Shown here one piece after another: positions 1 through 64,000 of a DNA stretch of 64,000 bases (positions are counted from its first letter, which is position 1; every line of letters starts with the position of its first letter). The stretch comes from Deltaproteobacteria bacterium RIFCSPHIGHO2_01_FULL_43_49. Its GTDB lineage: Bacteria; UBA10199; SPLOWO2-01-44-7. The position numbers were made by a program, and so were the translations under genes. The notes beneath the pieces are model-generated. The model had not been told where the DNA came from. It saw only the letters and a program-made list of their open reading frames with translations, and searched no databases. The DNA lies in assembly GCA_001798075.1 (NCBI GenBank), contig MGRG01000005.1, forward strand, positions 65,148 through 129,147, read 5' to 3'.

Positions 1-366
1 AAAATTTTAAAATGGTGTGTGGAAGGTTATCATTTGATTTTGACAACAGGCGGAACAGGATTGGGTCCCCGCGATGTTACTTCTGAGGCAACCCAAGAAA
101 TTATTGAAAGAGAAATCCCAGGCATTATGGAGGCGGCCCGCTCCTTTGGACAAGATCGGACCCCCTACGCCATGCTCTCACGGGGCGTTGCTGGACTTAA
201 AGGAAAAGCCCTGATTGTGAATTTGCCGGGTTCTTCTCAAGGAACTAAAGAATCGTTAGACGCCATTTTCCCTGCGATTTTGCATAGCTACAAAATGATG
301 GCCGGCGAAGGACATGGAGAAAATCCGAAATCCGAAATCCGAAATCCGAAATTGGAGAAAAAATGA
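1..366 (+). CDS. MogA/MoaB-family molybdopterin adenylyltransferase, C-terminal part
   Basis: The gene is open at the left edge of the window, so only about 121 C-terminal residues are visible. The readable part begins KILKWCVEGYHLILTTGGTG, which carries the TTGGTG substrate-binding motif followed by GPRDVT, both diagnostic of the MogA/MoaB/CinA fold. This family adenylylates molybdopterin before molybdenum insertion by MoeA. The segment NLPGSSQGTKESL is the usual second signature (NLPG.P). The last 15 or so residues (NPKSEIRNPKLEKK) come from four tandem copies of a 7-base repeat (321-348) and look like an extraneous tail. The stop overlaps the next start as ATGA. Whether it is Mog- or MoaB-like cannot be settled without the N-terminus. 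Confidence 0.9.
   Translation, partial: KILKWCVEGYHLILTTGGTGLGPRDVTSEATQEIIEREIPGIMEAARSFGQDRTPYAMLSRGVAGLKGKALIVNLPGSSQGTKESLDAIFPAILHSYKMMAGEGHGENPKSEIRNPKLEKK
321..348. repeat. Four tandem copies of heptamer AAATCCG
   Basis: AAATCCG occurs four times head to tail, and a fifth degenerate copy (AAATTGG) follows. It is read in frame as the C-terminal tail of the mog/moaB-like gene, ending 16 bases before its stop codon. A second 7-base-period repeat of different sequence lies at 6607-6631, also at a gene boundary. Confidence 0.9.
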
Positions 367-1103
367 TGTTTATTTTAGCTCCAATTTTTTTTCTTATTGC
401 TTGTGTCTATTCCATCGTGGGACTTGCAGGCGGATCTTCTTATCTGGCGGCCCTTGCGTGGATGGGACTGCCGCGCGAAACGCTCGTTCCACTGGCTTTG
501 GTTTGTAACCTTGTCGTTTCTGCCCAAGGAACTTATTCCTACAGAAAAGCCGGTTTCTTTCGTCCCCAACTTTTTTGGCCCTTGGCTTTAAGCAGCGTCC
601 CCTTTGCCTTTTTAGGAGGCCTGACTCCTATCAGCGACACAACATTTTATTTGTTGCTCGGTGTTTCCCTATTGTTAGCGGCAGTCAGAATGTTTGTGTA
701 CCAGCCAAAAGGTACCAGGTACCTTTTACAACAATCTCACAAAAGGTACCTGGTACCTTTTGGAGCTTTACTAGGATACTTGGCTGGCCTCATCGGATTA
801 GGCGGCGGGATTTTTCTAGCCCCCCTCCTCATTCTCTCAGGCACGACCGATGCAAAACAAACAGCGGCCGTAACGGCCCCATTTATCCTTGTTAATTCTC
901 TATCTGGTTTGGCTGCGCATGCAAATCATTTGACACCTTCACTTTTTTCTCAATCGATTCCGCTTATATTAGCTGTCGGTGTTGGTGGGTGGTTGGGCTC
1001 TCGTTTGGGCGCTTATCGCTTGCAGCCCATCTGGGTGCAACGAACAGGGGCTGTTCTGCTAAGCCTTGTCAGTTTCAAAATTCTAGGGAGGATTCCATTG
1101 TGA
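363..1103 (+). CDS. TauE/SafE-family membrane transporter (anion permease)
   Basis: This 246-residue, very hydrophobic protein has about eight predicted membrane segments. It shows the two-fold repeat of the TauE/SafE/YfcA family: IVGLAGGSSYLAAL near residues 18-32 and LIGLGGGIFLAPLL near residues 139-152. Family members export or import sulfite, sulfoacetate and other small anions. It overlaps the upstream Mo-cofactor gene (ATGA) and moeA (GTGA), so it is translated as part of the molybdenum-cofactor operon. A role in oxyanion or molybdate handling is an inference from context only. A pair of 21-bp palindromes (705-763) lies inside the gene and encodes a hydrophilic loop between the two halves. 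Confidence 0.8.
   Translation: MMFILAPIFFLIACVYSIVGLAGGSSYLAALAWMGLPRETLVPLALVCNLVVSAQGTYSYRKAGFFRPQLFWPLALSSVPFAFLGGLTPISDTTFYLLLGVSLLLAAVRMFVYQPKGTRYLLQQSHKRYLVPFGALLGYLAGLIGLGGGIFLAPLLILSGTTDAKQTAAVTAPFILVNSLSGLAAHANHLTPSLFSQSIPLILAVGVGGWLGSRLGAYRLQPIWVQRTGAVLLSLVSFKILGRIPL
705..763. repeat. 23-bp perfect inverted repeat made of two palindromes, inside a gene
   Basis: The left arm 705-727 and right arm 741-763 are exact reverse complements, separated by a 13-base loop (728-740). Each arm is itself an odd palindrome: AAAAGGTACC, one centre base, then GGTACCTTTT. The element is read in frame within the transporter (residues about 115-134, PKGTRYLLQQSHKRYLVPFG) without breaking it. It sits at the junction between the protein's two repeated halves. 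Confidence 0.95.
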
Positions 1104-2338
1104 TTACCGTTGAAGAGGCCAAACAAATTGTCACCAGCGAAATTCCAAAAGGACCAAAAATAACTTTGCCCCTTCAAGAAGCATCTGGCAGAATACTTGC
1201 CGAAGATGTCTTCTCCTTGTTGGATTCTCCTTTGTTTAACGCATCGGCAATGGATGGTTTTGCGATCCACCACGAAGAGACTTATCGTGCCAGCCGCGCC
1301 TTTCCTTCCTATTTTAAAATAACGGGCCTTGTTGCAGCGGGTGATGTTCCAAGCAAACCCTTAGGGAAAAATGAAGCGATCAAAGTCATGACAGGCGCGA
1401 TGATCCCCCAAGGGGCGACCGCGGTGATCCCACAAGAAGAAGTTTTGCCCTCCACTACAACATTGGAGGGCAGGCAAGATCGCTCTGCAACGATTCTGAT
1501 TACAAGAGAGGTGAAAGAAGGGGAACATCTCCGACGCAAAGGAGAAGAAATCAAGCAAGGCGGGCTAGCCCTCTCAAAAAATACCCACTTAACAAGTGGT
1601 GCTATCGGATTTTTAGCATCGCTGGGTGTCCTCAACGTTCCTGTTTATGCGCCACCTCGTATTTTTATTCTCCCCACCGGTTCGGAATTGGTTCGGGATA
1701 TCTCCGAAGTGACACCAGGAAAAATTATGGAAAGTAATTCTTTCTGTTTAAGCAGTGCCATGAGCGAAATGAAGATCGAACCAAAAATTTCTTCACCCGT
1801 TCCCGATGTGAACAAGGTGTTGTTTGCCATCATAGAACAAGCCATCAAAAATTATGATCTTCTCCTTATCACCGGAGGTGTTTCGGTTGGGACCTTCGAT
1901 CTGGTCAAAGAGATTTTAGAAAAACTCAATGTCAAAACTTTGTTTTGGCAAGTTGCTCAAAAACCGGGAAAGCCCCTTTATTTTGGAAAATGCGGTTCCA
2001 CCCTTGTTTTCGGATTGCCAGGAAATCCGGCCTCCAGCCTCGTCTGTTTTTATGAATATGTGCGTCCCGCCATCTTAAAATGGCTAGGCTATCAGGACTG
2101 TTTTCTTTCACAAGATAGGGCAAGGCTCGTAAACTCCTTTTCCAAAAAAGAGGGGAGAACCCATTTTATTCGAGCACGAACTGAAAAAAAGAATGGCAAC
2201 TTTTGGGTGCACGTTCCAGAAGGACAGGAATCCCATCGAATGCAATCCTTCGCAGAGGCAAACTCTTTTTTAGTGGTTCCCCAGGAAATCACAGAACTCA
2301 AAGAGGGTGAGGAAGTCACCATTCATTGGCTACCATGA
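1100..2338 (+). CDS. moeA: Molybdopterin molybdotransferase MoeA
   Basis: MoeA inserts molybdate into adenylylated molybdopterin to give mature Mo-cofactor. The GTG at 1100 is chosen because an AGGGAGG ribosome site lies just upstream and it overlaps the previous stop as GTGA. The reading frame extends further upstream but that part only shadows the transporter gene. The 412 residues match the family length. Visible motifs are NASAMDGFAI (N-terminal domain), VMTGAMIPQGATAVIPQE, LLITGGVSVGTFD with the conserved Asp, and GLPGNPASSLVCF (active-site Pro/Ser loop), followed by the C-terminal beta-barrel. It is the central gene of the Mo-cofactor operon and overlaps moaD by ATGA. Confidence 0.97.
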   Translation: MITVEEAKQIVTSEIPKGPKITLPLQEASGRILAEDVFSLLDSPLFNASAMDGFAIHHEETYRASRAFPSYFKITGLVAAGDVPSKPLGKNEAIKVMTGAMIPQGATAVIPQEEVLPSTTTLEGRQDRSATILITREVKEGEHLRRKGEEIKQGGLALSKNTHLTSGAIGFLASLGVLNVPVYAPPRIFILPTGSELVRDISEVTPGKIMESNSFCLSSAMSEMKIEPKISSPVPDVNKVLFAIIEQAIKNYDLLLITGGVSVGTFDLVKEILEKLNVKTLFWQVAQKPGKPLYFGKCGSTLVFGLPGNPASSLVCFYEYVRPAILKWLGYQDCFLSQDRARLVNSFSKKEGRTHFIRARTEKKNGNFWVHVPEGQESHRMQSFAEANSFLVVPQEITELKEGEEVTIHWLP

Positions 2339-2574
2339 ATACACGCATTTTACTTTTTGCAGGCCTTAGAGAACGTTTAAACAAAAGCGAAGTTCAACTG
2401 GACCTTCCTCAAGGGACAAAGGTTTGTGAAATCCTCCCTATCTTGTTTGGTGAGGAAGCTGCAAAGTTAACAAGGTGCACATTATTCGCCATCAATCAGA
2501 ATTATGTAACACCCGAAACAGAATTGCACGATGGGGATGAGCTGACTTTAATTCCACCCGTGGCAGGAGGGTAA
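2335..2574 (+). CDS. moaD: Molybdopterin synthase small subunit MoaD
   Basis: A 79-residue beta-grasp protein that ends in the essential Gly-Gly (PPVAGG), which is thiocarboxylated and donates sulfur to precursor Z inside the MoaD-MoaE heterotetramer. The N-terminus MNTRILLFAGLRERL matches the family. The ATG at 2335 overlaps the moeA stop (ATGA). A TTG nine bases earlier is possible but less likely. The stop abuts the moaE start. Activation requires an E1-like MoeB, and a candidate lies at 37176-37979. Confidence 0.95.
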   Translation: MNTRILLFAGLRERLNKSEVQLDLPQGTKVCEILPILFGEEAAKLTRCTLFAINQNYVTPETELHDGDELTLIPPVAGG

Positions 2575-2988
2575 ATGAATCAGATCGTTATCACAAAAGA
2601 GCCGATTTGCATTGTCCGACTCATGGAAGAACTTTCTCAACACGATTGTTGTGGGGCACTTGTCTGGTTTGCCGGAATTGTGCGAAATGAAAATGATGGA
2701 AAACCGGTGAATCAAATTTACTATGAATGCTATGAGCCCATGGCAAAGAAGGAACTTGAAAAAATTGTTCAAGAGGCAAGACAAAAATGGCCGATACACC
2801 AAATCAACATTACCCACCATGTTGGAGCACTGCCCGTGGGGAGCGTCAGTTTGATCGTTATCGCAACAGCGCCCCATCGCAAAGAAGCCTTTGACGCCGT
2901 TCAATATGTTGTGGATGAACTAAAAAAAAGAGTCCCTATTTGGAAAAAGGAAACCTATGAGAGTGGTCAGGAAGAATGGCTCCACTAA
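2575..2988 (+). CDS. moaE: Molybdopterin synthase catalytic subunit MoaE
   Basis: A 137-residue MoaE that pairs with MoaD to convert cyclic pyranopterin monophosphate into molybdopterin. Visible family motifs are ALVWFAGIVRNENDGK, YYECYEPMA, the HHVG.LPVG segment and the catalytic-end motif RVPIWKKE with its conserved lysines. The ribosome site GGAGGG lies immediately before the ATG, which directly follows the moaD stop. Confidence 0.96.
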   Translation: MNQIVITKEPICIVRLMEELSQHDCCGALVWFAGIVRNENDGKPVNQIYYECYEPMAKKELEKIVQEARQKWPIHQINITHHVGALPVGSVSLIVIATAPHRKEAFDAVQYVVDELKKRVPIWKKETYESGQEEWLH

Positions 2989-3541
2989 AAATCCCCGTGT
3001 TGCTGTCGTTTTGACGGGAGGCCAAAGCAGGCGATTTGGATCGAACAAGGCCACTGCAAAAATAGGAAACCAAACATTTTTAGAAATCCTTACAAAAACA
3101 CTCCGAGGCTCTCACTTTAAAGTTTTCTTGAGTACGGCCACCACAGATCTTTTCCCCGGCGGAGGCCCTCTACAAGCCCTGCACGGGGCGTTTTCGTACT
3201 ACCCTTTCCCTAAAATATTATTCGTTGCTTGTGATATGCCGCTTGTTGTTCCGGTTGTTCTTGAAGAGCTTTGGAAAGAAAGTGCGGGGGCCGATGTTGC
3301 TTTCTTGAAGAATAACGGAAAGGTTTGTCCACTACCGGGGGTCTATTCCAGAAAAATACTTTCTTATTCGAAAAAATTATTGGCTGACGGAAAAAGAGAT
3401 TTAAAATCCCTTTTAAAAACAGACCTGACGACCAAAAGCCTTCCAGAGAGTCATTGGCAAGCCTTGGACCCGGAGGCAAAATCGATTTACAACATCAACA
3501 CTTTGAAGGACCTAGAGTTTGTCAGCGAGAATCTGCCTTAA
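2957..3541 (+). CDS. mobA: Molybdenum cofactor guanylyltransferase MobA-like
   Basis: This 194-residue nucleotidyltransferase attaches GMP to Mo-molybdopterin to form the bis-MGD cofactor used by DMSO-reductase-family enzymes. The diagnostic N-terminal loop is present (VLTGGQSRRFGSNKA), as is the metal-binding CDMPLV motif. The start overlaps moaE by 32 bases, and nearby GTG codons are possible alternatives. The gene runs convergent into the DsrE-like gene with a 4-base overlap. Its presence fits the large MGD-dependent oxidoreductase encoded downstream on the other strand. Confidence 0.93.
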   Translation: MRVVRKNGSTKNPRVAVVLTGGQSRRFGSNKATAKIGNQTFLEILTKTLRGSHFKVFLSTATTDLFPGGGPLQALHGAFSYYPFPKILFVACDMPLVVPVVLEELWKESAGADVAFLKNNGKVCPLPGVYSRKILSYSKKLLADGKRDLKSLLKTDLTTKSLPESHWQALDPEAKSIYNINTLKDLEFVSENLP

Positions 3542-3891
3542 AACGTGAGCACTTTGTCGGATTCGATGACCCACTGAGCCAGTTCACTCATCGTGCCAAT
3601 TTGAGCTCCCTCCATGAGTTTTAAATCTTTGATGCCACGGGCCTCCGCGCACGTCTTGCACATTTTGACCTGCCCTCCTTTATTGAGAACCGCCTTGAAC
3701 ATCCTTTCCACATTATAAAAACCATCAGGTGTGGACTGATTTGGAAGGACTGCGGTGACGGCATCGGCCATCAGAAAGATACGGATTAAGGATTCCGCAT
3801 GTTCCTTTTGAAACATCATAGCGAGCCGGAGGGCGTTGTAAACTTTCTCGGACCCATAAGGGGCATCGTTTAAAATCATCAAGATCTTCAT
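3538..3891 (-). CDS. DsrE/DsrF-like family protein
   Basis: A 117-residue small alpha/beta protein of the DsrE/YchN type. It has an N-terminal strand MKILMILNDAPYG, then the segment QVKMCKTCAEARG, whose cysteines occupy the position of the persulfide-carrying Cys in DsrE/TusD. Family members relay sulfur or act in hexameric complexes of unknown role. It is the last gene of the molybdoenzyme operon, 13 bases after the porin, with ribosome site TAGGAGAT before the ATG. A sulfur-related role for the operon is suggested but not demonstrated. Confidence 0.8.
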   Translation of the reverse strand: MKILMILNDAPYGSEKVYNALRLAMMFQKEHAESLIRIFLMADAVTAVLPNQSTPDGFYNVERMFKAVLNKGGQVKMCKTCAEARGIKDLKLMEGAQIGTMSELAQWVIESDKVLTF

Positions 3892-3904
3892 AGTTTATCT
3901 CCTA

Positions 3905-5167
3905 TCAAAAATTCACCTGTGTTTGGGCATACAGGAAATGGGCATCTTCGGCCATGCCGGTCTCCGCTAAAAAATCTTCAGCCTTGAAAAAAGAATAGCC
4001 CAGCAAAAAGTTGGCCCATTGATTCCATTTGTATTTCAAAAGCCAATCGATTTCTTGTCCGGCAAAACGGGAGGCGACTGCGCTACCAGCCCTTCCTTGC
4101 GCACCACTGGCTAGGAAAAGGCCGTTGGCCGGTTCCATCAGAAAAAAGGCATGATAATCCAGCGAAGTAGTGAGACCTTTGACGGGCGTTACCTCCAATG
4201 TAAATCGGGGGTTGTGCATGTTTCGCCACCCAACCAGATCCATATAGCCATATTTGAAATGATTGGTTGGAAAAAGATTATTGAAGGTTTTGACTTTGCC
4301 ACTCGTGGGCGCTTCATCTCCCGAGGCGGCATTGTATTCTAGCCCCAAGCGAGGTTGCCATGCGGTTTCAAAAGTATAACCCCCATGGGCATGGGCGGCA
4401 TAGGCAAAAATATCGCTTAAGCCCGACTCGCCGAGTTGTAATGCAGCCTCCAACCCATAATCCCATTTTTCACCAATCGTTCCCGCCAAACGATCCCCAA
4501 CAGTATAAACGGTCAGGGCTCTCCCACCCAAACCGCCGTCATTGTCTCTCAGGACAAAAAAGTAGGGTTCATAATCGAGGGATTCCAAAACATCGAAGTG
4601 GCCATAGAGTCCTCCAAAATATTGATTGCCAGCCGCTCGTTGAATCCAGGAAAAAAATCCATCGAGCCAAAATTTTTGCCATTCCAACTTCACTTTTCCT
4701 GCATCAAAGTTGCGGCCGACATTAGACCAGCCAAAAGCTCCAACAAGTCGTTCGTCCCCATAAGACAACTCCTGACGGCCCAAACGAAGGGAAATGGGAG
4801 AGCCATTGATTTTGACAAAGTCAATGTAGCCCTGGTGCAGATCCAAATCATCCACATTTGCCGTGTTGGCAACGGTCGATTCCTCCTGGGCAAAACTCCT
4901 GGAAAACTGGGGTTGTATAAAAACGTGAATTCCCTCCGTGGGAATGACTTCAACAAAAGGACGCACCCTCATTAAAACAAAGGAATCCTTTGCCGGAGTC
5001 GTCCGATTGGTCTGGGCAAAGGAGTTAAAATCGATGAGGGTTTCACTGCGCAGCCTTATTTCCCCGCCCCATTTGAATTGGACTTCCTTTTTTTCTTCGG
5101 CAAAAACAGCCGATGCAAAAAAACAAAGGCCAAAAAGGAGAACGAAAGACCATTTTACAAACTGCAT
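3905..5167 (-). CDS. Outer-membrane porin, alginate-export-like beta-barrel
   Basis: A 420-residue protein with a clear Sec signal peptide (cleavage near SAVFA/EEKK). It has alternating amphipathic strands rich in aromatic residues and a C-terminal phenylalanine (AQTQVNF), as expected for outer-membrane barrels. The pattern GGEIRLRSE ... RLGRQELSYGDERLVGAF ... resembles the alginate_exp (AlgE-like) family, often found next to type II DMSO-reductase-family operons. It probably admits the substrate of the periplasmic enzyme. It overlaps the upstream TorD-like gene by 13 bases, which supports a single transcript. Alginate export itself is unlikely because no alginate genes are nearby. Confidence 0.82.
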   Translation of the reverse strand: MQFVKWSFVLLFGLCFFASAVFAEEKKEVQFKWGGEIRLRSETLIDFNSFAQTNRTTPAKDSFVLMRVRPFVEVIPTEGIHVFIQPQFSRSFAQEESTVANTANVDDLDLHQGYIDFVKINGSPISLRLGRQELSYGDERLVGAFGWSNVGRNFDAGKVKLEWQKFWLDGFFSWIQRAAGNQYFGGLYGHFDVLESLDYEPYFFVLRDNDGGLGGRALTVYTVGDRLAGTIGEKWDYGLEAALQLGESGLSDIFAYAAHAHGGYTFETAWQPRLGLEYNAASGDEAPTSGKVKTFNNLFPTNHFKYGYMDLVGWRNMHNPRFTLEVTPVKGLTTSLDYHAFFLMEPANGLFLASGAQGRAGSAVASRFAGQEIDWLLKYKWNQWANFLLGYSFFKAEDFLAETGMAEDAHFLYAQTQVNF

Positions 5168-5817
5168 TGAACCTCCTCCTCGGAGAGCTGGGGAAGTGAT
5201 ATGGGAAGAGGAAAGGGTTGGATGTTAAAAAAGTCAAATTCTTTTTTAAGCCAGATTTTTAAGAGACTCCCCAAAGTTTTATAGTAGCCGTGGGTTGTTC
5301 TCTCCTGCAAACGGTTTGCAAAAATTTCTCCCCATCTTCCCAAATGGTCCAGAAGAAATTTTTTCTGGGCCTCGAATGTGGTTTGAGCCTCTTCGAGCAA
5401 TCCCTCTTCTAATGCAAAGGCTTCTTTGAGAGCCATGTAACTTAAAAATGCCAATTCCATTTTGATGGAATCTGGGGGGCCTTCGTTTGTTAAGAATTGC
5501 AACTGAAAGGCCTTATAAAAGGCTGTGACATCCCCCAATATGGGGCCTCTTTCAACCAGTTGATAGCTCCCTTCACAAGAAGGGCAAGCCACCTTTGTTG
5601 AAAAAAGCCGAAGGGACTCCTGGGCTACCTCATCGACGGAAACTTTTGAAAGCACCGACGCAAATTCTTTGAGTGGGAGAAATTCTTTCCAAAGATCGTT
5701 AACGATTTCTTTTAATTCTCCCAAGGTCTTGGATGTGGGGGTATCCAATCCGAGGGCTAAAATCCGATAGAGATCGGCGCGAAACAAATTATATTGAATT
5801 TTTTTATGATCTTTCAT
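5155..5817 (-). CDS. TorD/NarJ-like molybdoenzyme maturation chaperone
   Basis: A 220-residue, mostly helical protein that resembles the cytoplasmic delta chaperones of DMSO-reductase-family enzymes (TorD, NarJ, EbdD). These bind the apo-alpha subunit and its twin-arginine leader before cofactor loading. The segment YRILALGLDTPTSKTLGELK and the central CPSCEGSYQ are reminiscent of that family, and the usual Y/F..LF conserved core follows (GDVTAFYKAFQLQ). The ATG at 5817 overlaps the gamma-subunit stop (ATGA). An upstream in-frame codon is less likely. The assignment leans on operon position, since sequence conservation in this family is weak. Confidence 0.83.
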   Translation of the reverse strand: MKDHKKIQYNLFRADLYRILALGLDTPTSKTLGELKEIVNDLWKEFLPLKEFASVLSKVSVDEVAQESLRLFSTKVACPSCEGSYQLVERGPILGDVTAFYKAFQLQFLTNEGPPDSIKMELAFLSYMALKEAFALEEGLLEEAQTTFEAQKKFLLDHLGRWGEIFANRLQERTTHGYYKTLGSLLKIWLKKEFDFFNIQPFPLPISLPQLSEEEVQCSL

Positions 5818-6677
5818 TTTTTTGCTTCCAAAACTAGAGGAATCCAAGGGGCATAATTTTTTCTGGCCCCCACATTTTTACTGGAGCCTTCCCAGATTGC
5901 AAAGGCGATCAGGCTGTTTTTCCCCGCTTTCAAAACAGGGTCGTTGGGATCTCTGGTTGTCATTTTGTGCGCAAGGACAACCGTCCATTTTCCATTTTCC
6001 CAAGAGCCCCAGGCAAACGAATCTTCAACAGATTGATGAGTCAGAGTGCCAAAACCTGCCGCCACCAATTCTTCCACCGGAGTTTTTCTTGCGGGTTCAG
6101 AGATGGGATTTTTCACTTGGGTTGCGGCCTGAATCCCAAATTGATAGGTTTCAAAATAAGTATTGGGATACAGATCTTTGACTGTCTGATAATGATCTTC
6201 AATATCTTGCTGCCAGATGGCCTTCCAGTGGATGATCTCCACAGGAAAATCTTTCCCCCCCATGAAGGGAGAGGTCTTATCCATCTCTTTCAGAGGAAAC
6301 TGAATGGCGCAGGCATCACTGGCATGATCGAGACTAACATTGGCATCTCTTGTTTTATCTTCCCATTCCAAACGGGCTGCAACCCATTTATTATTATGGA
6401 GTGCCTTGACCTTCAACTGCGACACCGTGGTTTTGAAAATGGAGGGGGTTGTGATGTTTTGTGGAAGCATTTGAATGATTTGTTCTGAAATCTGATTCCA
6501 TTCTGCCGCATTTGGATTTAGTTTTTCAAAAAAAGAGTTCCCCAAAACAACATGGGGTGCACGGATTTCTTGAGCCATAGCCAAAGAAGAAAGGAAAAAA
6601 AACATGGAACTTAGAACATAGAACTTAGAACGAGAAGTCCTAAGCAGTGTTATGACGATACACTTGAAGTTTTGCAT
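5814..6677 (-). CDS. Type II DMSO-reductase-family gamma subunit, heme-b binding
   Basis: A 287-residue secreted protein related to the monoheme cytochrome b subunits of ethylbenzene dehydrogenase, selenate reductase and chlorate reductase. Those subunits pass electrons between the beta subunit and periplasmic carriers. The start at 6677 is chosen for its ribosome site (AGGGAG, 7 bases away), which gives a 38-base overlap with the beta gene. The leader MQNFKCIVITLLRTSRSK...FFFLSSLAMA/QE has a basic front and hydrophobic core. A frame continuing to 6980 only shadows the beta gene. The heme-ligand residues cannot be assigned by eye. The leader is partly encoded by a heptamer repeat. Confidence 0.85.
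   Translation of the reverse strand: MQNFKCIVITLLRTSRSKFYVLSSMFFFLSSLAMAQEIRAPHVVLGNSFFEKLNPNAAEWNQISEQIIQMLPQNITTPSIFKTTVSQLKVKALHNNKWVAARLEWEDKTRDANVSLDHASDACAIQFPLKEMDKTSPFMGGKDFPVEIIHWKAIWQQDIEDHYQTVKDLYPNTYFETYQFGIQAATQVKNPISEPARKTPVEELVAAGFGTLTHQSVEDSFAWGSWENGKWTVVLAHKMTTRDPNDPVLKAGKNSLIAFAIWEGSSKNVGARKNYAPWIPLVLEAKK
6607..6631. repeat. Heptamer tandem repeat within the gamma-subunit leader
   Basis: GAACTTA, GAACATA, GAACTTA and a partial GAAC follow one another with a 7-base period. The repeat is translated on the - strand as part of the signal peptide of the gamma subunit, just after the beta gene ends. Confidence 0.85.
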
Positions 6678-7764
6678 CGAACATCTCCCTTTCGAAGAAA
6701 GGTTCCGTGAACGGAACCCGGACGACTTCCTCTCCCTTTTCATTAAAACCAATGGCCTCTTTTTCATTGTAGGCAAACCGTGTAATAATTTTTGAGGTAT
6801 TCCCAAAAAGTAAAAAGGCGGCCAAAAGTTTTGGGTCACTTCTAACTGCCTTATATGTCTGAATGGCTTCATCAACACCCGGTCCAAACATCTGCAAGAG
6901 AAACTCCCGTGGAACATGAACGGGCGGAATATAATAAACATTCGGTTCTGTTCCCGATTGCGGATAAAGGGGGAGGGCAACTTTTTTGATCAGGACAATG
7001 TAATCAAGGGGGTTGTCCTCTTTTGCCTCGCCAGGTTTGGAAAGCCAGCTCATGAGGCGGATTTTTCCAATACAAGTTTGAACACAGCGCGGCTGCTCCC
7101 CCTTTTCCAAAAGCGGGTAACAAGCGATACATTTTTCAGATGTCCTTGTAACCATATTGAAAAAAACTTTTTTATAAGGACAGGCTTTGACGCATTCTTT
7201 GTAGCCGCGACAGCGAGTTTGATCGACTAAGACAATTCCATCGTCTCTTTTATAAATGGCTTTTCTGGGGCAGGCAGCCAAACAGGCAGGATAGGTGCAG
7301 TGGTTGCAGATGCGAGTCAGATAAAACATCCAGGCATTGTGGACACTTCCAAAAAAGGCCCCTTTTTCAATAAGACCGAAAACTTCATCCTCACCGACAT
7401 TGGGATTGGCATAGTCTTCATAAGCAGGAAGGTGTCCCTTTATTCTTTCCCCTGCCGGAGGTTCTTCAAAAACCGTTTTTCCAGTGTAGGTATCGCCCTC
7501 CCATGTTTGCTCCCCAAGATTTTTTAAAAGCTTAACGTCCCAGGCCTTAGGATAAAAACCATACGGCTTTGTCTCCGTGTTATTCCAAAACATGCTTTCC
7601 TGGCCGGGGCCGGAGGTCCAGGTTGTTTTACAAGCAGACGAACAGGTTTGGCAGGCAATGCACTTGTTGGTATCAAAGACATAAGCCACCTGTTTTTTAG
7701 GCCTTTTGTCCTCATAGGGATATTCCATCTCGCGACCGATTTGCCAATTTTTGACTTTGGGCAT
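6640..7764 (-). CDS. Molybdoenzyme beta subunit with four Fe-S cluster motifs (NarH/EbdB type)
   Basis: A 374-residue iron-sulfur subunit that carries electrons between the alpha-subunit Mo site and the gamma-subunit heme. Four cysteine groups are visible: CIACQTCSSACKTTW near residue 35, CNHCTYPACLAACP near 155, CRGYKECVKACP near 185, and CIACYPLL.....CVQTC near 213. In the fourth group a long insertion separates the first and second cysteine pairs, as in the NarH/EbdB branch. There is no export signal, so it is expected to be co-exported with alpha through Tat. It lies 117 bases after alpha in the same operon and overlaps gamma. Confidence 0.93.
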   Translation of the reverse strand: MPKVKNWQIGREMEYPYEDKRPKKQVAYVFDTNKCIACQTCSSACKTTWTSGPGQESMFWNNTETKPYGFYPKAWDVKLLKNLGEQTWEGDTYTGKTVFEEPPAGERIKGHLPAYEDYANPNVGEDEVFGLIEKGAFFGSVHNAWMFYLTRICNHCTYPACLAACPRKAIYKRDDGIVLVDQTRCRGYKECVKACPYKKVFFNMVTRTSEKCIACYPLLEKGEQPRCVQTCIGKIRLMSWLSKPGEAKEDNPLDYIVLIKKVALPLYPQSGTEPNVYYIPPVHVPREFLLQMFGPGVDEAIQTYKAVRSDPKLLAAFLLFGNTSKIITRFAYNEKEAIGFNEKGEEVVRVPFTEPFFEREMFDAKLQVYRHNTA

Positions 7765-7780
7765 GGTTTACCTTTTCGCT

Positions 7781-7867
7781 CGCGCGGAGTAAATCCACGC
7801 TCGCTAAAGTCAGGGGGAGCGTCTTGACGCTCCACCCTGACAACCCCCACCGCTAAAATTCCGCGCG
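7781..7867. repeat. Structured spacer with nested inverted repeats between alpha and beta genes
   Basis: The only sizeable gap in the molybdoenzyme operon contains a strong hairpin at 7809-7841 (arms GTCAGGG/CCCTGAC and GGAGCGTC/GACGCTCC around a TT loop). A wider pair of arms encloses it: CGCGCGGA (7781-7788) with TCCGCGCG (7860-7867). No T-run follows on either strand, so it does not look like a simple terminator. An mRNA-processing or translation-tuning structure is possible. Confidence 0.75.
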
Positions 7868-7880
7868 GCAGGACATCGTT

Positions 7881-10800
7881 CTATTTCCTTTTCTTAACGA
7901 AGTTTCCTTTTAAGTATTCCTTCATCTCTTCGTTTTCATAAGTTGGTCTTAATCCACTGAGGGCCGGTTTCCACAAACCTTTTCCCCCCAGCCCCCCATC
8001 TTCAGCCTTTGTGATTTTGACAAACGCTTCTCTTGGGGCACCCGTTGGACAATGGACATCGGGTGCAAAACCTTTGTCGATTTTTTGGCCGATCAAATCT
8101 TTCCGGACAAGCGAATCGGTCATCCAGGTAGGCTTAATCCAACCCCTTGTACAACTTTGATGAGAACCGGTACGAAACATCGCTTGATAACCGGTATCGG
8201 GGTTCTTGGCCAAACCATCTTTTCTCTCCTGAGAGCCTCTGACACTTCCAAAAGTAGATCCATACATGTTGTGCCACATCCTGGTCACACCGCGAGGGGT
8301 TCCATTGTAATACCTTGCCCTGGCGATGAGTCTTGTCACCGGATATTCTTTGTCGGTAACCTTCCAACCGCGATAAGGGCGATCATGCGGATCGGCATCG
8401 ATGTGGACATAATCCCCATCTTCAACCCCTAACTCTTTTGCATCGAGTGGATTAATGTCGACATAGGCCTCTGTCACAAATGGCATTCTCTTGTCATGAC
8501 GGTTCATGTCGCCAAAAGGACCAAACCAGATGGCATCGATATCTGTATCCACCGGTGTGGTGTGAGCCCCATGGCGATATTTGGGAGTATGAAAGATAAA
8601 CTTATAGCCCTGAGTTTTCATCAAAGGATGGGAGGTTTGTTTGACCTCCTCCCAGCTTTTGATAACGTGTCTTGCCTGACGGATGTCCGCTCTTTCATCA
8701 CTTCTAGAAACACCATAATCCTCTGGCGCCCTTGGGCGAAGGGCTGGATGGGATTTGGCAACAATCACATTGGGTTCAAAAAAAGTGGAGTCAATCGGTT
8801 CCCTGTGAACCGGCATGTTTTCGCCGGAATCAATGAATTCCTTTTCACCCCTGTAGAATTCGAGACGTCCTGTTTTTGTATAGTAAGGCTTGTCCTCACT
8901 AACCTGTTCAAAACTGCCGAATTTGGGATAGGTCCTGGTCATTAGCAAAGCGGGGATTCCTTCTTTGGCTTTGTCTTCCAAATCCAGAAAATCATAACCT
9001 TTTGTTGGATTGCTAAAGTCCAAAATGCGTTGGGCATAAATATCCACGCGGTCTTTATCGACAAAATACCAGTAATCTTTGAAACGCTTATCTCCGGTCA
9101 TTTTTGAAAAGGCCTTGCCAATACCAGCTGCCACTTCGATGTCGGCCCTGGTGTTGAAGATCCGTTTCAAGGGGGTCCGTGGATAAATATAGAGGAAGGG
9201 ATTGGTTACAGAAATCGTCATGTCGGGCTGCTTGAATTCAGCCCAGCTATCCACCGCATAGACAATGTCGGCATACTCACAAGATGCCGTCCACCACCAT
9301 TCGCTGACTCCGATAAATTCCACTCTGGGCAGAATATTCATAATGGTATCGAAGTGTCCCTTGGCATTGCCAATGAGGGAATTGCTGTTGGAAACTAAAA
9401 TTGATTTGGTGGGGGTCGGCATATGCGTCTTGCCGGTGAGGATTTCATCCCCCATTCTTAAAATCTGATCTCCATGATTGAAGTAGTGGACCGACTCTCC
9501 TTTAAAATAGGACTTTACCTTGGCCGGATAATCTTTATCCAAAGTGATATTGAAGGGATCTTCCGTGGCAAACTGTCCAATCCCGCTAAAGAAGGCCGCA
9601 CGATAATTGCCGGCATAACTTCCGATGTTGCCACCAATCTTGCCGACGTTTTCGGTTAGGACTGCCAACAAGAAAGTGGCCCTGTCTTTGAGATCACTAT
9701 TGAAAAATTGGTTGGGTCCCATTCCCAGACCAAAAAGGGTCTTTCCCTTGTTTCGAGCGAGTTCTTTGGCGATAGTTTCGATTCCTTCAACGGGGGCCCA
9801 GGTCAGTTCGGAAACTGTCTTTGGGTCAAAATTTTCCAAAATATATTTTTGGATCAGATCGAAAGAGGGACGGACCTCCACCTCTTTTCCATTAGCCAAC
9901 TTGAGAGTAAAGGACCCTTCGAGTGCGGCTTGAATTCCTTTTGTTTTGTAGCGAAGCCCATAGTCATCACGGCTCAAGGCATAAGGCTTATTTTCTTTTT
10001 CATCCCAAACGACAAAATCACCCCATTCCTCGCGCATCTTTTCTGTGAGAATGGGACTCCCTTGCAGGGGTGGTAGCGGAGGTTTCTGATCGTTTTTCAA
10101 AACCTGGATATAGTTGTTTAGTTCCTTATTTTTATAGTCCTTCCAAACATCACTTGCCTTCAATGTCTCCAAAGTGTCCATCCGGATAAGACAAGGAAGA
10201 TCGGTAGTGGCCCGCAAATATTCCGGATCGTATTTTTTTCCTTTGATGAGAAGATGACAAAATCCCAAGGCCAATGCAGGCGTTGTCCCGGGACGGACGA
10301 CCAACACATAATCGCCCTTGTTTGACGTGGCACTATATTCACAGGCAATCACCACGACCTTGGTCCCTTTGATTCTCGCCTCGGATAGCCAGTGGCTATC
10401 AGGCATTTTGGTTGTGATCCAATTCATTCCCCAACAGACAATCAAATCGGCATGTTCGGCGTTGCAAAGATCCCACTCATTGGTTTGTTGACCGGTGACC
10501 ATGGGGTGACCCGGAGGCAAATCGGTATGCCAACTATAGTTGTCCCAACCTCTGCCGCCCAAGGCTTTGTCTGGACCGACATTGCGGATTCTCGAGTCGA
10601 GAAGGGCCATCATATTGGCGAGTCGATAGTTTGCAAAAAGACGTGTGGCTCCTAGGGCCGCCATCCCACCGCGAAATTTCAAGGTTTGCACACCGATACC
10701 TTGGGTGGCTTCCACCATCGCGGGGTCATATCCCTGAGCCAGAAGATATTTTTTCCCCTCTTCCCCAGTGTAGGTTTTTGCAATATTTTCCAAAACTTTG

Positions 10801-11357
10801 GCGGTAAGTTCAAAGGCTTGATCCCAACTAATTTTGACAAAAGGTTCCCTTCCTCGATTGAGATATTTTTTGGGCATCGCCCCTGTTTTGGGATCTCTTT
10901 CAAATCCAGAGGCCACCCAGTCCAAAAAACCCTTCCTTGCCATGGGTTCTTTGGCACGCCTGTCTCCATAAAATCTGCGAATGAGGGCCAAACCTTTTTG
11001 ACAGCATCTTGGATCCCAGCGATGCGAAGCCTTGTTTCCATAAATATCGGTTGCCTTTCCGTAACCAAAGGAAGGCCCAAGCCTGACGGCAACACCGTTT
11101 TTAACATAGGCTGTCAGCAGACAGTTATGTGTGTCATTGGGTGCGCACAAGAGATGAAACGTAGAATCGTAAGAAAAAAGATCTCGATAAACCTTTTCCC
11201 AATCTCGGTTGGGATATCCACTTAAAGGATTTTCATGATCAAAGGGCTGCAGGAAGTTAAACAGGCTTGAGAGTGGCCCGCATTGAGACAAAACAAGACC
11301 GGCCCCAGAAGTCAGAGCCAGTTGTAAAAAACTTCTTCGGGAAAGCTCTAAGCTCAA
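7881..11357 (-). CDS. Type II DMSO-reductase-family molybdopterin oxidoreductase, catalytic alpha subunit
   Basis: A 1158-residue periplasmic enzyme with a twin-arginine leader (SRRSFLQLA, residues 6-14). The N-terminal Fe-S site appears to use His68, Cys71, Cys79 and Cys118/119 ([13 protein letters not shown]...DPRCCQKG). A ligand set beginning with His is typical of the type II branch (NarG, EbdA, SerA). The segment [10 protein letters not shown] aligns with the NarG loop that supplies an aspartate Mo ligand, making Asp279 the likely ligand. The C-terminal dinucleotide-binding domain ([11 protein letters not shown]..., [12 protein letters not shown]) is present. The substrate cannot be read from sequence: nitrate/nitrite, chlorate, selenate or a hydrocarbon are all used by relatives. 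Two Fnr-like boxes lie upstream. Confidence 0.93.
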
Positions 11358-11406
11358 CGGATCAACCCCCTGTGCGGCAACATATAGAGTTGATCGATTG
11401 AGACTA

Positions 11407-11440
11407 TGATATGGATCAGAAAGTGGGATGATTTAGATCA
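11407..11440 (-). promoter_or_regulatory. Tandem Crp/Fnr-type operator boxes upstream of the molybdoenzyme operon
   Basis: Two palindromes of the form TGAT-N4-ATCA lie at 11407-11418 and 11429-11440, exactly 22 bp apart (two helical turns). Read in the direction of transcription they are TGATCCATATCAT and TGATCTAAATCAT. Their centres are about 55 and 77 bases before the alpha start codon. The spacing and half-sites match the Fnr/Crp superfamily. Confidence 0.8.
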
Positions 11441-11456
11441 GGTTGACGACCGATCG

Positions 11457-11846
11457 TTACTTACCAGTTTTGCCTAAAGAACGGATGTAGGCAATGACAT
11501 TGGCAACATCCTGATCATTGAGTGAAGAACCCCAAGGGGGCATTACGGGGGACATCCCAACTGCAGCCCCTCCTTGTTGGATAACTTTTTTGAGGTCTGC
11601 ATCTGTTTTCTTGCTCATGTAGGCTACGTCTTGAAAGTTGCGCGGTTTGGGATTGAGTGCGGCTGCTGCAGCTCCATCTCCTTTGCCAGTTGCTCCATGG
11701 CAGGTAGTGCACAATAAATTGTATTTTGCTTTACCGGCGGCGACATCGGGCTTTGGGGCTTGTGCAAAACTGATGGAAGACCATAATACTGCAATGCCCA
11801 GAATGAAAATAAGCTGCTGACAACATCGATAATTGATGGTTTTCAT
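11457..11846 (-). CDS. Periplasmic monoheme cytochrome c (class I)
   Basis: A 129-residue c-type cytochrome with a Sec leader (cleavage near SISFA/QAP), the heme-binding motif CTTCH at residues 46-50 and a probable axial Met in GMSPVMPPWG. The C-terminal helix (DVANVIAYIRSLG) is typical of small class I cytochromes. The ATG at 11846 has ribosome site AAGGAG. A frame reaching 11900 is only an upstream extension. It lies immediately upstream of the molybdoenzyme operon in the same direction and has its own Fnr-like box, so it is a plausible electron partner of the gamma subunit. Confidence 0.93.
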   Translation of the reverse strand: MKTINYRCCQQLIFILGIAVLWSSISFAQAPKPDVAAGKAKYNLLCTTCHGATGKGDGAAAAALNPKPRNFQDVAYMSKKTDADLKKVIQQGGAAVGMSPVMPPWGSSLNDQDVANVIAYIRSLGKTGK

Positions 11847-11909
11847 TTTTGTCTCCTTTATAAGTTTGACGACTATAGAGCCTCTACCCCAGTGAGTCAA
11901 AAGCGGATA

Positions 11910-11921
11910 TGATCTAGATCA
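11910..11921 (-). promoter_or_regulatory. Crp/Fnr-type operator box upstream of cytochrome c gene
   Basis: TGATCTAGATCA is a perfect 12-base palindrome, extended to TGATCTAGATCAT in the direction of transcription. Its centre is about 70 bases before the cytochrome c start codon. It is the most symmetric of the five related boxes in the window. Confidence 0.8.
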
Positions 11922-11923
11922 GC

Positions 11924-12778
11924 TTAAGGCAGAATAGCGGTCCCACTTTTGCCTTGGATGACTTGAGAGACTTTTTCATAAGATCCAATAAAGCACTTTT
12001 TTCCGCCATTTTTCAGGAACTCAATACAAGCCTCTATCTTAGGTTTCATACTCCCTTCGCCAAATTCTCCTTTCGCCAGATATTTCTTGGCTTCTTTAAC
12101 GGAGAGTTTCTTTAGCCTTTTTTGAGTTCTTTTTCGAAAATTCAAATAAACACTATCCACGTCTGTGAGTATTAAAAGCAAATCAGCTCCAATCAATTTT
12201 GCAAGTTTCACCGCACAAAGGTCCTTGTCGATGACGGCTTCAATGCCAACCAATTTTCCCTTTTCCTTGACGACGGGAATACCTCCCCCTCCACAGGCAA
12301 TAACAAGGACACCTTTTTTGACTAATTCTTTTATCACCCTGGCCTCTATGATTTTTTGCGGCCTTGGTGAAGCGACCAATCGTCTATGTTCATTGTAAAA
12401 AGGGCCGACGGGTTTTGTGGGATTTTTAAATGCACGATCTCTTTTATCGACGAGAACCCGTGTCACGACAGCAACTGTTTCCTTTTTTAAAATATTTGAG
12501 ATCGTTTGCTGCAGCCAATATCCCAACTGCCCCTGTGTCATTGCATCCAATGAATCGAGAGACAACGGTGAGACCTGTTTTTTTGATTTTTCCTGTTGGA
12601 TTAAAAGATTGCCGATATCTAAACCGTTCCCATGCGTAACAATCATCCTATATTTTTTGATGAATGGTTTAAACTGGGAGATGGCTCTTTGAAGTCTCTT
12701 TATCCTTCTAACAAAATTTTCCTTTCTTTCAGGGCTGCTGATGGCATTTCCACCGATGGCGACTAAAAGTCTTTTCAT
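11924..12778 (-). CDS. arcC: Carbamate kinase-like amino-acid-kinase-family protein
   Basis: A 284-residue member of the carbamate kinase branch, which makes ATP from carbamoyl phosphate and ADP. The motifs are all present: AIGGNAI at the N-terminus, VTHGNGLDIGN, IACGGGGIPV, AVIDKDL, LLILTDVDSVYLNF and GSMKPKIEAC. It is slightly shorter than the usual 300-315 residues. The start MKRLLVAIGGNA at 12778 is chosen by homology, and the ribosome site there is weak. No arginine deiminase or ornithine carbamoyltransferase gene is nearby, so the source of carbamoyl phosphate is unclear. The Nudix gene ends 14 bases upstream on the same strand. Confidence 0.88.
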   Translation of the reverse strand: MKRLLVAIGGNAISSPERKENFVRRIKRLQRAISQFKPFIKKYRMIVTHGNGLDIGNLLIQQEKSKKQVSPLSLDSLDAMTQGQLGYWLQQTISNILKKETVAVVTRVLVDKRDRAFKNPTKPVGPFYNEHRRLVASPRPQKIIEARVIKELVKKGVLVIACGGGGIPVVKEKGKLVGIEAVIDKDLCAVKLAKLIGADLLLILTDVDSVYLNFRKRTQKRLKKLSVKEAKKYLAKGEFGEGSMKPKIEACIEFLKNGGKKCFIGSYEKVSQVIQGKSGTAILP

Positions 12779-12791
12779 AGAAATGGAGAGA

Positions 12792-13361
12792 CTATTTAAA
12801 AAAATTGCGATAGTAATAATAAAGGACCAATGAGATTGATTCTTCGATCTGACCATCCTGAATTAGTTGGTCTATTTCACTAATGGTAAAAAATTTGAAA
12901 TCGCTGTGACCGATCTCATTCACCTCAAATTTTCTTTTAGAAAAACATTTGGAGGCAACAAAAAGTGTGATTCTAGCAGCCAAGATGCCCGAATCGGGTG
13001 TGGCATAACCAATATGTTTAAGATGTTTATAATCACACCCAAGCCCTGTTTCTTCTTCAAGCTCTCTTAGAGCTGCATTTTCTTCCTTCTCTCCCTTTTC
13101 GACGAAACCACGCGGCGTTTCCCAAACAAGCGATTGCGTTGGATGCCTGTAAATCTTCAAAAGCCCAATTTTACCATCAACAACAGGTAATATATTAACC
13201 CCTGTGAGAAATTTTTCTGATCTGTTTTTGGGAGCAACCACAAGAAAATCGGGGATGGTTTGTCCATCAGAAGATTCGATATGATCCGTAAAAACATCAA
13301 AAAGTTTGTGATCAAAAACAAGAGTCCGCTTTTTTAAGGTAATCATAGGAGCTAAGCCCAT
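12792..13361 (-). CDS. Nudix hydrolase, ADP-ribose pyrophosphatase-like
   Basis: The full Nudix box is visible: GFVEKGEKEENAALRELEEETGL. The N-terminal half (LVVAPKNRSEKFLTGVNILPVV and YRHPTQSLVWETPRG) matches the ADP-sugar pyrophosphatase branch, which hydrolyses ADP-ribose and similar dinucleotide sugars. The start is uncertain: 13361 (MGLAPM) and 13346 (MITLKK) are both possible, neither with a strong ribosome site, and a TTG at 13385 extends the frame. It is divergent from the aconitase gene and precedes the carbamate kinase gene on the same strand. Confidence 0.85.
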   Translation of the reverse strand: MGLAPMITLKKRTLVFDHKLFDVFTDHIESSDGQTIPDFLVVAPKNRSEKFLTGVNILPVVDGKIGLLKIYRHPTQSLVWETPRGFVEKGEKEENAALRELEEETGLGCDYKHLKHIGYATPDSGILAARITLFVASKCFSKRKFEVNEIGHSDFKFFTISEIDQLIQDGQIEESISLVLYYYYRNFFK

Positions 13362-13423
13362 AAAATTATCTTGAAAGGAAAGCAAGGAGGCTATAGGCTG
13401 GCTTACTTCAAAAGGGAGGGCTC

Positions 13424-15661
13424 ATGCAAGTTGTTGAAACAACTAAAGAACTTGTCTCTAAAACCTATTCACAAATAGAAAAAAATCTAAAAATTGCCAG
13501 ACAAAGACTAAATCGTCCCCTAATTTTGGCTGAAAAAATTGTCTATGGACATCTCGCAAACCCACAAACACAAGAACTGGGGAGAGGAAAAAGTATTTTA
13601 CTCCTGAAGCCAGATCGCGTGGTGATGCAAGATGTCACGGCACAAATGGCCCTCCTTCAATTTATGCAAGCCGGACGTAAACAAACAACGGTTCCGGCAA
13701 CCATTCACTGTGATCATTTGATCCGAGCGCAGGCAGGCGCCGTTCCGGATACAAATTTGGCTCTCAAGGAAAACAATGAAGTCTATGAATTTTTACAAAC
13801 CTGTTCTCAAAAATATGGAATTGGTTTTTGGAAACCGGGATCTGGAATTATTCACCAGGTTTTTTTGGAAAACTATGCGTTTCCTGGTGGGCTCGTCATT
13901 GGGACTGACTCTCACACCCCTAATGCTGGTGGACTTGCCATGGTTGCGATTGGTGTGGGTGGCGCCGATGCCGCAGAAGTGATGGCGGGACTTTCTTGGG
14001 AAGTTTTGGCACCAAAATTTGTCGGCATTAAACTCACCGGAAAACTCAATGGATGGACTGCTCCAAAAGATATCATTTTAAAAGTCTGTGAACTATTGAC
14101 GGTCAAAGGTGGAACCAATAAAATTATCGAATATTTCGGCCCGGGTTGTGAATCGATCAGTTGCACAGGTAAAGCAACGATTACCAACATGGGAGCTGAG
14201 CTGGGAGCTACCACATCGATTTTTCCTTATGACTCACGCATGTGCGATTATCTCAAGGCAACCCAAAGAGGTGCCATTGCCGATCTCTCTGACCAACATA
14301 AACATCTACTGACAGATGATCCCGAAATTGCGAAAGACCCGAAAAAATATTTTGATGAAGTTTTTGAGGTTAATCTTGATACTTTGGAGCCCTATGTTGT
14401 GGGACCTCACTCTCCCGATGTGGCAAGACCTATTTCCAAATTGGCTGAAGATACGAAGAAAAATAATTACCCAAATGATATCCGCTATGCCTTGATTGGC
14501 AGCTGTACAAATTCTTCTTATGAAGATGTGGGGCGGGCTGCCTCCGTCGCAAGACAAGCCATCGAGCACGGTGCCAAAACCAAAATTCATCTGATGGTCA
14601 CCCCCGGTTCTGAACAAGTTTTTGAGACCATTAAAAGGGATGGACAATTGCAGGTTTTGGAATCGATCGGCGCAAAAGTTTTGGCCAATGCTTGTGGGCC
14701 TTGTATTGGTCAGTGGAAGCGTGAAGACATCAAACAAGGAGAAACAAACACCATTATTTCTTCCTACAATCGCAATTTTCCAAGACGCAACGATGGCAAT
14801 CCACAAACACTCTCTTTTATTGGAAGCCCTGAGCTCGTCGTTGCTATGTCGTTGGAGGGAAGGCTCGATTTTAATCCCCTAAAAGACGAAATTGAAACTT
14901 CCGGAAAAAAATGGAAGCTGAAAGCCCCTGCCAAAGCCGATGACATTCCAAAAAAGGGATTTATTAGGGCTGCAAAAGGTTATGTTCCTCCCGCTCAAAA
15001 TCCAGACCAAATTAACATCCAAGTTAATCCCAAAAGTGACCGCCTACAGCTTTTAAAACCATTCGAGGCTTGGGACGGAAAAGATTTTGAAAAATTGCCG
15101 CTTCTTCTGAAAGCGAAGGGAAAATGTACCACCGATCATATTTCTCCTGCAGGGCCGTGGCTAAAGTTCAGGGGTCATCTAGATCATATCAGCGACAACA
15201 TGTTTTTGGGGGCAACCAATTTTTTTACGAATGAAGCGGGAAAAAATAAAGGGATTGAATTTTCCAAAATTGCCCGCGACTACAAAACCAAAGGTTTAAA
15301 ATGGATTGTGGTGGGAGATGAAAATTATGGAGAAGGCTCTTCCAGAGAACATGCCGCCATGTCTCCCAGATTTTTGGGATGCGCCGCTGTCATTACAAGA
15401 AGTTTTGCGAGAATCCATGAGACCAATTTAAAAAAACAGGGTGTCCTGCCACTCACCTTTGCCAACTCTAAAGACTACGATAAAGTTCAAGAAGAAGATT
15501 GTATGAGTGTTATTGGCTTAAAAAATCTTAAAGCAGGTCAGCCGGTGACTGTGATTTTACAGCACAAAGATGGGGGCGAAGACAAAATCCAAACCAACCA
15601 TTCTCTATCTGAAGAGCAAATCAAATGGTTCAAAGCCGGCGGCGCCCTAAACTGTCTTTGA
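13424..15661 (+). CDS. acn: Aconitate hydratase, mitochondrial-type
   Basis: A 745-residue aconitase that interconverts citrate and isocitrate. Its length and order match the mitochondrial-type branch rather than AcnA/IRP or AcnB. The [4Fe-4S] ligands are visible in GSCTNSSYEDVGRA and ANACGPCIGQW. Substrate-loop motifs include GTDSHTPNAGGL and the swivel-domain GDENYGEGSSREHAAM. A ribosome site AGGGAGG precedes the ATG. It is a stand-alone gene, convergent with korB. With fumC, korAB and the pyruvate-type oxidoreductase it supplies part of an oxidative or reductive citric-acid cycle. Confidence 0.96.
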   Translation: MQVVETTKELVSKTYSQIEKNLKIARQRLNRPLILAEKIVYGHLANPQTQELGRGKSILLLKPDRVVMQDVTAQMALLQFMQAGRKQTTVPATIHCDHLIRAQAGAVPDTNLALKENNEVYEFLQTCSQKYGIGFWKPGSGIIHQVFLENYAFPGGLVIGTDSHTPNAGGLAMVAIGVGGADAAEVMAGLSWEVLAPKFVGIKLTGKLNGWTAPKDIILKVCELLTVKGGTNKIIEYFGPGCESISCTGKATITNMGAELGATTSIFPYDSRMCDYLKATQRGAIADLSDQHKHLLTDDPEIAKDPKKYFDEVFEVNLDTLEPYVVGPHSPDVARPISKLAEDTKKNNYPNDIRYALIGSCTNSSYEDVGRAASVARQAIEHGAKTKIHLMVTPGSEQVFETIKRDGQLQVLESIGAKVLANACGPCIGQWKREDIKQGETNTIISSYNRNFPRRNDGNPQTLSFIGSPELVVAMSLEGRLDFNPLKDEIETSGKKWKLKAPAKADDIPKKGFIRAAKGYVPPAQNPDQINIQVNPKSDRLQLLKPFEAWDGKDFEKLPLLLKAKGKCTTDHISPAGPWLKFRGHLDHISDNMFLGATNFFTNEAGKNKGIEFSKIARDYKTKGLKWIVVGDENYGEGSSREHAAMSPRFLGCAAVITRSFARIHETNLKKQGVLPLTFANSKDYDKVQEEDCMSVIGLKNLKAGQPVTVILQHKDGGEDKIQTNHSLSEEQIKWFKAGGALNCL

Positions 15662-15672
15662 AACAAATTTTC

Positions 15673-16470
15673 CTACTGAGCGTTGGGTTCTTCTTCAGTC
15701 GCTTCCAACCCGCGGCGATAAATGACCCCTAAGGCCCACGGGTCCTTCCTCGCAATGTTAAAAGCCTGCGTTTGGTCGGAGGGATTATAATCCTCCGGCA
15801 AAGGATGGCATTTTTGATCGAGCACTTCCTGGATTTCACGCCCCTGATAAGTGACACACACGGAAAGACAATGAATAAAGGCAAAGCCCGGGTATTGGAT
15901 GGCTTGAGTCAGCATGTCGGCCATGTGTGCCATGTTGCCCGACTGGGTGCGGGCTATAAAACCGGCCCCGCAGGAGAGGACAAAAAGGACCGGATTGATG
16001 GGAACCTCATCGATTCCGATCAGTCCTTTCATCTCTTTGAATTCATGCGAGGTGGTCGGTGAGGCCTGCCCTTTGGTTAATCCATAACAGGAATTATCCA
16101 TAACGAAGTAGGTGATGTCGGGGTTGCGCCGAATCGCATGGGGAATGTGTCCGGCACCAATGGCAAAAGCATCGCCGTCTCCTCCGCAGGCAATCACTGT
16201 AAGGTCAGAGCGCGCCGTTTTTAATCCCGTCGCAATCGGAAGCGAACGACCATGAATGGTGTTAAATCCATAAGTCAGGCAATACCCCGGCAACCGACTC
16301 GAACAACCAATCCCCGAAATGATCGCTATCCGTTCGTTGGGGAGTCCCAATTTGGCAAAGGCCCGCGTAAAACTTTTCAGGACTCCGTAGTCTCCACAAC
16401 CGGTGCACCAGACGGGATTCAATTCATTGCGGTATTCAATCGGTTTGCGCTGCTGAGTCTGTGTAATCAT
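15673..16470 (-). CDS. korB: 2-oxoacid:ferredoxin oxidoreductase beta subunit (2-oxoglutarate type)
   Basis: A 265-residue thiamine-diphosphate-binding beta subunit. NPVWCTGCGDYGVL carries the start of the Fe-S/TPP motif, and GGDGDAFAIGAGHIPHAIRRN followed by DNSCYGLTKGQASPTT is the TPP-Mg site of the KorB/VorB type. It partners with the fused gamma-alpha subunit encoded just upstream (ATGA overlap) to oxidise 2-oxoglutarate or another 2-oxoacid with ferredoxin, or to run in reverse. The substrate is inferred from family resemblance. It is the last gene of the apbE-rnf-kor operon. Confidence 0.9.
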   Translation of the reverse strand: MITQTQQRKPIEYRNELNPVWCTGCGDYGVLKSFTRAFAKLGLPNERIAIISGIGCSSRLPGYCLTYGFNTIHGRSLPIATGLKTARSDLTVIACGGDGDAFAIGAGHIPHAIRRNPDITYFVMDNSCYGLTKGQASPTTSHEFKEMKGLIGIDEVPINPVLFVLSCGAGFIARTQSGNMAHMADMLTQAIQYPGFAFIHCLSVCVTYQGREIQEVLDQKCHPLPEDYNPSDQTQAFNIARKDPWALGVIYRRGLEATEEEPNAQ

Positions 16471-18212
16471 ACAACACCTCCTTGCATCATCGTTTCCAGC
16501 TCCCGGGTTTTAAAGGGGAGTCCTCCAGAACGCCGGAGGCTTTTTGCCTTCCCATCTAAAACACCCAAGGCTTTGAGATGATGAAACAACTGCCCTTGAT
16601 AATTCATCTCAAGGACCGTGACGGTTTTTCGCCCCTTGAGAAATTGTTTGAGCCCCTCCATGGGAAAGGGATTGAGAATGGCCGGAATAAAAAGAGCCGT
16701 GTGGTTATGAGCTGCAAGGTATTCTTTGGCAACGCCGGCCGGACTTCCCCATGCAATCAAGGCATGCGGGGCAGATGAAGAGCCGAAACAGGAATGCCAA
16801 TTTTGAGTCTCCTTTGCAATCGCCTTTAATTTCAAAAATCGCTTTTGGTTCATTGCCTCGTGTTGATCTCCATCGGAGGAGGGGGTCCCCGTCTCCGTAT
16901 GCTCAATCCCCGCAATAGAGTGCATTCCCCCTTTTGTTCCCGGGATCGCCATCGGACCAACGCCGGACCAATCCGAAGTCTTTTGCAAACTCAAGTCATA
17001 ACGGCGATAAGCACCATTATTTGTCGGGGGTGTGATGCAACGCTTTGGTTTCAAAAAATCTTTTGTGTCGACGAGGTCAATGATTTCGAGACGCTGGCCA
17101 ATCGATCCATCGGATAGAACAACCACGGGGAGTTGATATCCTTCGGCGAGATAAAAAGCCCTGTGCATTGCCTGAAAACAATCTTTGACATCGGTCGGGG
17201 CCAAGACGACGCGAGGAAAATCCCCATGACCACCGTAAAGGACATGCCAGAGATCCGACTGTTCCGCTCGGGATGGAATTCCTGTCGAAGGACCGGCCCT
17301 TTGACAATCCACAATAACCACCGGGATCTCTGCTATGCTGGCCAGTCCTACCATCTCCGTCATGAGAGAGATTCCGGGCCCACTCGTTGCGGTCATGGAA
17401 GGGACCCCTCCATAGCTCGCCCCGATGATCATTCCCATCGCCGCAATCTCGTCTTCGGCCTGAATCAACTGTCCTCCAACTTTTGGCAGAAGCCTCGACA
17501 TCGTCTCTAAAATTTCGGAGGAGGGGGTGATGGGATAGCCGGCATAAAAACGACACCCCGCATCGATGGCCGCCCTGGCACAAGCCTCATTGCCACTGAT
17601 GCTGAGGCGTTTTGTAACCCGCTCCGGTTTTGGCAGGCCAAAAGGAAGCGTGATGGATCCCAAAATTTTAAAGCCCGCCTCTAAGGCCCGAAGATTGCTT
17701 GAGATGACGGCCGAGGACTTGCGCCCGAAAACTTCCTGAACACAAATTTCCCCCTCTTTGATTTCCCAGTCTAGGGCTTTTAACAACATTCCGAAGAGAA
17801 CGACATTTTTTGCGATTTCAGGCAGTCCTTCGGAATCGAGAATTTCTTGAAAGGGAATCGGCATGACGAGACCCTTTTTAGTTTTCAAACTCTCCGGAAG
17901 TTCTCCCTCCTCTTTTCCATGAAGGACTAGTGCAGTCTCGGAGACTTTGAGTTCCTTCGTAAAGCGGGCAATGTCGGAAAAACGAAAGCAGACGACAATC
18001 TCCTTTTCGAATCCGACCTGGGTGACCGGGTCCACCCCAATGGTGACATGAGCCGCCGACTCGCCGCCGCGAATCTGGGGGCCATAACTCTGGGTCATCA
18101 TCCCATAAAATCCGAGCCTCGCGGCGGTCCTTAAAATCATATTGGCGGTCGACATCACGCCATCTCCCCCGCTCCCGACCAACGCCATGTGAAGATTTTT
18201 TTTCTGTTTCAT
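16467..18212 (-). CDS. korA: 2-oxoacid:ferredoxin oxidoreductase, fused gamma-alpha subunit
   Basis: A 581-residue KorA-type protein. The N-terminal 190 residues are the gamma domain (GSGGDGVMSTANMIL; SYGPQIRGGESAAHV), and residues from about 200 form the alpha pyrimidine-binding domain (FYAGYPITPSSEILETM; ATSGPGISLMTE; VDCQRAGPSTGIPSRAEQSDL). This layout is typical of two-subunit 2-oxoglutarate-type enzymes. The start overlaps the rnfB stop (ATGA), so the enzyme is translationally coupled to Rnf. That suggests the ferredoxin it reduces is consumed by Rnf, or that it uses ferredoxin reduced by reverse Rnf activity. Confidence 0.91.
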   Translation of the reverse strand: MKQKKNLHMALVGSGGDGVMSTANMILRTAARLGFYGMMTQSYGPQIRGGESAAHVTIGVDPVTQVGFEKEIVVCFRFSDIARFTKELKVSETALVLHGKEEGELPESLKTKKGLVMPIPFQEILDSEGLPEIAKNVVLFGMLLKALDWEIKEGEICVQEVFGRKSSAVISSNLRALEAGFKILGSITLPFGLPKPERVTKRLSISGNEACARAAIDAGCRFYAGYPITPSSEILETMSRLLPKVGGQLIQAEDEIAAMGMIIGASYGGVPSMTATSGPGISLMTEMVGLASIAEIPVVIVDCQRAGPSTGIPSRAEQSDLWHVLYGGHGDFPRVVLAPTDVKDCFQAMHRAFYLAEGYQLPVVVLSDGSIGQRLEIIDLVDTKDFLKPKRCITPPTNNGAYRRYDLSLQKTSDWSGVGPMAIPGTKGGMHSIAGIEHTETGTPSSDGDQHEAMNQKRFLKLKAIAKETQNWHSCFGSSSAPHALIAWGSPAGVAKEYLAAHNHTALFIPAILNPFPMEGLKQFLKGRKTVTVLEMNYQGQLFHHLKALGVLDGKAKSLRRSGGLPFKTRELETMMQGGVV

Positions 18213-19096
18213 ATTGCCATTCCTTTCGTTGTCTCCCCTTCAACGGGGTGTGCCCGCTCTTCCGGGAGAGGAAGTTGTTTCAAACGATGTAGAACAAATG
18301 TGGGACAGATATCGACACAGGCCTCTCCACAAGTTGGCCCATAGGTGATACAGGCTTGATGATCGATATGAATGGTGACGTCATCAAAACTCAAGGCCTT
18401 TGCCGGACAGACATTGATGCATTTTAAACAGGTGGTACAACCAACCAGGCACTTGGCCCGCACTGCGGAGGCCTTCTCACGCGCCACACACGAAAGCTCG
18501 ATCCGGTGCAGGCGGGGATAAAGCTCTAATATCTTTTTAGGACAGGCCGGAATGCAAAGGCCGCAGCCTGTGCATTTTTCGGCATCAATTTCGACAATCC
18601 CAAACCTGCCGATCCGCATCGCATCGAAGGGACAGGCCCGGACACAATCGGCCAACCCCAAACATCCGTTTTTGCAGGCGCGCGGACCCCCAAAAACGAG
18701 TGAGGCCGCGGCACACGTTTGGATCCCCAAATAGTTTGCTTGGGTCTTCACATAAGCCGTTGTTCCATGACAGCGCAAAAGTGCCACCCGATCTTCGACT
18801 AGGCCAGGGGCCTTTCCGGCCAGTTCCGCCACGATCTCTGCGGTCTCTTTCCCTCCTGGGATGCAGAGGTTTGAAGGGACCTCTTGGTGTTCTACCACTG
18901 CTTCGGCATAGGCCTGACAGCCGGCAAAACCGCAGGCTCCACAGTTTGCGCTGGGTAACCACCGATGAATCTTTTCAATATTTGGATTCACGACGACGTA
19001 GAAACGCCTGGCCGTTGCTGCCAGGGCAAATCCAAAAAAAATCCCCAACAGCGTGAAAACGGCAAGACCCCAAATGGCAATCGATGTCAGCTCCAT
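18209..19096 (-). CDS. rnfB: Rnf complex subunit B (multi-cluster ferredoxin)
   Basis: A 295-residue RnfB that accepts electrons from ferredoxin. It has one N-terminal membrane helix (IAIWGLAVFTLLGIFFGFALA), then the Fe-S domain NCGACGFAGCQAYA. Several ferredoxin-type cysteine groups follow: CLGLADCVRACP, CTGCGLCIPACPKKI, CLVGCTTCLKCINVCPAKAL and a final CGEACVDICP. The ATG at 19096 shares one base with the rnfA stop. A much longer open frame upstream (to 19696) is antisense-free but only shadows rnfA. It overlaps korA by four bases. Confidence 0.94.
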   Translation of the reverse strand: MELTSIAIWGLAVFTLLGIFFGFALAATARRFYVVVNPNIEKIHRWLPSANCGACGFAGCQAYAEAVVEHQEVPSNLCIPGGKETAEIVAELAGKAPGLVEDRVALLRCHGTTAYVKTQANYLGIQTCAAASLVFGGPRACKNGCLGLADCVRACPFDAMRIGRFGIVEIDAEKCTGCGLCIPACPKKILELYPRLHRIELSCVAREKASAVRAKCLVGCTTCLKCINVCPAKALSFDDVTIHIDHQACITYGPTCGEACVDICPTFVLHRLKQLPLPEERAHPVEGETTKGMAI

Positions 19097-19932
19097 TATA
19101 TTTTTAACCCCGAAAAACCTAAAAATGCCAAGGCAAAGAGCCCCGCCAAAATAAAAGCAATCGGAAGTCCCTGGAAAACAGAGGGAACGGGGGCCAAATC
19201 GGTCCGTTCTCTGGCACAGCTCATCAAAAATAGTGCCAGAGCAAACCCAATCCCAGAGCCAACTGCCAAGGCGAGTGATTCCCAAAATCCATTTTCGTTC
19301 AGGGCATTCAGGAGTGGGACCGCTAAAATGATACAATTGGTCGTGATCAAAACGACGTAAATCCCGAATTTCCGATGCAAGGGCCTGTTGATCTTTTTCA
19401 GGATGGTATCCGTCATCTGAACCAGAAACGCCACAATGCCGATAAAGACAATAATCTGAAGAAAGTGGAGGCGAAAAGGGTGCAAGACAAAACGGTCGAT
19501 CGTCCAGGCCAAAAGACCTGAGAGTGTGCCAACCACGGTGAAGGTGACTCCCATGCCGATGGCGGTTTCCCGCTTCCTGCTGACACCGAAAAAGACGCAA
19601 AGACCCAGATAGCGCGTGAAGACAAAATTCTGGACGAGTGCCGCAGTGAGAAGAACAGTAATGACAACTCCAAAAAGCGATGGGGCCATTAACCATTCAG
19701 CACCTGTTCTCGTATCGATGAGTTGATAAGACCCCTTGGGATCGACCTTGACCCCTGTCGTGAGGAGGAGTCCCCCCTCTTTTGCAGGAATTACATTCAC
19801 CTCTTGAATGGGGATTAGAATATCGGGATCTTTTTTAGAAGTGAGTCGAAATTCGCTTGGACTGGGAACCCCTGGTTTCGTCACCACCACCTCGATTTGA
19901 TGATCATTGAGAAGGGTTGCTTGTTTAGACAT
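19096..19932 (-). CDS. rnfA: Rnf complex subunit A with an extra N-terminal domain
   Basis: The last 198 residues are a standard RnfA: six membrane helices, QNFVFTRYLGLCVFFGVSRKRETAIGMG at the N-terminal end with its conserved Cys, and TTNCIILAVPLL in the second half. About 81 further residues precede it with no stop codon. These are soluble and strand-like (IEVVVTKPGVPSPSEFRL ... IPIQEVNVIP), and RnfA normally lacks them. The ATG at 19932 has a good ribosome site (AAAGGA) and overlaps rnfE by 8 bases, so the extension is almost certainly translated. An internal start at 19689 would give the normal length but has a weaker site. Confidence 0.9.
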   Translation of the reverse strand: MSKQATLLNDHQIEVVVTKPGVPSPSEFRLTSKKDPDILIPIQEVNVIPAKEGGLLLTTGVKVDPKGSYQLIDTRTGAEWLMAPSLFGVVITVLLTAALVQNFVFTRYLGLCVFFGVSRKRETAIGMGVTFTVVGTLSGLLAWTIDRFVLHPFRLHFLQIIVFIGIVAFLVQMTDTILKKINRPLHRKFGIYVVLITTNCIILAVPLLNALNENGFWESLALAVGSGIGFALALFLMSCARERTDLAPVPSVFQGLPIAFILAGLFALAFLGFSGLKI

Positions 19933-20539
19933 GGCGTCCTTTCTCTACCCAATTTAGAGCAGCCATCAAAAGGCCAATCGTAAAGAAACCCCCCGCGGGT
20001 AAAACCAAAAACAAAATCGGGCGGACCTCGATCAAGGTCACTCCCCAGATTGTTCCATTCCCCAAGACCTCCCGGATGGCCCCGATGAGAACCATCGCAA
20101 AAAGAAATCCAAGCCCCATGGAAAAGCCATCCAATACGGAAGGGATCAGGGGAAACTTCGAGGCAAAGAGTTCCAGGCGGGAGATGATGATGGCAAAGGC
20201 GACAATCAGTTTGATGTAAAGACCGATCTCGGAATAGATTTTTGGGGCCAAGGCCGCCAAGGTCATGTCCATGGCTGTCACCCAAACCGCAATTACAATA
20301 GTGTAAATGGGGATTCGAACCTTGTCGTGAATAAAATTTCGAAAAATGGCGATGGTCAAGCTCGATAAAACCTGCACGGCCCAAACGGCGAGTCCCATCA
20401 TGAGTCCGTTTTTGACCGAATTCGTGACCGCCACTGCCGGACAGAGGCTTAAGGCCAGGCGGAAAACCGGATTCTCGGAAAAAAATCCGCGCCAGAGGAG
20501 TTCACGAAAAGGGGGGGCTTGAAGTTTATCGAACGACAT
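19925..20539 (-). CDS. rnfE: Rnf complex subunit E
   Basis: A 204-residue membrane protein of the RnfE/NqrD family. The motif NPVFRLALSLCPAVAVTNSVKNG contains the conserved cysteine that helps hold the intramembrane Fe-S cluster shared with RnfA. SRLELFASKFPLIPSVLDGFSMGLGF is the second signature. About six membrane helices are predicted. It overlaps rnfG by 14 bases and rnfA by 8. Confidence 0.95.
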   Translation of the reverse strand: MSFDKLQAPPFRELLWRGFFSENPVFRLALSLCPAVAVTNSVKNGLMMGLAVWAVQVLSSLTIAIFRNFIHDKVRIPIYTIVIAVWVTAMDMTLAALAPKIYSEIGLYIKLIVAFAIIISRLELFASKFPLIPSVLDGFSMGLGFLFAMVLIGAIREVLGNGTIWGVTLIEVRPILFLVLPAGGFFTIGLLMAALNWVEKGRHV

Positions 20540-21305
20540 TCAGTCTCCTTTCGAGATGCCAAACGGCCTGCTTCACGCCATCCACCAAGGCTTGAGAGCT
20601 GATGGTGGCACCGGTCACCGCATAGATTTGTTTTTCCTTTTCTGGGGCAACCTCTTCGGGCTTAGGCCCCTTCGTAAGCTTTAATGTTTGCAAATCCTCC
20701 AAGCGAATTCCCAAAAACTGATTTTTGAAAGCCGGTTTCGTAATCTCGTCCCCCAATCCCGGATCTTCTTCATGCGAAATGACTTCCACACCGCGGATTT
20801 GAAAATTTTGGGAGAGGGCGACAAAAAAACGGATCAGACTTTTGAAGCCATATTGGCTCCCTTCGGTCACATAGCCTGTCAAAGTCCCATCCGGATTTTG
20901 GGCTGCAAAAAACCTCCCCACGAAATGACTTTCTGGAAATTCCTTTTCCACCCATTCGTCGCGCTCTTGTGTCGGGGCTTTTTGAAAAACTTCCGGCAAG
21001 TCCCATTTTTTCAAAAACTTCCCATCGAGGTTATATTGTCTCAATTCATCAGAAAGGAGGTATCCGATTGTCGGGGGTTGGCCAGGCCCCAGATACCTTC
21101 TCACCTCCAAGATTTTGGCTTTTTCATCCAGGTTTAAAAGTTTTTGAATCAGGGTTTTTTCATTGGCGGCAATTTGAGATCTCTTCTTGGGTTCCGTCAA
21201 ATTAAAGACAACGCCGAGGATCAAGGCGGCCGAAAAACAGACTAGCGTTAAATTCAGCGTGATCCGCCACATCTCCTTGGCTGTGATTGGAGATTTTTCC
21301 TTCAT
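20526..21305 (-). CDS. rnfG: Rnf complex subunit G (covalent FMN protein)
   Basis: A 259-residue protein with one N-terminal membrane helix (ITLNLTLVCFSAALILGVVF) and an FMN-binding domain. The C-terminal VTGATISSQALVDGVKQAV holds the threonine of the (S/T)GAT motif, to which ApbE attaches FMN. HEEDPGLGDEI and FKNQFLG are further RnfG/NqrC motifs. Residues 70-140 hold a longer than usual region (YLLSDELRQYNLDGKFLKKW). It overlaps rnfD by four bases. Confidence 0.94.
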   Translation of the reverse strand: MKEKSPITAKEMWRITLNLTLVCFSAALILGVVFNLTEPKKRSQIAANEKTLIQKLLNLDEKAKILEVRRYLGPGQPPTIGYLLSDELRQYNLDGKFLKKWDLPEVFQKAPTQERDEWVEKEFPESHFVGRFFAAQNPDGTLTGYVTEGSQYGFKSLIRFFVALSQNFQIRGVEVISHEEDPGLGDEITKPAFKNQFLGIRLEDLQTLKLTKGPKPEEVAPEKEKQIYAVTGATISSQALVDGVKQAVWHLERRLNVVR

Positions 21306-22234
21306 GATGGGGCCCCCATCTGTTCAGGCCTCGTCGGGCGAAACCAATGATTGAGTGCGGGTGTGACAGCATTCATTATCAAAATGGCGTAACAAATCCC
21401 TTCCGGATATCCGCCCCAAAGCCGGATGATCCCGGTGAGGATGCCAATGCCTAAGCCAAAAATCACCTGAGCCTTAGGGTTAATGGGCGCTGTGACATAA
21501 TCGGTGGCCATGTAGAATGCGCCGAACCAGAGACCGCCGGTCAGGAATTGAAACAAGGCGTTGCCCGAAAAAAAGGCGATTGCTAAAAGTCCCGCCAGAA
21601 CCGAGAGGGGAATATAAAGTTTGATGATCCCTTTGAACAAAAGGATCAAGGCTCCAATCAAAATCAAGAGGACGGAAACCTCGCCGACCGACCCCGAACG
21701 AAGTCCCAAAAAAAGATGCAGAGTGTTGTTAAAAAAGACCCCTTCCAATTTCCAGACGTTGAGCGGAGTGGCTTGAGTCACCGCCTCAAAGGGTTTAAGC
21801 CAGGTCGTCGTCATGGCGAGCGGAAAAGTGGCCATGAGAAAAGCCCTTCCAATCAGGGCCGGATTGAAAACATTGTAGCCCAGTCCCCCAAACAACATTT
21901 TGGCGAAAACAATCGCGACAAATCCACCAACAGAGGGCATCCAGAGGGGCATCCCCGGCGGGAGGGTTCCCACAAGCAAAAGACCGGTCAATACCGCAGA
22001 GCCATCCAGCATGGTTTGTCTTTGTTTCCTGAGATAATTCACCAAACCCTCACCCACCAAGGCCCCCAGAGATCCGCTTATGAGTAATCCCACGACCCGA
22101 AGTCCATAAATGGTGATGGCCCAACAAAACAAAGGGACGAGAGAAGCGTTCACCCACCACATGATTTGTTTCGTGGTGAGCTCCGCCTTGAGGTGTGGGC
22201 CAGGCGAGATCATTAAGGAAGGAGATTCAGACAT
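21302..22234 (-). CDS. rnfD: Rnf complex subunit D
   Basis: A 310-residue integral membrane protein of the RnfD/NqrB family. It shows MISPGPHLK..LTTKQIMWWVNASLVP at the N-terminus, FGGLGYNVFNPALIGRAFL in the core and FYMATDYVTAPINPKAQ. The flavin-attachment segment reads AVTQATPLNVW. The threonine is kept but the glycine of the (S/T)GAT motif is replaced by Gln, a variation I believe occurs in other RnfD proteins. It overlaps rnfC by eight bases. Confidence 0.94.
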   Translation of the reverse strand: MSESPSLMISPGPHLKAELTTKQIMWWVNASLVPLFCWAITIYGLRVVGLLISGSLGALVGEGLVNYLRKQRQTMLDGSAVLTGLLLVGTLPPGMPLWMPSVGGFVAIVFAKMLFGGLGYNVFNPALIGRAFLMATFPLAMTTTWLKPFEAVTQATPLNVWKLEGVFFNNTLHLFLGLRSGSVGEVSVLLILIGALILLFKGIIKLYIPLSVLAGLLAIAFFSGNALFQFLTGGLWFGAFYMATDYVTAPINPKAQVIFGLGIGILTGIIRLWGGYPEGICYAILIMNAVTPALNHWFRPTRPEQMGAPS

Positions 22235-23564
22235 GCATAACCTCCCTCGTCATAAAGGATTGCTTGGCAACTTGAATGAATTGCACCAGAGGGCGCATCG
22301 CAGGACAAACAAAGGCGCAACAGCCACACTCAAAACACTCTTTGGTCCCGAAGCTTTCTGTTTCCAGCTGACGACCTGCTTCTGTGTAAATGGAAATTTG
22401 ATTGGGCTCTAACCCTAAGGGACAAGCATCCAGGCAACGGCCGCAAGAAATGCAGGGGCCATAGTGCTCACGACGCACCTCTTCCACCGTTAAAAAAATG
22501 AGGCCTCCTGTTCCCTTGATGACCGGGCAATCGAGTCTTCCTAAGGCTTTCCCCATCATGGGCCCGCCCGAAATCACTTTGACTGTTCGCGGGTGGAGCC
22601 CTCCGCAGAAATCGACAATATCTTGGACCAATGTTCCAATCGGGACGATGAGATTTTTGGGTTCCATAATCCCGCGGCCTGTCACCGTGATCATTCGATC
22701 AAGGAGGGGTTTGCGATAGCGAATGGCTGAATAACAAGCCACAGCGGTCGCAACATTTTGTACCAACACCCCCACATGCATCGGGAGTTTTCCAGAAGGG
22801 ACCGCCCGGTAGGTGAGGGCCTCCACCAACTGTTTTTCCGATCCTTGGGGATATCTTGTCTTGCAAATCACCACAAAAACTTTTTGAGAGGGATTGATCT
22901 TGGCGATCGCTTTGTTTAGAATTTCTGCTGCGTCTATTTTGTTTTCCTCAATGCCGATCAAAATCCTTTGAGCCCCAACGATCTTGGCAATCAACACAGC
23001 ACCCCAAACAACATCCTTAGCTTGTTCTAGAAGAAGGCGGTGATCGCTGGTCAGATAGGGTTCGCACTCCGCCCCATTCAGAATCAAGGTGTCGACTTTG
23101 ATTCCCTCGGGCAAGTTGAGCTTGCGATGGGTCGGAAAGGTGGCCCCGCCTAATCCCACAATCCCGGCATCCGCAATCTGTTCGAGCATTTTTTCTTTGG
23201 AAAGTTCTTCCCAGTTGGAGACTTCTTCCCAGACTGGTTCTTGGAGCTCGGAGGCCGTTTCGATAACAACCGCTTCGGCCTCAACTAAAGTGGGATGTGG
23301 CTGCAACGCCACCCGCTTGACCACGCCCGATACAGAGGCGTGGATCGGCACACCGCCTATGGCATTCCCTATCCGATCTCCTCTTGTAACTTTGGCTTTT
23401 CTGGCAACGGTCGCTCTGCAAGGGTTTCCCAAATGTTGGATCAGCGGAATCACCACTTCCTTAGGGACAAAGCGCTCGATTGGTTTTCCGGAAGTTAGAG
23501 TCTTCCGGTCGTCGGTGACAATCCCCCCGCGAGAAAAAGTCGACAGTTCATCCTGCATATCCAT
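22227..23564 (-). CDS. rnfC: Rnf complex subunit C (soluble NADH-binding)
   Basis: A 445-residue subunit that exchanges electrons with NAD. The N-terminal FSRGGIVTDDRK leads into the flavin/NAD domain (LGGATFPTHRKL; LILNGAECEPYLTSDHRL). Two Fe-S motifs close the protein: CISCGRCLDACPLGLEPNQI and CFECGCCAFVCPAMRPLVQF. The ATG at 23564 overlaps apbE by 17 bases. A GTG at 23579 and a second ATG six bases further in are alternatives. Confidence 0.95.
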   Translation of the reverse strand: MDMQDELSTFSRGGIVTDDRKTLTSGKPIERFVPKEVVIPLIQHLGNPCRATVARKAKVTRGDRIGNAIGGVPIHASVSGVVKRVALQPHPTLVEAEAVVIETASELQEPVWEEVSNWEELSKEKMLEQIADAGIVGLGGATFPTHRKLNLPEGIKVDTLILNGAECEPYLTSDHRLLLEQAKDVVWGAVLIAKIVGAQRILIGIEENKIDAAEILNKAIAKINPSQKVFVVICKTRYPQGSEKQLVEALTYRAVPSGKLPMHVGVLVQNVATAVACYSAIRYRKPLLDRMITVTGRGIMEPKNLIVPIGTLVQDIVDFCGGLHPRTVKVISGGPMMGKALGRLDCPVIKGTGGLIFLTVEEVRREHYGPCISCGRCLDACPLGLEPNQISIYTEAGRQLETESFGTKECFECGCCAFVCPAMRPLVQFIQVAKQSFMTREVMHV

Positions 23565-24522
23565 GATAGTAAATTGCACTCGCTAATTTTTTGAAACGGG
23601 CTTCGGCCTTTGGACCCAAAAGAAAGCAACTGGTACTCAAGGTGTCCGCCAGGGTTGCATTTCGGGCGACGACGGTCGCAGAGATTCCCGGATCGGAAGG
23701 ATGACCTTTTTTTGCATCAAACAAATGCCCGACACGGCGTCCATCGAGCCAAACGCCTTGCTCATAATTTCCGCTCGTGGCGACCGCAGCATCCTTCAAC
23801 GTGAAAGTTTCAAAGTAGGGATTTTTAGGACCCCCATATGGATTGAGAATGGCCACCTCCCAAGAACCGATGGCCAAAACATTTCCCCCTGCATCAATCA
23901 GGGCCTCCTCAATACCGGCCGCTCGCAGGGCATCTCCTGCACGATCGATCGCATATCCTTTTCCGATGGAACCAAGATCGATTCCCGCACCGACTTTCGT
24001 TAATCCGACTTGGGCTTTCATGGCATCAATCTGGACATAATGCCCGCCGATTTGAGACAGGGCTTTGTGGATCAAGCGATCGCTGGGATAGCGACGATTT
24101 TTTTTACCCTCCTGATAAAACCCATAAAGTTGCATCAACGGAAGGCAGGTCACATCGTAAATGCCCCCCGTCAGTGTGTAAAAAGAACCCGCAATTTTTA
24201 AAATATCAGAGAGGGAAGAATCGACCAAAACCATGTCATTTCCGGCATGGAAATTGACGCGTGAGAGGTCGCTCTCTTTCCTGTGAACACTCATCACGCG
24301 GTCTACCTTTTCAATGGCTTGAAACGCCTCGCCGATGGCGGCTTCGACTTGAAATTGATCAGGATGACGAACGGTAATCGTTACAAAAGTCCCCAAAAGA
24401 GAGCGGGTTTCTTTGAAGAGGCGAGGCTTTTTCAAGTGCCACCATCTAAAAAGTCCCGTCCCCGTCAAAAGCCCAGCCCCCGTCCCCACAGTGAGGGTTT
24501 TAAGGAACTCTCTCCTATTCAT
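23548..24522 (-). CDS. apbE: FAD:protein FMN transferase ApbE
   Basis: A 324-residue flavin transferase that covalently attaches FMN to RnfG and RnfD. A twin-arginine-like leader is present (NRREFLKTLTVGTGAGLLTG). Family motifs follow: LLGTFVTITV, DRVMSVHRKESDLSRVN, GAGIDLGSIGKGYAIDRA and LIDAGGNVLAIG, plus VATSGNYEQ and the late DPG.SATV segment. It is the first gene of the rnf-kor operon, with an Fnr-like box 66 bases upstream, so flavinylation is built into the operon. Confidence 0.95.
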   Translation of the reverse strand: MNRREFLKTLTVGTGAGLLTGTGLFRWWHLKKPRLFKETRSLLGTFVTITVRHPDQFQVEAAIGEAFQAIEKVDRVMSVHRKESDLSRVNFHAGNDMVLVDSSLSDILKIAGSFYTLTGGIYDVTCLPLMQLYGFYQEGKKNRRYPSDRLIHKALSQIGGHYVQIDAMKAQVGLTKVGAGIDLGSIGKGYAIDRAGDALRAAGIEEALIDAGGNVLAIGSWEVAILNPYGGPKNPYFETFTLKDAAVATSGNYEQGVWLDGRRVGHLFDAKKGHPSDPGISATVVARNATLADTLSTSCFLLGPKAEARFKKLASAIYYHGYAG

Positions 24523-24582
24523 TATTTTAAACCCCTAACACCGATGGAAAGACCCTTCTATGAGATAGAACAGCTCGCGGTA

Positions 24583-24594
24583 TGATGCAGATCA
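24583..24594 (-). promoter_or_regulatory. Crp/Fnr-type operator box upstream of apbE-rnf-kor
   Basis: TGATGCAGATCA on the + strand reads TGATCTGCATCAT in the direction of transcription. Its centre is about 66 bases before the apbE start, and it shares the consensus TGATCTNNATCAT with the boxes at 11407, 11429, 11910 and 33232. Confidence 0.75.
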
Positions 24595-24629
24595 TTAGAG
24601 GGTTAAAACAGTTCGTGTAAATGGAATTA

Positions 24630-24811
24630 AGGAGCCTCTGAAAAATTCGCGTGAGCGAGCTGTTTGAGAAAAGCCTCTCGGAGCCGATTTTATCCTATTG
24701 GGGGTTATGATAGATAAAATCGGCGAGAGCGGAGGTGGCGTTTTGGGGGCCTCCCCAAAATGACCACCGTCTTTTCGAAAATAGCGAGCGGAAGCGAATT
24801 TTTCAGAGTTT
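24630..24811. repeat. About 180-bp two-arm cruciform repeat, copy A
   Basis: This fills most of the gene-free gap 24523-24836. Outer arms 24630-24650 and 24791-24811 pair through CTCTGAAAAATTCGC and its complement. Inside lie two hairpins: CTCTCG...CCGATTTTATC with GATAAAATCGGCGAGAG (about 24675-24729), and a TTTTGGGG/CCCCAAAA stem (about 24730-24769). The same architecture, with recognisably related inner-hairpin sequence but in inverted order, occurs at 44539-44702. There is no open frame with a ribosome site inside. The ferredoxin ribosome site (AAGGAG) follows at 24824. Confidence 0.8.
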
Positions 24812-24836
24812 CCTTTGAAGGATAAGGAGCCCTTTT

Positions 24837-25043
24837 ATGCCGGAAGAAAAACCAAAAGCGAGGGAGTTTCATGTCGATCAAGACCTCTGCACCGGTTGCA
24901 ACGACTGCATCAAGGCCATGCCCCAGCACTTTGCCGACACCGGCGAGGATACCGCTGAAGTCGCCAATTATGAGGGGGCGGACGCCGTGAAACTGGAACA
25001 AGTCATGAAGGCCTGTCCGGGAAAGGCAATCAAATGGAAATGA
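24837..25043 (+). CDS. Small [4Fe-4S] ferredoxin
   Basis: A 68-residue ferredoxin with cysteines CTGCNDC near residues 18-24 and a remote ACPG near residue 59, enough for one [4Fe-4S] cluster. It has no export signal. It is the first gene of the pyruvate-type oxidoreductase operon and overlaps the next gene by 10 bases, so it is likely the electron acceptor or an extra (epsilon-like) subunit. Ribosome site AAGGAG. Confidence 0.9.
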   Translation: MPEEKPKAREFHVDQDLCTGCNDCIKAMPQHFADTGEDTAEVANYEGADAVKLEQVMKACPGKAIKWK

Positions 25044-26008
25044 TTTGCGGCCGGCTTGAGCAAATCATCAACGAGGAAGTTTTAGAAATCCGGGGCGATG
25101 GCCGCGCGGGAAGCGGGATTGTCCTGACCATGCAAAGCATTGTCGCGATGGCCGTTGAAGACCCCACCCTTTATGTTCAAGAATGGCCTTTCTTCAGCTC
25201 CGCCCGCAAAGGGGCACCCACCCGCGGTTTTTTACGCTTAAGCAGGAGGCCCATTGAAAAGTCCTCTGAAATCACAAGGCCGCACATCGCCATCATGATG
25301 GATGAAGGGGTAACAACGGCAATTGATTTTGCAGAGGGGGTCCCAAGGGGCTCCATTTTCATTCTGAATACGACCCTTTCTCCAGAAGAGGCCGCCTCCA
25401 AATTTCGGCTCTCCGGTCGAATCTATACCATTGATGGAGATCGGCTCGCACAACACTTCCTCAAAAAACCGTTGGGCAACATCTCAGTTTTTGCCCTCTT
25501 GATGGAACTCATTCCTGTATTTGATCCTCGCCGCTCCCGCACACGATTAGAGAAAATTTTGAAGAAACGGCGCCTGCCGGAATTGCTTGTGAAAGCCAAT
25601 GGCGATCTCTTTGAAGCAAGTCTCAATCAAGCCCGTTTTGCAGATTGTGATTATGCGAGACCGACGGATCACCTCGCCAGCCCCTTTGGTGGCTATGGAG
25701 AGCTCATGCCAGGAGCCCAGTCGCGCCTGAGACTCTCCAGAAGCAATCTCACCTCTGCTTATGCCCGCACCGGATTTGTCTTACAATTTGGGGACTCGCA
25801 AAACCTATGCAATGGCTGTGGCCACTGCATTATCAACTGTCCGGAAAATATTATTCAATTTCACCCCGATCCGGAAATAGGTGTTAGGGTTACGGGCGCG
25901 GATGTGACTAACTACTGTAAGCTTTGTCACGAGTGCATCGCCATCTGTCCAAAAAATCTTTTTTCTGAAGTGAGAACAGCCGAGTGCTGGAAGGTGGGTC
26001 CCGTATGA
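25034..26008 (+). CDS. 2-oxoacid:ferredoxin oxidoreductase, fused gamma-delta subunit (pyruvate type)
   Basis: A 324-residue fusion. Residues 1 to about 190 match the gamma (PorG) domain (GDGRAGSGIVLTMQSIV; EWPFFSSARKGAPTRGFLRLS). Residues from about 255 form a two-cluster ferredoxin delta domain with CNGCGHCIINCPENI and CKLCHECIAICPKNLF. Separate gamma and delta genes are more common, so this is a compact arrangement. It is followed by alpha and beta genes in the same operon and overlaps alpha as ATGA. Pyruvate is the likeliest substrate given the four-domain layout, but other 2-oxoacids are not excluded. Confidence 0.88.
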   Translation: MEMICGRLEQIINEEVLEIRGDGRAGSGIVLTMQSIVAMAVEDPTLYVQEWPFFSSARKGAPTRGFLRLSRRPIEKSSEITRPHIAIMMDEGVTTAIDFAEGVPRGSIFILNTTLSPEEAASKFRLSGRIYTIDGDRLAQHFLKKPLGNISVFALLMELIPVFDPRRSRTRLEKILKKRRLPELLVKANGDLFEASLNQARFADCDYARPTDHLASPFGGYGELMPGAQSRLRLSRSNLTSAYARTGFVLQFGDSQNLCNGCGHCIINCPENIIQFHPDPEIGVRVTGADVTNYCKLCHECIAICPKNLFSEVRTAECWKVGPV

Positions 26009-27333
26009 ACTCCGACTCTTCTATTTGCGAGACAGCGGCCGGCGCCCTTTATTCAAATATCATCAACCTCGACAAGGTCAAAGCGGCACACAAGCCACTC
26101 GCTCAAGAACAACTTACTTGTGAAGCAGATGGTAACACGGCAGCAGCCTATGCCTGCCTTCAAATGTGGCGCTGTATTCTTTTTGCCGGTTTCCCCATTA
26201 CCCCTTCCACCAAATGGTTAGAAACCGTCGCCACTATGGTGGCCAGCGGCAAATGCGGAACAAAAAAAGTGAAACTCTTGGAGGCAGAACATGCCGTGGC
26301 AGATTATCTCGCAGGTGCTGCCGCGGCTTGCCGCGACCTCATTTGCGCAACCGCCACAAGTTCGGTAGGACTAGATCATATGACCGAGTGCACGCGGTCC
26401 TTGGGTGCCAGTGGGTTGGGCAATGTCTTGCTGATCAATGTCTTTCGGGCAACCGCCAATTATCCTCTTTGTATTGAAGGGGATCCTTCCGATACCCTAG
26501 CCCATCGTGATGATGGTTGGATTCAGATCTGCTGCCGCGGTGTCCAACAAATATATGACACGATTCTCCAGGCCCCCTGTTTAGGAATGCACCCTGAAAT
26601 CCTAACCCCTGTCATGCCCGGTTACTACGGAATCAAAGATAGTCACCGAAGTTCCCGTTTGGTGGTTGAACCGGATGCGAAGGTCCATGCCTTCCAAGAT
26701 CGTTGGATTGGTCCGGCAAAACTTCCCGGCCTGATCAACGGAGATACGGCAATGGGCAACTGCGTGACTTCAAAATTTTTTCAGGGATTCAAGATCGATC
26801 AAAAAAGGCGCATGGAACGCACCTTCGAACTCCTTCCTCAGATTGGCGCCGATTTTGAAAAAACTTTTGGACGTTCAGGGCTTCAATTTGTTGAAAGACT
26901 TTATTGGCCCGAAGATGACGTTGTCGATTTAGCGATTGTCGGGATGGGACCGGACATTGGGACCGCTGCCAGTCTGATTGAAAAAGAGGAGTCCCGGCGC
27001 GGTTTGAAAATAGGGGTTCTAGGTGCGCGTCTGCTAACCCCTTTTCCAAGAGACGAATACAGTAAACGACTTAAAAATGCCAAGGCGGTTCTCATTGTGA
27101 ATCAGGCTCACCACTATGGTGCCGGCCATTTGACCCTCGACGTGACGGAGGCTTGTTACACACTGAAAAGACGGCCAACGATTGTCAGTTGCTTTGCCGG
27201 AATGGGTGGGGCCACTTTATCCGATGAAACCTGGCAGAAAATGATGGATCACGCCTGTGCCACCATCGGAAAGGAAGTCAAACGGATTCCTCCTGTTATC
27301 GTTCATGAAGGAGAGGTTTTATGGCAAAGTTAA
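26005..27333 (+). CDS. porA: 2-oxoacid:ferredoxin oxidoreductase alpha subunit (PorA type)
   Basis: A 442-residue alpha subunit with AGFPITPSTKWLETVATM (the YPITPS pyrimidine-binding motif), LLEAEHAVADYLAGAAAACRD, and a C-terminal domain (VDLAIVGMGPDIGTAASLI; IGVLGARLLTPFP). The start at 26005 overlaps the gamma-delta stop as ATGA. It is clearly paralogous to but distinct from the korA product in the divergent operon. The end overlaps the beta gene by 13 bases. Confidence 0.9.
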   Translation: MNSDSSICETAAGALYSNIINLDKVKAAHKPLAQEQLTCEADGNTAAAYACLQMWRCILFAGFPITPSTKWLETVATMVASGKCGTKKVKLLEAEHAVADYLAGAAAACRDLICATATSSVGLDHMTECTRSLGASGLGNVLLINVFRATANYPLCIEGDPSDTLAHRDDGWIQICCRGVQQIYDTILQAPCLGMHPEILTPVMPGYYGIKDSHRSSRLVVEPDAKVHAFQDRWIGPAKLPGLINGDTAMGNCVTSKFFQGFKIDQKRRMERTFELLPQIGADFEKTFGRSGLQFVERLYWPEDDVVDLAIVGMGPDIGTAASLIEKEESRRGLKIGVLGARLLTPFPRDEYSKRLKNAKAVLIVNQAHHYGAGHLTLDVTEACYTLKRRPTIVSCFAGMGGATLSDETWQKMMDHACATIGKEVKRIPPVIVHEGEVLWQS

Positions 27334-28337
27334 TTGATATCATTCAGCGTGAAAGTTGTTTTCAACCAGGCTCTTCCCTCTGCATGGGTTGCATGGAGGC
27401 CATCGCCTTTCAAAATATCGGCAAATTAACGGACAACGGAAAGAAAACAATTTTCACGCTGGGAACTTTCTGTGGCGAAGTCTCTACTCTTCAATTCCCC
27501 AATCCGGTCGCCTGGGGCCGAGGCGAAAAAACGCCTCAAGATTGGACGAAGAGCTTTGGAATCATCCACCATGTCTTTGAGTCGGCCCCGACCGTGGCCG
27601 AAGGGGCCCGCGATATGGCAGACCTCCTGACGGAGACTGGGGCAATGACCGATTCCCCCCAAGTTGTCGCCCTCTCTGGGGATGGAGGGGCTTTGGCCAT
27701 TGGGCTTCGCTCCCTCTTGCATACAGTTCATCGCGGCGTTCGCATTGTCATCTTTGTCCTTGTGAACGATATTTTTGCCAACACCGGTTTCCAATACAGC
27801 CCGATCACCCCGCTGGGCGCTGATACCAGCACAACGCCGGTTACAGAAATGACCTTGGGAAACGTGACACCCCCTCTTGATTATTTGGGTCTCATGATCC
27901 AAGCGGGTGCCGGCCTGGTGGCTCAAGTAAGTCCCGCTTATCCCAAATACTTTTTCCGTGTGGTAGAGCAAGCGCTGGCTTGCCCTGAGACTTCGGTTGT
28001 GTTTGTCCCAAGCCCTTGTATCACAGGCTGGAAATATTCGGATGGAGAAACGATTCGGCTAGCACAATTGGGTTGCGAAACCGGATTTTTCCCCTGTTTC
28101 ATGAAAGAGAAAGGGAAAAAGGGGGAGATCAAATTTCTCGAACCGGATATCGCCAAACGCCCTCTCATCGAAGAGTTCATGGGGCCCCAGCGGCGCTTTC
28201 ACCATCTTGTTCACAAAGATCCAAAGACGGGATTGTTTCAAGTCCGACCTGGAAAAGAAGTAATGGTCCAAAAAATCAGGGATTGGATTCAAGAAAGATT
28301 CATGACCTTAAGCCGCCTCGCGTCAGACAGTCTTTGA
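27321..28337 (+). CDS. porB: 2-oxoacid:ferredoxin oxidoreductase beta subunit (PorB type)
   Basis: A 338-residue TPP-binding beta subunit. It has SLCMGCMEAIAFQNIG, where the cysteines help bind the proximal cluster, then ALSGDGGALAIGLRSLLHT and VLVNDIFANTGFQYSPITPLG, the GDG...N TPP-Mg motif. It completes the ferredoxin-gamma/delta-alpha-beta operon and would make acetyl-CoA and reduced ferredoxin from pyruvate, or the reverse. It is convergent with hemN with a 15-base overlap. Confidence 0.9.
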   Translation: MAKLIDIIQRESCFQPGSSLCMGCMEAIAFQNIGKLTDNGKKTIFTLGTFCGEVSTLQFPNPVAWGRGEKTPQDWTKSFGIIHHVFESAPTVAEGARDMADLLTETGAMTDSPQVVALSGDGGALAIGLRSLLHTVHRGVRIVIFVLVNDIFANTGFQYSPITPLGADTSTTPVTEMTLGNVTPPLDYLGLMIQAGAGLVAQVSPAYPKYFFRVVEQALACPETSVVFVPSPCITGWKYSDGETIRLAQLGCETGFFPCFMKEKGKKGEIKFLEPDIAKRPLIEEFMGPQRRFHHLVHKDPKTGLFQVRPGKEVMVQKIRDWIQERFMTLSRLASDSL

Positions 28338-29687
28338 AAAACGATCTTGATTAGGTTTCAGATAGGCATCAAAGATCATGCCGATGTTTCTCAGGAAGAG
28401 TCTTCCCAGGGGTGTAACCCTTAGTTGATCCGCGCCTAGATCTACGAGGCCATCTTTTTCCAGAAGTCGCAGTCTTTCCTTTTCATTTTTAAAATAATTA
28501 TCAAAATCGGCTTTGACTCTTTGATGACAAAAAATTTCGCGGATGATTTTTTGGCGAATCAAATCATCTTCGCTTAAAACCAAACCGCGCTCTGTTACAA
28601 AACCATTTTTGGAAACTCCCTTCTCATAGTCTTTTAACTTTTTCGCATTTTGGGAAAAAGCTCCAGAGACAAAACTAATGGACGTAACCCCCAGTCCTAT
28701 CAAATCGCAATTGGCCTTTGTGGTATAACCCTGGAAATTGCGGTACATGGTTCCTTCTTTTCTAGCCTTTGATAGTTCATCGTTTTTCTTTGCAAAATGG
28801 TCCAGGCCGATGAATTCATAACCAGCATCCTCAAAAATTCTAATAGCTTCACAAAACATGGTTAGTTTTGTCCAGGCATCGGGCAAATCTTGTTCCAAAA
28901 TTTTTTTCTGGTGTGTGTGCATCCAGGGGACGTAGGCAAAATTGAAAAGGGCGATTCTGTCAGGATTGAGCTCTAAGATTTTTTGAAGTGTCTTCTCAAA
29001 AGTTTTTTGGGTCTGCTTGGGCAAACCATAAACCAAATCAACATTAACACTTTCAAAGCCCAACGAACGGCAAGTCACTATCGCATGCCTGGTCTCTTCC
29101 TCCGATTGAATGCGGCCGGCTAATTTTTGAACTTCCGATTCAAAATCTTGAACGCCGAGACTGGCGCGATTGAATCCAAGGCGGCGTAGTGTTTTTAACT
29201 GGTCGTCGGTTGTCACTCTTGGATCAATTTCAATGGAGACCTCCGCACTATCCGCAATCGAGAAATATTTTCCAATATTTTCATAAAGCTGTTCAATTTG
29301 GTCCGCGCTCAAGTAAGTAGGCGTCCCACCTCCCCAATGAAGTTGTTCCAAAGGAGGCGCTCGATCTAAAACCTCCCCCACATTTTCAATCTCTTTGAAA
29401 AGGGCCTTTAAATAAGGTTCTACAACTGAGTGTTGCTTAGTCGCCACCACGCTACAGGCGCAAAAGGTGCAACGCTCTTCACAAAATGGCAGATGAAAAT
29501 AAAGGGAAAGGGACTTTTCCTTTTTATTGGTTTCCTTCAACCGCCCTAAAAACTCATTAGGCCCAAAGTGATCATTCCAGTTGGGGGCAGTTGGATAGCT
29601 TGTATAGCGAGGCCCTGCCTGGTTATATTTTTCAACCAGCTCTTTTGTAACCACCACTTCTTGGCCGTCAATATGCGTTCGAATCAT
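28323..29687 (-). CDS. hemN: Oxygen-independent coproporphyrinogen III oxidase (radical SAM)
   Basis: A 454-residue HemN. The radical-SAM cysteines are in FCEERCTFCACS (CxxxCxxC), followed by QLHWGGGTPTYLS, SIEIDPRVTTDDQL and FNRASLGVQDFESEVQ. The N-terminal YNQAGPRYTSYPTAP is specific for true HemN rather than HemW. It makes protoporphyrinogen precursors for heme without oxygen, matching the heme-b and heme-c proteins of the molybdoenzyme region. It is the last gene of an operon headed by the epimerase at 33195, which has an Fnr-like box. Confidence 0.96.
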   Translation of the reverse strand: MIRTHIDGQEVVVTKELVEKYNQAGPRYTSYPTAPNWNDHFGPNEFLGRLKETNKKEKSLSLYFHLPFCEERCTFCACSVVATKQHSVVEPYLKALFKEIENVGEVLDRAPPLEQLHWGGGTPTYLSADQIEQLYENIGKYFSIADSAEVSIEIDPRVTTDDQLKTLRRLGFNRASLGVQDFESEVQKLAGRIQSEEETRHAIVTCRSLGFESVNVDLVYGLPKQTQKTFEKTLQKILELNPDRIALFNFAYVPWMHTHQKKILEQDLPDAWTKLTMFCEAIRIFEDAGYEFIGLDHFAKKNDELSKARKEGTMYRNFQGYTTKANCDLIGLGVTSISFVSGAFSQNAKKLKDYEKGVSKNGFVTERGLVLSEDDLIRQKIIREIFCHQRVKADFDNYFKNEKERLRLLEKDGLVDLGADQLRVTPLGRLFLRNIGMIFDAYLKPNQDRFSKTV

Positions 29688-30370
29688 TTATGAAAGCTCT
29701 CTTTTAACCCATACCAAACCTGATTTTGAGCGGTTTGGACCCTAACAATCTCTCGCTTTAAAGTCCAATCTTTTAGGGGGATTTCCGTTTGAGCCAATTG
29801 TTTTGGGTGGAAGCGACTGAAGTCGGCTGGAAAATTGCCCCAGGAGAAACGATCTTTTATCAAGGCTATTTTGGCCTTCCATTGAATAAGCCCCCCTTTG
29901 CCGGCCTCCTCCAAAAAAAGGGTGTAATCAAAAGGCATTTCTAAAGCCCTTAAGCTAAAAACAGGCATTTTCCCCTGTTCTGAAATGCCATATGCAAAAT
30001 CCAATTGCTCCCCACGAATGGACCCCTCCTGAAAGAAGAGGTTGACGAGATGATATCGAAAGGATGTCCCAAAAAATATCCAGCGTTTTTTCAAAAAGGT
30101 GGGGACAAATGTAAATTTAAAATCAAAAGGCTTTTCACCTGATATTTTCCACCGATGCCCACAATCAAAATGAAGAGGGGTCATTTCTTCTTCCGAATGG
30201 TGATATAGCTTGCCTTCCGTCACGTTATAAAAAGTTGCATTTTCAAAACGGGTTCCAAAAAAAGGGAAGTGACGTTTTCGCTTCCCTAATAAAACAATCC
30301 ATTCCTGTTCTGATTGTGTCTTACAATACAAAAAGAGATGATGATTACCTGTGAAGTGAATCAAACCCAT
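29684..30370 (-). CDS. Conserved-looking protein of unknown function
   Basis: I do not recognise this 228-residue protein. It has no leader peptide or membrane helix and is rich in aromatic residues and short predicted strands (WIVLLGKRKRHFPFFG; FDFKFTFVPTFLKKRWIFFG; EMPFDYTLFLEE). This suggests a beta-barrel or lipocalin/jelly-roll-like fold. The start ATG at 30370 sits directly beside the aldehyde dehydrogenase stop, and a TTG at 30379 is possible. It overlaps hemN by four bases, so it is translated within this operon. A role in lipid or tetrapyrrole metabolism would be a guess from its neighbours. Confidence 0.7.
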   Translation of the reverse strand: MGLIHFTGNHHLFLYCKTQSEQEWIVLLGKRKRHFPFFGTRFENATFYNVTEGKLYHHSEEEMTPLHFDCGHRWKISGEKPFDFKFTFVPTFLKKRWIFFGTSFRYHLVNLFFQEGSIRGEQLDFAYGISEQGKMPVFSLRALEMPFDYTLFLEEAGKGGLIQWKAKIALIKDRFSWGNFPADFSRFHPKQLAQTEIPLKDWTLKREIVRVQTAQNQVWYGLKESFHK

Positions 30371-30371
30371 C

Positions 30372-31736
30372 TTAGCCAAAGAAAAAACGGAGTAACCCTT
30401 TTAATAGGCGCAAACTCCCTTTTGTGTAGGGAAACCACCAAAACTCCCGCCTGCGGCAAAAGGGGAGTGGAAATCGGTGAACAAAAATCGTTTGTGATTT
30501 TGTAAACTGTAAAAGCCCTTCTTGGCTGTGTCGGACTCCCAGCCCAGAATTTTTCCAACCGCCGAATGGTGCATCCATAATCATAAAATGATCCATACAA
30601 TCATTGATGGAAACATTTCCAGACTCCATTTTTCTTGCCAAGTCTAGCCCTTGCTGTCTGTTTCGAGTGAAGACCATGGCACTCAATCCACTTTCACTTT
30701 CGTTGGCCAAACGCAAAGCCTCCTCTACAGAATCAAAACCCATGATGGGAAGCAAGGGGCCAAAGGATTCTTCTTTCATCACACGCATGGAATGGTTGAC
30801 ATGGGTCAAAATGGTGGGGCCTTTTTCTTGGTCAGTTCCTTGCAAGGCAATCCTTGCTCCCTTCTGGTGGGCGTCATCTAACAACTCCTTTAGGTGTGCC
30901 GGCGCTTTGGGAAGTGTCAGTGGGCTCAATTCTTCTTTGGTCAGTTTCTGGGTTAATTTGATGACCTCCGCCAAAAAAGGTTTTTCTATTTTTTGATCGA
31001 CATAAACCCTTTCCACGGCAATACAGTGTTGACCCGAATGTGCGAACCGTCCCCAAACACAGGCCCCTGCCGCCCGTTTGATATCTGCATCCTCCAACAC
31101 AATCATTGGTGCTTTGCCCCCCAGTTCCAAAATGCAAGGTTTTAATAATTCGCCTGCTTTTGCTGCCACCTTTTTTCCAGCAGCGGTCGAACCCGTAAAA
31201 AAAACACAATCAACTTCTTCAATAAGTTTGGAACCGACCTCGGCTCCACCTTGAACAATTTGTAAAGCTCCTTCAGGAAGTCCTGCTTCCAGAGCAAGTT
31301 TCAACCCTATTTCCGCAGACTTTGGCGTCCATTCAGAAGGTTTGATGATAACAGTATTTCCAGCCATGAGTGCCGGAATGGCATCTCCGATGGTCAAGGA
31401 AAAAGGCAAATTAGAAGGCCCCAAAATTCCAACCACACCAAAAGGAACCCTTTCAACCCAAACCTGTTTGTTTTTAAACATCCAATGGGTTTTCGCCCTC
31501 CGGCGCTTTAAAAATTTTGAAGATTTTTTTCGATAATAATCAGCGGTCATCAACACCGTTGCCAATTCAATGCCTAAAGCTTCCGTTGTGGGTTTTTTCG
31601 TGTCCGATTGGATGGCGGCTACAACTTCGTCGGCCCTACGAACCAGTAATTTTTGAAAACGTTTGAGCCACGCCGCCCTAGCTCCAATAGAAGTTTGTTT
31701 CCAACTCTTTGTTATCGATTGGTTAGCATTCCCCAT
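30372..31736 (-). CDS. Aldehyde dehydrogenase family protein
   Basis: A 454-residue NAD(P)-dependent aldehyde dehydrogenase. The catalytic residues are visible: general-base Glu in LELGGKAPMIVL and nucleophile Cys in AHSGQHCIAVERVYV. The Rossmann motif FTGSTAAGKKV and ESFGPLLPIMGF are also present. It resembles the class 3/coniferyl-aldehyde group. The C-terminal tail (FWWFPYTKGSLRLLKGLLRFFFG) is hydrophobic, as in fatty-aldehyde dehydrogenases with membrane anchors. It overlaps the membrane protein gene upstream by 25 bases. The likely substrate is a long-chain or aromatic aldehyde. Confidence 0.92.
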   Translation of the reverse strand: MGNANQSITKSWKQTSIGARAAWLKRFQKLLVRRADEVVAAIQSDTKKPTTEALGIELATVLMTADYYRKKSSKFLKRRRAKTHWMFKNKQVWVERVPFGVVGILGPSNLPFSLTIGDAIPALMAGNTVIIKPSEWTPKSAEIGLKLALEAGLPEGALQIVQGGAEVGSKLIEEVDCVFFTGSTAAGKKVAAKAGELLKPCILELGGKAPMIVLEDADIKRAAGACVWGRFAHSGQHCIAVERVYVDQKIEKPFLAEVIKLTQKLTKEELSPLTLPKAPAHLKELLDDAHQKGARIALQGTDQEKGPTILTHVNHSMRVMKEESFGPLLPIMGFDSVEEALRLANESESGLSAMVFTRNRQQGLDLARKMESGNVSINDCMDHFMIMDAPFGGWKNSGLGVRHSQEGLLQFTKSQTIFVHRFPLPFCRRREFWWFPYTKGSLRLLKGLLRFFFG

Positions 31737-32122
31737 AAGCCTGTCTGCCCTTTAATATGGCCGAAAAGAATCCCCTTCAGCCAGAAGAGAAATTTGCCGC
31801 CACCAATCAAAATAAAAGGGTAGGTGAGAAAAAGGACGAACCCAAAAAGATTCCAAAAACCGTAAGGATTTTGGAAAGTGGGTGTGGGGATGGGAAAGGT
31901 TTTGACAATACCCATCTTATCCAGCCACGAATACCACATAAAGTGATTTCCACCTTCTCCCCAAAGATCAAAGTAAAGCCCGCCCGATACCAACCAAAAC
32001 ATCGATAAAGTAAAGGCTGTCCAGCCCCAAAAATGCCATCCCTTTTTAGAATGAAGCCATAAGATAAGAAAACCCAAAAAGGGAAGAAAAATGGGGATAT
32101 CGAATAAAAAACTTAAAAGCAT
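31712..32122 (-). CDS. Small integral membrane protein, unknown function
   Basis: A 136-residue protein with about four hydrophobic segments (FDIPIFLPFLGFLILWL; GWTAFTLSMFWLVSGGLYF; NLFGFVLFLTYPFILIGG) separated by Trp-rich loops. I cannot assign a family. It overlaps the epimerase gene (10 bases) and the aldehyde dehydrogenase gene (25 bases), so it belongs to the same transcript and may act on the same, probably lipophilic, substrate. Confidence 0.75.
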   Translation of the reverse strand: MLLSFLFDIPIFLPFLGFLILWLHSKKGWHFWGWTAFTLSMFWLVSGGLYFDLWGEGGNHFMWYSWLDKMGIVKTFPIPTPTFQNPYGFWNLFGFVLFLTYPFILIGGGKFLFWLKGILFGHIKGQTGLWGMLTNR

Positions 32123-33195
32123 AAAATATTTTTAAGATACCACTCCAGATTTTTTTCCAATGCCTCATCGCGAATAATATCACGATATTTAATCACCTTA
32201 CTCAAGAGTGGATGTCGTTTTCCTTTAGTATCTTCAATCAATTTATCCAACTTTTTATTCGACATTAAAAAATGATAACCGGGTCTGAAAAAATTCAAAA
32301 AGGGCCTCTCCACAGCCGGCTCGCGCCCCTGAAGGCGGGCCAGCACCTCACACCAAAAACCCAAAAGATAGACAATAGGGAGCGGAAAATGAACCCTAGG
32401 GCTAAAATTAACCGGAGCATTGTGGGCACGCAACCAGTTGGCAATATAGACCATCAGTTCTCCTACCGGATGGTTGGAATTGTCTGCTGTGTTGTAGACT
32501 TGTCCGACAGCTTGAGGCTGGTCGGAAAGAAAATAGGCGATGCGGGCGATATCTTCCACATGAATGAAACTAATTTTATTAGCGCCACTGCCGGGAATAG
32601 CATGGAGCTGATTTTTGAAAAGCATTTGAATCACTTTTAAAGCCCCATAAGTACCGGCAGGGCCACCATATTCCATACCGCTTCCATAAATGGCAGCAGG
32701 CCGGATGACGGTAACCGGCAAGCGATCTTTGTATCGCAATGCCAGTTCTTCCGCTAACAGCTTTGATTTTTCATAATAACTTCTGGGAAGTGCCGTTGCC
32801 TCTTCATCCAAAAACTTCTCCCCTTTAAAGGAATACCCCAAGACAGAACCGGAGCTCCAAACAACAATCCTTTTGAGATTGGGAACTTTTAGGGCTCCCT
32901 CTAAAACATTTTTAGTTCCTTGAACATTGATAGACTCATAGATCTTCCAAGACCCATGATATTTAAAATAGGCGGCGACGTGCAAAATAATGTCTGGCTG
33001 GATTTCCTCGATAAAACGAGTGATCGCATCGGTGCGAATATCAATTCCTAATTTTAGATGAACCCTATCATCCAAATAACCACGATAAAGAGTAGAGAGA
33101 TCGGTTGCAAAAACTTCGTGCCCAAGTCTGATTCCTAAATTCACAATGGAAGGACCGACAAAACCACACGCCCCAGTGACTAAAATTCGTGTCAT
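32113..33195 (-). CDS. NAD-dependent epimerase/3-beta-hydroxysteroid dehydrogenase-like protein
   Basis: A 360-residue extended short-chain dehydrogenase. It has the Rossmann motif VTGACGFVGPSIV at the N-terminus and the catalytic Tyr/Lys in YYEKSKLLAEE, with WSSGSVLGYS supplying the Ser. The C-terminal part resembles the 3-beta-HSD/OleD group, which acts on sterol- or beta-hydroxyacid-like substrates. The start MTRILVTG at 33195 is preferred over a GTG three codons earlier. It heads the operon that ends with hemN. An Fnr-like box (33232-33243) lies about 42 bases upstream. Confidence 0.85.
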   Translation of the reverse strand: MTRILVTGACGFVGPSIVNLGIRLGHEVFATDLSTLYRGYLDDRVHLKLGIDIRTDAITRFIEEIQPDIILHVAAYFKYHGSWKIYESINVQGTKNVLEGALKVPNLKRIVVWSSGSVLGYSFKGEKFLDEEATALPRSYYEKSKLLAEELALRYKDRLPVTVIRPAAIYGSGMEYGGPAGTYGALKVIQMLFKNQLHAIPGSGANKISFIHVEDIARIAYFLSDQPQAVGQVYNTADNSNHPVGELMVYIANWLRAHNAPVNFSPRVHFPLPIVYLLGFWCEVLARLQGREPAVERPFLNFFRPGYHFLMSNKKLDKLIEDTKGKRHPLLSKVIKYRDIIRDEALEKNLEWYLKNILCF

Positions 33196-33231
33196 GGCGT
33201 CCACTTTTACCAGAAACTCTAAATTTTCATA

Positions 33232-33243
33232 TGATTAAGATCA
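33232..33243 (-). promoter_or_regulatory. Crp/Fnr-type operator box upstream of the epimerase-hemN operon
   Basis: TGATTAAGATCA on the + strand reads TGATCTTAATCAT in the direction of transcription, matching the other four boxes. The centre is about 42 bases before the start codon. The operon ends with hemN, a gene commonly under Fnr control. Confidence 0.72.
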
Positions 33244-33246
33244 ACT

Positions 33247-36200
33247 CTATGTGGGAGGTATTTTTCGCCGGATGTTCTTCATTCTCAAAAGACTGTCAAA
33301 ATCCCCAATTATTCCTTCAACAAATTTGTAGACAAATTCATAAACTCGCAACATTCTTGCATGAAGTACTTTTGCCACTTCGGGATCGTCCGACTTGGTA
33401 TTTAAAGAGATTAAATCATGCTGACCCCCAACTTCTGTTAAAAAGGAAAAGCCAAATCTTTGCGCTCTTGCTTCTCTTTCTTTATAAAATAACGGGACAC
33501 CATTGGAATAATCTTGGTCTCTGGTTCCTTGAAGATAGACGCTGGGAGTTTGTCTTCTTTTTACATCATTGTCCGGATTCAAAAAGGTCCATTGATTCTC
33601 ACCTTGAGGGTAAAAATCGACGGTTCCATCTTGATTAAATTTAACGCCCAACCCTTCTTGGGCCATAACCATTGGCAATCCTGTTAAGCTTGCTTTAAAA
33701 TCTCCATTTCGGATACGTTCATTAAGATAAGGAAGGTTGAGCATTGTCCAGGCTCCGTTATAACCAGAGACATGAATAGATCCATCGAGACTTCCAGGTT
33801 GGCGAACGTTAAATTCCTCTAAAATATTGTCGCCATGGCTTCTTCCCAAACCGATTACGGGAACACTACCCCCTGCAAGAAAATAGGCATAATTAATTAT
33901 AGAGTCAGTCCATCTTAAAGAGAAATCGAGATTTTTAAAACGTTCGTCTTTGACGGCTAATCCGTGATTGGGGGCATCAAGAGCAAGCGTGCTATATCCA
34001 TAGTCGTTACGTAATTTAATCATGGGGGCAATCATGCTTTTTCCTGTCGACCTGGCCCCTCCTGCCCCATGAAACATTGGTATAACAGCCCTGGATTCGT
34101 CCCCCAGAGACCAACCCCTCTTCCACGGAACAAAAAAGGCGGTTCCAAAACGCTCATCCCAAATAATGGCAACTCCTTGCGTTTCATCCATTCCAACTAG
34201 TCTTCTTAACGGCTCCCCTCTTTTAATCTTTTCCTCGACTCTTTCTTTAAACATCTCAAATGCCAGATCGACACTGACTTGCCTTTCCACATTCGGTATT
34301 TCTAAAAGCCACTCAATTTGTTGCAACTTCTCCCTCTGGGTTGTCCCGTGACCGGCTAAATCAATTTTGACACCATCAATTTCTTTTGAGTCTGGTGTGA
34401 TGGGTTTAGTACGCCTCTCAGGCCTTGAACCCCTAATAAGGTCTTGTAAATTAAATTCGTCATAAGCCTCTACCATTTCTATTTCTCCGGTTGTTGGATC
34501 TTTGATCAGTTCGCCAGTCTCAGGATTTTTCTTGGAGGTTTTGTATTTACCTGTCAGCACTTTTTCAACACCACCCATTTTCTTGACAATGCCTATTCTT
34601 AAATTGCGAACCTCATAAAATAATTTTCTAAGTTTAACTGAGTCACGTTGGTCTTCTGGTTTATCATGCTCTAGCCTAAATTCAGCATAGGCCTCTTGAA
34701 ACCTTTTAACGCTCTTTCCAATGGTGGCGATCATTTGATCAAAGGTCTCTTCTAAGGTTTCAATTGTTTTGGCGAGGGGATGCTTAGATTCGATTCTGTC
34801 TCTTTCCTCCCTCATTAGCCTTAAGGTGTCTTTTTCTCCATCAGATAATTGCGGAGTATCTTTGGTCTTGGCTTTGAAGGCTTCCTCTCGTTTCTCCAGT
34901 GGCGCGATGGCCTCTCTGAATTTTCTAAGAGGATTTTCCGGATTGGCTACAAGCGAGGCTTTTTGCGCCGGCATACTGACAAGATTGTCTCGAACTGTTG
35001 GAAGATCTCGTTCTATAAAATCTTCAACCGTTCTTAATACATTGTCGCTCATGAAAAATGGTTTCTCCTGTTGCCTTCTGACTTCTTCTTGAAGGAGGGC
35101 TGATTTTTCCCCCCAGAGTTGGACAAAAGATTTTTCGGGTTTTTGATCTCTTTTCTTAGGCAGGGATCCTTCTTTATCAACCGGCTTAGGGAAGGCTATT
35201 TGGCCTTCTTTTGGAAATATCGCATCGATCATGGCTTGCTCTGCCTGTGAAAAAGGGCCGAATAAAGCGCGAATTTGTCCTAAGCCTTGTTGAATAATAG
35301 AAGCGACTTTGCGAGCATCTTGATCTTCTTCATAAACTCCTTTTTTAGCCAAAGAATATTTTGTTCTGGTCTCTTTCACTGTTTCACGCATAGTGCCTGT
35401 CAATCTTTCCAAATGATCCATGATTGCCGGGATAGCCCCCGGCCAATAACCTTCAGAAAAGTTTGCCTCCACTAAAGAGGTGTCTTTGACGAGTCTGGCC
35501 GCAATTTGCGCCATCATGCGACTCAAAGGAGAATGCCCCTGATTGTCAGGCTGGGTTTTTTCTCTTAACAAATTTAATGCGGGCAAGAGATGCCCATATT
35601 TTCGTTCTTGATCAAGTGTCAATGGGGGCAAAGCAAGTTGAGGTGTGCTGTCTTTTGATAGAAAAAGTTCTGCTTTACTTGAAAATTCCAAAAAATCTCT
35701 TTGAGCTCTAGTAGCCGAAGTGATAATTCTTGTGACCGCGGCTTCAATTTTTACGAGTTCTTCAAGACTTAATTCTTTTAATATGGGCAATTGAATCGAT
35801 TGGATTTCTTGTAGTTCTTTTCTATCCGCCTCCAGTTGTACGGCATAACTGTTCAGATCTTTTACATTCGCAAGAACTATCACTTGAGCATCCTCTACTT
35901 TAGGTCTGATTTTCTTCAGATAATCCTCAGCTTCGTCTAAAATTCCCACAGCGTTTTTGATTAAAAATTTAAGACGTGGAGGAATGAGTGCTGCTTGCAG
36001 GGCTTCAAAGTGTTGTTGGTGGGTGGCCGCACTAGCCAAAAATTCTTGTCTGCGATCGAATTCACCGCGAGTTAACATCGTTCTGGTTTCTTCCGATATT
36101 TCTGCTTGGTGAAGCGCATCGCGGGCTTTCTGATATGCACCATCTAGGGAATCTATAATGCCCTTAACCGTTGGCTGATCTGTTTCTGATACATGTTTCA

Positions 36201-37074
36201 ATAAATTTTCCGCATCCTTTAAGTTTTTTTCGATCCCTTCCAACTGTTTTTTGGCTAAATTTAAATCTTTTTCAAAATGGATGAGCTCTGCTTTACCAAT
36301 CAGTTTGGGCCCTGCCTCATTCAAACGATTCAAAACTTCTCGAAGATCCAGCTGAGCAACAACAATGCTTTTCTTGCCTTGGAGATTTTGTTCACCAGAA
36401 GCGATTGTTATTGCCCCTTCTGGAACGCGCAAAATCCAAGAGAGATAAGATACTAAATTTCTATTGACTGCCCTTCTTCCATTCCCTTTAAGGTGGATTT
36501 CTAGGCGAAACCCTCTCTCGGTAAGGCCATCTATTCTATTTTCTTTTGCGTCAGGTCCTACCCAAATTAAAATTCTGGTAATACTTCTCCTTCCTTCTTG
36601 CGTCACAATGCCTGCTAAAGGATGGTCGGCAATGGCTTCACGAACATTCCTGGATAAAAGACGCTCAACGACTTGAGCAGGATTTCCGTGAAGGGATGCC
36701 CTTCTTGTCCAGCTTGTTGCATTTGGCGCTTGAGCTTTTGCCAAAATCCCCGGCCAACTCCGCTGGATATTTCCCCACGCGTCTTGAGGTACTCCGGCAA
36801 CAATTCCAGCCAAAGATTTTCTAACTGAAGCCGCACTTGCAACCGCTGCCAAGGGTAGAGGTTCTGCCGGCTGTAAAAGTAGCTGATCTAATTCGTTGCA
36901 AAGGCCATTGATCTCGAGAACACCGGCCATTTTGAAACCACTAACAATGGTTGCCAATGTTTGAACGTCCTCTGGTTGAGAAAAATCTGCCGCTCCTTCT
37001 TGGAGGGCAGCCGCGAAGTCTCCTGCCGTCGCAAAACGGGCAAGACTGGATCCAATTCCTGAAAGATGTGTCAT
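33247..37074 (-). CDS. Large coiled-coil protein with C-terminal alpha/beta hydrolase domain
   Basis: A 1275-residue protein without a leader peptide or membrane helix. Residues about 165-245 (RGFRLEIHLKG...VSYLSWILRVPEGAITIASGE) resemble the DUF167/YggU fold, a tentative match. Residues about 260-560 and 700-830 are highly charged and helical with heptad-like patterns. From about residue 996 comes an alpha/beta hydrolase: VIPMFHGAGGARSTGK (oxyanion-hole region), the nucleophile elbow GLGRSHGD with Ser1079, LQGTRDQDY with a probable acid at Asp1186 or nearby, and GGQHDLISL with His1219. The substrate is unknown. It stands alone between two unrelated operons on the same strand. A scaffold-tethered esterase or an effector-like protein are both possible. 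Confidence 0.8.
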   Translation of the reverse strand: MTHLSGIGSSLARFATAGDFAAALQEGAADFSQPEDVQTLATIVSGFKMAGVLEINGLCNELDQLLLQPAEPLPLAAVASAASVRKSLAGIVAGVPQDAWGNIQRSWPGILAKAQAPNATSWTRRASLHGNPAQVVERLLSRNVREAIADHPLAGIVTQEGRRSITRILIWVGPDAKENRIDGLTERGFRLEIHLKGNGRRAVNRNLVSYLSWILRVPEGAITIASGEQNLQGKKSIVVAQLDLREVLNRLNEAGPKLIGKAELIHFEKDLNLAKKQLEGIEKNLKDAENLLKHVSETDQPTVKGIIDSLDGAYQKARDALHQAEISEETRTMLTRGEFDRRQEFLASAATHQQHFEALQAALIPPRLKFLIKNAVGILDEAEDYLKKIRPKVEDAQVIVLANVKDLNSYAVQLEADRKELQEIQSIQLPILKELSLEELVKIEAAVTRIITSATRAQRDFLEFSSKAELFLSKDSTPQLALPPLTLDQERKYGHLLPALNLLREKTQPDNQGHSPLSRMMAQIAARLVKDTSLVEANFSEGYWPGAIPAIMDHLERLTGTMRETVKETRTKYSLAKKGVYEEDQDARKVASIIQQGLGQIRALFGPFSQAEQAMIDAIFPKEGQIAFPKPVDKEGSLPKKRDQKPEKSFVQLWGEKSALLQEEVRRQQEKPFFMSDNVLRTVEDFIERDLPTVRDNLVSMPAQKASLVANPENPLRKFREAIAPLEKREEAFKAKTKDTPQLSDGEKDTLRLMREERDRIESKHPLAKTIETLEETFDQMIATIGKSVKRFQEAYAEFRLEHDKPEDQRDSVKLRKLFYEVRNLRIGIVKKMGGVEKVLTGKYKTSKKNPETGELIKDPTTGEIEMVEAYDEFNLQDLIRGSRPERRTKPITPDSKEIDGVKIDLAGHGTTQREKLQQIEWLLEIPNVERQVSVDLAFEMFKERVEEKIKRGEPLRRLVGMDETQGVAIIWDERFGTAFFVPWKRGWSLGDESRAVIPMFHGAGGARSTGKSMIAPMIKLRNDYGYSTLALDAPNHGLAVKDERFKNLDFSLRWTDSIINYAYFLAGGSVPVIGLGRSHGDNILEEFNVRQPGSLDGSIHVSGYNGAWTMLNLPYLNERIRNGDFKASLTGLPMVMAQEGLGVKFNQDGTVDFYPQGENQWTFLNPDNDVKRRQTPSVYLQGTRDQDYSNGVPLFYKEREARAQRFGFSFLTEVGGQHDLISLNTKSDDPEVAKVLHARMLRVYEFVYKFVEGIIGDFDSLLRMKNIRRKIPPT

Positions 37075-37175
37075 TTCCTTATCCTATTAAAGGTTTCGGC
37101 AATTTGCCAAAAAAGTTGCTTAAAGCAAAAATATGACCTTTTTTCAAGCTCTTAGCCAGTTTTTGAAGTAAGATG

Positions 37176-37979
37176 TCAGACATTACAGAATTGTTCGTAA
37201 TTGATGAAACCTGGGAATTTCTTTCCTTCTGCACAATAAGGACAATTGGGATCTCGTTTTAGTTTTAGTTCTCGAAATTGGGCCTTGAGCCCATCGTAGC
37301 AAATCAAACGACCAACTAACAAATCCCCTTTGCCTAAAATAATTTTGATCGCCTCAACCGCCTCTAACATTCCAATGACTCCCGGCAAAACTCCTAAGAC
37401 ACCCCCCTCGGCGCAGGAAGGAGCTAGTTCTGGCGGCGGCGGTTCTGGATACAAACAGCGATAACAGGGCCCCTTGCCTGGCCAAAAAACGCTCACTTGG
37501 CCTTCAAAACGATAAACACTTCCGTGTATGTTTGGTTTTTTGAGCAGCACACAAGCATCATTGACGAGGTAGCGGGTTGGAAAATTATCACAGCCATCGA
37601 CAATGATGTCATAGTTTTTAAAAATTCCTTCCACATTTTGACTGGTTAGTTTTTCAGAATAGGTTTCAACTCTAATTTCCGGATTGAGAGCCAAAATAGA
37701 TTGCTTGGCGGAATCAACTTTCGGTTTTCCCACACGATCGGTGGTGTGTAAAATTTGTCTTTGCAGATTTGACACATCCACAACATCAAAATCGACAATT
37801 CCAATGGTCCCAACTCCTGCTGCTGCTAGATAGTAAGCGACCGGAGATCCCAAACCACCCGCTCCGATGATGCACACCTTTGCCTGTAACAGTTTGCGTT
37901 GCCCTTGTTTGCCAACACCGGGGACATTGAAATGCCGACTATAGCGTATCGTTTGAGATTCAGTTAAATCAAAACTCAT
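37176..37979 (-). CDS. moeB: MoeB/ThiF-family sulfur-carrier adenylyltransferase
   Basis: A 267-residue E1-like enzyme. It has the ATP-binding IGAGGLGSPVAYYLAAAGVG, DFDVVDVSNLQRQ with the catalytic Arg/Asp set, DGCDNFPTRYLVND, and zinc cysteines in CYRCLYPEP and CPYCAEG. It adenylylates the C-terminal Gly-Gly of MoaD or ThiS. With moaD at 2335 and no thi genes in view, MoeB is the preferred name. The start MSFDL at 37979 is chosen over a longer frame, giving an 11-base overlap with ispH. Confidence 0.9.
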   Translation of the reverse strand: MSFDLTESQTIRYSRHFNVPGVGKQGQRKLLQAKVCIIGAGGLGSPVAYYLAAAGVGTIGIVDFDVVDVSNLQRQILHTTDRVGKPKVDSAKQSILALNPEIRVETYSEKLTSQNVEGIFKNYDIIVDGCDNFPTRYLVNDACVLLKKPNIHGSVYRFEGQVSVFWPGKGPCYRCLYPEPPPPELAPSCAEGGVLGVLPGVIGMLEAVEAIKIILGKGDLLVGRLICYDGLKAQFRELKLKRDPNCPYCAEGKKFPGFINYEQFCNV

Positions 37980-38928
37980 CTTCGGGAGTAAAATTGACAT
38001 CCAAGATTTCGCCATCCTTAGATTCTTGGCGGAACAGAACTTTTCCTGGAAAAAGTTCTAAAATTTTTTGTTGGACTTCTTTGATTTGTGTCTTTGGCGT
38101 TGAAGTACCAGCACCAATTCCTAAATGTTTAACTCCCTTTAACCAATCTTTTTGCACCGAATTGGCTGAGTCGACGTGATAAGTCGAATCGGGGAGATAT
38201 TTTTTTGAAAGTTTTGCCAAATTTGTTGTGTTAGAGGAATCAAAACCACCAATGATGATCATGGCATCCACCCACTGGGCCAGTTTTTCCACCGCCTCTT
38301 GTTGGTTTTTCACCGGCTTACAGCGCGTATCCACCGCTTTCAAATGCGGATACTTTTTTTTGCGCATATACTCAACCAACTTCTCGAATTTTTCCTTCGT
38401 AATAGTGGTCTGACAAATCGCAACAACCTTTCCTAAATTGTCTGGCAGTTGATCAACCTCTTCTTCTGAATAAACAACATGCGTTTTTTTCCCATAAGTC
38501 CTGCTGGCGATAATTTCTGCGTGTTTTGGGTTACCGACAATGACGACATTGTAACCATCTTTCTCAAAAGTTTCGATTTTTCCATAGACCCATTTCAAAA
38601 GAACGGGACAAGTGGCATCGTGGAATTGAATACCCTCTTTAATGAGCGCTTCTTTAAGTTCTTTGGGATAGCCGTGCGCTGTAATAATAACCTCTTGAAT
38701 CCCTTCCTTTTTTATTTTTTCCAAATCACTGTAGCGCTCCAAAATGGGAATGCCCTGAGTTGCCAGATCACTCACAATTTTTGGGTTGTGGACGAGTGGA
38801 CCCAAAATTGGTTGGCGCTTGTCTTCCGCGATATCGATGGCTCCTTGCACACCAAAGCAGGTCCCGGCGGAGTGGGCTAGAATTACTTCCAAAGTTTTTG
38901 GTTCTATTTGGTGTTCTCCAAGAGACAT
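37969..38928 (-). CDS. ispH: 4-hydroxy-3-methylbut-2-enyl diphosphate reductase
   Basis: A 319-residue IspH/LytB, the last enzyme of the MEP isoprenoid pathway, which makes IPP and DMAPP. The three cluster cysteines are in AGTCFGVQGA, DATCPVLLK and VDTRCKPVKNQQ. Active-site positions are kept: VHN, NPKHAEI (His and Glu), CQTT, DSSNTTNL and AGTSTP. The protein is divergent around the third cysteine, where TIC is usual and TRC is seen here. The start at 38928 overlaps the CBS gene by 25 bases, and the frame extending upstream is a shadow. Product isoprenoids would feed hopanoid- and quinone-type lipids. Confidence 0.92.
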   Translation of the reverse strand: MSLGEHQIEPKTLEVILAHSAGTCFGVQGAIDIAEDKRQPILGPLVHNPKIVSDLATQGIPILERYSDLEKIKKEGIQEVIITAHGYPKELKEALIKEGIQFHDATCPVLLKWVYGKIETFEKDGYNVVIVGNPKHAEIIASRTYGKKTHVVYSEEEVDQLPDNLGKVVAICQTTITKEKFEKLVEYMRKKKYPHLKAVDTRCKPVKNQQEAVEKLAQWVDAMIIIGGFDSSNTTNLAKLSKKYLPDSTYHVDSANSVQKDWLKGVKHLGIGAGTSTPKTQIKEVQQKILELFPGKVLFRQESKDGEILDVNFTPEDEF

Positions 38929-39308
38929 TTGTAAAAATCCTTCAGGGAAATGATCCCGACAACGGTGCGGCCATCCACGACGGGAAGGTGACGAAATTTC
39001 TCGCAAAACATCACTTCCAAAAGATCCATAGCAGAGTCGTTTGCTTGAGCTACCATCACACTTGGAGTCATTACTTTTTCAATTTTTATTTTGGCAGGAT
39101 CGAGTTTTTTGGCAACGACCCGACGCACCAAATCCCTTTCTGTAAAAATTCCTAAAATATCTTTGATCGGGCTTAAAACAACTAAAGCGCCAATGTTGTG
39201 TTTATCCATTAACTGCGTTGCCTCTTCAACGGTGATTGATTTTTCAACCGACAAAAGTTCTTTGGTCATAATGTCTTTTGCCTTCATCGATTTGATCGTA
39301 TCCTTCAT
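38904..39308 (-). CDS. CBS-domain pair protein
   Basis: A 134-residue protein made of two CBS motifs: KDIMTKELLSVEKSITVEEATQLM...GIFTERDLVRRVVAK and EKVMTPSVMVAQANDSAMDLLEVM...GIISLKDF. Such pairs bind adenine nucleotides and act as stand-alone sensors or partners of other enzymes. It lies between fumC (4-base overlap) and ispH (25-base overlap), so it is translated with central metabolism genes. Its partner is not evident. Confidence 0.93.
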   Translation of the reverse strand: MKDTIKSMKAKDIMTKELLSVEKSITVEEATQLMDKHNIGALVVLSPIKDILGIFTERDLVRRVVAKKLDPAKIKIEKVMTPSVMVAQANDSAMDLLEVMFCEKFRHLPVVDGRTVVGIISLKDFYKCLLENTK

Positions 39309-40732
39309 TTTGAATCTCCTTTCCCGCCACTACTACTTTGGCGGGTGGCAGGGGCCAACATAGACTTAGGATCAAGCAATTTATCAAGTGTTTTTTTAGG
39401 AAGAAGTTTCTGGGCAGTTAAAACCTCTCTAATCGTCTTTCCAGACTTATAGGCTTCTTTGGCGATCTTGGCTGCTTGATCATAACCAATCACAGGGGCA
39501 AGCGAGGTAACCATGCTTAAACTGAGCTCAACTAGTTCCTTGCAACGTTCAGGGTTCGCTGTGATTCCCAAAACACATTTTTGAGCTAAAAGCTTGGAAC
39601 CACTGGCCAACAATTCAATCGATTCAATCAAGTTGGAAGCGATCATGGGCATCATGACATTGAGTTCGAAATTTCCAGATTGGCAGCCAATGGTGATTGC
39701 CGCATCGTTGCCAATGACTTGAGCTGCAATTTGCGCAACCGCTTCTGGAATGACTGGGTTTACTTTTCCAGGCATGATCGAAGAGCCGGCCTGCAATGTT
39801 GGTAAATCAATCTCTTGAATGGCACAACGAGGACCAGACGAGAGCCAACGAAGGTCATTGACGATTTTCATGAGACTGGCCGCCAGTGTTTTTAAAGCAC
39901 CGCTGGTAAACTGACAGGCATCTTTTGTGCTCTGTGCTTCAAAATGATTAGTGGCTTCTCGGAAATAAATTTTTGTCTGGGTCGATAACTTTTCACAAAC
40001 TTTTTTGGCAAAATGAGGATGGGTATTGATACCGGTCCCAACAGCCGTTCCACCAATGGCTAACTCTTTTAATCCCTCCAAGGCTTGCTCGAGCCGCACA
40101 ATCGATTTTTTAATCTGTGCCGCGTATCCAGAAAACTCCTGCCCCAACGTAACAGGTGTTGCATCTTGAAGATGGGTGCGACCAATTTTGATGATATTTT
40201 TAAATTCTCCCACTTTTTTAGAAAAGGCTTTTTCAAGAATTTTTAACCCAGGAATCAAATCTCCTTGAATACACAAGGCGGTTGCCAAATGAATTGCCGC
40301 AGGAATCACATCGTTGCTTGATTGACCCATATTAACATGATCGTTGGGATGGACTGGTTTTTTGCTTCCTAGTTTAGAGCCAAGCTTGGGGTTAGCAAGG
40401 TTAGCAATTACCTCGTTGGCATTCATATTCGTGGAGGTTCCGGAACCTGTTTGAAAAATATCGATTGGAAAATGTGCGTCGTATTTTCCTTGAGCTACTT
40501 CCAAGGAAACTTGCGCAATGATTTTTGCAAGTTTGGAATCGAGTTTGCCTAGCTCTTGATTGGTTAAAGCAGCGGCCCATTTGATGAGCCCCAATGCCTT
40601 GATCATAGGCCTGGTAAACCGCCGGTTGCTCAAGGGAAAATTATTGACCGCTCTTTGCGTCGAGGCCCCATAAACCATTTCTGCTGGAATTTTTATCTCA
40701 CCCATCGAATCTGATTCTGTGCGATATTTCAT
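39305..40732 (-). CDS. fumC: Fumarate hydratase class II
   Basis: A 475-residue fumarase/aspartase-superfamily enzyme. The signature SSIMPGKVNPVIPEAV, the substrate loop GSGTSTNMNANEVIANLA, and HPNDHVNMGQSSNDVIPA are all present, which favours FumC over aspartase. It interconverts fumarate and malate. It heads an operon with the CBS gene, ispH and moeB. The last 10 residues (ATRQSSSGGKGDSK) form an unstructured tail. With aconitase and korAB it contributes to the citric-acid cycle. Confidence 0.93.
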   Translation of the reverse strand: MKYRTESDSMGEIKIPAEMVYGASTQRAVNNFPLSNRRFTRPMIKALGLIKWAAALTNQELGKLDSKLAKIIAQVSLEVAQGKYDAHFPIDIFQTGSGTSTNMNANEVIANLANPKLGSKLGSKKPVHPNDHVNMGQSSNDVIPAAIHLATALCIQGDLIPGLKILEKAFSKKVGEFKNIIKIGRTHLQDATPVTLGQEFSGYAAQIKKSIVRLEQALEGLKELAIGGTAVGTGINTHPHFAKKVCEKLSTQTKIYFREATNHFEAQSTKDACQFTSGALKTLAASLMKIVNDLRWLSSGPRCAIQEIDLPTLQAGSSIMPGKVNPVIPEAVAQIAAQVIGNDAAITIGCQSGNFELNVMMPMIASNLIESIELLASGSKLLAQKCVLGITANPERCKELVELSLSMVTSLAPVIGYDQAAKIAKEAYKSGKTIREVLTAQKLLPKKTLDKLLDPKSMLAPATRQSSSGGKGDSK

Positions 40733-40850
40733 AGGAATTCCATGTAGATAAAACCTTCTTGTTTGTAAACTCTTAACATAAAACCCTTACTTAATATCTT
40801 TATATAGATTTTTCTAGACAAAGATACCTATTTCGAGTATTCTTTTCAAC

Positions 40851-41075
40851 ATGGGACAAACACAATTGGCAACAAAAATCGATGAAGATGTCAAAGATGC
40901 GATAGAGACCATCTGCAAAGAACGGGGTCTCAAAATGAATCGTTTTATTGAGGATGCCCTAATTGACAAGTTAGAAGAATTGGAAGATTTAAAAGACATC
41001 CAATCTTTGCGCAAAGAACCGATTAGACCCTTAAGCGAAATTTTAAAAGACCTCAAAGCCAGTGGCAAAATATAA
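40851..41075 (+). CDS. Antitoxin of a RelBE/ParDE-type module
   Basis: A 74-residue protein. The N-terminus (TQLATKIDEDVKDAIETICKERGLKMNRFIEDALIDKLEELE) has the strand-helix-helix pattern of a ribbon-helix-helix DNA-binding antitoxin. The C-terminal half is charged and probably wraps the toxin. It overlaps the toxin gene by 14 bases, the usual antitoxin-first order. A pair of arms TATCTTT (40795-40801) and AAAGATA (40820-40826) upstream could be the autoregulatory operator, though this is weak evidence. Confidence 0.87.
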   Translation: MGQTQLATKIDEDVKDAIETICKERGLKMNRFIEDALIDKLEELEDLKDIQSLRKEPIRPLSEILKDLKASGKI

Positions 41076-41322
41076 GATCACCGTAACCAAAACGGCCGAA
41101 AAAACTCTCTTTAGACTACCCAAAGAAATCATCCCAAAAATCATTGCTGCAATTCAGGCATTAGCCGACAATCCCTATCCTTCTGGCTGTCGAAAACTTT
41201 CAGGCCATGAAAATATATTTCGTATTCGTGTCCAAACCTATCGAATCATCTATGAAGTTGTTAAAGATACCATTGAAATCATCGTTCTGAAGGTCGGTCA
41301 CCGAAAAGACGTTTATCGATGA
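41062..41322 (+). CDS. RelE/ParE-superfamily toxin
   Basis: An 86-residue protein starting at GTG. It has the RelE-fold pattern YKITVTKTAEKTLFRLPKEI ... NPYPSGCRKLSGHENIFRIRVQTYRIIYEVV ... IIVLKVGHRKDVYR. The last motif is the classic C-terminal RelE catalytic strand (HRKDVY). Such toxins usually cleave mRNA at the ribosome, and ParE-like members act on gyrase. It is coupled to the antitoxin gene by overlap. Confidence 0.9.
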   Translation: MAKYKITVTKTAEKTLFRLPKEIIPKIIAAIQALADNPYPSGCRKLSGHENIFRIRVQTYRIIYEVVKDTIEIIVLKVGHRKDVYR

Positions 41323-41346
41323 GCCGTCAAACTAATTCTCGGTTTG

Positions 41347-41478
41347 TTACAATTTCTCTTCTAGCAGGGCTTTAACAACAGTGGGGTCTGCGAGGGTTGT
41401 TACATCGCCTAAGTTTTCGGTATGTCCACTAGCGATTTTGCGCAAAATGCGGCGCATGATTTTTCCGGAGCGTATTTT
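41347..41478 (-). pseudogene. Relic of a second acetyl-CoA synthetase 3' end
   Basis: Translated on the - strand the region reads [16 protein letters not shown]..., continuing through [18 protein letters not shown] to a stop. It matches the last 40 or so residues of the intact acs gene at 41795-43831 at about 35 of 41 positions. Many silent bases differ, so it is a diverged allele rather than a recent copy. It lacks any start or upstream part and lies directly downstream of the DUF4325-like gene stop (41485), which marks a recombination boundary. Confidence 0.9.
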
Positions 41479-41484
41479 AAGAAG

Positions 41485-41730
41485 CTAAACACGCTCAATC
41501 ATAAAGGAGACGTTTTCATTGGCATGGATCGGTTTTATGTGAATAGCTGGGTAGCGACTTCGAAACACCCTAAAAATTTCGTCTGCAAAAGCCTGTCCTA
41601 CAGTTTCAACTCCTTTAAAATCGAGGACAACCTCCTTAAACTTATCTAGCCCAACCAAAAGTCGCCTTGCCTCCGACCTGGCATAAAATTCTGATCCGCT
41701 TTCGGAAAGCTGAATTGTTTTCGAAGACAT
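41485..41730 (-). CDS. STAS-like DUF4325 family protein
   Basis: An 81-residue protein. The segment VVLDFKGVETVGQAFADEIFRVF is the core of the DUF4325 STAS-like fold, related to anti-anti-sigma domains. Such proteins often accompany histidine-kinase-like ATPases, but none is seen here. The gene is flanked on both sides by acs 3'-end sequence: a relic downstream and the intact gene upstream. This suggests it came with an insertion. Three in-phase 11-base repeats lie just upstream (41751-41794). Confidence 0.82.
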   Translation of the reverse strand: MSSKTIQLSESGSEFYARSEARRLLVGLDKFKEVVLDFKGVETVGQAFADEIFRVFRSRYPAIHIKPIHANENVSFMIERV

Positions 41731-41750
41731 CTCGTCAACCTAATTTGTTG

Positions 41751-41794
41751 TTTATGTAAACTTTATGTAAACATAAATTTATTTTTATGTAAAC
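41751..41794. repeat. Three 11-bp iterons (TTTATGTAAAC) in helical phase
   Basis: TTTATGTAAAC is found at 41751-41761, 41762-41772 and 41784-41794. The first two abut, and the third is one 11-base slot away, so all three lie on one face of the helix. They sit between the acs stop and the DUF4325-like gene start, in the position of an operator for that gene. Confidence 0.9.
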
Positions 41795-43831
41795 CTATCG
41801 GATTTGGTCTTCCAGAAGCGATTCCACAACAGTGGGGTCGGCAAGTGTTGATGTGTCTCCCAAATTTTCTGTGTGGCCGGAGGCAATCTTTCTCAAAATC
41901 CTGCGCATGATTTTGCCGGAGCGGGTTTTGGGGAGCGCTGGGGCAAATTGGATTTTGTCTGGCGTTGCCACAGGCCCAATGACTTTGCGCACATGTTGGG
42001 AAAGTGTTGATTTCAAATCCTCTGAATTTTTTTGTCCATCCTTCAATGTCACAAAGGCATAAATACCTTCCCCTTTTATTTCATGGGGAAAGCCAACAAC
42101 GGCTGCTTCGGCAACACTTGGGTGTGAAACGAGTGCCGATTCGACCTCCGCTGTTCCAATGCGATGTCCGGAAACATTTAAAACATCGTCAAGACGACCC
42201 ATCAGCCAGAAATAACCATCTTCATCTTTCCTTGCCCCATCACCGGTATAGTAAGCACCAGGAAATTTTGAAAAATAAGTCTCTTTGAAACGCTCATGAT
42301 GGCCATAAACCGTCCGCATGATTCCTGGCCAAGGCTCGGTGATCACTAAATAGCCACCTTCATTCACACCACATTCTGTCCCATCTTCTTTCAAAACTTT
42401 TGGATTCACACCGAAAAAAGGAATCGTGGCACTGCCTGGTTTTAAATCGGTGCAACCCGGTAGCGGTGTAATCAAAATTCCACCCGTTTCTGTCTGCCAC
42501 CAGGTATCAACAATGGGACACCGGCTTCCACCTACCACATCGTAATACCACATCCAAGCTTCTGGGTTGATCGGTTCACCGACCGTTCCTAACAAACGCA
42601 AACTAGATAGATTATGTTTTTTAACCCACGATTCTCCCTCGCGCATCAAGGCCCTGATTGCCGTAGGTGCCGTATAAAAAATATTTATTTTATGCCGTTC
42701 ACAAATATCCCAAAACCGATCCGGTTGAGGATAGGTAGGGATTCCTTCAAACATAAAAGTGGTCGCTGCGTTACATAGAGGCCCGTAGACAGTATAACTG
42801 TGTCCCGTTACCCAACCGACATCCGCCGTGCACCAAAAAATATCCTCCGGTTTGTAATCAAAAACATATTTGAAAGTAGCGGCGGCAAAAACCATGTAGC
42901 CAGCCGTTGTGTGTAAAACCCCTTTTGGTTTTCCAGTTGAACCCGACGTGTACAAAATAAACAGAGGATCTTCGGCATCCATCTTCTCTGCCTCACAAAC
43001 AAGCGTTACTTGATTGTTGACCCCACCACTTACACTGTTTGTAAAACAAACATTCTGTTTGTGTGCAAGTGGTGGGGTGAGCTCATGCCACCAGTGGTCT
43101 CTCCCTTCAACCCAATTGATTTTATCTCCTGTTCGCTGGTAAACCACACAAGTTTTTATCGCATGTCCTGCTTTCTCACACAGCTTTATGGCTTCCTCCA
43201 CCGTCTCTTTAAGCGGGATTTTCTTAGACCCACGTAGCCCCCAATCGGCTGTGATGATAAAACTAGAATTGGCATCGATCAACCGATCCGCAATCGACTC
43301 TGCAGAAAAACCACCAAAAATCACTGAATGAACAGCGCCAATCCTCGCACAAGCCAGCATGGCAACCGCGGCTTCTGGAATCATCGGCATATAAATTGTA
43401 ATGCGATCCCCTTTTTTGACCCCAAGGTTTTTTAGAACACGGGCCATCGAACAAACAGACATCAGCAAGGCGCGATAAGTAATCCGGCGGGTTTCACCTG
43501 GCTCATTTCCTTCCCAAATGATGGCCACGCGATCGCCCAGGCCCTTTTCTACATGTCGATCTAAACAATTAACCGTAATGTTTGTTTTTGCCCCCTCAAA
43601 CCACTTTATGAAAATCTCATCTTTGAAATCATAAGAGCGAACCTTGTTCCATTTTTGATACCAGGCAAAGTCAGAGGCGATTTCACCCCAAAATCCCTCT
43701 GGATCCCTAATGGAATGCTCCCACTTTGTTTTATAATCTTCGAACGAGCGAATATGAGCCTTGGATCGAAAGACCTCCGATGGAGAAAGTTTGCGGCTCT
43801 CTTTTAAAATCGATTCAATTTCCTTTGACAT
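41795..43831 (-). CDS. acs: Acetyl-CoA synthetase (AMP-forming)
   Basis: A 678-residue Acs that activates acetate to acetyl-CoA with ATP. Motifs seen are [20 protein letters not shown] (P-loop-like A3), [50 protein letters not shown] (hinge), and [15 protein letters not shown] near the C-terminus with the acetylation-regulated lysine. It is a monocistronic gene. A diverged relic of another acs 3' end lies at 41347-41478. The C-terminal 40 codons may therefore have been exchanged during an insertion. Confidence 0.97.
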
Positions 43832-43970
43832 AAACGAAGGGGAGCAAATCCCAAAATATATGATTTTACAAGTCTTTTTTGCATATCAAATAGCTCTTGC
43901 GTCTCTCTTATTTTTTTGATAGCCCTCCAAACCATAAATCTAGGGGATTCCCCCCTAAGGAGGCATTGAT

Positions 43971-44447
43971 ATGAAAAGAACAATCATCCTCGCCAGTGCA
44001 GCGGCCCTCGTGTTGAGTGGCTTTTGCATGGCCGAAGACAAAGCAGCGACCACCCAAGTGGCGGCACCTGCTGCCCAAACAGCAGAAGCTGCTAAACCGG
44101 CGGCACCTGCTACGGAAGCTGCCAAACCAGCAGCAGCCACAACGGAAGCTACGGCTACCAAGCCAGCTCCAACGACGGCTGGTACAACGACGACCGCTGC
44201 TAAAACCACCCCAGCCGGTGGTGCTAAGCAGGAAGTCCGTCTCAATGTGAAAGGTCTTACCACAAAGGAATCAGCCGATGGGTTGAAAACCGACCTTTCC
44301 AAGGCAAGTGGTGTCTGGCAAGTCAATGTCGATCAATTGACCGGCAACGTGACGGCTCAGATCGATCCTGCCAAGACCAGCGCAGACAAACTCTGCAATT
44401 GGGTGACATCAAACAAACCCACATGGAATTGCACAGTTAGCAAATAA
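43971..44447 (+). CDS. Secreted Ala/Pro-rich protein with HMA-like C-terminal fold lacking the metal motif
   Basis: A 158-residue protein with a Sec leader (cleavage near GFCMA/ED). Residues 24-88 are a low-complexity Ala/Thr/Pro/Lys linker with repeats of AKPAAPATEA type. Residues about 88-158 follow the beta-alpha-beta-beta-alpha-beta pattern of heavy-metal-associated domains (VRLNVKGLTTKESADGLKTDL...GVWQVNVDQLTGNVTAQID). The usual GMTCxxC is replaced by GLTTKES. Two cysteines near the C-terminus (LCNWV; WNCTV) might bind a metal or form a disulfide. Ribosome site AAGGAGG. A strong terminator follows. It stands at the head of the metal-efflux region. Confidence 0.8.
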   Translation: MKRTIILASAAALVLSGFCMAEDKAATTQVAAPAAQTAEAAKPAAPATEAAKPAAATTEATATKPAPTTAGTTTTAAKTTPAGGAKQEVRLNVKGLTTKESADGLKTDLSKASGVWQVNVDQLTGNVTAQIDPAKTSADKLCNWVTSNKPTWNCTVSK

Positions 44448-44470
44448 CTGGTTGACAAGTTTTAGTGGAT

Positions 44471-44507
44471 AAAAACCCCCCCGCCAGCAAGGCGGGGGGG
44501 TTTTTTA
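44471..44507 (+). terminator. Intrinsic terminator after the Ala/Pro-rich secreted protein
   Basis: AAAAACCCCCCCGCC, a five-base loop AGCAA, and GGCGGGGGGGTTTTTT form a near-perfect stem of about 15 pairs followed by a T-run. An A-run on the other side makes it potentially active on both strands. Confidence 0.95.
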
Positions 44508-44538
44508 TTGCTGCTAACTTGGACCCGTTTGTGACCCC

Positions 44539-44702
44539 TTGAAAAGTGGCTACCTGTCGCTGAGGATCCTGAAGGTACGCGATATTTTTTGGGCCATCCC
44601 AAAAAATTCGCTCGGCTCTCGGCCATTTTAGTATTCGACCCTAGCTGATAAAATGGCCTCCGAGACGACCTTCAGGATCCTCATCGACACGCCCCTTTTC
44701 AA
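44539..44702. repeat. About 165-bp two-arm cruciform repeat, copy B
   Basis: This occupies the gene-free stretch between the terminator and the next gene. Outer arms 44539-44576 and 44668-44702 pair over more than 30 bases around GAGGATCCTGAAGGT. Inside lie GCGATATTTTTTGGG/CCCAAAAAATTCGC (44579-44611) and CTCGGCCATTTTA/TAAAATGGCCTCCGAG (44618-44664). Read on the - strand, the second hairpin aligns with the first hairpin of copy A at 24675-24729. An open frame on the - strand across the area has no supporting features. Confidence 0.82.
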
Positions 44703-44768
44703 CTGTCGGATAAAGTTTAAGCCAATTTCTTGACATCCTGAACCTTCGGCCTTACCATCTAGACACGT

Positions 44769-45110
44769 ATGCGAATCAAACTTCTTCTTTCTATCATTGG
44801 GTTGGCTCTCTTGGCAGGGCCTCTTCAGATGATTCCTTGTACCATGCAGGGGAAGTGTTGCGAACCCTCTGAACAGGCAACGTTTGCACAACCTGGGAAT
44901 AACTGTTGCTCGGGAACGATTAAGGAACTCGACACCTCTGCAACCACCACATTTTTCAAAACGACCCACTCCGCCTCTTTCCAAAAGCAGGCTATAATGC
45001 CAGCTTCTCTTGTGGATCTTTCAGTCTCTTTTTCCAGACAAATTGACCGGCTTCCAAGTGTCGTACCTAAAACGCCTCCTTTCCTGACTCATTCCACACT
45101 TTTACTGTGA
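44769..45110 (+). CDS. Small secreted cysteine-containing protein
   Basis: A 113-residue protein with an N-terminal hydrophobic leader (RIKLLLSIIGLALLAGPLQMI). Cysteine clusters follow soon after (PCTMQGKCCEPS and NNCCSG), and the rest is Ser/Thr-rich. I do not recognise a family. The position directly before the Cus-type efflux genes, and the Cys/Met content, suggest a periplasmic metal-binding accessory, but this is only inference. No strong ribosome site is visible before the ATG, so the start and even the coding status carry some doubt. Confidence 0.6.
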   Translation: MRIKLLLSIIGLALLAGPLQMIPCTMQGKCCEPSEQATFAQPGNNCCSGTIKELDTSATTTFFKTTHSASFQKQAIMPASLVDLSVSFSRQIDRLPSVVPKTPPFLTHSTLLL

Positions 45111-45113
45111 GCA

Positions 45114-45178
45114 CCTCCTAACTTTGGTGTATGATTGACTCCCGTTTTCAAAAAGGGAGAACAATCTCTGTTAGGAGG
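45114..45178 (+). promoter_or_regulatory. Leader hairpin that would mask the cusC-like ribosome site
   Basis: CCTCCTAAC (45114-45122) is the exact complement of GTTAGGAGG (45170-45178), which contains the AGGAGG ribosome site of the gene starting at 45183. A second small stem (CTCCC/GGGAG around 45140-45159) lies in the loop. Folding would hide the ribosome site, so translational control of the efflux operon is possible. Confidence 0.5.
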
Positions 45179-45182
45179 ATTT

Positions 45183-46445
45183 ATGTTTTACTCGGCTCGA
45201 TTTTTTTTCATCACTGTCTGTCTGGTTATTTTAAGCCTCTCAAGTGTGGCCTGGGGTGAAACCCTGACCATCGAGGGGGCGGTTTCCCAAGCTTTGGGCG
45301 AAAATCCGCAACTGAAAGCAAAAGAGTCAATGCTCGATGCGGCTAAGGCCCGCATTGGGATTGCCAGGTCTTTAGAAGATCCAATGATCGGTGTGGAGTT
45401 TTATGACGTGCCGATCAACACGACAGACATTAAACAAGGTATGGAGACGAACTACTCCATTATTCAGAAAATTCCCTTCCCCAGCAAACTCATTACCCAG
45501 GGTACGGTCGCCAAAAAAATGTATGAAGCTGAAAAAAGTTCCTATGAAATGGGCCGCATTGATATCATCGTTCAAACCGAGCATGCCTTTCATGAACTCT
45601 ACTTTTTGGAGCGCTCCTTCAAAATCAATCAGGAACTTCAAGGACTTTTTAGAAAATTGGTGGCTTCAGAAGAGGGTCGCTACACCACAGGAGACAAAAC
45701 TTCCCAGGATTTTCTGAAGGCCAAAGTCGAGCTGGACAAACTCCAAAGCGAGGCAGCTCTGCTGGAGGCCAAAAAGATTCAAGCCAAGGCGATGCTCAAT
45801 ATTTTGAGACATCGCAATCCCGGTGAGGAAATCAATCTCGCCGAGCTTCCAAGGCACGATCACCCGTTTCCTTCTTACGAGGAGTTTGAAAAGAAAGTTT
45901 TGGAAGGGCACCCGGAACTCAAGGCTGCTCAATCAAGTGTTGAGGCACAAAAAGCTAATCTTTCTTTGGCCAGACAGCAAGCCGTCCTTCCAGACATTCA
46001 GGCCAGATTTACTTATGCCCAACGCCCCAACCTCATTGATGCCTGGACGGCCGAAGGGATGATCAACATCCCGTTTTTCTGGGGAAAAAACCGCAAGGTA
46101 ATTAAAGAGGCTCAGGCGATGAAAAAAGTGGCTGAAAACGAACTTTTAAATGTTCAGAACGAGCGGCTCGCCACGATCAAGGAAACCTATGCCCGTTTTG
46201 AAAGCTCTAAAAAATCCTACGATCTGTTTCGTGGAAAAGTCCTGTCACACGCAACACTCGCACTGAAATCATCGGAGGCTACCTATGAAACTGGAAAAGA
46301 AGATTTTTTAAGTCTGATCGATTCGGCAAGGGGTTTTAAGGAAGCGAAATTGGGAACTCTGGAGGCCTTTGTGGAATACCATAAGGCGATCACCCACCTC
46401 AAACTGGCGGTCGGTGAGGATTTTATGAATGAATGGATGAAATAG
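45183..46445 (+). CDS. cusC: TolC/CusC-family outer-membrane efflux protein
   Basis: A 420-residue protein with a Sec leader (cleavage near SSVAWG/ET) followed by the two outer-membrane-efflux repeats: long amphipathic helices with LTIEGAVSQALGENPQLKAKESMLDAAKARIG and a second set from about residue 230 (HPELKAAQSSVEAQKANLSLARQQ). It forms the outer-membrane channel of a tripartite RND pump. The ATG at 45183 with AGGAGG is chosen over an upstream in-frame start at 45135. It is followed eight bases later by the adaptor gene. Confidence 0.92.
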   Translation: MFYSARFFFITVCLVILSLSSVAWGETLTIEGAVSQALGENPQLKAKESMLDAAKARIGIARSLEDPMIGVEFYDVPINTTDIKQGMETNYSIIQKIPFPSKLITQGTVAKKMYEAEKSSYEMGRIDIIVQTEHAFHELYFLERSFKINQELQGLFRKLVASEEGRYTTGDKTSQDFLKAKVELDKLQSEAALLEAKKIQAKAMLNILRHRNPGEEINLAELPRHDHPFPSYEEFEKKVLEGHPELKAAQSSVEAQKANLSLARQQAVLPDIQARFTYAQRPNLIDAWTAEGMINIPFFWGKNRKVIKEAQAMKKVAENELLNVQNERLATIKETYARFESSKKSYDLFRGKVLSHATLALKSSEATYETGKEDFLSLIDSARGFKEAKLGTLEAFVEYHKAITHLKLAVGEDFMNEWMK

Positions 46446-46453
46446 GAGGTTTT

Positions 46454-47485
46454 ATGAAGAAGTTACTGTGGATTATTTTGATTTTAGCTGGCGTCGCTGC
46501 TGTTGCGTGGTGGCAGCATGAACGCATCCCTTTTTTAAAACATTTTTTCCATCGTGAGATGGTGGCGACAAAATATACCTGTCCGATGCATCCACAAATC
46601 ATCACGGATCAGCCTGGAAGTTGTCCTATTTGTGGAATGACCTTGGTGCCGATCATCGAGGAAAAAGAAAAGGCTACGGAACATAAACGTCCGGAGGGGA
46701 CCTTTCGACTGACACCGGAAAGGCGTCAAACTATTGGCGTCAAAATTGCTGAGGTGATTCAAAAACCGCTTTTTCAGGAGGCGAGGCTCCCTGGACGCGT
46801 CGCCTTTGATCAGGAACTCTACGTCACTCAAAAAGAATATGTGGAGGCCTTGAAATTGGGTGGGGAATCCGAATTACTAAAAACTTTTGAGAAAAAACTG
46901 GAGCGGCTTGGGCTCTCTGAAGATGAACTCAAAGCACTAAAGAAAACGAGGAAAGTCGACGAATCCCTCTTTTTACCAAAAAAGGACGGGTCTTTTTGGG
47001 TTTATGCACCTGTCTATGAGGCGGATCTTTCCTGGATTACCAAGGAGATGAAGGCAGAAATCGGACTTCCTTCGAATCCTAACATCGTCCTGGAAGGCGT
47101 TGTGAAACAGATTGAACCAATTCTAGATCCGATGACAAGGACTTCCAAGGCCCGCATTCTGGTTTTGCAAAGTCCTCAGCTCATCAAACCCGAAACCTAT
47201 GTCGATGTCGTCATCAAGAAAGATTTGGGAGAGGTCTTGTCGATTCCCGCCGATGCGGTTGTCGATACAGGAACCAGACAAGTGGTCTTTGTGGATTTGG
47301 GTGAGGGCTACATTGAGCCCAGGGAGTTAAGCATTGGGCCCAAAGCTGGCACGGATTATCCCGTTATGAAAGGCCTGGAGGCTGGCGAAAAAGTGATTAC
47401 CTCGGCCCATTTCTTGCTCGATTCGGAATCACAGATTCAGGCCGCATTGAAAAAGTTTGGGGAGCCGATAAAAGGTCATCATTAA
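46454..47485 (+). CDS. cusB: CusB-type RND adaptor with N-terminal heavy-metal-binding domain
   Basis: A 343-residue periplasmic adaptor. After one membrane anchor (LLWIILILAGVAAVAWW), a heavy-metal-binding motif appears: YTCPMHPQIITDQPGSCPICGMTLVP (residues about 38-64). The membrane-fusion beta-barrel and barrel-sandwich regions follow (FWVYAPVYEADLSWI; VLSIPADAVVDTGTRQVVFV). Relatives deliver Cu(I), Ag(I) or other soft metals from the periplasm to the CusA pump. The ATG at 46454 has the ribosome site TAGGAGG. It ends one base before the pump gene. Confidence 0.92.
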   Translation: MKKLLWIILILAGVAAVAWWQHERIPFLKHFFHREMVATKYTCPMHPQIITDQPGSCPICGMTLVPIIEEKEKATEHKRPEGTFRLTPERRQTIGVKIAEVIQKPLFQEARLPGRVAFDQELYVTQKEYVEALKLGGESELLKTFEKKLERLGLSEDELKALKKTRKVDESLFLPKKDGSFWVYAPVYEADLSWITKEMKAEIGLPSNPNIVLEGVVKQIEPILDPMTRTSKARILVLQSPQLIKPETYVDVVIKKDLGEVLSIPADAVVDTGTRQVVFVDLGEGYIEPRELSIGPKAGTDYPVMKGLEAGEKVITSAHFLLDSESQIQAALKKFGEPIKGHH

Positions 47486-47486
47486 T

Positions 47487-50400
47487 ATGATCGAACGGAT
47501 TATAAAATATTGTTCTGAGCATCGGGGTCTCGTCCTATTTTTTGTGGGACTTGGAATGGTTTGGAGTTTTGTTGCTATCAAAAATTTAAAACTCGATGCC
47601 ATTCCCGATCTTTCCGACACGCAGGTGATTATTTTCACAGAGTGGGAAGGACGCTCCCCTGATTTGGTCGAATCCCAAATAACTTACCCAATCATTAGCC
47701 AACTAATTTCTGCCCCAAAAGTCAAAGTAGCTCGTGGAATTTCGATGTTTGGTGAGTCTTTTATCTATGTCATTTTTCAGGATGGGACAGACATTTATTG
47801 GGCCAGGTCGCGTGTCCTGGAATATTTGAATGGGCTTTCCGGCAGACTCCCGCAAGGTGTTTCCCCTCAGTTAGGCCCCGACGCAACCGGTGTGGGCTGG
47901 ATTTTTGAATATGCCTTGGTGGATACGTCAGGCAAACATGATCTCGCTGAGCTGCGTACGTTTCAAGACTGGTATCTTCGCTACTGGCTTGCCGAAGTTC
48001 CAGGCGTTGCCGAAGTAGCGGCCATAGGTGGCTTCATCAAACAATATCAAGTCGATATCGATCCGAATGCCTTGGCTGCCTACAGTATTCCCCTGAAAGA
48101 TGTGGTGATGGCGATTCAAAATTCCAACAACGATGTCGGGGGAAGGCTCCTCGAAATGTCCGGCAGGGAATATGCGATCCGTGGACGCGGTTACATAAAA
48201 TCTTTGGCGGATATTGAAAATGTCGTTGTCAAAACCAATGGGAAAGGAACGCCAGTCCTCGTCAAAAACATTGCAGCCGTTCATTGGGGGGGAGATCTTC
48301 GCCGAGGGGCTGCAGATCTCGATGGGATGGGAGAGGTGGTTGGTGGCATTGTTGTCATGCGCCATGGGGAAAACCCGATGGAGGTGATTCATCGGATCAA
48401 GAAAAAGTTAGAACAGGTCCAATCCGCCTTTCCCGAGGGAGTGGAGTATAAAATCGCCTATGATCGTTCGGAATTGATCCATCGCTCCATCTCCACACTC
48501 ATCCAAAAACTCCTGGAAGAATTGATTGTGGTGAGTCTCGTCATCGTTATTTTCTTATGGCATTTTAAAAGTGCGCTGGTTCCCATTATCAGTTTGCCCG
48601 TGGCTGTCTTGTTTTCCTTTATCCCCATGTATCACTTCGGGATTACCTCAAACATTATGTCCCTTGGTGGGATTGCCATTGCGATTGGTGCAATGGTGGA
48701 TGCGGCCATCATCATGGTTGAAAATGCCCATAAAAAAATGGAGGTGGGGGAGAGTATTTTGTCAGGCCTTCAAGAAGTGGGCCGCCCTATTTTCTTTTCC
48801 CTGCTGGTGATTGCCGTCTCTTTTATGCCGGTTTTTGTCTTGGAGGCCCAAGAAGGAAGGCTTTTTAAGCCGCTTGCCTTTACCAAAAACTTTTCCATGT
48901 TTTTTGCGGCTATTTTGGCAATTACTCTGGTGCCACTTCTGATGCGGTTTTTCTTGAAGGGCGGCAAAATAATCAGCGAAGAAAAACACCCCTTCACTCC
49001 GTTTTTGCACAAGCATTACACCCGAGCCCTCGACGCTGTTTTGAAATATCCAAAACGAACCATAAAAATAGCCGTTGCCACTTTGATCCTCACCATTCCT
49101 GTTTTCATGCGTCTGGGATCCGAGTTTATGCCACCACTCAATGAAGGTGATTTTTTGTATATGCCAACGACTTTTCCAGGGATTTCCATTGAAGAGGCGA
49201 AAAACTGGCTGCAAGCCCAAGACAAGATCATCAAACAATTTCCGGAGGTCGAAAGGGTTTTTGGAAAAGTAGGTCGCGCCAACACTTCAACCGATCCGGC
49301 ACCCTTATCGATGGTAGAAACCGTTATCAAATTAAAACCGATGAAGGAATGGAAGACCGGTCGCAGTTGGGAAAAACTGGAAAAAGATTTGTACGAGGCA
49401 TTGTCAAAAATTCCGGGGACCTCAAACGCTTTGCTCCCACCTATTCGCGTGCGCATTGATATGCTAACGACCGGCATTCGAACACCCGTTGGAATCAAAA
49501 TTGCCGGCAGTGACAATCAAAAGATTGATGAAATCGGTGAACATATCGAAAAATTGCTGAAAGAATTTCCGGGGACGCGCTCTGTCTTGTACGAAAGAAT
49601 CAACCAGGGCTATTACATCGATTTTGATATCAAAAGAGATCAGATCGCCCGCTATGGGTTGACCATTGATGATGTCGAAATGGTGATCCAATCAGCTGTG
49701 GGCGGGGAAAATGTGACAACGACAGTGGAGGGACGCGAGCGCTATCCGGTCAATGTCCGTTATTTTCCGGAGCTTCGAAACGACCTCGATCGCCTGAAAC
49801 ATGTTTTGGTAACCACCCCAATGGGGGCAAAAATCACCATGCAGATGGTTGCGGATGTCAAAATTGTTCGAGGCCCCTCCATGGTCAAAGATGAAAATGG
49901 GATGCTCAATGGCTGGGTCTATATCGACCTCATTCCGGGTTCGGATATGGAGGGTTATGTCAAAAAGGTAAAAAAATTTCTTGGGCAAAATATGGAGGCC
50001 CATCCGGGCTATACACTCAACTACACTGGCCAATATGAATATTTAAAAAGGGCCAAAGAACGCTTGATGTGGGCTGTCCCTTTAACACTTTTTATTATTG
50101 TGCTCCTTTTGTATTGGAACTCCAAATCGTGGGTCAAAACGGGAATTATTTTATTGGCGGTTCCCTTTTCATTGGTTGGTGCCTTCTGGATTCTTTGGGT
50201 TTTAGGCTATAACTTAAGTGTTGCGGTCTGGATTGGAATTATTGCTTTGGCGGGTGTCGATGCAGAAACGGGCGTTGTGATGCTTCTTTACCTAGACCTT
50301 GCTTATGAAAAAATGGTGGGCGAAGGAAAAATGCGCGAGAAAAAAGATTTATTGGAGGCCATCCATCATGGGGCTGTGAAAAGACTTAGACCCAAATTGA

Positions 50401-50582
50401 TGACAGTCGCCTGTTTGATCTTGGGCCTTGCACCCATTATGTGGTCTGGGCTTCATGAATCGGGGGCCGATGTGATGAAACGGATTGCTGCCCCGATGAT
50501 CGGTGGTATTTTAACTTCTTTTGGCATGGAATTGTTTTTGTACCCAGTGATTTTCTTAATTTGGAAAGGGAGGAAATTATGA
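47487..50582 (+). CDS. cusA: CusA/CzcA-family heavy-metal RND efflux pump
   Basis: A 1031-residue inner-membrane proton antiporter. The TM4 motif AIAIGAMVDAAIIMVENAHKK is of the CusA (Cu/Ag) rather than the CzcA (Zn/Co) type. The N-terminal QVIIFTEWEGRSPDLVESQITYPI, a loop with ARSRVLEYLNGLSGRLP, and the C-terminal DAETGVVMLLYLDLAYE match heavy-metal efflux RND pumps. With cusB and cusC it forms a tripartite complex that removes periplasmic metal. The metal is inferred, not proven. The stop overlaps the next start as ATGA. Confidence 0.95.
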   Translation: MIERIIKYCSEHRGLVLFFVGLGMVWSFVAIKNLKLDAIPDLSDTQVIIFTEWEGRSPDLVESQITYPIISQLISAPKVKVARGISMFGESFIYVIFQDGTDIYWARSRVLEYLNGLSGRLPQGVSPQLGPDATGVGWIFEYALVDTSGKHDLAELRTFQDWYLRYWLAEVPGVAEVAAIGGFIKQYQVDIDPNALAAYSIPLKDVVMAIQNSNNDVGGRLLEMSGREYAIRGRGYIKSLADIENVVVKTNGKGTPVLVKNIAAVHWGGDLRRGAADLDGMGEVVGGIVVMRHGENPMEVIHRIKKKLEQVQSAFPEGVEYKIAYDRSELIHRSISTLIQKLLEELIVVSLVIVIFLWHFKSALVPIISLPVAVLFSFIPMYHFGITSNIMSLGGIAIAIGAMVDAAIIMVENAHKKMEVGESILSGLQEVGRPIFFSLLVIAVSFMPVFVLEAQEGRLFKPLAFTKNFSMFFAAILAITLVPLLMRFFLKGGKIISEEKHPFTPFLHKHYTRALDAVLKYPKRTIKIAVATLILTIPVFMRLGSEFMPPLNEGDFLYMPTTFPGISIEEAKNWLQAQDKIIKQFPEVERVFGKVGRANTSTDPAPLSMVETVIKLKPMKEWKTGRSWEKLEKDLYEALSKIPGTSNALLPPIRVRIDMLTTGIRTPVGIKIAGSDNQKIDEIGEHIEKLLKEFPGTRSVLYERINQGYYIDFDIKRDQIARYGLTIDDVEMVIQSAVGGENVTTTVEGRERYPVNVRYFPELRNDLDRLKHVLVTTPMGAKITMQMVADVKIVRGPSMVKDENGMLNGWVYIDLIPGSDMEGYVKKVKKFLGQNMEAHPGYTLNYTGQYEYLKRAKERLMWAVPLTLFIIVLLLYWNSKSWVKTGIILLAVPFSLVGAFWILWVLGYNLSVAVWIGIIALAGVDAETGVVMLLYLDLAYEKMVGEGKMREKKDLLEAIHHGAVKRLRPKLMTVACLILGLAPIMWSGLHESGADVMKRIAAPMIGGILTSFGMELFLYPVIFLIWKGRKL

Positions 50583-51070
50583 TTAACTTTCATCCGCACG
50601 TTGTCCATTTTCCGGTGGCCCTCACATTCGCCCTGTTTTTTTACGAGGCCTGGTGTTTTTTCAGAAAGGAGGAGGGATCAACCCATGCCAAAAACTTCCT
50701 ACTTCTTTTTGCCCTGTTGGGTGCCTTGGCTGCCGTTGGAACAGGTCTTTGGTATGAGGAATTTATGCCTCATCCCCATGAAGGAGCAGCACACAATATT
50801 ATGGAGCGGCATGAAACATTGGGATATGTTGTTCTAGGGGTTATTGTATTATTAAACATCCTCAACATCTACTTTGGTCAAAAAAAGTGGGGGCTTCTTT
50901 CTTATCGTCTTTTGTTAGCCGTTGCGGCTATTCTGGTTGGTTATCAAGGCTACTTGGGTGGTGAGTTGGGCCATACGCACGGCCTCTCACTCCCAGAGGG
51001 AGTTCATCCCCCAGCACATATGCAACAAATACTTGAGGAGGACCATCATCTTGGTGATGAGGGCCCATAA
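50579..51070 (+). CDS. DUF2231-like four-helix membrane protein
   Basis: A 163-residue protein starting MINFHPHVVHFPVALTFALF, the hallmark of the DUF2231 family (HPxxVHFPIAL). Four membrane helices follow. Several histidines are membrane-adjacent (HPHEGAAHNIMERHE; GGELGHTHGLSLPEGVHPPAH) and could bind heme or metal. It is translationally coupled to cusA by an ATGA overlap, implying a role in metal handling at the inner membrane. The function is unknown. Confidence 0.82.
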   Translation: MINFHPHVVHFPVALTFALFFYEAWCFFRKEEGSTHAKNFLLLFALLGALAAVGTGLWYEEFMPHPHEGAAHNIMERHETLGYVVLGVIVLLNILNIYFGQKKWGLLSYRLLLAVAAILVGYQGYLGGELGHTHGLSLPEGVHPPAHMQQILEEDHHLGDEGP

Positions 51071-51114
51071 CCATCAACGTTAAAGCCCGCCCCCGGCGAG
51101 GCAAGGAGGATTTT

Positions 51115-51864
51115 ATGAAACCCAAAACGAAAAGGATAATCCTGTTATCCTTTCTAATCATCGGCTTCGGTTTTGCAAGCGTGTTTGCAACAGACACGAC
51201 CGTCAATCCCGCCGCCTTGGTCACGCAACACCTGCAACTAGACAGTCGTATTGATGCAGCCAATGTCCAGGTGAGTTCTGCAAAAGGAAAAATTGTTCTT
51301 TCCGGGACTATGGGGAGTCTAGCGGAACAGGATTTGGCGGAAGAAATTGTGAAACAGGTTGTCGGAAACAATTATTCCGTGGCAAAATTGAAGGTCACTC
51401 CACCCTTTGTGTCTGATAACGAGATTCAGAAAAATATTTTGACCTCCGTACCGGCCCATTGTCTGGTGGAAATTCACGACTTTCAGGCCCAGGTCCAGCA
51501 GGGAAACGTGACACTGAATGGTCGAGCGAATGCTCTTCACCACAGCAGAATCGCTGAGTTTACTGCGCGCAACACCCGGGGAGTAAAAAGTGTAGCCAAC
51601 CGCATTCAGATAACAGGCCCAAGTCCGTCAGACCAACTAATCGAGGAGAGTGTTTTTGCTCTCCTGAACCCTTATTTAAAACAAAATGACATCCGCATCA
51701 ACGTGGACGTCAAAAATGGCGTTGTGAAGTTGACGGGCGAGGTCAAAAGTTACGATCAGGAGCGCACCATTAAGGAAACGGCTCAGAACTGCAAGGGGGT
51801 GACCAAAGTCGAATCACAATTAAAAAGGGCAAGAGAGCCCTTTGACAAGGGAAGCCGAATTTAG
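51115..51864 (+). CDS. Periplasmic protein with three BON domains
   Basis: A 249-residue secreted protein (leader through residue about 25, VFATDTT). Three BON repeats can be traced: LVTQHLQLDSRIDAANVQVSSAKGKIVLSGTM, NVTLNGRANALHHSRIAEFTARNTRGVKSVANRI and IRINVDVKNGVVKLTGEVKSYDQERTIKETAQNCKGVTKVESQL. BON domains bind phospholipid membranes and are linked to envelope stress. It lies downstream of the efflux genes and ends in a 4-base convergent overlap with the HMA gene. Confidence 0.87.
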   Translation: MKPKTKRIILLSFLIIGFGFASVFATDTTVNPAALVTQHLQLDSRIDAANVQVSSAKGKIVLSGTMGSLAEQDLAEEIVKQVVGNNYSVAKLKVTPPFVSDNEIQKNILTSVPAHCLVEIHDFQAQVQQGNVTLNGRANALHHSRIAEFTARNTRGVKSVANRIQITGPSPSDQLIEESVFALLNPYLKQNDIRINVDVKNGVVKLTGEVKSYDQERTIKETAQNCKGVTKVESQLKRAREPFDKGSRI

Positions 51865-52148
51865 GGAATTAGCGTTCCTTTAAAACCGGTTTTTTTGACC
51901 GCGTTTAAAATCTGCTCGGGGGTGGCCTTGCCTTCTTCGTAAACGCAGCGCCCCCAATCTTTTTTGTAATCGACTGCCGCTTCGGTACAGAGATTTTTGA
52001 GCTCCCTTTTCACCTTAGCTTCACACATCCCGCAGGTCATCCCCTCAATTTTCATATTGAGGGTTTGGGATTTATGCTGCTCATCGGCCAAAAGCGCACC
52101 ACCACTCCATAAAAGGATGCCGGCGACAACAATGATTAGGATCTTCAT
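51861..52148 (-). CDS. Secreted HMA-domain (MerP-like) metal-binding protein
   Basis: A 95-residue protein with a hydrophobic leader (ILIIVVAGILLWSGGALLA/DE). One heavy-metal-associated domain follows, with its metal motif in MKIEGMTCGMCEAKV. Two extra cysteines (NLCTEAAVDY, GRCVYEEG) are seen. It probably shuttles Cu or Hg-like soft metals in the periplasm to the pump encoded on the opposite strand. It contrasts with the HMA-like protein at 43971, which lacks the CxxC. Confidence 0.88.
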   Translation of the reverse strand: MKILIIVVAGILLWSGGALLADEQHKSQTLNMKIEGMTCGMCEAKVKRELKNLCTEAAVDYKKDWGRCVYEEGKATPEQILNAVKKTGFKGTLIP

Positions 52149-52226
52149 TTTTTATCTCCTTTCTCAAAGCACTCATATTAAGTTTTCTTGCTACCCCAAG
52201 TCACCTATGCTAGCCAGCCCATTCTT

Positions 52227-53336
52227 ATGTATATCGTTATCGGAGGTGGGGTTGTCGGTTTGCACGTGGCCATTGCCCTTGCAAGTCAAAAAGGTCACCC
52301 AGAAATTTTTGTCCTCGAAAAAGAAAAGTTTTTGGGGGACCACACGAGTGGTCGCAACTCGGAAGTGATCCATGCCGGGTTTGCCTATCCAATCGGCTCC
52401 AATAAAGCGAAGTGGTGTGTGGAGGGAAACAAGCTCACCTATGAATGGCTAGAAAAACTCAAAGTCGCGTATAAAAATTGTGGAAAGTGGTTGGTGGCCT
52501 TTAACAAAGAAGAGGTCCCAGCACTCGAGGGAACCTTAAAAAATGGGGCAGCTTGTGGTGTTCCGGGAATGCGCGAGGCAACTCTAGCTGAACTCAAAGC
52601 CAAAGAACCGGAGATGAATGACTTTGCTGGCGTTATTTTTGCTAAAACCTCCGGCATGATGGACGCCGCTTCTTATATTAAAGCTTTGGAGCGCTATTTC
52701 GCCGCTCAAGAAAATTGTCATATTATTTACCCTTGTGGAGTTACTGGTGTTGATCCCGAAAAAAATATCGTGCAAACCACGAGGGGCCCAATGGAATATT
52801 CGCTATTGGTCAACAGTGGAGGTTTGTTTGCCGATGAAGTCTACAAAATGGCCGGCGGCAAGAAAGATTACCGAATCAAACCCTTTAAAGGCGAATATAT
52901 GATCTGGCGCAAAGGTAAGATTCAAGAGGTCGTCTATCCTGTTCCGAGACGTTTTTTACCTGGTGGAGACAAAGACAAACGCCTTGTCTCTAGCATGGGA
53001 ATCCACCTTCATCGCGGTGTTGGAGGAGATTTGTACGTTGGTCCAACTCAGGTCGAACTCGACTGGTCTCAAAAAACAGATTACACGATTGTGACACCAC
53101 CCGAAGAATTTGTCAGACAAGCCAGTCAATATATTAAGGGAGTGAAACCAGAAGATTTACAACCTGCCTATGCCGGAAACCGCCCTAAACTCTATATTGA
53201 CGGACAACCTTACGGTGATTTTCTAATCGTGAATGAGAAAAATCAGATTCATGTCTTGGGAACCGACTCTCCAGGACTTACCGCAGCCCCAGCCATCGGC
53301 CAGGAAATTTTACGCGTTGCGTCGTCGTTTATTTGA
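52227..53336 (+). CDS. FAD-dependent oxidoreductase, L-2-hydroxyglutarate oxidase-like
   Basis: A 369-residue DAO-fold flavoprotein. IVIGGGVVGLHVAIALA is the FAD-binding motif. HTSGRNSEVIHAGFAYP matches the L-2-hydroxyglutarate oxidase/dehydrogenase (LhgO) branch, and VNSGGLFADEVYKMAG and the C-terminal HVLGTDSPGLTAAPAIG complete the pattern. It would oxidise L-2-hydroxyglutarate to 2-oxoglutarate. The ATG at 52227 is chosen by homology. No ribosome site is evident, and the TTG at 52188 is possible. It is a stand-alone gene. Confidence 0.85.
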   Translation: MYIVIGGGVVGLHVAIALASQKGHPEIFVLEKEKFLGDHTSGRNSEVIHAGFAYPIGSNKAKWCVEGNKLTYEWLEKLKVAYKNCGKWLVAFNKEEVPALEGTLKNGAACGVPGMREATLAELKAKEPEMNDFAGVIFAKTSGMMDAASYIKALERYFAAQENCHIIYPCGVTGVDPEKNIVQTTRGPMEYSLLVNSGGLFADEVYKMAGGKKDYRIKPFKGEYMIWRKGKIQEVVYPVPRRFLPGGDKDKRLVSSMGIHLHRGVGGDLYVGPTQVELDWSQKTDYTIVTPPEEFVRQASQYIKGVKPEDLQPAYAGNRPKLYIDGQPYGDFLIVNEKNQIHVLGTDSPGLTAAPAIGQEILRVASSFI

Positions 53337-53341
53337 TAAAA

Positions 53342-53476
53342 CTAGCAAAAGTCAGTTTCTTCAACATCGCCGTAGTCGCGGCCTAGGTCGCCGTCATTGG
53401 CCAGCGCTTGGGTGGCAACGGCATAAACTGCTGATATTACTAGTAAAAACACTAAAAACCTTCCGAGGGATCTCAT
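53342..53476 (-). CDS. Tiny secreted peptide, 44 residues, unknown function
   Basis: A short frame preceded by a perfect AGGAGGTGA ribosome site eight bases before the ATG at 53476. The product begins MRSLGRFLVFLLVISAVYAV and continues to ATQALA, a convincing Sec leader. The predicted mature peptide of about 18 residues is acidic (NDGDLGRDYGDVEETDFC) and ends in a cysteine. No family is recognised. It lies convergent with the FAD oxidoreductase gene and downstream of the long hairpin at 53557-53649. Confidence 0.65.
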   Translation of the reverse strand: MRSLGRFLVFLLVISAVYAVATQALANDGDLGRDYGDVEETDFC

Positions 53477-53556
53477 ACTGCTCACCTCCTACTATAGTTA
53501 TCGGCAGGAGAGCCCGGAAAGTTGCTTAAAATGTATATTGGCGGTCTATTGGGGTA

Positions 53557-53649
53557 GATTAAGCTGACGGGTGGCCCGGAGTGTTTGTTGTGGGGTTTTG
53601 TTAGGGGTCCCCACAAAAACACGGAGGGACAGGACCCGTCGGCTTAATC
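53557..53649. repeat. Long imperfect hairpin overlapping the yajQ stop codon
   Basis: Outer arms GATTAAGCTGACGGG (53557-53571) and CCCGTCGGCTTAATC (53635-53649) pair with one mismatch. Inner arms TGTTTGTTGTGGGG (53582-53595) and TCCCCACAAAAACA (53608-53621) pair around a 12-base loop. It includes the stop codon of yajQ (53644-53646) and could act as a transcript-stabilising or terminating structure. Its GGGG/CCCC arm recalls the hairpins in the cruciform repeats at 24630 and 44539, but the outer sequence differs. Confidence 0.8.
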
Positions 53650-54129
53650 CCTAAAATTGGTGAATTGCAGAGGAATAGGGAAATTCTGGGTGCGTAGGCT
53701 GGCGATGACTGTTTGCAAGTCATCTCTTTGTTTGGCTGTCACACGAATTTGATTGCCTTGGATCGACGCCTGGACTTTTAGGTTCAAATCCTTGATCTTT
53801 TTGACCAGTTCTTTTCCTTTTTCTTGATCAATTCCGGCGATAATTTTTGCAAGACACTTTGTGAGTCCGTCGGAGCCTGGTTCCATTTTGCCAAATTCAA
53901 TTGATTTTAAATCGACACTACGTTTGATCAATTTTGATTTGACAATATCAAGCACGGCATTCATCTTAAACTCATCATCAGCTAATAGATGAATCCCGTC
54001 TTTATCCCGCCAAACTTTGCTCTTAGAGCCCTTGAAGTCATAGCGGGTGGCGATCTCCTTCACTGTCTGATTGACAGCATTATCCACCTCTTGGCTGTTG
54101 ACTTCAGAGACAATATCAAAAGAAGGCAT
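53644..54129 (-). CDS. yajQ: YajQ-family nucleotide-binding protein
   Basis: A 161-residue protein of the YajQ family: MPSFDIVSEVNSQEVDNAVNQTVKEIATRYDFKGSKS at the N-terminus and GNQIRVTAKQRDDLQTVIASLR at the C-terminus. Members bind cyclic-di-GMP or nucleic acid and can alter transcription. It follows a short SWIB-like gene by 13 bases on the same strand. The J-domain/PilZ protein at 62013 is another possible cyclic-di-GMP-linked protein in the window. Confidence 0.93.
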   Translation of the reverse strand: MPSFDIVSEVNSQEVDNAVNQTVKEIATRYDFKGSKSKVWRDKDGIHLLADDEFKMNAVLDIVKSKLIKRSVDLKSIEFGKMEPGSDGLTKCLAKIIAGIDQEKGKELVKKIKDLNLKVQASIQGNQIRVTAKQRDDLQTVIASLRTQNFPIPLQFTNFRD

Positions 54130-54142
54130 AGACGGCTTAAGT

Positions 54143-54301
54143 CTATTTTTTGGAAAGTCCTTTTGATTTGACGTATTCCCAGAGCTTTTTGGTCATCTGG
54201 CTTGGGGCAATCGGATTTGGCCCAAATACTTTTTCTACACTATCGGTACAGCCCTTAAAGGAAATTGTATACCCCCCGAAGGCTTTCTTCTTTTCTGCCA
54301 T
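54143..54301 (-). CDS. Short SWIB-like protein, 52 residues
   Basis: Starts at ATG 54301 with a perfect AAGGAGG ribosome site. The protein begins MAEKKKAFGGYTISFKGCTD and then carries PIAPSQMTKKLWEYVKSKGL, which resembles the first helices of SWIB/MDM2 domains (MTKKLWEYIK). It ends there, so it is either a truncated SWIB domain or a separate short family. SWIB proteins occur in bacteria mainly as small chromatin- or topoisomerase-linked proteins. The gene precedes yajQ by 13 bases and is probably co-transcribed with it. Confidence 0.8.
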   Translation of the reverse strand: MAEKKKAFGGYTISFKGCTDSVEKVFGPNPIAPSQMTKKLWEYVKSKGLSKK

Positions 54302-54404
54302 AATTCCTCCTTGCCCGCCTGCGTTTCAGTGGCGAGCTTTTTGAGAGCGGCAATTTATGAAATTTAGCGTTGATTTGCAATCTCTAAATATGTGAGATGG
54401 CGAC

Positions 54405-55808
54405 GTGAAGGGTCTTTTTCGAAAAAAACCGATTCAAGACATCCAAGCATTAGAATCCGACACTGAACACCACCTGAAACGGACACTCAGTGCTTTTGAT
54501 TTAACCTGTTTAGGAATTGGCGGCGTAATTGGAGTTGGCATTTTTGTGATCACAGGCGTTGCGGCAGCCAAATACGCGGGGCCTGCCATTATTTTATCAT
54601 TCTCAATTGCTATGTTAGCCTGCATTTTTTCCGCTTTTTGTTATGCAGAGTTTGCTTCTCTCCTTCCAGTAGCCGGCTCTGCCTATAATTATTCCTATGC
54701 GACCTTTGGGGAGCTTTTAGCCTGGATCATTGGCTGGGATTTGATTTTGGAATATGTCGTCGGCTCGATTCTTGTCGCCATTGGGTGGTCTGGATATTTT
54801 ATCGAGATCCTCAAAACACTGGGGATTACACTACCCGCTTGGTGTGCCGCAACACCCGGGACAATCCCCGGGGCCATCATCAATCTGCCTGCCGCGGTTA
54901 TTGTCCTTTTTTTGACTATACTACTGACTATCGGAATCAAAGAGAGTGCCCGTTTTATAACAGCGATGGTCTTTGTGAAATTAGCTGCCGTTTTGACATT
55001 TATTGTTGTCGGTTTTTCGAAAGTCGATCCGGCCAACTGGAGGCCTTTCATGCCCTTCGGATTTTCCGGCATGATGACCGGTGCCGCCATGGTTTTTCTA
55101 GCGTATGTCGGTTTTGATGCGGTTTCTACAGCAGCAGAAGAGGCCAAAAATCCAAAACGCGATCTTCCAATAGGCATTATTGCTTCACTGATCATCTGCA
55201 CGATTCTTTATATTGCAGTTTCCGCTATTTTAACCGGAATGATCCCTTATCAGGAATTAAACACCTCGGCCCCCATTGCCTATGCCCTTTCAAAGCACGG
55301 GTTCAATTGGGGCTCCGCCCTTGTATCCGCAGGGGCGGTTACCGGTTTGACCAGTGTCCTCATTGTGTTGATGATGGGACAGCCAAGAATTTTCTTCGCG
55401 ATGTCCAGGGACGGCTTACTCTGGCCATGGGCCTCCAAGGTTCACCCACGATTCAAAACACCGTATAGAACCCAAATTCTAACGGGTCTTGTAGTTGCCT
55501 CCTTTGCCGCCTTTTCCGATATTGGAGTTGTTGCCGAACTGGTCAATATTGGAACTCTGTTTGCCTTTACACTGGTTTGCGGGGGAATTTTAGTTTTAAG
55601 GCACACACACCCCAACCTGCCTAGGAGTTTTAAAACACCGTTTGTTCCCATTGTCCCCTTGTTGGGGATGGGCTTTTGCATTTATTTAATGATGAGCCTT
55701 CCACAAACAACTTGGATTCGCTTTGGAGTATGGCTGGTTTTGGGACTTGTCATCTATTTTTCCTATGGCCGTCGTCATAGTTTGTTAGCAAGTAGTTCTT
55801 CTCGATGA
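54405..55808 (+). CDS. APC-superfamily amino acid permease (cationic amino acid transporter type)
   Basis: A 467-residue permease with twelve or so membrane helices. LTCLGIGGVIGVGIFVITGVAAAKYAGPA is the TM1 APC signature. It resembles bacterial CAT/YfnA-like transporters in length and in the segments YAEFASLLPVAGSAYNYSYATFGEL and FLAYVGFDAVSTAAEEAKNP. Translation starts at GTG 54405 with GATGG upstream as a poor ribosome site. It overlaps the glycosyltransferase gene as ATGA, so it is the first gene of the lipid-modification operon even though its role there is unclear. Confidence 0.9.
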   Translation: MKGLFRKKPIQDIQALESDTEHHLKRTLSAFDLTCLGIGGVIGVGIFVITGVAAAKYAGPAIILSFSIAMLACIFSAFCYAEFASLLPVAGSAYNYSYATFGELLAWIIGWDLILEYVVGSILVAIGWSGYFIEILKTLGITLPAWCAATPGTIPGAIINLPAAVIVLFLTILLTIGIKESARFITAMVFVKLAAVLTFIVVGFSKVDPANWRPFMPFGFSGMMTGAAMVFLAYVGFDAVSTAAEEAKNPKRDLPIGIIASLIICTILYIAVSAILTGMIPYQELNTSAPIAYALSKHGFNWGSALVSAGAVTGLTSVLIVLMMGQPRIFFAMSRDGLLWPWASKVHPRFKTPYRTQILTGLVVASFAAFSDIGVVAELVNIGTLFAFTLVCGGILVLRHTHPNLPRSFKTPFVPIVPLLGMGFCIYLMMSLPQTTWIRFGVWLVLGLVIYFSYGRRHSLLASSSSR

Positions 55809-56965
55809 TTTTCTATTTTTTATTGGCTCCTGTCATTGCAGCTTGTGTTTATTGGTTGGCGACGAGCGTTTGCATGGCGATTTTTTTTAAAGGATGGGGC
55901 CTGTCAGGCTTCGGGCTGCACGCCCAAAGGGCTGACACCCCTTCGCCTGCCACCCATCCTCTTGTTTCCCTCATCAAACCGGTCTGCGGTCTTGAGAAAA
56001 ATCTTTATGAGAATCTTGTAACGGCATGCAACCAAGATTACCCAAACTATGAAGTAATTTACTCCCTTCAAAATAAAAACGACCCCGCTTTAAAAATCTT
56101 GGAAAAAATTCGCAGCGAAAATTCGAACAAGAAAATTCTGATTGTGGTGGATGAGACGGCCGTGGGACCCAACGGGCGCTTGTGCAATATTTATAACGCC
56201 AGTCAAAAATCCTCAGGCGAAATTTTTGTTTTTTCAGATAGTGATATGTTTTTAGAAAAAGATTATTTGCAAAACATTATCGCTCCTTTTGAAGATCAAA
56301 AAGTTGGCGTTTCGTGCACACTCTTCAAAGCCTGGAAAGCTAATAACATTCCGGAAAGTTTAGAGCTTTTATCTTTCAATGCCGATTTTGTCCCATCCAT
56401 TGTTTTTGCTTATGTTACAAAAGCCTCAATTGCCTGCCCGGGGGGTTCTCAGGCAATCCGGCGTGACGTTTTAGAAAAAATTGGGGGATTAAAACCACTG
56501 GCCAACTATTTGGTAGAAGATTTTGAATTGGGGCAGCGCGTTTTAAAAACGGGTTTCAAGATTCATTTTGCCCCCTACGTTGCTGCAACGGGTGTCGATC
56601 TAAAAAGTTTTAAAGATTGGTGGCGTCATCAAGTCTATTGGGATCAAAATACAAGGGCAGCCAATCCGGTTGGGTTCTTCTTCACATGGATTATTCGAGG
56701 AATTCCTTTTGCCTGCCTCTACACCTTATTGGCAGGTCCTCAGGCGGCAGCCGTTTTTGCTGTCACGCTGGGAACCAGAATTACAACAACGATTATCAAT
56801 TCCCTTTTCCTAAAAGACACGGACGGAATAAAAGCGGTATGGTTGCTGCCGTTTCGCGATCTCTTAGGAATTTTTGTTTGGTTCGCCAGCTTCGTCAAAC
56901 GCAAAACCTATTGGAAAGGCCGCCAATTCATTATCCAAAAAGGGAAAATGGTGGAAGTTTCATGA
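55805..56965 (+). CDS. hpnI: HpnI-like glycosyltransferase (ceramide-glucosyltransferase family)
   Basis: A 386-residue family 21-type glycosyltransferase. An N-terminal membrane helix is followed by SLIKPVCGLEKNLYENL, the DxD-like FSDSDMFLEKDY, EDFELGQRV and WWRHQVYWDQNTRA (the Q/RxxRW-type motif). C-terminal membrane segments follow (GIPFACLYTLLAGPQAAAVFAV). HpnI adds N-acetylglucosamine to bacteriohopanetetrol, and HpnK then deacetylates it. HpnK follows directly here (ATGA overlap), supporting the name. No squalene-hopene cyclase is in the window, so the actual lipid acceptor is unproven. Confidence 0.85.
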   Translation: MIFYFLLAPVIAACVYWLATSVCMAIFFKGWGLSGFGLHAQRADTPSPATHPLVSLIKPVCGLEKNLYENLVTACNQDYPNYEVIYSLQNKNDPALKILEKIRSENSNKKILIVVDETAVGPNGRLCNIYNASQKSSGEIFVFSDSDMFLEKDYLQNIIAPFEDQKVGVSCTLFKAWKANNIPESLELLSFNADFVPSIVFAYVTKASIACPGGSQAIRRDVLEKIGGLKPLANYLVEDFELGQRVLKTGFKIHFAPYVAATGVDLKSFKDWWRHQVYWDQNTRAANPVGFFFTWIIRGIPFACLYTLLAGPQAAAVFAVTLGTRITTTIINSLFLKDTDGIKAVWLLPFRDLLGIFVWFASFVKRKTYWKGRQFIIQKGKMVEVS

Positions 56966-57750
56966 AACAATTGATTGTAACCGCCGATGATTTTGGGTTG
57001 TGCCATGAGGTAAATGAAGCGGTCATTCAAGCCCACACACAAGGGATTCTGACTTGTGCTAGTCTGATGGTCGGAGCCAAGGGGACCGATGAAGCCATTC
57101 AACTTGCCAAAAACCACCCCACATTGAAAGTTGGCCTCCACCTGGTCTTGGTTGAAGGTTATTCCGTGTTGCCCAAAAGGGAAATTCCCGACTTGGTGGA
57201 TGAAAACAAACGCTTTTCCAATCATATTGTCTGGAGTGGCATCCGCTATTTTTTCTCGCCAAAACTAAAAAAGCAGATTGCTAAAGAATGTGAAGCACAG
57301 ATTCAAAAATTTTTAGAAGCAGGTTTAAAAATAGATCATCTCAACAGTCACAATCATCTACATATTCATCCAACAATTTCTAAAATTGTTCTTAAGCTTG
57401 CTAAAAAATATTCGATTCCAGCCATTCGCATTCCCTATGGATTATTTCCATTTTCATTTTTTTTAAAAAGGAGACTAAAGCAGGCCAGCATTCTACATAA
57501 CGATCATCTTCTTGGTTTGTCTGAAACGGGTAGGATGGGAGAAGAAACTTGGTTAAAGCTGATTCCACATATCAAAGAAGGGGTTACAGAAGCTTATTGT
57601 CACCCGGCGACAGAAACGACGGGCGTTTTGAAAGAAACCATGCCTCGTTATTGCCACCGCGAAGAATTGGAGGCCCTTTTAAGCCCACGTGTCAAAGAGA
57701 GCTTAGATCACCACAATATCCAACGAATAAGCTTTGGAGATCTTTCGTGA
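56962..57750 (+). CDS. hpnK: HpnK-like deacetylase (YdjC/ChbG family)
   Basis: A 262-residue protein of the YdjC family. TADDFGLCHEVNEAV carries the metal-binding Asp pair, and HLNSHNHLHIHPTI supplies histidines of the metal site. GLHLVLVEG and EAYCHPATETT are further motifs. In hopanoid synthesis HpnK deacetylates the N-acetylglucosaminyl lipid. The start overlaps hpnI as ATGA. An open frame going back to 56617 is a shadow. Confidence 0.88.
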   Translation: MKQLIVTADDFGLCHEVNEAVIQAHTQGILTCASLMVGAKGTDEAIQLAKNHPTLKVGLHLVLVEGYSVLPKREIPDLVDENKRFSNHIVWSGIRYFFSPKLKKQIAKECEAQIQKFLEAGLKIDHLNSHNHLHIHPTISKIVLKLAKKYSIPAIRIPYGLFPFSFFLKRRLKQASILHNDHLLGLSETGRMGEETWLKLIPHIKEGVTEAYCHPATETTGVLKETMPRYCHREELEALLSPRVKESLDHHNIQRISFGDLS

Positions 57751-57772
57751 TATTTTTGTTGCCGATTTAACC

Positions 57773-57791
57773 GAATTCCTGCTAGGAATTC
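57773..57791. repeat. Short perfect hairpin between hpnK and the aminotransferase gene
   Basis: GAATTCCT, loop GCT, AGGAATTC form an eight-pair stem in the 65-base gap of the operon. No T-run follows, so it is more likely a processing or pausing structure than a terminator. Confidence 0.7.
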
Positions 57792-57815
57792 ACCCTTCTT
57801 ACAAGGAGAATCAAC

Positions 57816-58952
57816 ATGTCTAATCAAAATAAAATGAATATCCCGCCGGTTAAAGCCTATTTTCCGGAAGAAGACCGCAAATGGGTTACCACAAAAATTG
57901 ATGAAATGCTCCAGTCGGGGATGCTCACCCTTAGCACGCTGGGAAAAGAATTTGAAAAGGAAGTTTGCCAATTAACCGGAGCTCAATATGCCGTTGCTGT
58001 TAACAGTGGGACCTCGGCCATTGAAATACCCTTAAGAATTCTCGATGTGGCGGGGAAAGATGTCCTGGTTCCTACCAACACCTTTTTTGCGACTGGCGCT
58101 GCGGTGGTGCATGCCGGTGGGAATCCTGTTTTTGTCGACATGAATCCAGAGACCTTTGCCATCTCGCCAGAAAATTTGGGAAAAAAGCTAACCCCCAAAA
58201 CGGTTGGTGTGGTTTTGGTTCACATCGCGGGGCTCGTTTCCTATCAAACACCTGAAATTGCCGATTGGTGCAAGAAAAAAGGTCTTTGGCTCTTGGAAGA
58301 TGCCGCTCATGCGCATGGCTCGACCTATAAAGGAAAACATGCCGGGACCTTTGGCATTGCGGGAACTTTTTCATTTTATCCCACGAAAGTCATTACCTCG
58401 GGCGAAGGGGGAGTGATCATCACTAACGACAAAAAGATTTTCGAGGAGGCACAACTCTATCGTGATCAAGGAAAAACGTCGTTTCTCACAAACACACATG
58501 GCAAGATGGGTTACAATTGGCGCTTAAGTGAACCCCATGCAGCGATTGGTCTAGTGCAGCTACGCCGGCTCAAGGAAATTTTGGCGAAACGGGCAAAAAT
58601 TGGTTCTTTTTATAACGAAGAGTTGAAAAATGTCTCGTTTGGAAAACCACTCTCCATTCCGCAAGAGGGTTTTACAAATTATTATAAATATATTTTTACA
58701 CCCGACAAGCCCTTCACAGATCGCGCTGCTTTCAAAAAATCGTTCAAAGAAAAAACGGGGGTCAGCTTGACCGGCGAAGTTTACGAACTGCCACTCCACA
58801 AACAGCCAGTTTTCCAGAAGTGGACTGGTGGCAATCTAGCGGTTGCAGAAGATTTGTGTGCCAAACATATCTGTTTACCCATTTTCCCAAGCATGACGAT
58901 GGATGAGGCAAAGCATGTCATAGCAAGCCTCAAGGAGGCGTTCCATGGCTAA
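57816..58952 (+). CDS. DegT/DnrJ/EryC1-family sugar aminotransferase
   Basis: A 378-residue PLP enzyme of the DegT family. NSGTSAIEIPLRIL binds the phosphate, EDAAHAHGSTYKG carries the Asp, and GTFSFYPTKVITSGEGGVI contains the lysine that forms the Schiff base. Relatives aminate keto-sugars on nucleotide or lipid carriers. It lies between hpnK and two NAD-dependent sugar epimerase-like genes (8-base overlap with the first), implying that an amino-sugar group is made in this operon. Ribosome site AAGGAG. Confidence 0.9.
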   Translation: MSNQNKMNIPPVKAYFPEEDRKWVTTKIDEMLQSGMLTLSTLGKEFEKEVCQLTGAQYAVAVNSGTSAIEIPLRILDVAGKDVLVPTNTFFATGAAVVHAGGNPVFVDMNPETFAISPENLGKKLTPKTVGVVLVHIAGLVSYQTPEIADWCKKKGLWLLEDAAHAHGSTYKGKHAGTFGIAGTFSFYPTKVITSGEGGVIITNDKKIFEEAQLYRDQGKTSFLTNTHGKMGYNWRLSEPHAAIGLVQLRRLKEILAKRAKIGSFYNEELKNVSFGKPLSIPQEGFTNYYKYIFTPDKPFTDRAAFKKSFKEKTGVSLTGEVYELPLHKQPVFQKWTGGNLAVAEDLCAKHICLPIFPSMTMDEAKHVIASLKEAFHG

Positions 58953-59877
58953 AGCTTTTGTTACCGGAGGTTCCGGGTTTATCGGTTCCCACATTGTTGA
59001 CTATTTGAGAGAGGCTGGACACGAAATAACCGTCATCGATTATCACTGCAAACCCCATCGAAGCGATGTGAAATATGAAGATGTTGACCTTTTGGATTTT
59101 GCCTCTGTGTTGGAGGCAACCAAAGGTGCCGAACATATTTTCCACATCGCCGCTGTTTCGAATGTGAATTATGCCTACAAATATCCGGTTTATTGCGTCG
59201 ATTTGAATATCAAAGGGACTGCCAATGTTTTGGAAGCGGCACGCGTGAACAATGCCAAGCGTGTCTATTTTGCCTCGACCGTTTGGGTTTATAATAGTTC
59301 CAAGGCGCCCGAGCCGATCACCGAAGATTCACCGTTTTATACACCGGAAGCAGGACACATTTATACTTCGAGCAAAATAGCCGCAGAGATGTTGTTTCAT
59401 AACTATGCCCAACTCTACAAATTACCATTCACGATTTTCAGGTACGGAATTCCCTATGGCCCACGCATGCGCGAGGAGCTCCTGATTCCGATCTTTTTGA
59501 AAAAGGCATTTAACAAAGAACCTCTCACCATTACCGGTGAGGGAGAGCAGTACCGAAATTTCATTTATGTAACTGATCTGGCAAAAGCCCATGTAATGGC
59601 AATGAGCGATAAAGGGGCCAATCAGGTTTATAATCTGGAAGGCCCTGAAAAAATTACGATTCGCCGAGTGGCCGAGTCGATTCAAAATCTGTTTGGAAAA
59701 GACAAAGTACAGGTCCAGTTTTTACCGGCACGCCCCGGAGATTTCGGCGGCAAAACAGCCTCCAACGAAAAGATTCTGCGCGAGCTCGGCTGGAAACCAA
59801 CCACCTCTTTTGAACAAGGCTTGTCGACAACAGTTGATTTCTTTCAGGCGAAGTGGGGTGTTAAAGGGATTGCATGA
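58945..59877 (+). CDS. NAD-dependent nucleotide-sugar epimerase/dehydratase
   Basis: A 310-residue extended short-chain dehydrogenase. FVTGGSGFIGSHIVDYL is the NAD-binding motif, Tyr/Lys are in HIYTSSKIAAEML, and the C-terminal RPGDFGGKTASNEKILRELGWKP is typical of GalE/RmlB-like sugar enzymes. It probably forms the keto- or epimerised sugar for the aminotransferase upstream. It overlaps hpnA by four bases. Confidence 0.88.
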   Translation: MAKAFVTGGSGFIGSHIVDYLREAGHEITVIDYHCKPHRSDVKYEDVDLLDFASVLEATKGAEHIFHIAAVSNVNYAYKYPVYCVDLNIKGTANVLEAARVNNAKRVYFASTVWVYNSSKAPEPITEDSPFYTPEAGHIYTSSKIAAEMLFHNYAQLYKLPFTIFRYGIPYGPRMREELLIPIFLKKAFNKEPLTITGEGEQYRNFIYVTDLAKAHVMAMSDKGANQVYNLEGPEKITIRRVAESIQNLFGKDKVQVQFLPARPGDFGGKTASNEKILRELGWKPTTSFEQGLSTTVDFFQAKWGVKGIA

Positions 59878-60869
59878 AGGTCCTTGTAACCGGGGGAACC
59901 GGTTTTATCGGCGGCAACCTGGTGCGGCTCCTCTTAAAAAAGGGGTTTCAAGTCCGAGCGCTGGTTCGAAAGACAAGCTCTCTAAAAAATCTGCAAAATT
60001 TGGAGGTGGAACTAGCCTATGGCGATTTACGAAACAAATCCTCTCTGATACCGGCTTGTCGTGGTTGTGATCAGCTCTATCATGTCGCCGCTTCTTATCA
60101 GTTCTGGTCTCCAAATCCTCGAGAATTCTACGACATCAATGTTGAAGGGACGAAAAATATTTTGGGGGCCGCCAGAGATATAGGAACCATACAAAAAATT
60201 GTTTACACAAGTACGGTGGGAACAATTCGCTATCCGGACGATCCCACCAAGCCATCGGATGAAAGAAGTTTTCCCAGAGAAAGAGATCTTCACAACGATT
60301 ACAAACGTTCCAAATTTGAGGCGGAACGAATCGCCATTCGCTTTGCTAGAGATGGTCTGCCTATTGTCATTGTTAATCCTTCTACCCCCATTGGCCCTTG
60401 GGATATGAAACCGACCCCCACCGGTAAAATCATTGTCGATTTTCTAAATGGCAAGGTACCCGCTTATGTCGAAACAGGACTCAATATTATTGATGTTGAA
60501 GATGTGGCAATGGGCCATCTCCTAGCGGCAGAAAAAGGAGAAATCGGAAATCGATATATTTTGGGAAATAAAAATATGTCGCTCAAAGAGATTTACGAAT
60601 TGATTGCAAAACTAGGCAATCGCAAGCCGCCCCGTTTTAAAATTCCCTATAGCCTTGCCCTAACAGCGGCTTTTGGGAGTGAACTCATTGGGAAGATTTT
60701 AAATAAACGGCCATCCATTGAAATTGGTGCTGTCAAAATGGCAAAAAAATATATGTATTTTTCACCCGCCAAAGCGATTCGGGATTTAGGCCTTCCACAA
60801 AGCCCTGTTGAAAAAGCGTTTGAAAAAGCAATCGATTGGTTTAAACAAAACGGATATTTAGAGAATTGA
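59874..60869 (+). CDS. hpnA: HpnA-like hopanoid-associated sugar epimerase
   Basis: A 331-residue NAD-dependent epimerase-fold protein that strongly resembles HpnA: VTGGTGFIGGNLVRLLL, LYHVAASYQFWSPNPREFYDINVEGTKNIL, NDYKRSKFEAERIA, and NPSTPIGPWDMKPTPTGKIIVDFLNGKVPAYVETGLNIIDVEDVA. HpnA-type genes mark hopanoid clusters, though the family is also used in other modified-lipid pathways. It is the last gene of the operon, convergent with the pseudouridine synthase gene with a 12-base overlap. Confidence 0.9.
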   Translation: MKVLVTGGTGFIGGNLVRLLLKKGFQVRALVRKTSSLKNLQNLEVELAYGDLRNKSSLIPACRGCDQLYHVAASYQFWSPNPREFYDINVEGTKNILGAARDIGTIQKIVYTSTVGTIRYPDDPTKPSDERSFPRERDLHNDYKRSKFEAERIAIRFARDGLPIVIVNPSTPIGPWDMKPTPTGKIIVDFLNGKVPAYVETGLNIIDVEDVAMGHLLAAEKGEIGNRYILGNKNMSLKEIYELIAKLGNRKPPRFKIPYSLALTAAFGSELIGKILNKRPSIEIGAVKMAKKYMYFSPAKAIRDLGLPQSPVEKAFEKAIDWFKQNGYLEN

Positions 60870-61562
60870 TTCCTTCCAGTGAACTTTTTGATATTCTCCT
60901 GGCTTGAGTTTTCCCAATTTGAAGGGGCCAATGGCGATGCGCCGCAACTTAATCACGTGGTGCCCCATTTTTTCAATCATTTCACGAACTTGTCGTTTCT
61001 TTCCCTCTGTCAAAGCGATTTCCAGCCAACAATTTTTATCAGTCCCTTTTGTAACCTTAACTTGTACCGGCTGGGTTTTTCCCCAGTCGAGCTCAACACC
61101 TTTTTTAAGTTTTTCTAATTGTTCTTCCGTTGGAATTCCCGCAATTTTGACTTGATAGGTTTTGGGAACTTTTGATTTTGGGTGGGTCAGTTTATAGGTC
61201 AGATCACCGTCATTGGTCAGCAACAACAAACCTTCCGAATCAAAATCGAGTCTCCCCACCGGATAAATACGATTTTCAATATTTTTTAAATACTCGTAAA
61301 TGGTTGGGCGCCCTTCGGGATCGTTCTTGGTCACCATCACATTGCGGGGCTTATAAAAAAGATAGTAAACCTTCTTTTCAAAAAAATCGAGCGGTCTGCC
61401 ATTGACGTTGATTCGATCTTTATAAGGATTGGCTTTGGTTCCCAGTTCCGTTACTTTTTTGCCATTTAGAAAAACATGGCCGGCTTGGATCCATTTTTCT
61501 GCTTCTCTTCTGGAACACAAGCCGGCCTGCGCTAATATTTTTTGTAATCGTTCTTCTTTCAC
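60858..61562 (-). CDS. rluB: rRNA pseudouridine synthase RluB/RsuA family
   Basis: A 234-residue protein. An N-terminal S4 RNA-binding domain (RLQKILAQAGLCSRREAEKWIQAGHVFLNG) is followed by the catalytic signature PVGRLDFDSEGLLLLTNDGDL, where the Asp of GRLD is the nucleophile. EGKKRQVREMIEKMGHHVIKLRRIAIG is the C-terminal motif. Translation starts at GTG 61562, which overlaps the stop of the upstream gene (TAGTG). Confidence 0.92.
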   Translation of the reverse strand: MKEERLQKILAQAGLCSRREAEKWIQAGHVFLNGKKVTELGTKANPYKDRINVNGRPLDFFEKKVYYLFYKPRNVMVTKNDPEGRPTIYEYLKNIENRIYPVGRLDFDSEGLLLLTNDGDLTYKLTHPKSKVPKTYQVKIAGIPTEEQLEKLKKGVELDWGKTQPVQVKVTKGTDKNCWLEIALTEGKKRQVREMIEKMGHHVIKLRRIAIGPFKLGKLKPGEYQKVHWKESIL

Positions 61563-61921
61563 TACCGCGATTTCTTTTGTTCTAACTTTTCTTTCTTGGC
61601 TTTACGAACTTCACGCTTGTCTTTCTTTGTTCCCATCATGGCTTCCCACTGATCCCTCATACAGCCTCTAAATTCATGAGAGCCCTCTTTCAGGCCTTTG
61701 TCTGTGCATGTTTGTTTGGAATGCTTCATATTCGCCTTTTGCTCCTTGATGCAATTTTTGAAAGCATCAGAGTTTTTCTCAAGACCTTTCTCCTGACAAA
61801 CATGTTTTGCCTGGTCTTTCTTGCGATAGTTACCCTTTCCCTCTTCACAAGCAAACGCTGCGGGGGTCGCATAAATCCCCAAAATGCTTAAGGTTGCTAA
61901 TGCGATAATCCATTTTTTCAT
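61562..61921 (-). CDS. Secreted PsiF-repeat-like protein
   Basis: A 119-residue protein with a Sec leader (KKWIIALATLSILGIYATPAAFA/CEE). Two similar Cys-containing repeats follow (HVCQEKGLEKNSDAFKNCIKEQ and QTCTDKGLKEGSHEFRGCMRDQ) that resemble PsiF repeats. The tail is very basic (KDKREVRKAKKEKLEQKKS). The ATG at 61921 has ribosome site GGGAGG. The function is unknown. Confidence 0.8.
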   Translation of the reverse strand: MKKWIIALATLSILGIYATPAAFACEEGKGNYRKKDQAKHVCQEKGLEKNSDAFKNCIKEQKANMKHSKQTCTDKGLKEGSHEFRGCMRDQWEAMMGTKKDKREVRKAKKEKLEQKKSR

Positions 61922-62012
61922 AATTCCTCCCTTTGGCGGGGCATAGTCGCCCAAAACCGAGGTAATGTAAATAAAATTTTACATCAACGCGATTCCCTGC
62001 TAAGTTAGTTCC

Positions 62013-62597
62013 ATGGCGCATTTGCGGGATTATTATGCTGTTTTGCAGGTCTCCCCACAGGCGGGTGGCGCCATCATCAAAGCGGCCTACTATACACAAC
62101 TAAAAACTTCCAAAAAACACCCGGACCTGGGCGGCTCTCACGAAGAAGCGGTCCTTCTCAATGAAGCCTATGAAGTCTTGAGCGATCCTTTGAAACGCAA
62201 AGAATATGATCAAAAATTTTTCAAAGGAAAACACCTGAAAGATTATTCACCCACCATGAACCCTTTTCAACCTGATATAGAAAAAAGAAGGGCGGTGCGT
62301 GTTCCTTTGCAAAAACCTCTCCGCTTTCGAAAACAAAACATTCCTCAATGGGTAGAGGCGCAACTTCGTGATATCTCTCTTCTGGGTGCCTGTTTTCGCT
62401 CTCTCACAGAATTCAAAAAGGGGGAGTTAATAGATCTTGATGTTTCAAAAGAGCCCGCACTCAAAACAAAGGCCCAAGTCCGATGGGTAAGACAAATCCC
62501 CCAACGCTTTGGAAAGCCGCTTTATGAGGGGGGCGTTGAATTCGAGAAGTTGGACCCTATCGTTTTAGAACAATTCCTAAAACAATCGAGTTACTGA
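62013..62597 (+). CDS. J-domain/PilZ-domain fusion protein
   Basis: A 194-residue protein. Residues 5-68 form a J-domain (YYAVLQVSPQAGGAIIKAAYYTQLKTSKKHPDLGGS...EAYEVLSDPLKRKEYD) with the HPD motif needed to stimulate DnaK. Residues about 90-190 resemble PilZ, the cyclic-di-GMP-binding fold: RRAVRVPLQKPLRFR supplies the Arg-rich start and DISLLGACF the D.S..G motif. This suggests cyclic-di-GMP-dependent recruitment of Hsp70. No DnaK gene is nearby. It is convergent with the histone-fold gene with a 7-base overlap. Confidence 0.85.
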   Translation: MAHLRDYYAVLQVSPQAGGAIIKAAYYTQLKTSKKHPDLGGSHEEAVLLNEAYEVLSDPLKRKEYDQKFFKGKHLKDYSPTMNPFQPDIEKRRAVRVPLQKPLRFRKQNIPQWVEAQLRDISLLGACFRSLTEFKKGELIDLDVSKEPALKTKAQVRWVRQIPQRFGKPLYEGGVEFEKLDPIVLEQFLKQSSY

Positions 62598-62776
62598 GCA
62601 ACGTCACGGTCCATGACCGTTTTTCTGCCATCTTGCTTGGCATGCTCAATCGCTTGATCCAGCGCTTTGGCAACAACGGCGGTCAAGGCTGGCATCGCGT
62701 TTGCTGAAGTATTCATGTCAGCCTTTTCCTTGATGTATTTTTTGACCTTTGAGGCCACGACTAAGAGGTCGCTCAT
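62591..62776 (-). CDS. Bacterial histone-fold protein, 61 residues
   Basis: A short basic protein with the layout of a single histone fold. Helix 1 is VVASKVKKYIKEK, followed by loop 1 around ADMNTSANAM, helix 2 PALTAVVAKALDQAIEHAKQ, and then loop 2 with GRKTVMDRDV. The RKT...D signature equals that of archaeal histones (RKTIKAEDI) and of Bdellovibrio Bd0055. The third helix is truncated (two residues after RDV), as described for bacterial singlet histones. Ribosome site AAGGAG. It lies 14 bases after pfkB on the same strand. DNA binding is expected, but the mode (bending or end-on coating) cannot be read. Confidence 0.85.
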   Translation of the reverse strand: MSDLLVVASKVKKYIKEKADMNTSANAMPALTAVVAKALDQAIEHAKQDGRKTVMDRDVAQ

Positions 62777-62790
62777 GTGTTTCTCCTTGG

Positions 62791-63714
62791 TTACAAAATT
62801 ATTGTTTCTTCAAAATGACTTAATGTCTTGAACGCTTGAAACCGTTCATTAATCTCCTTTTTATTTAAAAGTCTCATTCTGTCCAGTCCAAAATCTTCCA
62901 CCTGAAAACTGGCCATGACAGACCCACAAATCACTGCCCTTTTCAGATTGGGCTCACTCATATCACCTTTGTGTGTTGCCAGATACCCCAAAAAGCCACC
63001 GGCAAAGCTGTCGCCAGCACCGGTTGGGTCTTTGATGTCTTCCAAAGGATAGCCAGGGGCCCAGAAGGTCAACGAATCGCTAAAGAGCATCGAGCCGTAC
63101 TCTCCCCGTTTGATGACAACAATTTTTGGACCCCATTCCAAAACCTTTTTGGCTGCTTTGACCAAGTTGTGTTCTTTGGTCAATTGTCTTGCCTCTGATT
63201 CGTTGACAAAAAGGATATCGACTTTTTTCAAAGTACGTTTCAGCGCTTCCAATTTTCCCTGAATCCAAAAATTCATGGTATCCATTGCTATCCACTTTGG
63301 AGCTTTAACCTGCTCTAAGACATTGAACTGAAGTTCTGGATCAATATTGGCCAAAAAAACATATGGCGATTCTTGAAAATTTTTGGGCAAAATTGGCTTA
63401 AATTGAGCAAAGACATTGAGATGCGTTTCTAATGTTTGTGCTTCATTGAGGTCATAGCCATAGCGACCTTTCCAATGAAAGGTTTTTCCGTCGGCTTGCA
63501 CTTGAAGGCCGGTGAGATCGACATTTCTTTCCTTCAAAAAAGCTATCTGTTGTTGATCAAAATCACTTCCCACCACACCGACCAACCGAACTGGAGTGAA
63601 AAAGGAGGCCGAGGCCGAAAAGTGGGTAGCCGCGCCCCCCAAAACCCTCTCTTTTTTCCCGAAGGGGGTTTCCAAATCATCGTAGGCAACCGATCCAACA
63701 ACAAGGATACTCAT
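62791..63714 (-). CDS. PfkB-family carbohydrate/nucleoside kinase
   Basis: A 307-residue ribokinase-fold kinase. GSVAYDDLETPFGKKERVLGGAATHFSASA is the N-terminal substrate-binding segment with the GG hinge. KDPTGAGDSFAGGFLGYLA is the PfkB signature with the catalytic Asp. The substrate may be a sugar or nucleoside. The ATG at 63714 (MSILVVGSVA) is selected over an upstream start by homology. It precedes the histone-fold gene by 14 bases and follows the XRE-type gene by 47. Confidence 0.9.
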   Translation of the reverse strand: MSILVVGSVAYDDLETPFGKKERVLGGAATHFSASASFFTPVRLVGVVGSDFDQQQIAFLKERNVDLTGLQVQADGKTFHWKGRYGYDLNEAQTLETHLNVFAQFKPILPKNFQESPYVFLANIDPELQFNVLEQVKAPKWIAMDTMNFWIQGKLEALKRTLKKVDILFVNESEARQLTKEHNLVKAAKKVLEWGPKIVVIKRGEYGSMLFSDSLTFWAPGYPLEDIKDPTGAGDSFAGGFLGYLATHKGDMSEPNLKRAVICGSVMASFQVEDFGLDRMRLLNKKEINERFQAFKTLSHFEETIIL

Positions 63715-63761
63715 AGGCCGCCTTTCAAAGTCGATTTTTACCAAACTGTCAACAATTGTTC

Positions 63762-64000
63762 TTAAGAAAGGAGTTTTTCCAATTTGCAATGAAGAATCTT
63801 GGCAAGAGCCTTGGCCGATTTTAAACCAATACCTCTTTTTCCTTTTTCCATTTCAGAGATGTGATGCTGTTTGAGTCCTGCCTTTTGGGCCAGCTCTGCT
63901 TGGCTCAAGTTTTCACGCAATCGATAGGCTTTTAAAGAACCTCCAGGTGTTCCAATCATCGGATTTTTCTTTTGTAATTCTTTTTTGACGACAGAAGCAG
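63762..64000 (-). CDS. XRE-family helix-turn-helix regulator, partial at window edge
   Basis: The frame is open to the right end of the window. The C-terminal domain is a Cro/C1-type helix-turn-helix: LKAYRLRENLSQAELAQKAGLKQHHISEMEKGKRGIGLKSAKALAKIL. An in-frame ATG at 63959 is preceded by further coding-like residues (ASVVKKELQKKNP), so the true start is probably outside the window. Such short proteins are often antitoxins of HigBA-type modules or operon regulators. Confidence 0.85.
   Translation of the reverse strand, partial: ASVVKKELQKKNPMIGTPGGSLKAYRLRENLSQAELAQKAGLKQHHISEMEKGKRGIGLKSAKALAKILHCKLEKLLS

Follow-up and report, generated by a model that had tools for sequence, protein, structure and literature searches.

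A bacterial-dimer histone of the Bd0055 type, its gene neighbourhood and its FtF-type paralogue in the same genome

Histones are found in fewer than 2% of bacterial genomes (PMC10627809, PMC12701072), and those characterised in depth are few, chiefly HBb, a DNA bender, and HLp, a DNA wrapper. The α3 histones include, among others, the FtF histones, which form tetramers and carry R48 and N52 (HMM numbering), and the bacterial dimers, which lack both residues, have a shortened α2 and an α3 of 3-4 residues, and carry an RKT...D motif (PMC11390915). A 61-residue open reading frame near the end of the window, by which we mean the whole 64,000-nucleotide stretch analysed here, was originally predicted to encode a histone like Bdellovibrio Bd0055, placed behind a PfkB kinase gene and possibly an XRE regulator. 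The locus raises the questions of what kind of histone, if any, this frame encodes, and whether its neighbours say anything about its function. The features concerned are as follows.

62591..62776, minus strand: histone, bacterial-dimer α3 type, 61 aa, with helices at residues 2-19, 27-48 and 56-59 (sequence matches and model)
62777..62790, minus strand: 14-nt spacer from the pfkB stop to the histone ATG, with an AAGGAG ribosome-binding site (sequence)
62791..63714, minus strand: pfkB-family sugar kinase, 307 aa, upstream of the histone (Pfam PF00294, E=1.4e-28; start from homologues)
62013..62597, plus strand: J-domain and PilZ protein, 194 aa, convergent with the histone (Pfam DnaJ and PilZ, both above cut-off)
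62606..62620, plus strand: terminator-like hairpin and T run for the J-PilZ transcript (near-palindrome followed by TTTT; consensus match only)
63762..63959, minus strand: XRE/HTH_3 domain, 3' part of a longer frame (profile match and extension of the frame past the window end)

The geometry of the locus is as originally described: the histone frame follows the pfkB stop on the same strand, and its 3' end shares 7 bases with the convergent J-domain/PilZ gene. Its product, which starts from an ATG with the Shine-Dalgarno-like AAGGAG immediately 5' of it, is MSDLLVVASKVKKYIKEKADMNTSANAMPALTAVVAKALDQAIEHAKQDGRKTVMDRDVAQ. The most likely start of pfkB is the ATG at 63714, where its homologues begin, rather than the TTG of a 332-aa frame. 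pfkB and the histone gene are probably co-transcribed, and the histone would be transcribed from the pfkB side; a scan directly 5' of the histone found no strong sigma-70 promoter, its yield being at the level of shuffled sequence. The putative J-PilZ terminator is embedded in the KTVMDRD codons of the histone, and the number of such elements in the region is about that expected from shuffling.

When the product was compared with the PDB by phmmer, Bd0055/HBb (8fvx, 8cmp) was the top match with E=1.8e-13, and HLp (4e-5) and HTkC (1.3e-4) followed far behind. An AlphaFold2 monomer built with 34 homologues (pLDDT 89) has three helices, with a shortened α2 and an α3 of just 4 residues (56-59), and Foldseek placed HBb structures at ranks 1 to 5 against the PDB, followed by HLp and HTkC. 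The predicted likeness to Bd0055, with a GRKT...RD loop and a truncated third helix, was thus borne out by sequence and by model. S9, K10, K12, R51, K52, T53, R57 and D58 are invariant across the 34 homologues, so that the RKTxxxxD loop and the conserved α1 lysines K10 and K12 are both in place. Generic profiles score the protein lower: it reaches 16.2 bits with Pfam CBFD_NFYB_HMF (PF00808; gathering cut-off 21.4) and 27.4 bits with NCBIfam archaea_histone (cut-off 50), and because both scores lie under the cut-offs, automatic annotation would probably miss this histone. These two scores are also what could be said for an unrelated three-helix protein that merely resembles a histone. Such a protein is barely conceivable, given the match to Bd0055, the five top structural matches to HBb and the invariance of the RKT...RD and S-K.K motifs; the refuting outcome named originally, placement in an unrelated helical family, did not come about. 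The low PF00808 score reflects the limit of a generic model for the bacterial-dimer subfamily.

The gene is also maintained as a protein-coding gene. Three further members of the window genome's family have an 80%-identical histone gene, and comparison with the homologues gave dN of 0.15-0.16 with synonymous sites saturated or near-saturated (dS is inestimable for most gene pairs owing to saturation). Because dN is this low while dS is at or near saturation, the window histone is under purifying selection. The match to Bd0055, the recurrence in the family and the low dN together rule out a chance reading frame. A phage origin was considered as well and rejected, as tblastn returned zero matches in 50,697 phage records.

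Which of the α3 subtypes the protein belongs to can be read from a few positions. The R and N of the FtF signature R-x3-N-x-R-x-T-x4-D correspond to H45 and D49 in the window histone, which reads H-x3-D-x-RKT, the dimer-type state; the FtF signature is absent. In a tree, which rests on a short alignment and has many open forks, it falls among dimer-type histones from its class and is separate from the FtF group. The archaeal nucleosomal histones are recognised by an α3 of about 10 residues, compared with 4 here. Judged by its sequence, the window protein is a bacterial-dimer α3 histone, an ordinary member of a known family.

The type member of that family is Bd0055/HBb of Bdellovibrio bacteriovorus (PDB 8FVX, 8CMP, 9EZZ, 9F0E). 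The two proteins are similar in length (61 aa in the window, 64 aa in HBb) and share the short α2 and α3, the RD clamp R51-D58 with D49, the KT loop, S9-K10 and the lack of a tetramerisation histidine at position 48. They differ in that identity over the structural alignment is about 55%, the window protein has A8 for T8 and A38 for L38 and is three residues shorter at the C-terminus, and its gene lies beside pfkB, while genomes of its class often carry an FtF-type histone as a second one. The α3 fold and the overall length recur in HLp of Leptospira perolatii (FtF; PDB 9QT0), but its R-x3-N is not found in the window protein. HTkC of Thermococcus kodakarensis (archaeal FtF; PDB 9F2C) likewise has the α3 fold, with 36% identity over the structural alignment. 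HMfA/HMfB, the archaeal nucleosomal histones, have the RKTxxxxD loop as well, whereas their α2 and α3 are longer and the window protein lacks the hypernucleosome contacts.

The main DNA contacts of HBb are N22, R57, S9, T53, T8, S24, K10, K12, K52 and K16 (PMC11317129), and nine of these ten residues are identical in the window histone, T8 being the exception. By analogy with HBb, DNA bending as a dimer is the behaviour to be expected. The protein would homodimerise through the α2 helix; its L1-L2 loops (N22, T23, S24, K52, T53, R57) and the start of α1 (S9, K10, K12, K16) would hold on to the phosphate backbone at consecutive minor grooves, and the dimer would in this way bend DNA without sequence preference. 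The replacement of the HBb dimer-core residue L38 by alanine counts against a dimer. On balance, the window gene very probably encodes a genuine singlet histone of the bacterial-dimer α3 type that serves as a DNA-bending, architectural nucleoid protein. It would do so beside the products of four HU/IHF-family genes and an FtF-type histone, of the tetrameric, DNA-wrapping kind.

This second histone of the window genome has 59 residues (G000:C14:183491-183670; also L002:1501-1680 and L112:7992-8171) and is 50% identical to the first. Among solved structures it is closest to HLp (46 bits, versus 37.6 for Bd0055), which is also the top Foldseek match of its predicted fold, and it carries the FtF signature as R45, N49, R51, T53 and D58. 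In many families the FtF gene adjoins a monofunctional transglycosylase gene, with dCTP-deaminase-like and ferredoxin-like genes nearby; the respective clusters were found at 13, 11 and 12 of 20 loci. Genes of a second FtF clade have MutY-like and ribonucleotide-reductase-like genes in their vicinity, names that come from reading the sequences rather than from profiles.

The two histone genes also differ in codon usage. The window histone is unremarkable in this respect, at the 35th percentile of length-matched segments from the window and below about 90% of ribosomal-protein segments, whereas the FtF paralogue is ribosomal-protein-like (84th percentile); with 57-58 codons in each gene, the comparison is a hint only, and a weak one. 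High expression of the window histone finds no support in these values, and, since the FtF paralogue scores higher, the dominant histone of the genome may not be the window gene. The dimer type may even be dispensable in this family, because a 95%-complete genome of the same family (G002) has only the FtF type.

Another reading is that the window protein has the histone fold but has taken on a regulatory or accessory task of local scope, perhaps together with PfkB or the XRE protein, instead of organising chromatin globally. Its tight spacing to pfkB is kept in four genomes, its codon usage is ordinary, and the stably syntenic FtF histone could be the one that mainly builds chromatin. We nevertheless regard a local role as very unlikely because the neighbourhood is unstable. 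The histone gene immediately follows pfkB in G000, G003, G004 and G005 only, all of one family (f1); outside it the histone has other neighbours, and in five genomes (G009, G014, G018, G027, G030) the pfkB orthologue is on a different contig from the dimer-type histone. In a further f1 genome (G001, contig L136), J-PilZ (910-1530, plus strand) overlaps pfkB (1498-2421, minus strand) directly, with no histone between them; this assembly is 67% complete, although the site itself is intact, and the empty site is either ancestral or a clean loss. The DNA-contact residues, on the other hand, are conserved whatever the neighbourhood. Nor does the window histone show the conservation of a neighbour across families by which operon-linked histones, such as those with RdgC or IHF, are recognised. 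On the class-wide comparison and the empty site we rejected a functional unit of pfkB and histone; the linkage whose conservation was originally proposed for checking does not extend past these four genomes. The neighbourhood is a local, family-level accident and no functional module, and the empty site warns against inferring function from the neighbours of histone genes. In families f1 and f11 the histone has an RluB-like pseudouridine synthase gene and proBA-like genes close to it, which may mark an ancestral position.

The XRE gene fared no better as a regulator of the histone. Its frame continues beyond window position 64000 into an N-terminal extension, giving 124 aa in full (L092:9110-9484), and it adjoins an 87-aa frame outside the window (L092:9500-9763) that resembles RelE/StbE weakly (E=0.0027, short of the cut-off). 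The two are probably a toxin-antitoxin pair upstream of pfkB, with XRE as the antitoxin. No such gene was found beside the histones of relatives, and we therefore rejected XRE as a histone regulator.

More interesting than the neighbourhood is the persistence of histones throughout the class and their pairing with the FtF type. We surveyed 31 near-complete genomes of the class (completeness ≥90%), assigning the histone type at each place from the relative scores of a dimer and an FtF profile. One or more histone matches were present in 29 of them; 28 carry an intact histone, and the other has just a fragment of 24 residues where a contig begins. The original view of bacterial histones as sparsely distributed thus holds for Bacteria overall but not for this class. 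Canonical dimer and FtF types occur together in seven genomes (G000, G003, G005, G009, G012, G017, G032), and FtF together with a tailed GxD type in two further ones; seven have the dimer type only and eight the FtF type only, and the rest have the tailed type only, the fragment or none. The tailed type, a third type in the class, reads 'GRKTVMGRD' in open frames of about 95-180 codons (L021, L023, L030, L088, L089), and in the tree it clusters with the N-terminal halves of the fused Bacteriovoracia histones described below.

HU/IHF genes were found in all 40 genomes searched, which rules out the replacement of HU by the histone. Among characterised bacteria, B. bacteriovorus has two histones and HU, and Leptospira a single histone but none of the canonical NAPs (PMC12701072). 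A bender-plus-wrapper pair of histones in one bacterium was not described in the main texts of the literature we searched. We tentatively suggest that chromatin in this class could combine a dimeric bender and a tetrameric wrapper in the same cell, along with HU/IHF, the two histones sharing out the work or forming mixed oligomers in a way not so far described in bacteria. In a rival reading, the window histone would work mainly with its FtF paralogue, forming hetero-dimers or capping the FtF tetramers, rather than bending DNA by itself. The presence of both types together in at least seven of the surveyed genomes and the 50% identity of the two proteins are in line with this, but each type also occurs alone in the dimer-only and FtF-only genomes counted above, so joint action cannot be general, and we consider it quite unlikely as the main mode. 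The stand-alone dimeric bender remains our preferred reading; the window histone is real and of a kind already known. With both types in one genome, and at least one of them retained by almost all genomes of the class, the two modes can be compared directly using proteins of a single organism.

Related histones were also seen in other bacterial groups. Histones in Chlamydiota MAGs (L037, L041) are up to 62% identical to the window protein, a likeness for which inter-phylum transfer or mis-binning is a possible source. In Bacteriovoracia MAGs, two Bd0055-type histone folds are fused in one uninterrupted frame of about 130 aa at six loci (L047:4779-5190, L054:816-1208, L056, L057, L058 and L059). 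The prokaryotic pseudodimers singled out in the literature are DUF1931 proteins, which are said to be without DNA-binding residues (PMC12701072); both halves of the Bacteriovoracia doublets carry the S-K.K and RKTxxxxD motifs, and a full-length doublet match was present in about 37 of the 97 Bacteriovoracia genomes searched.
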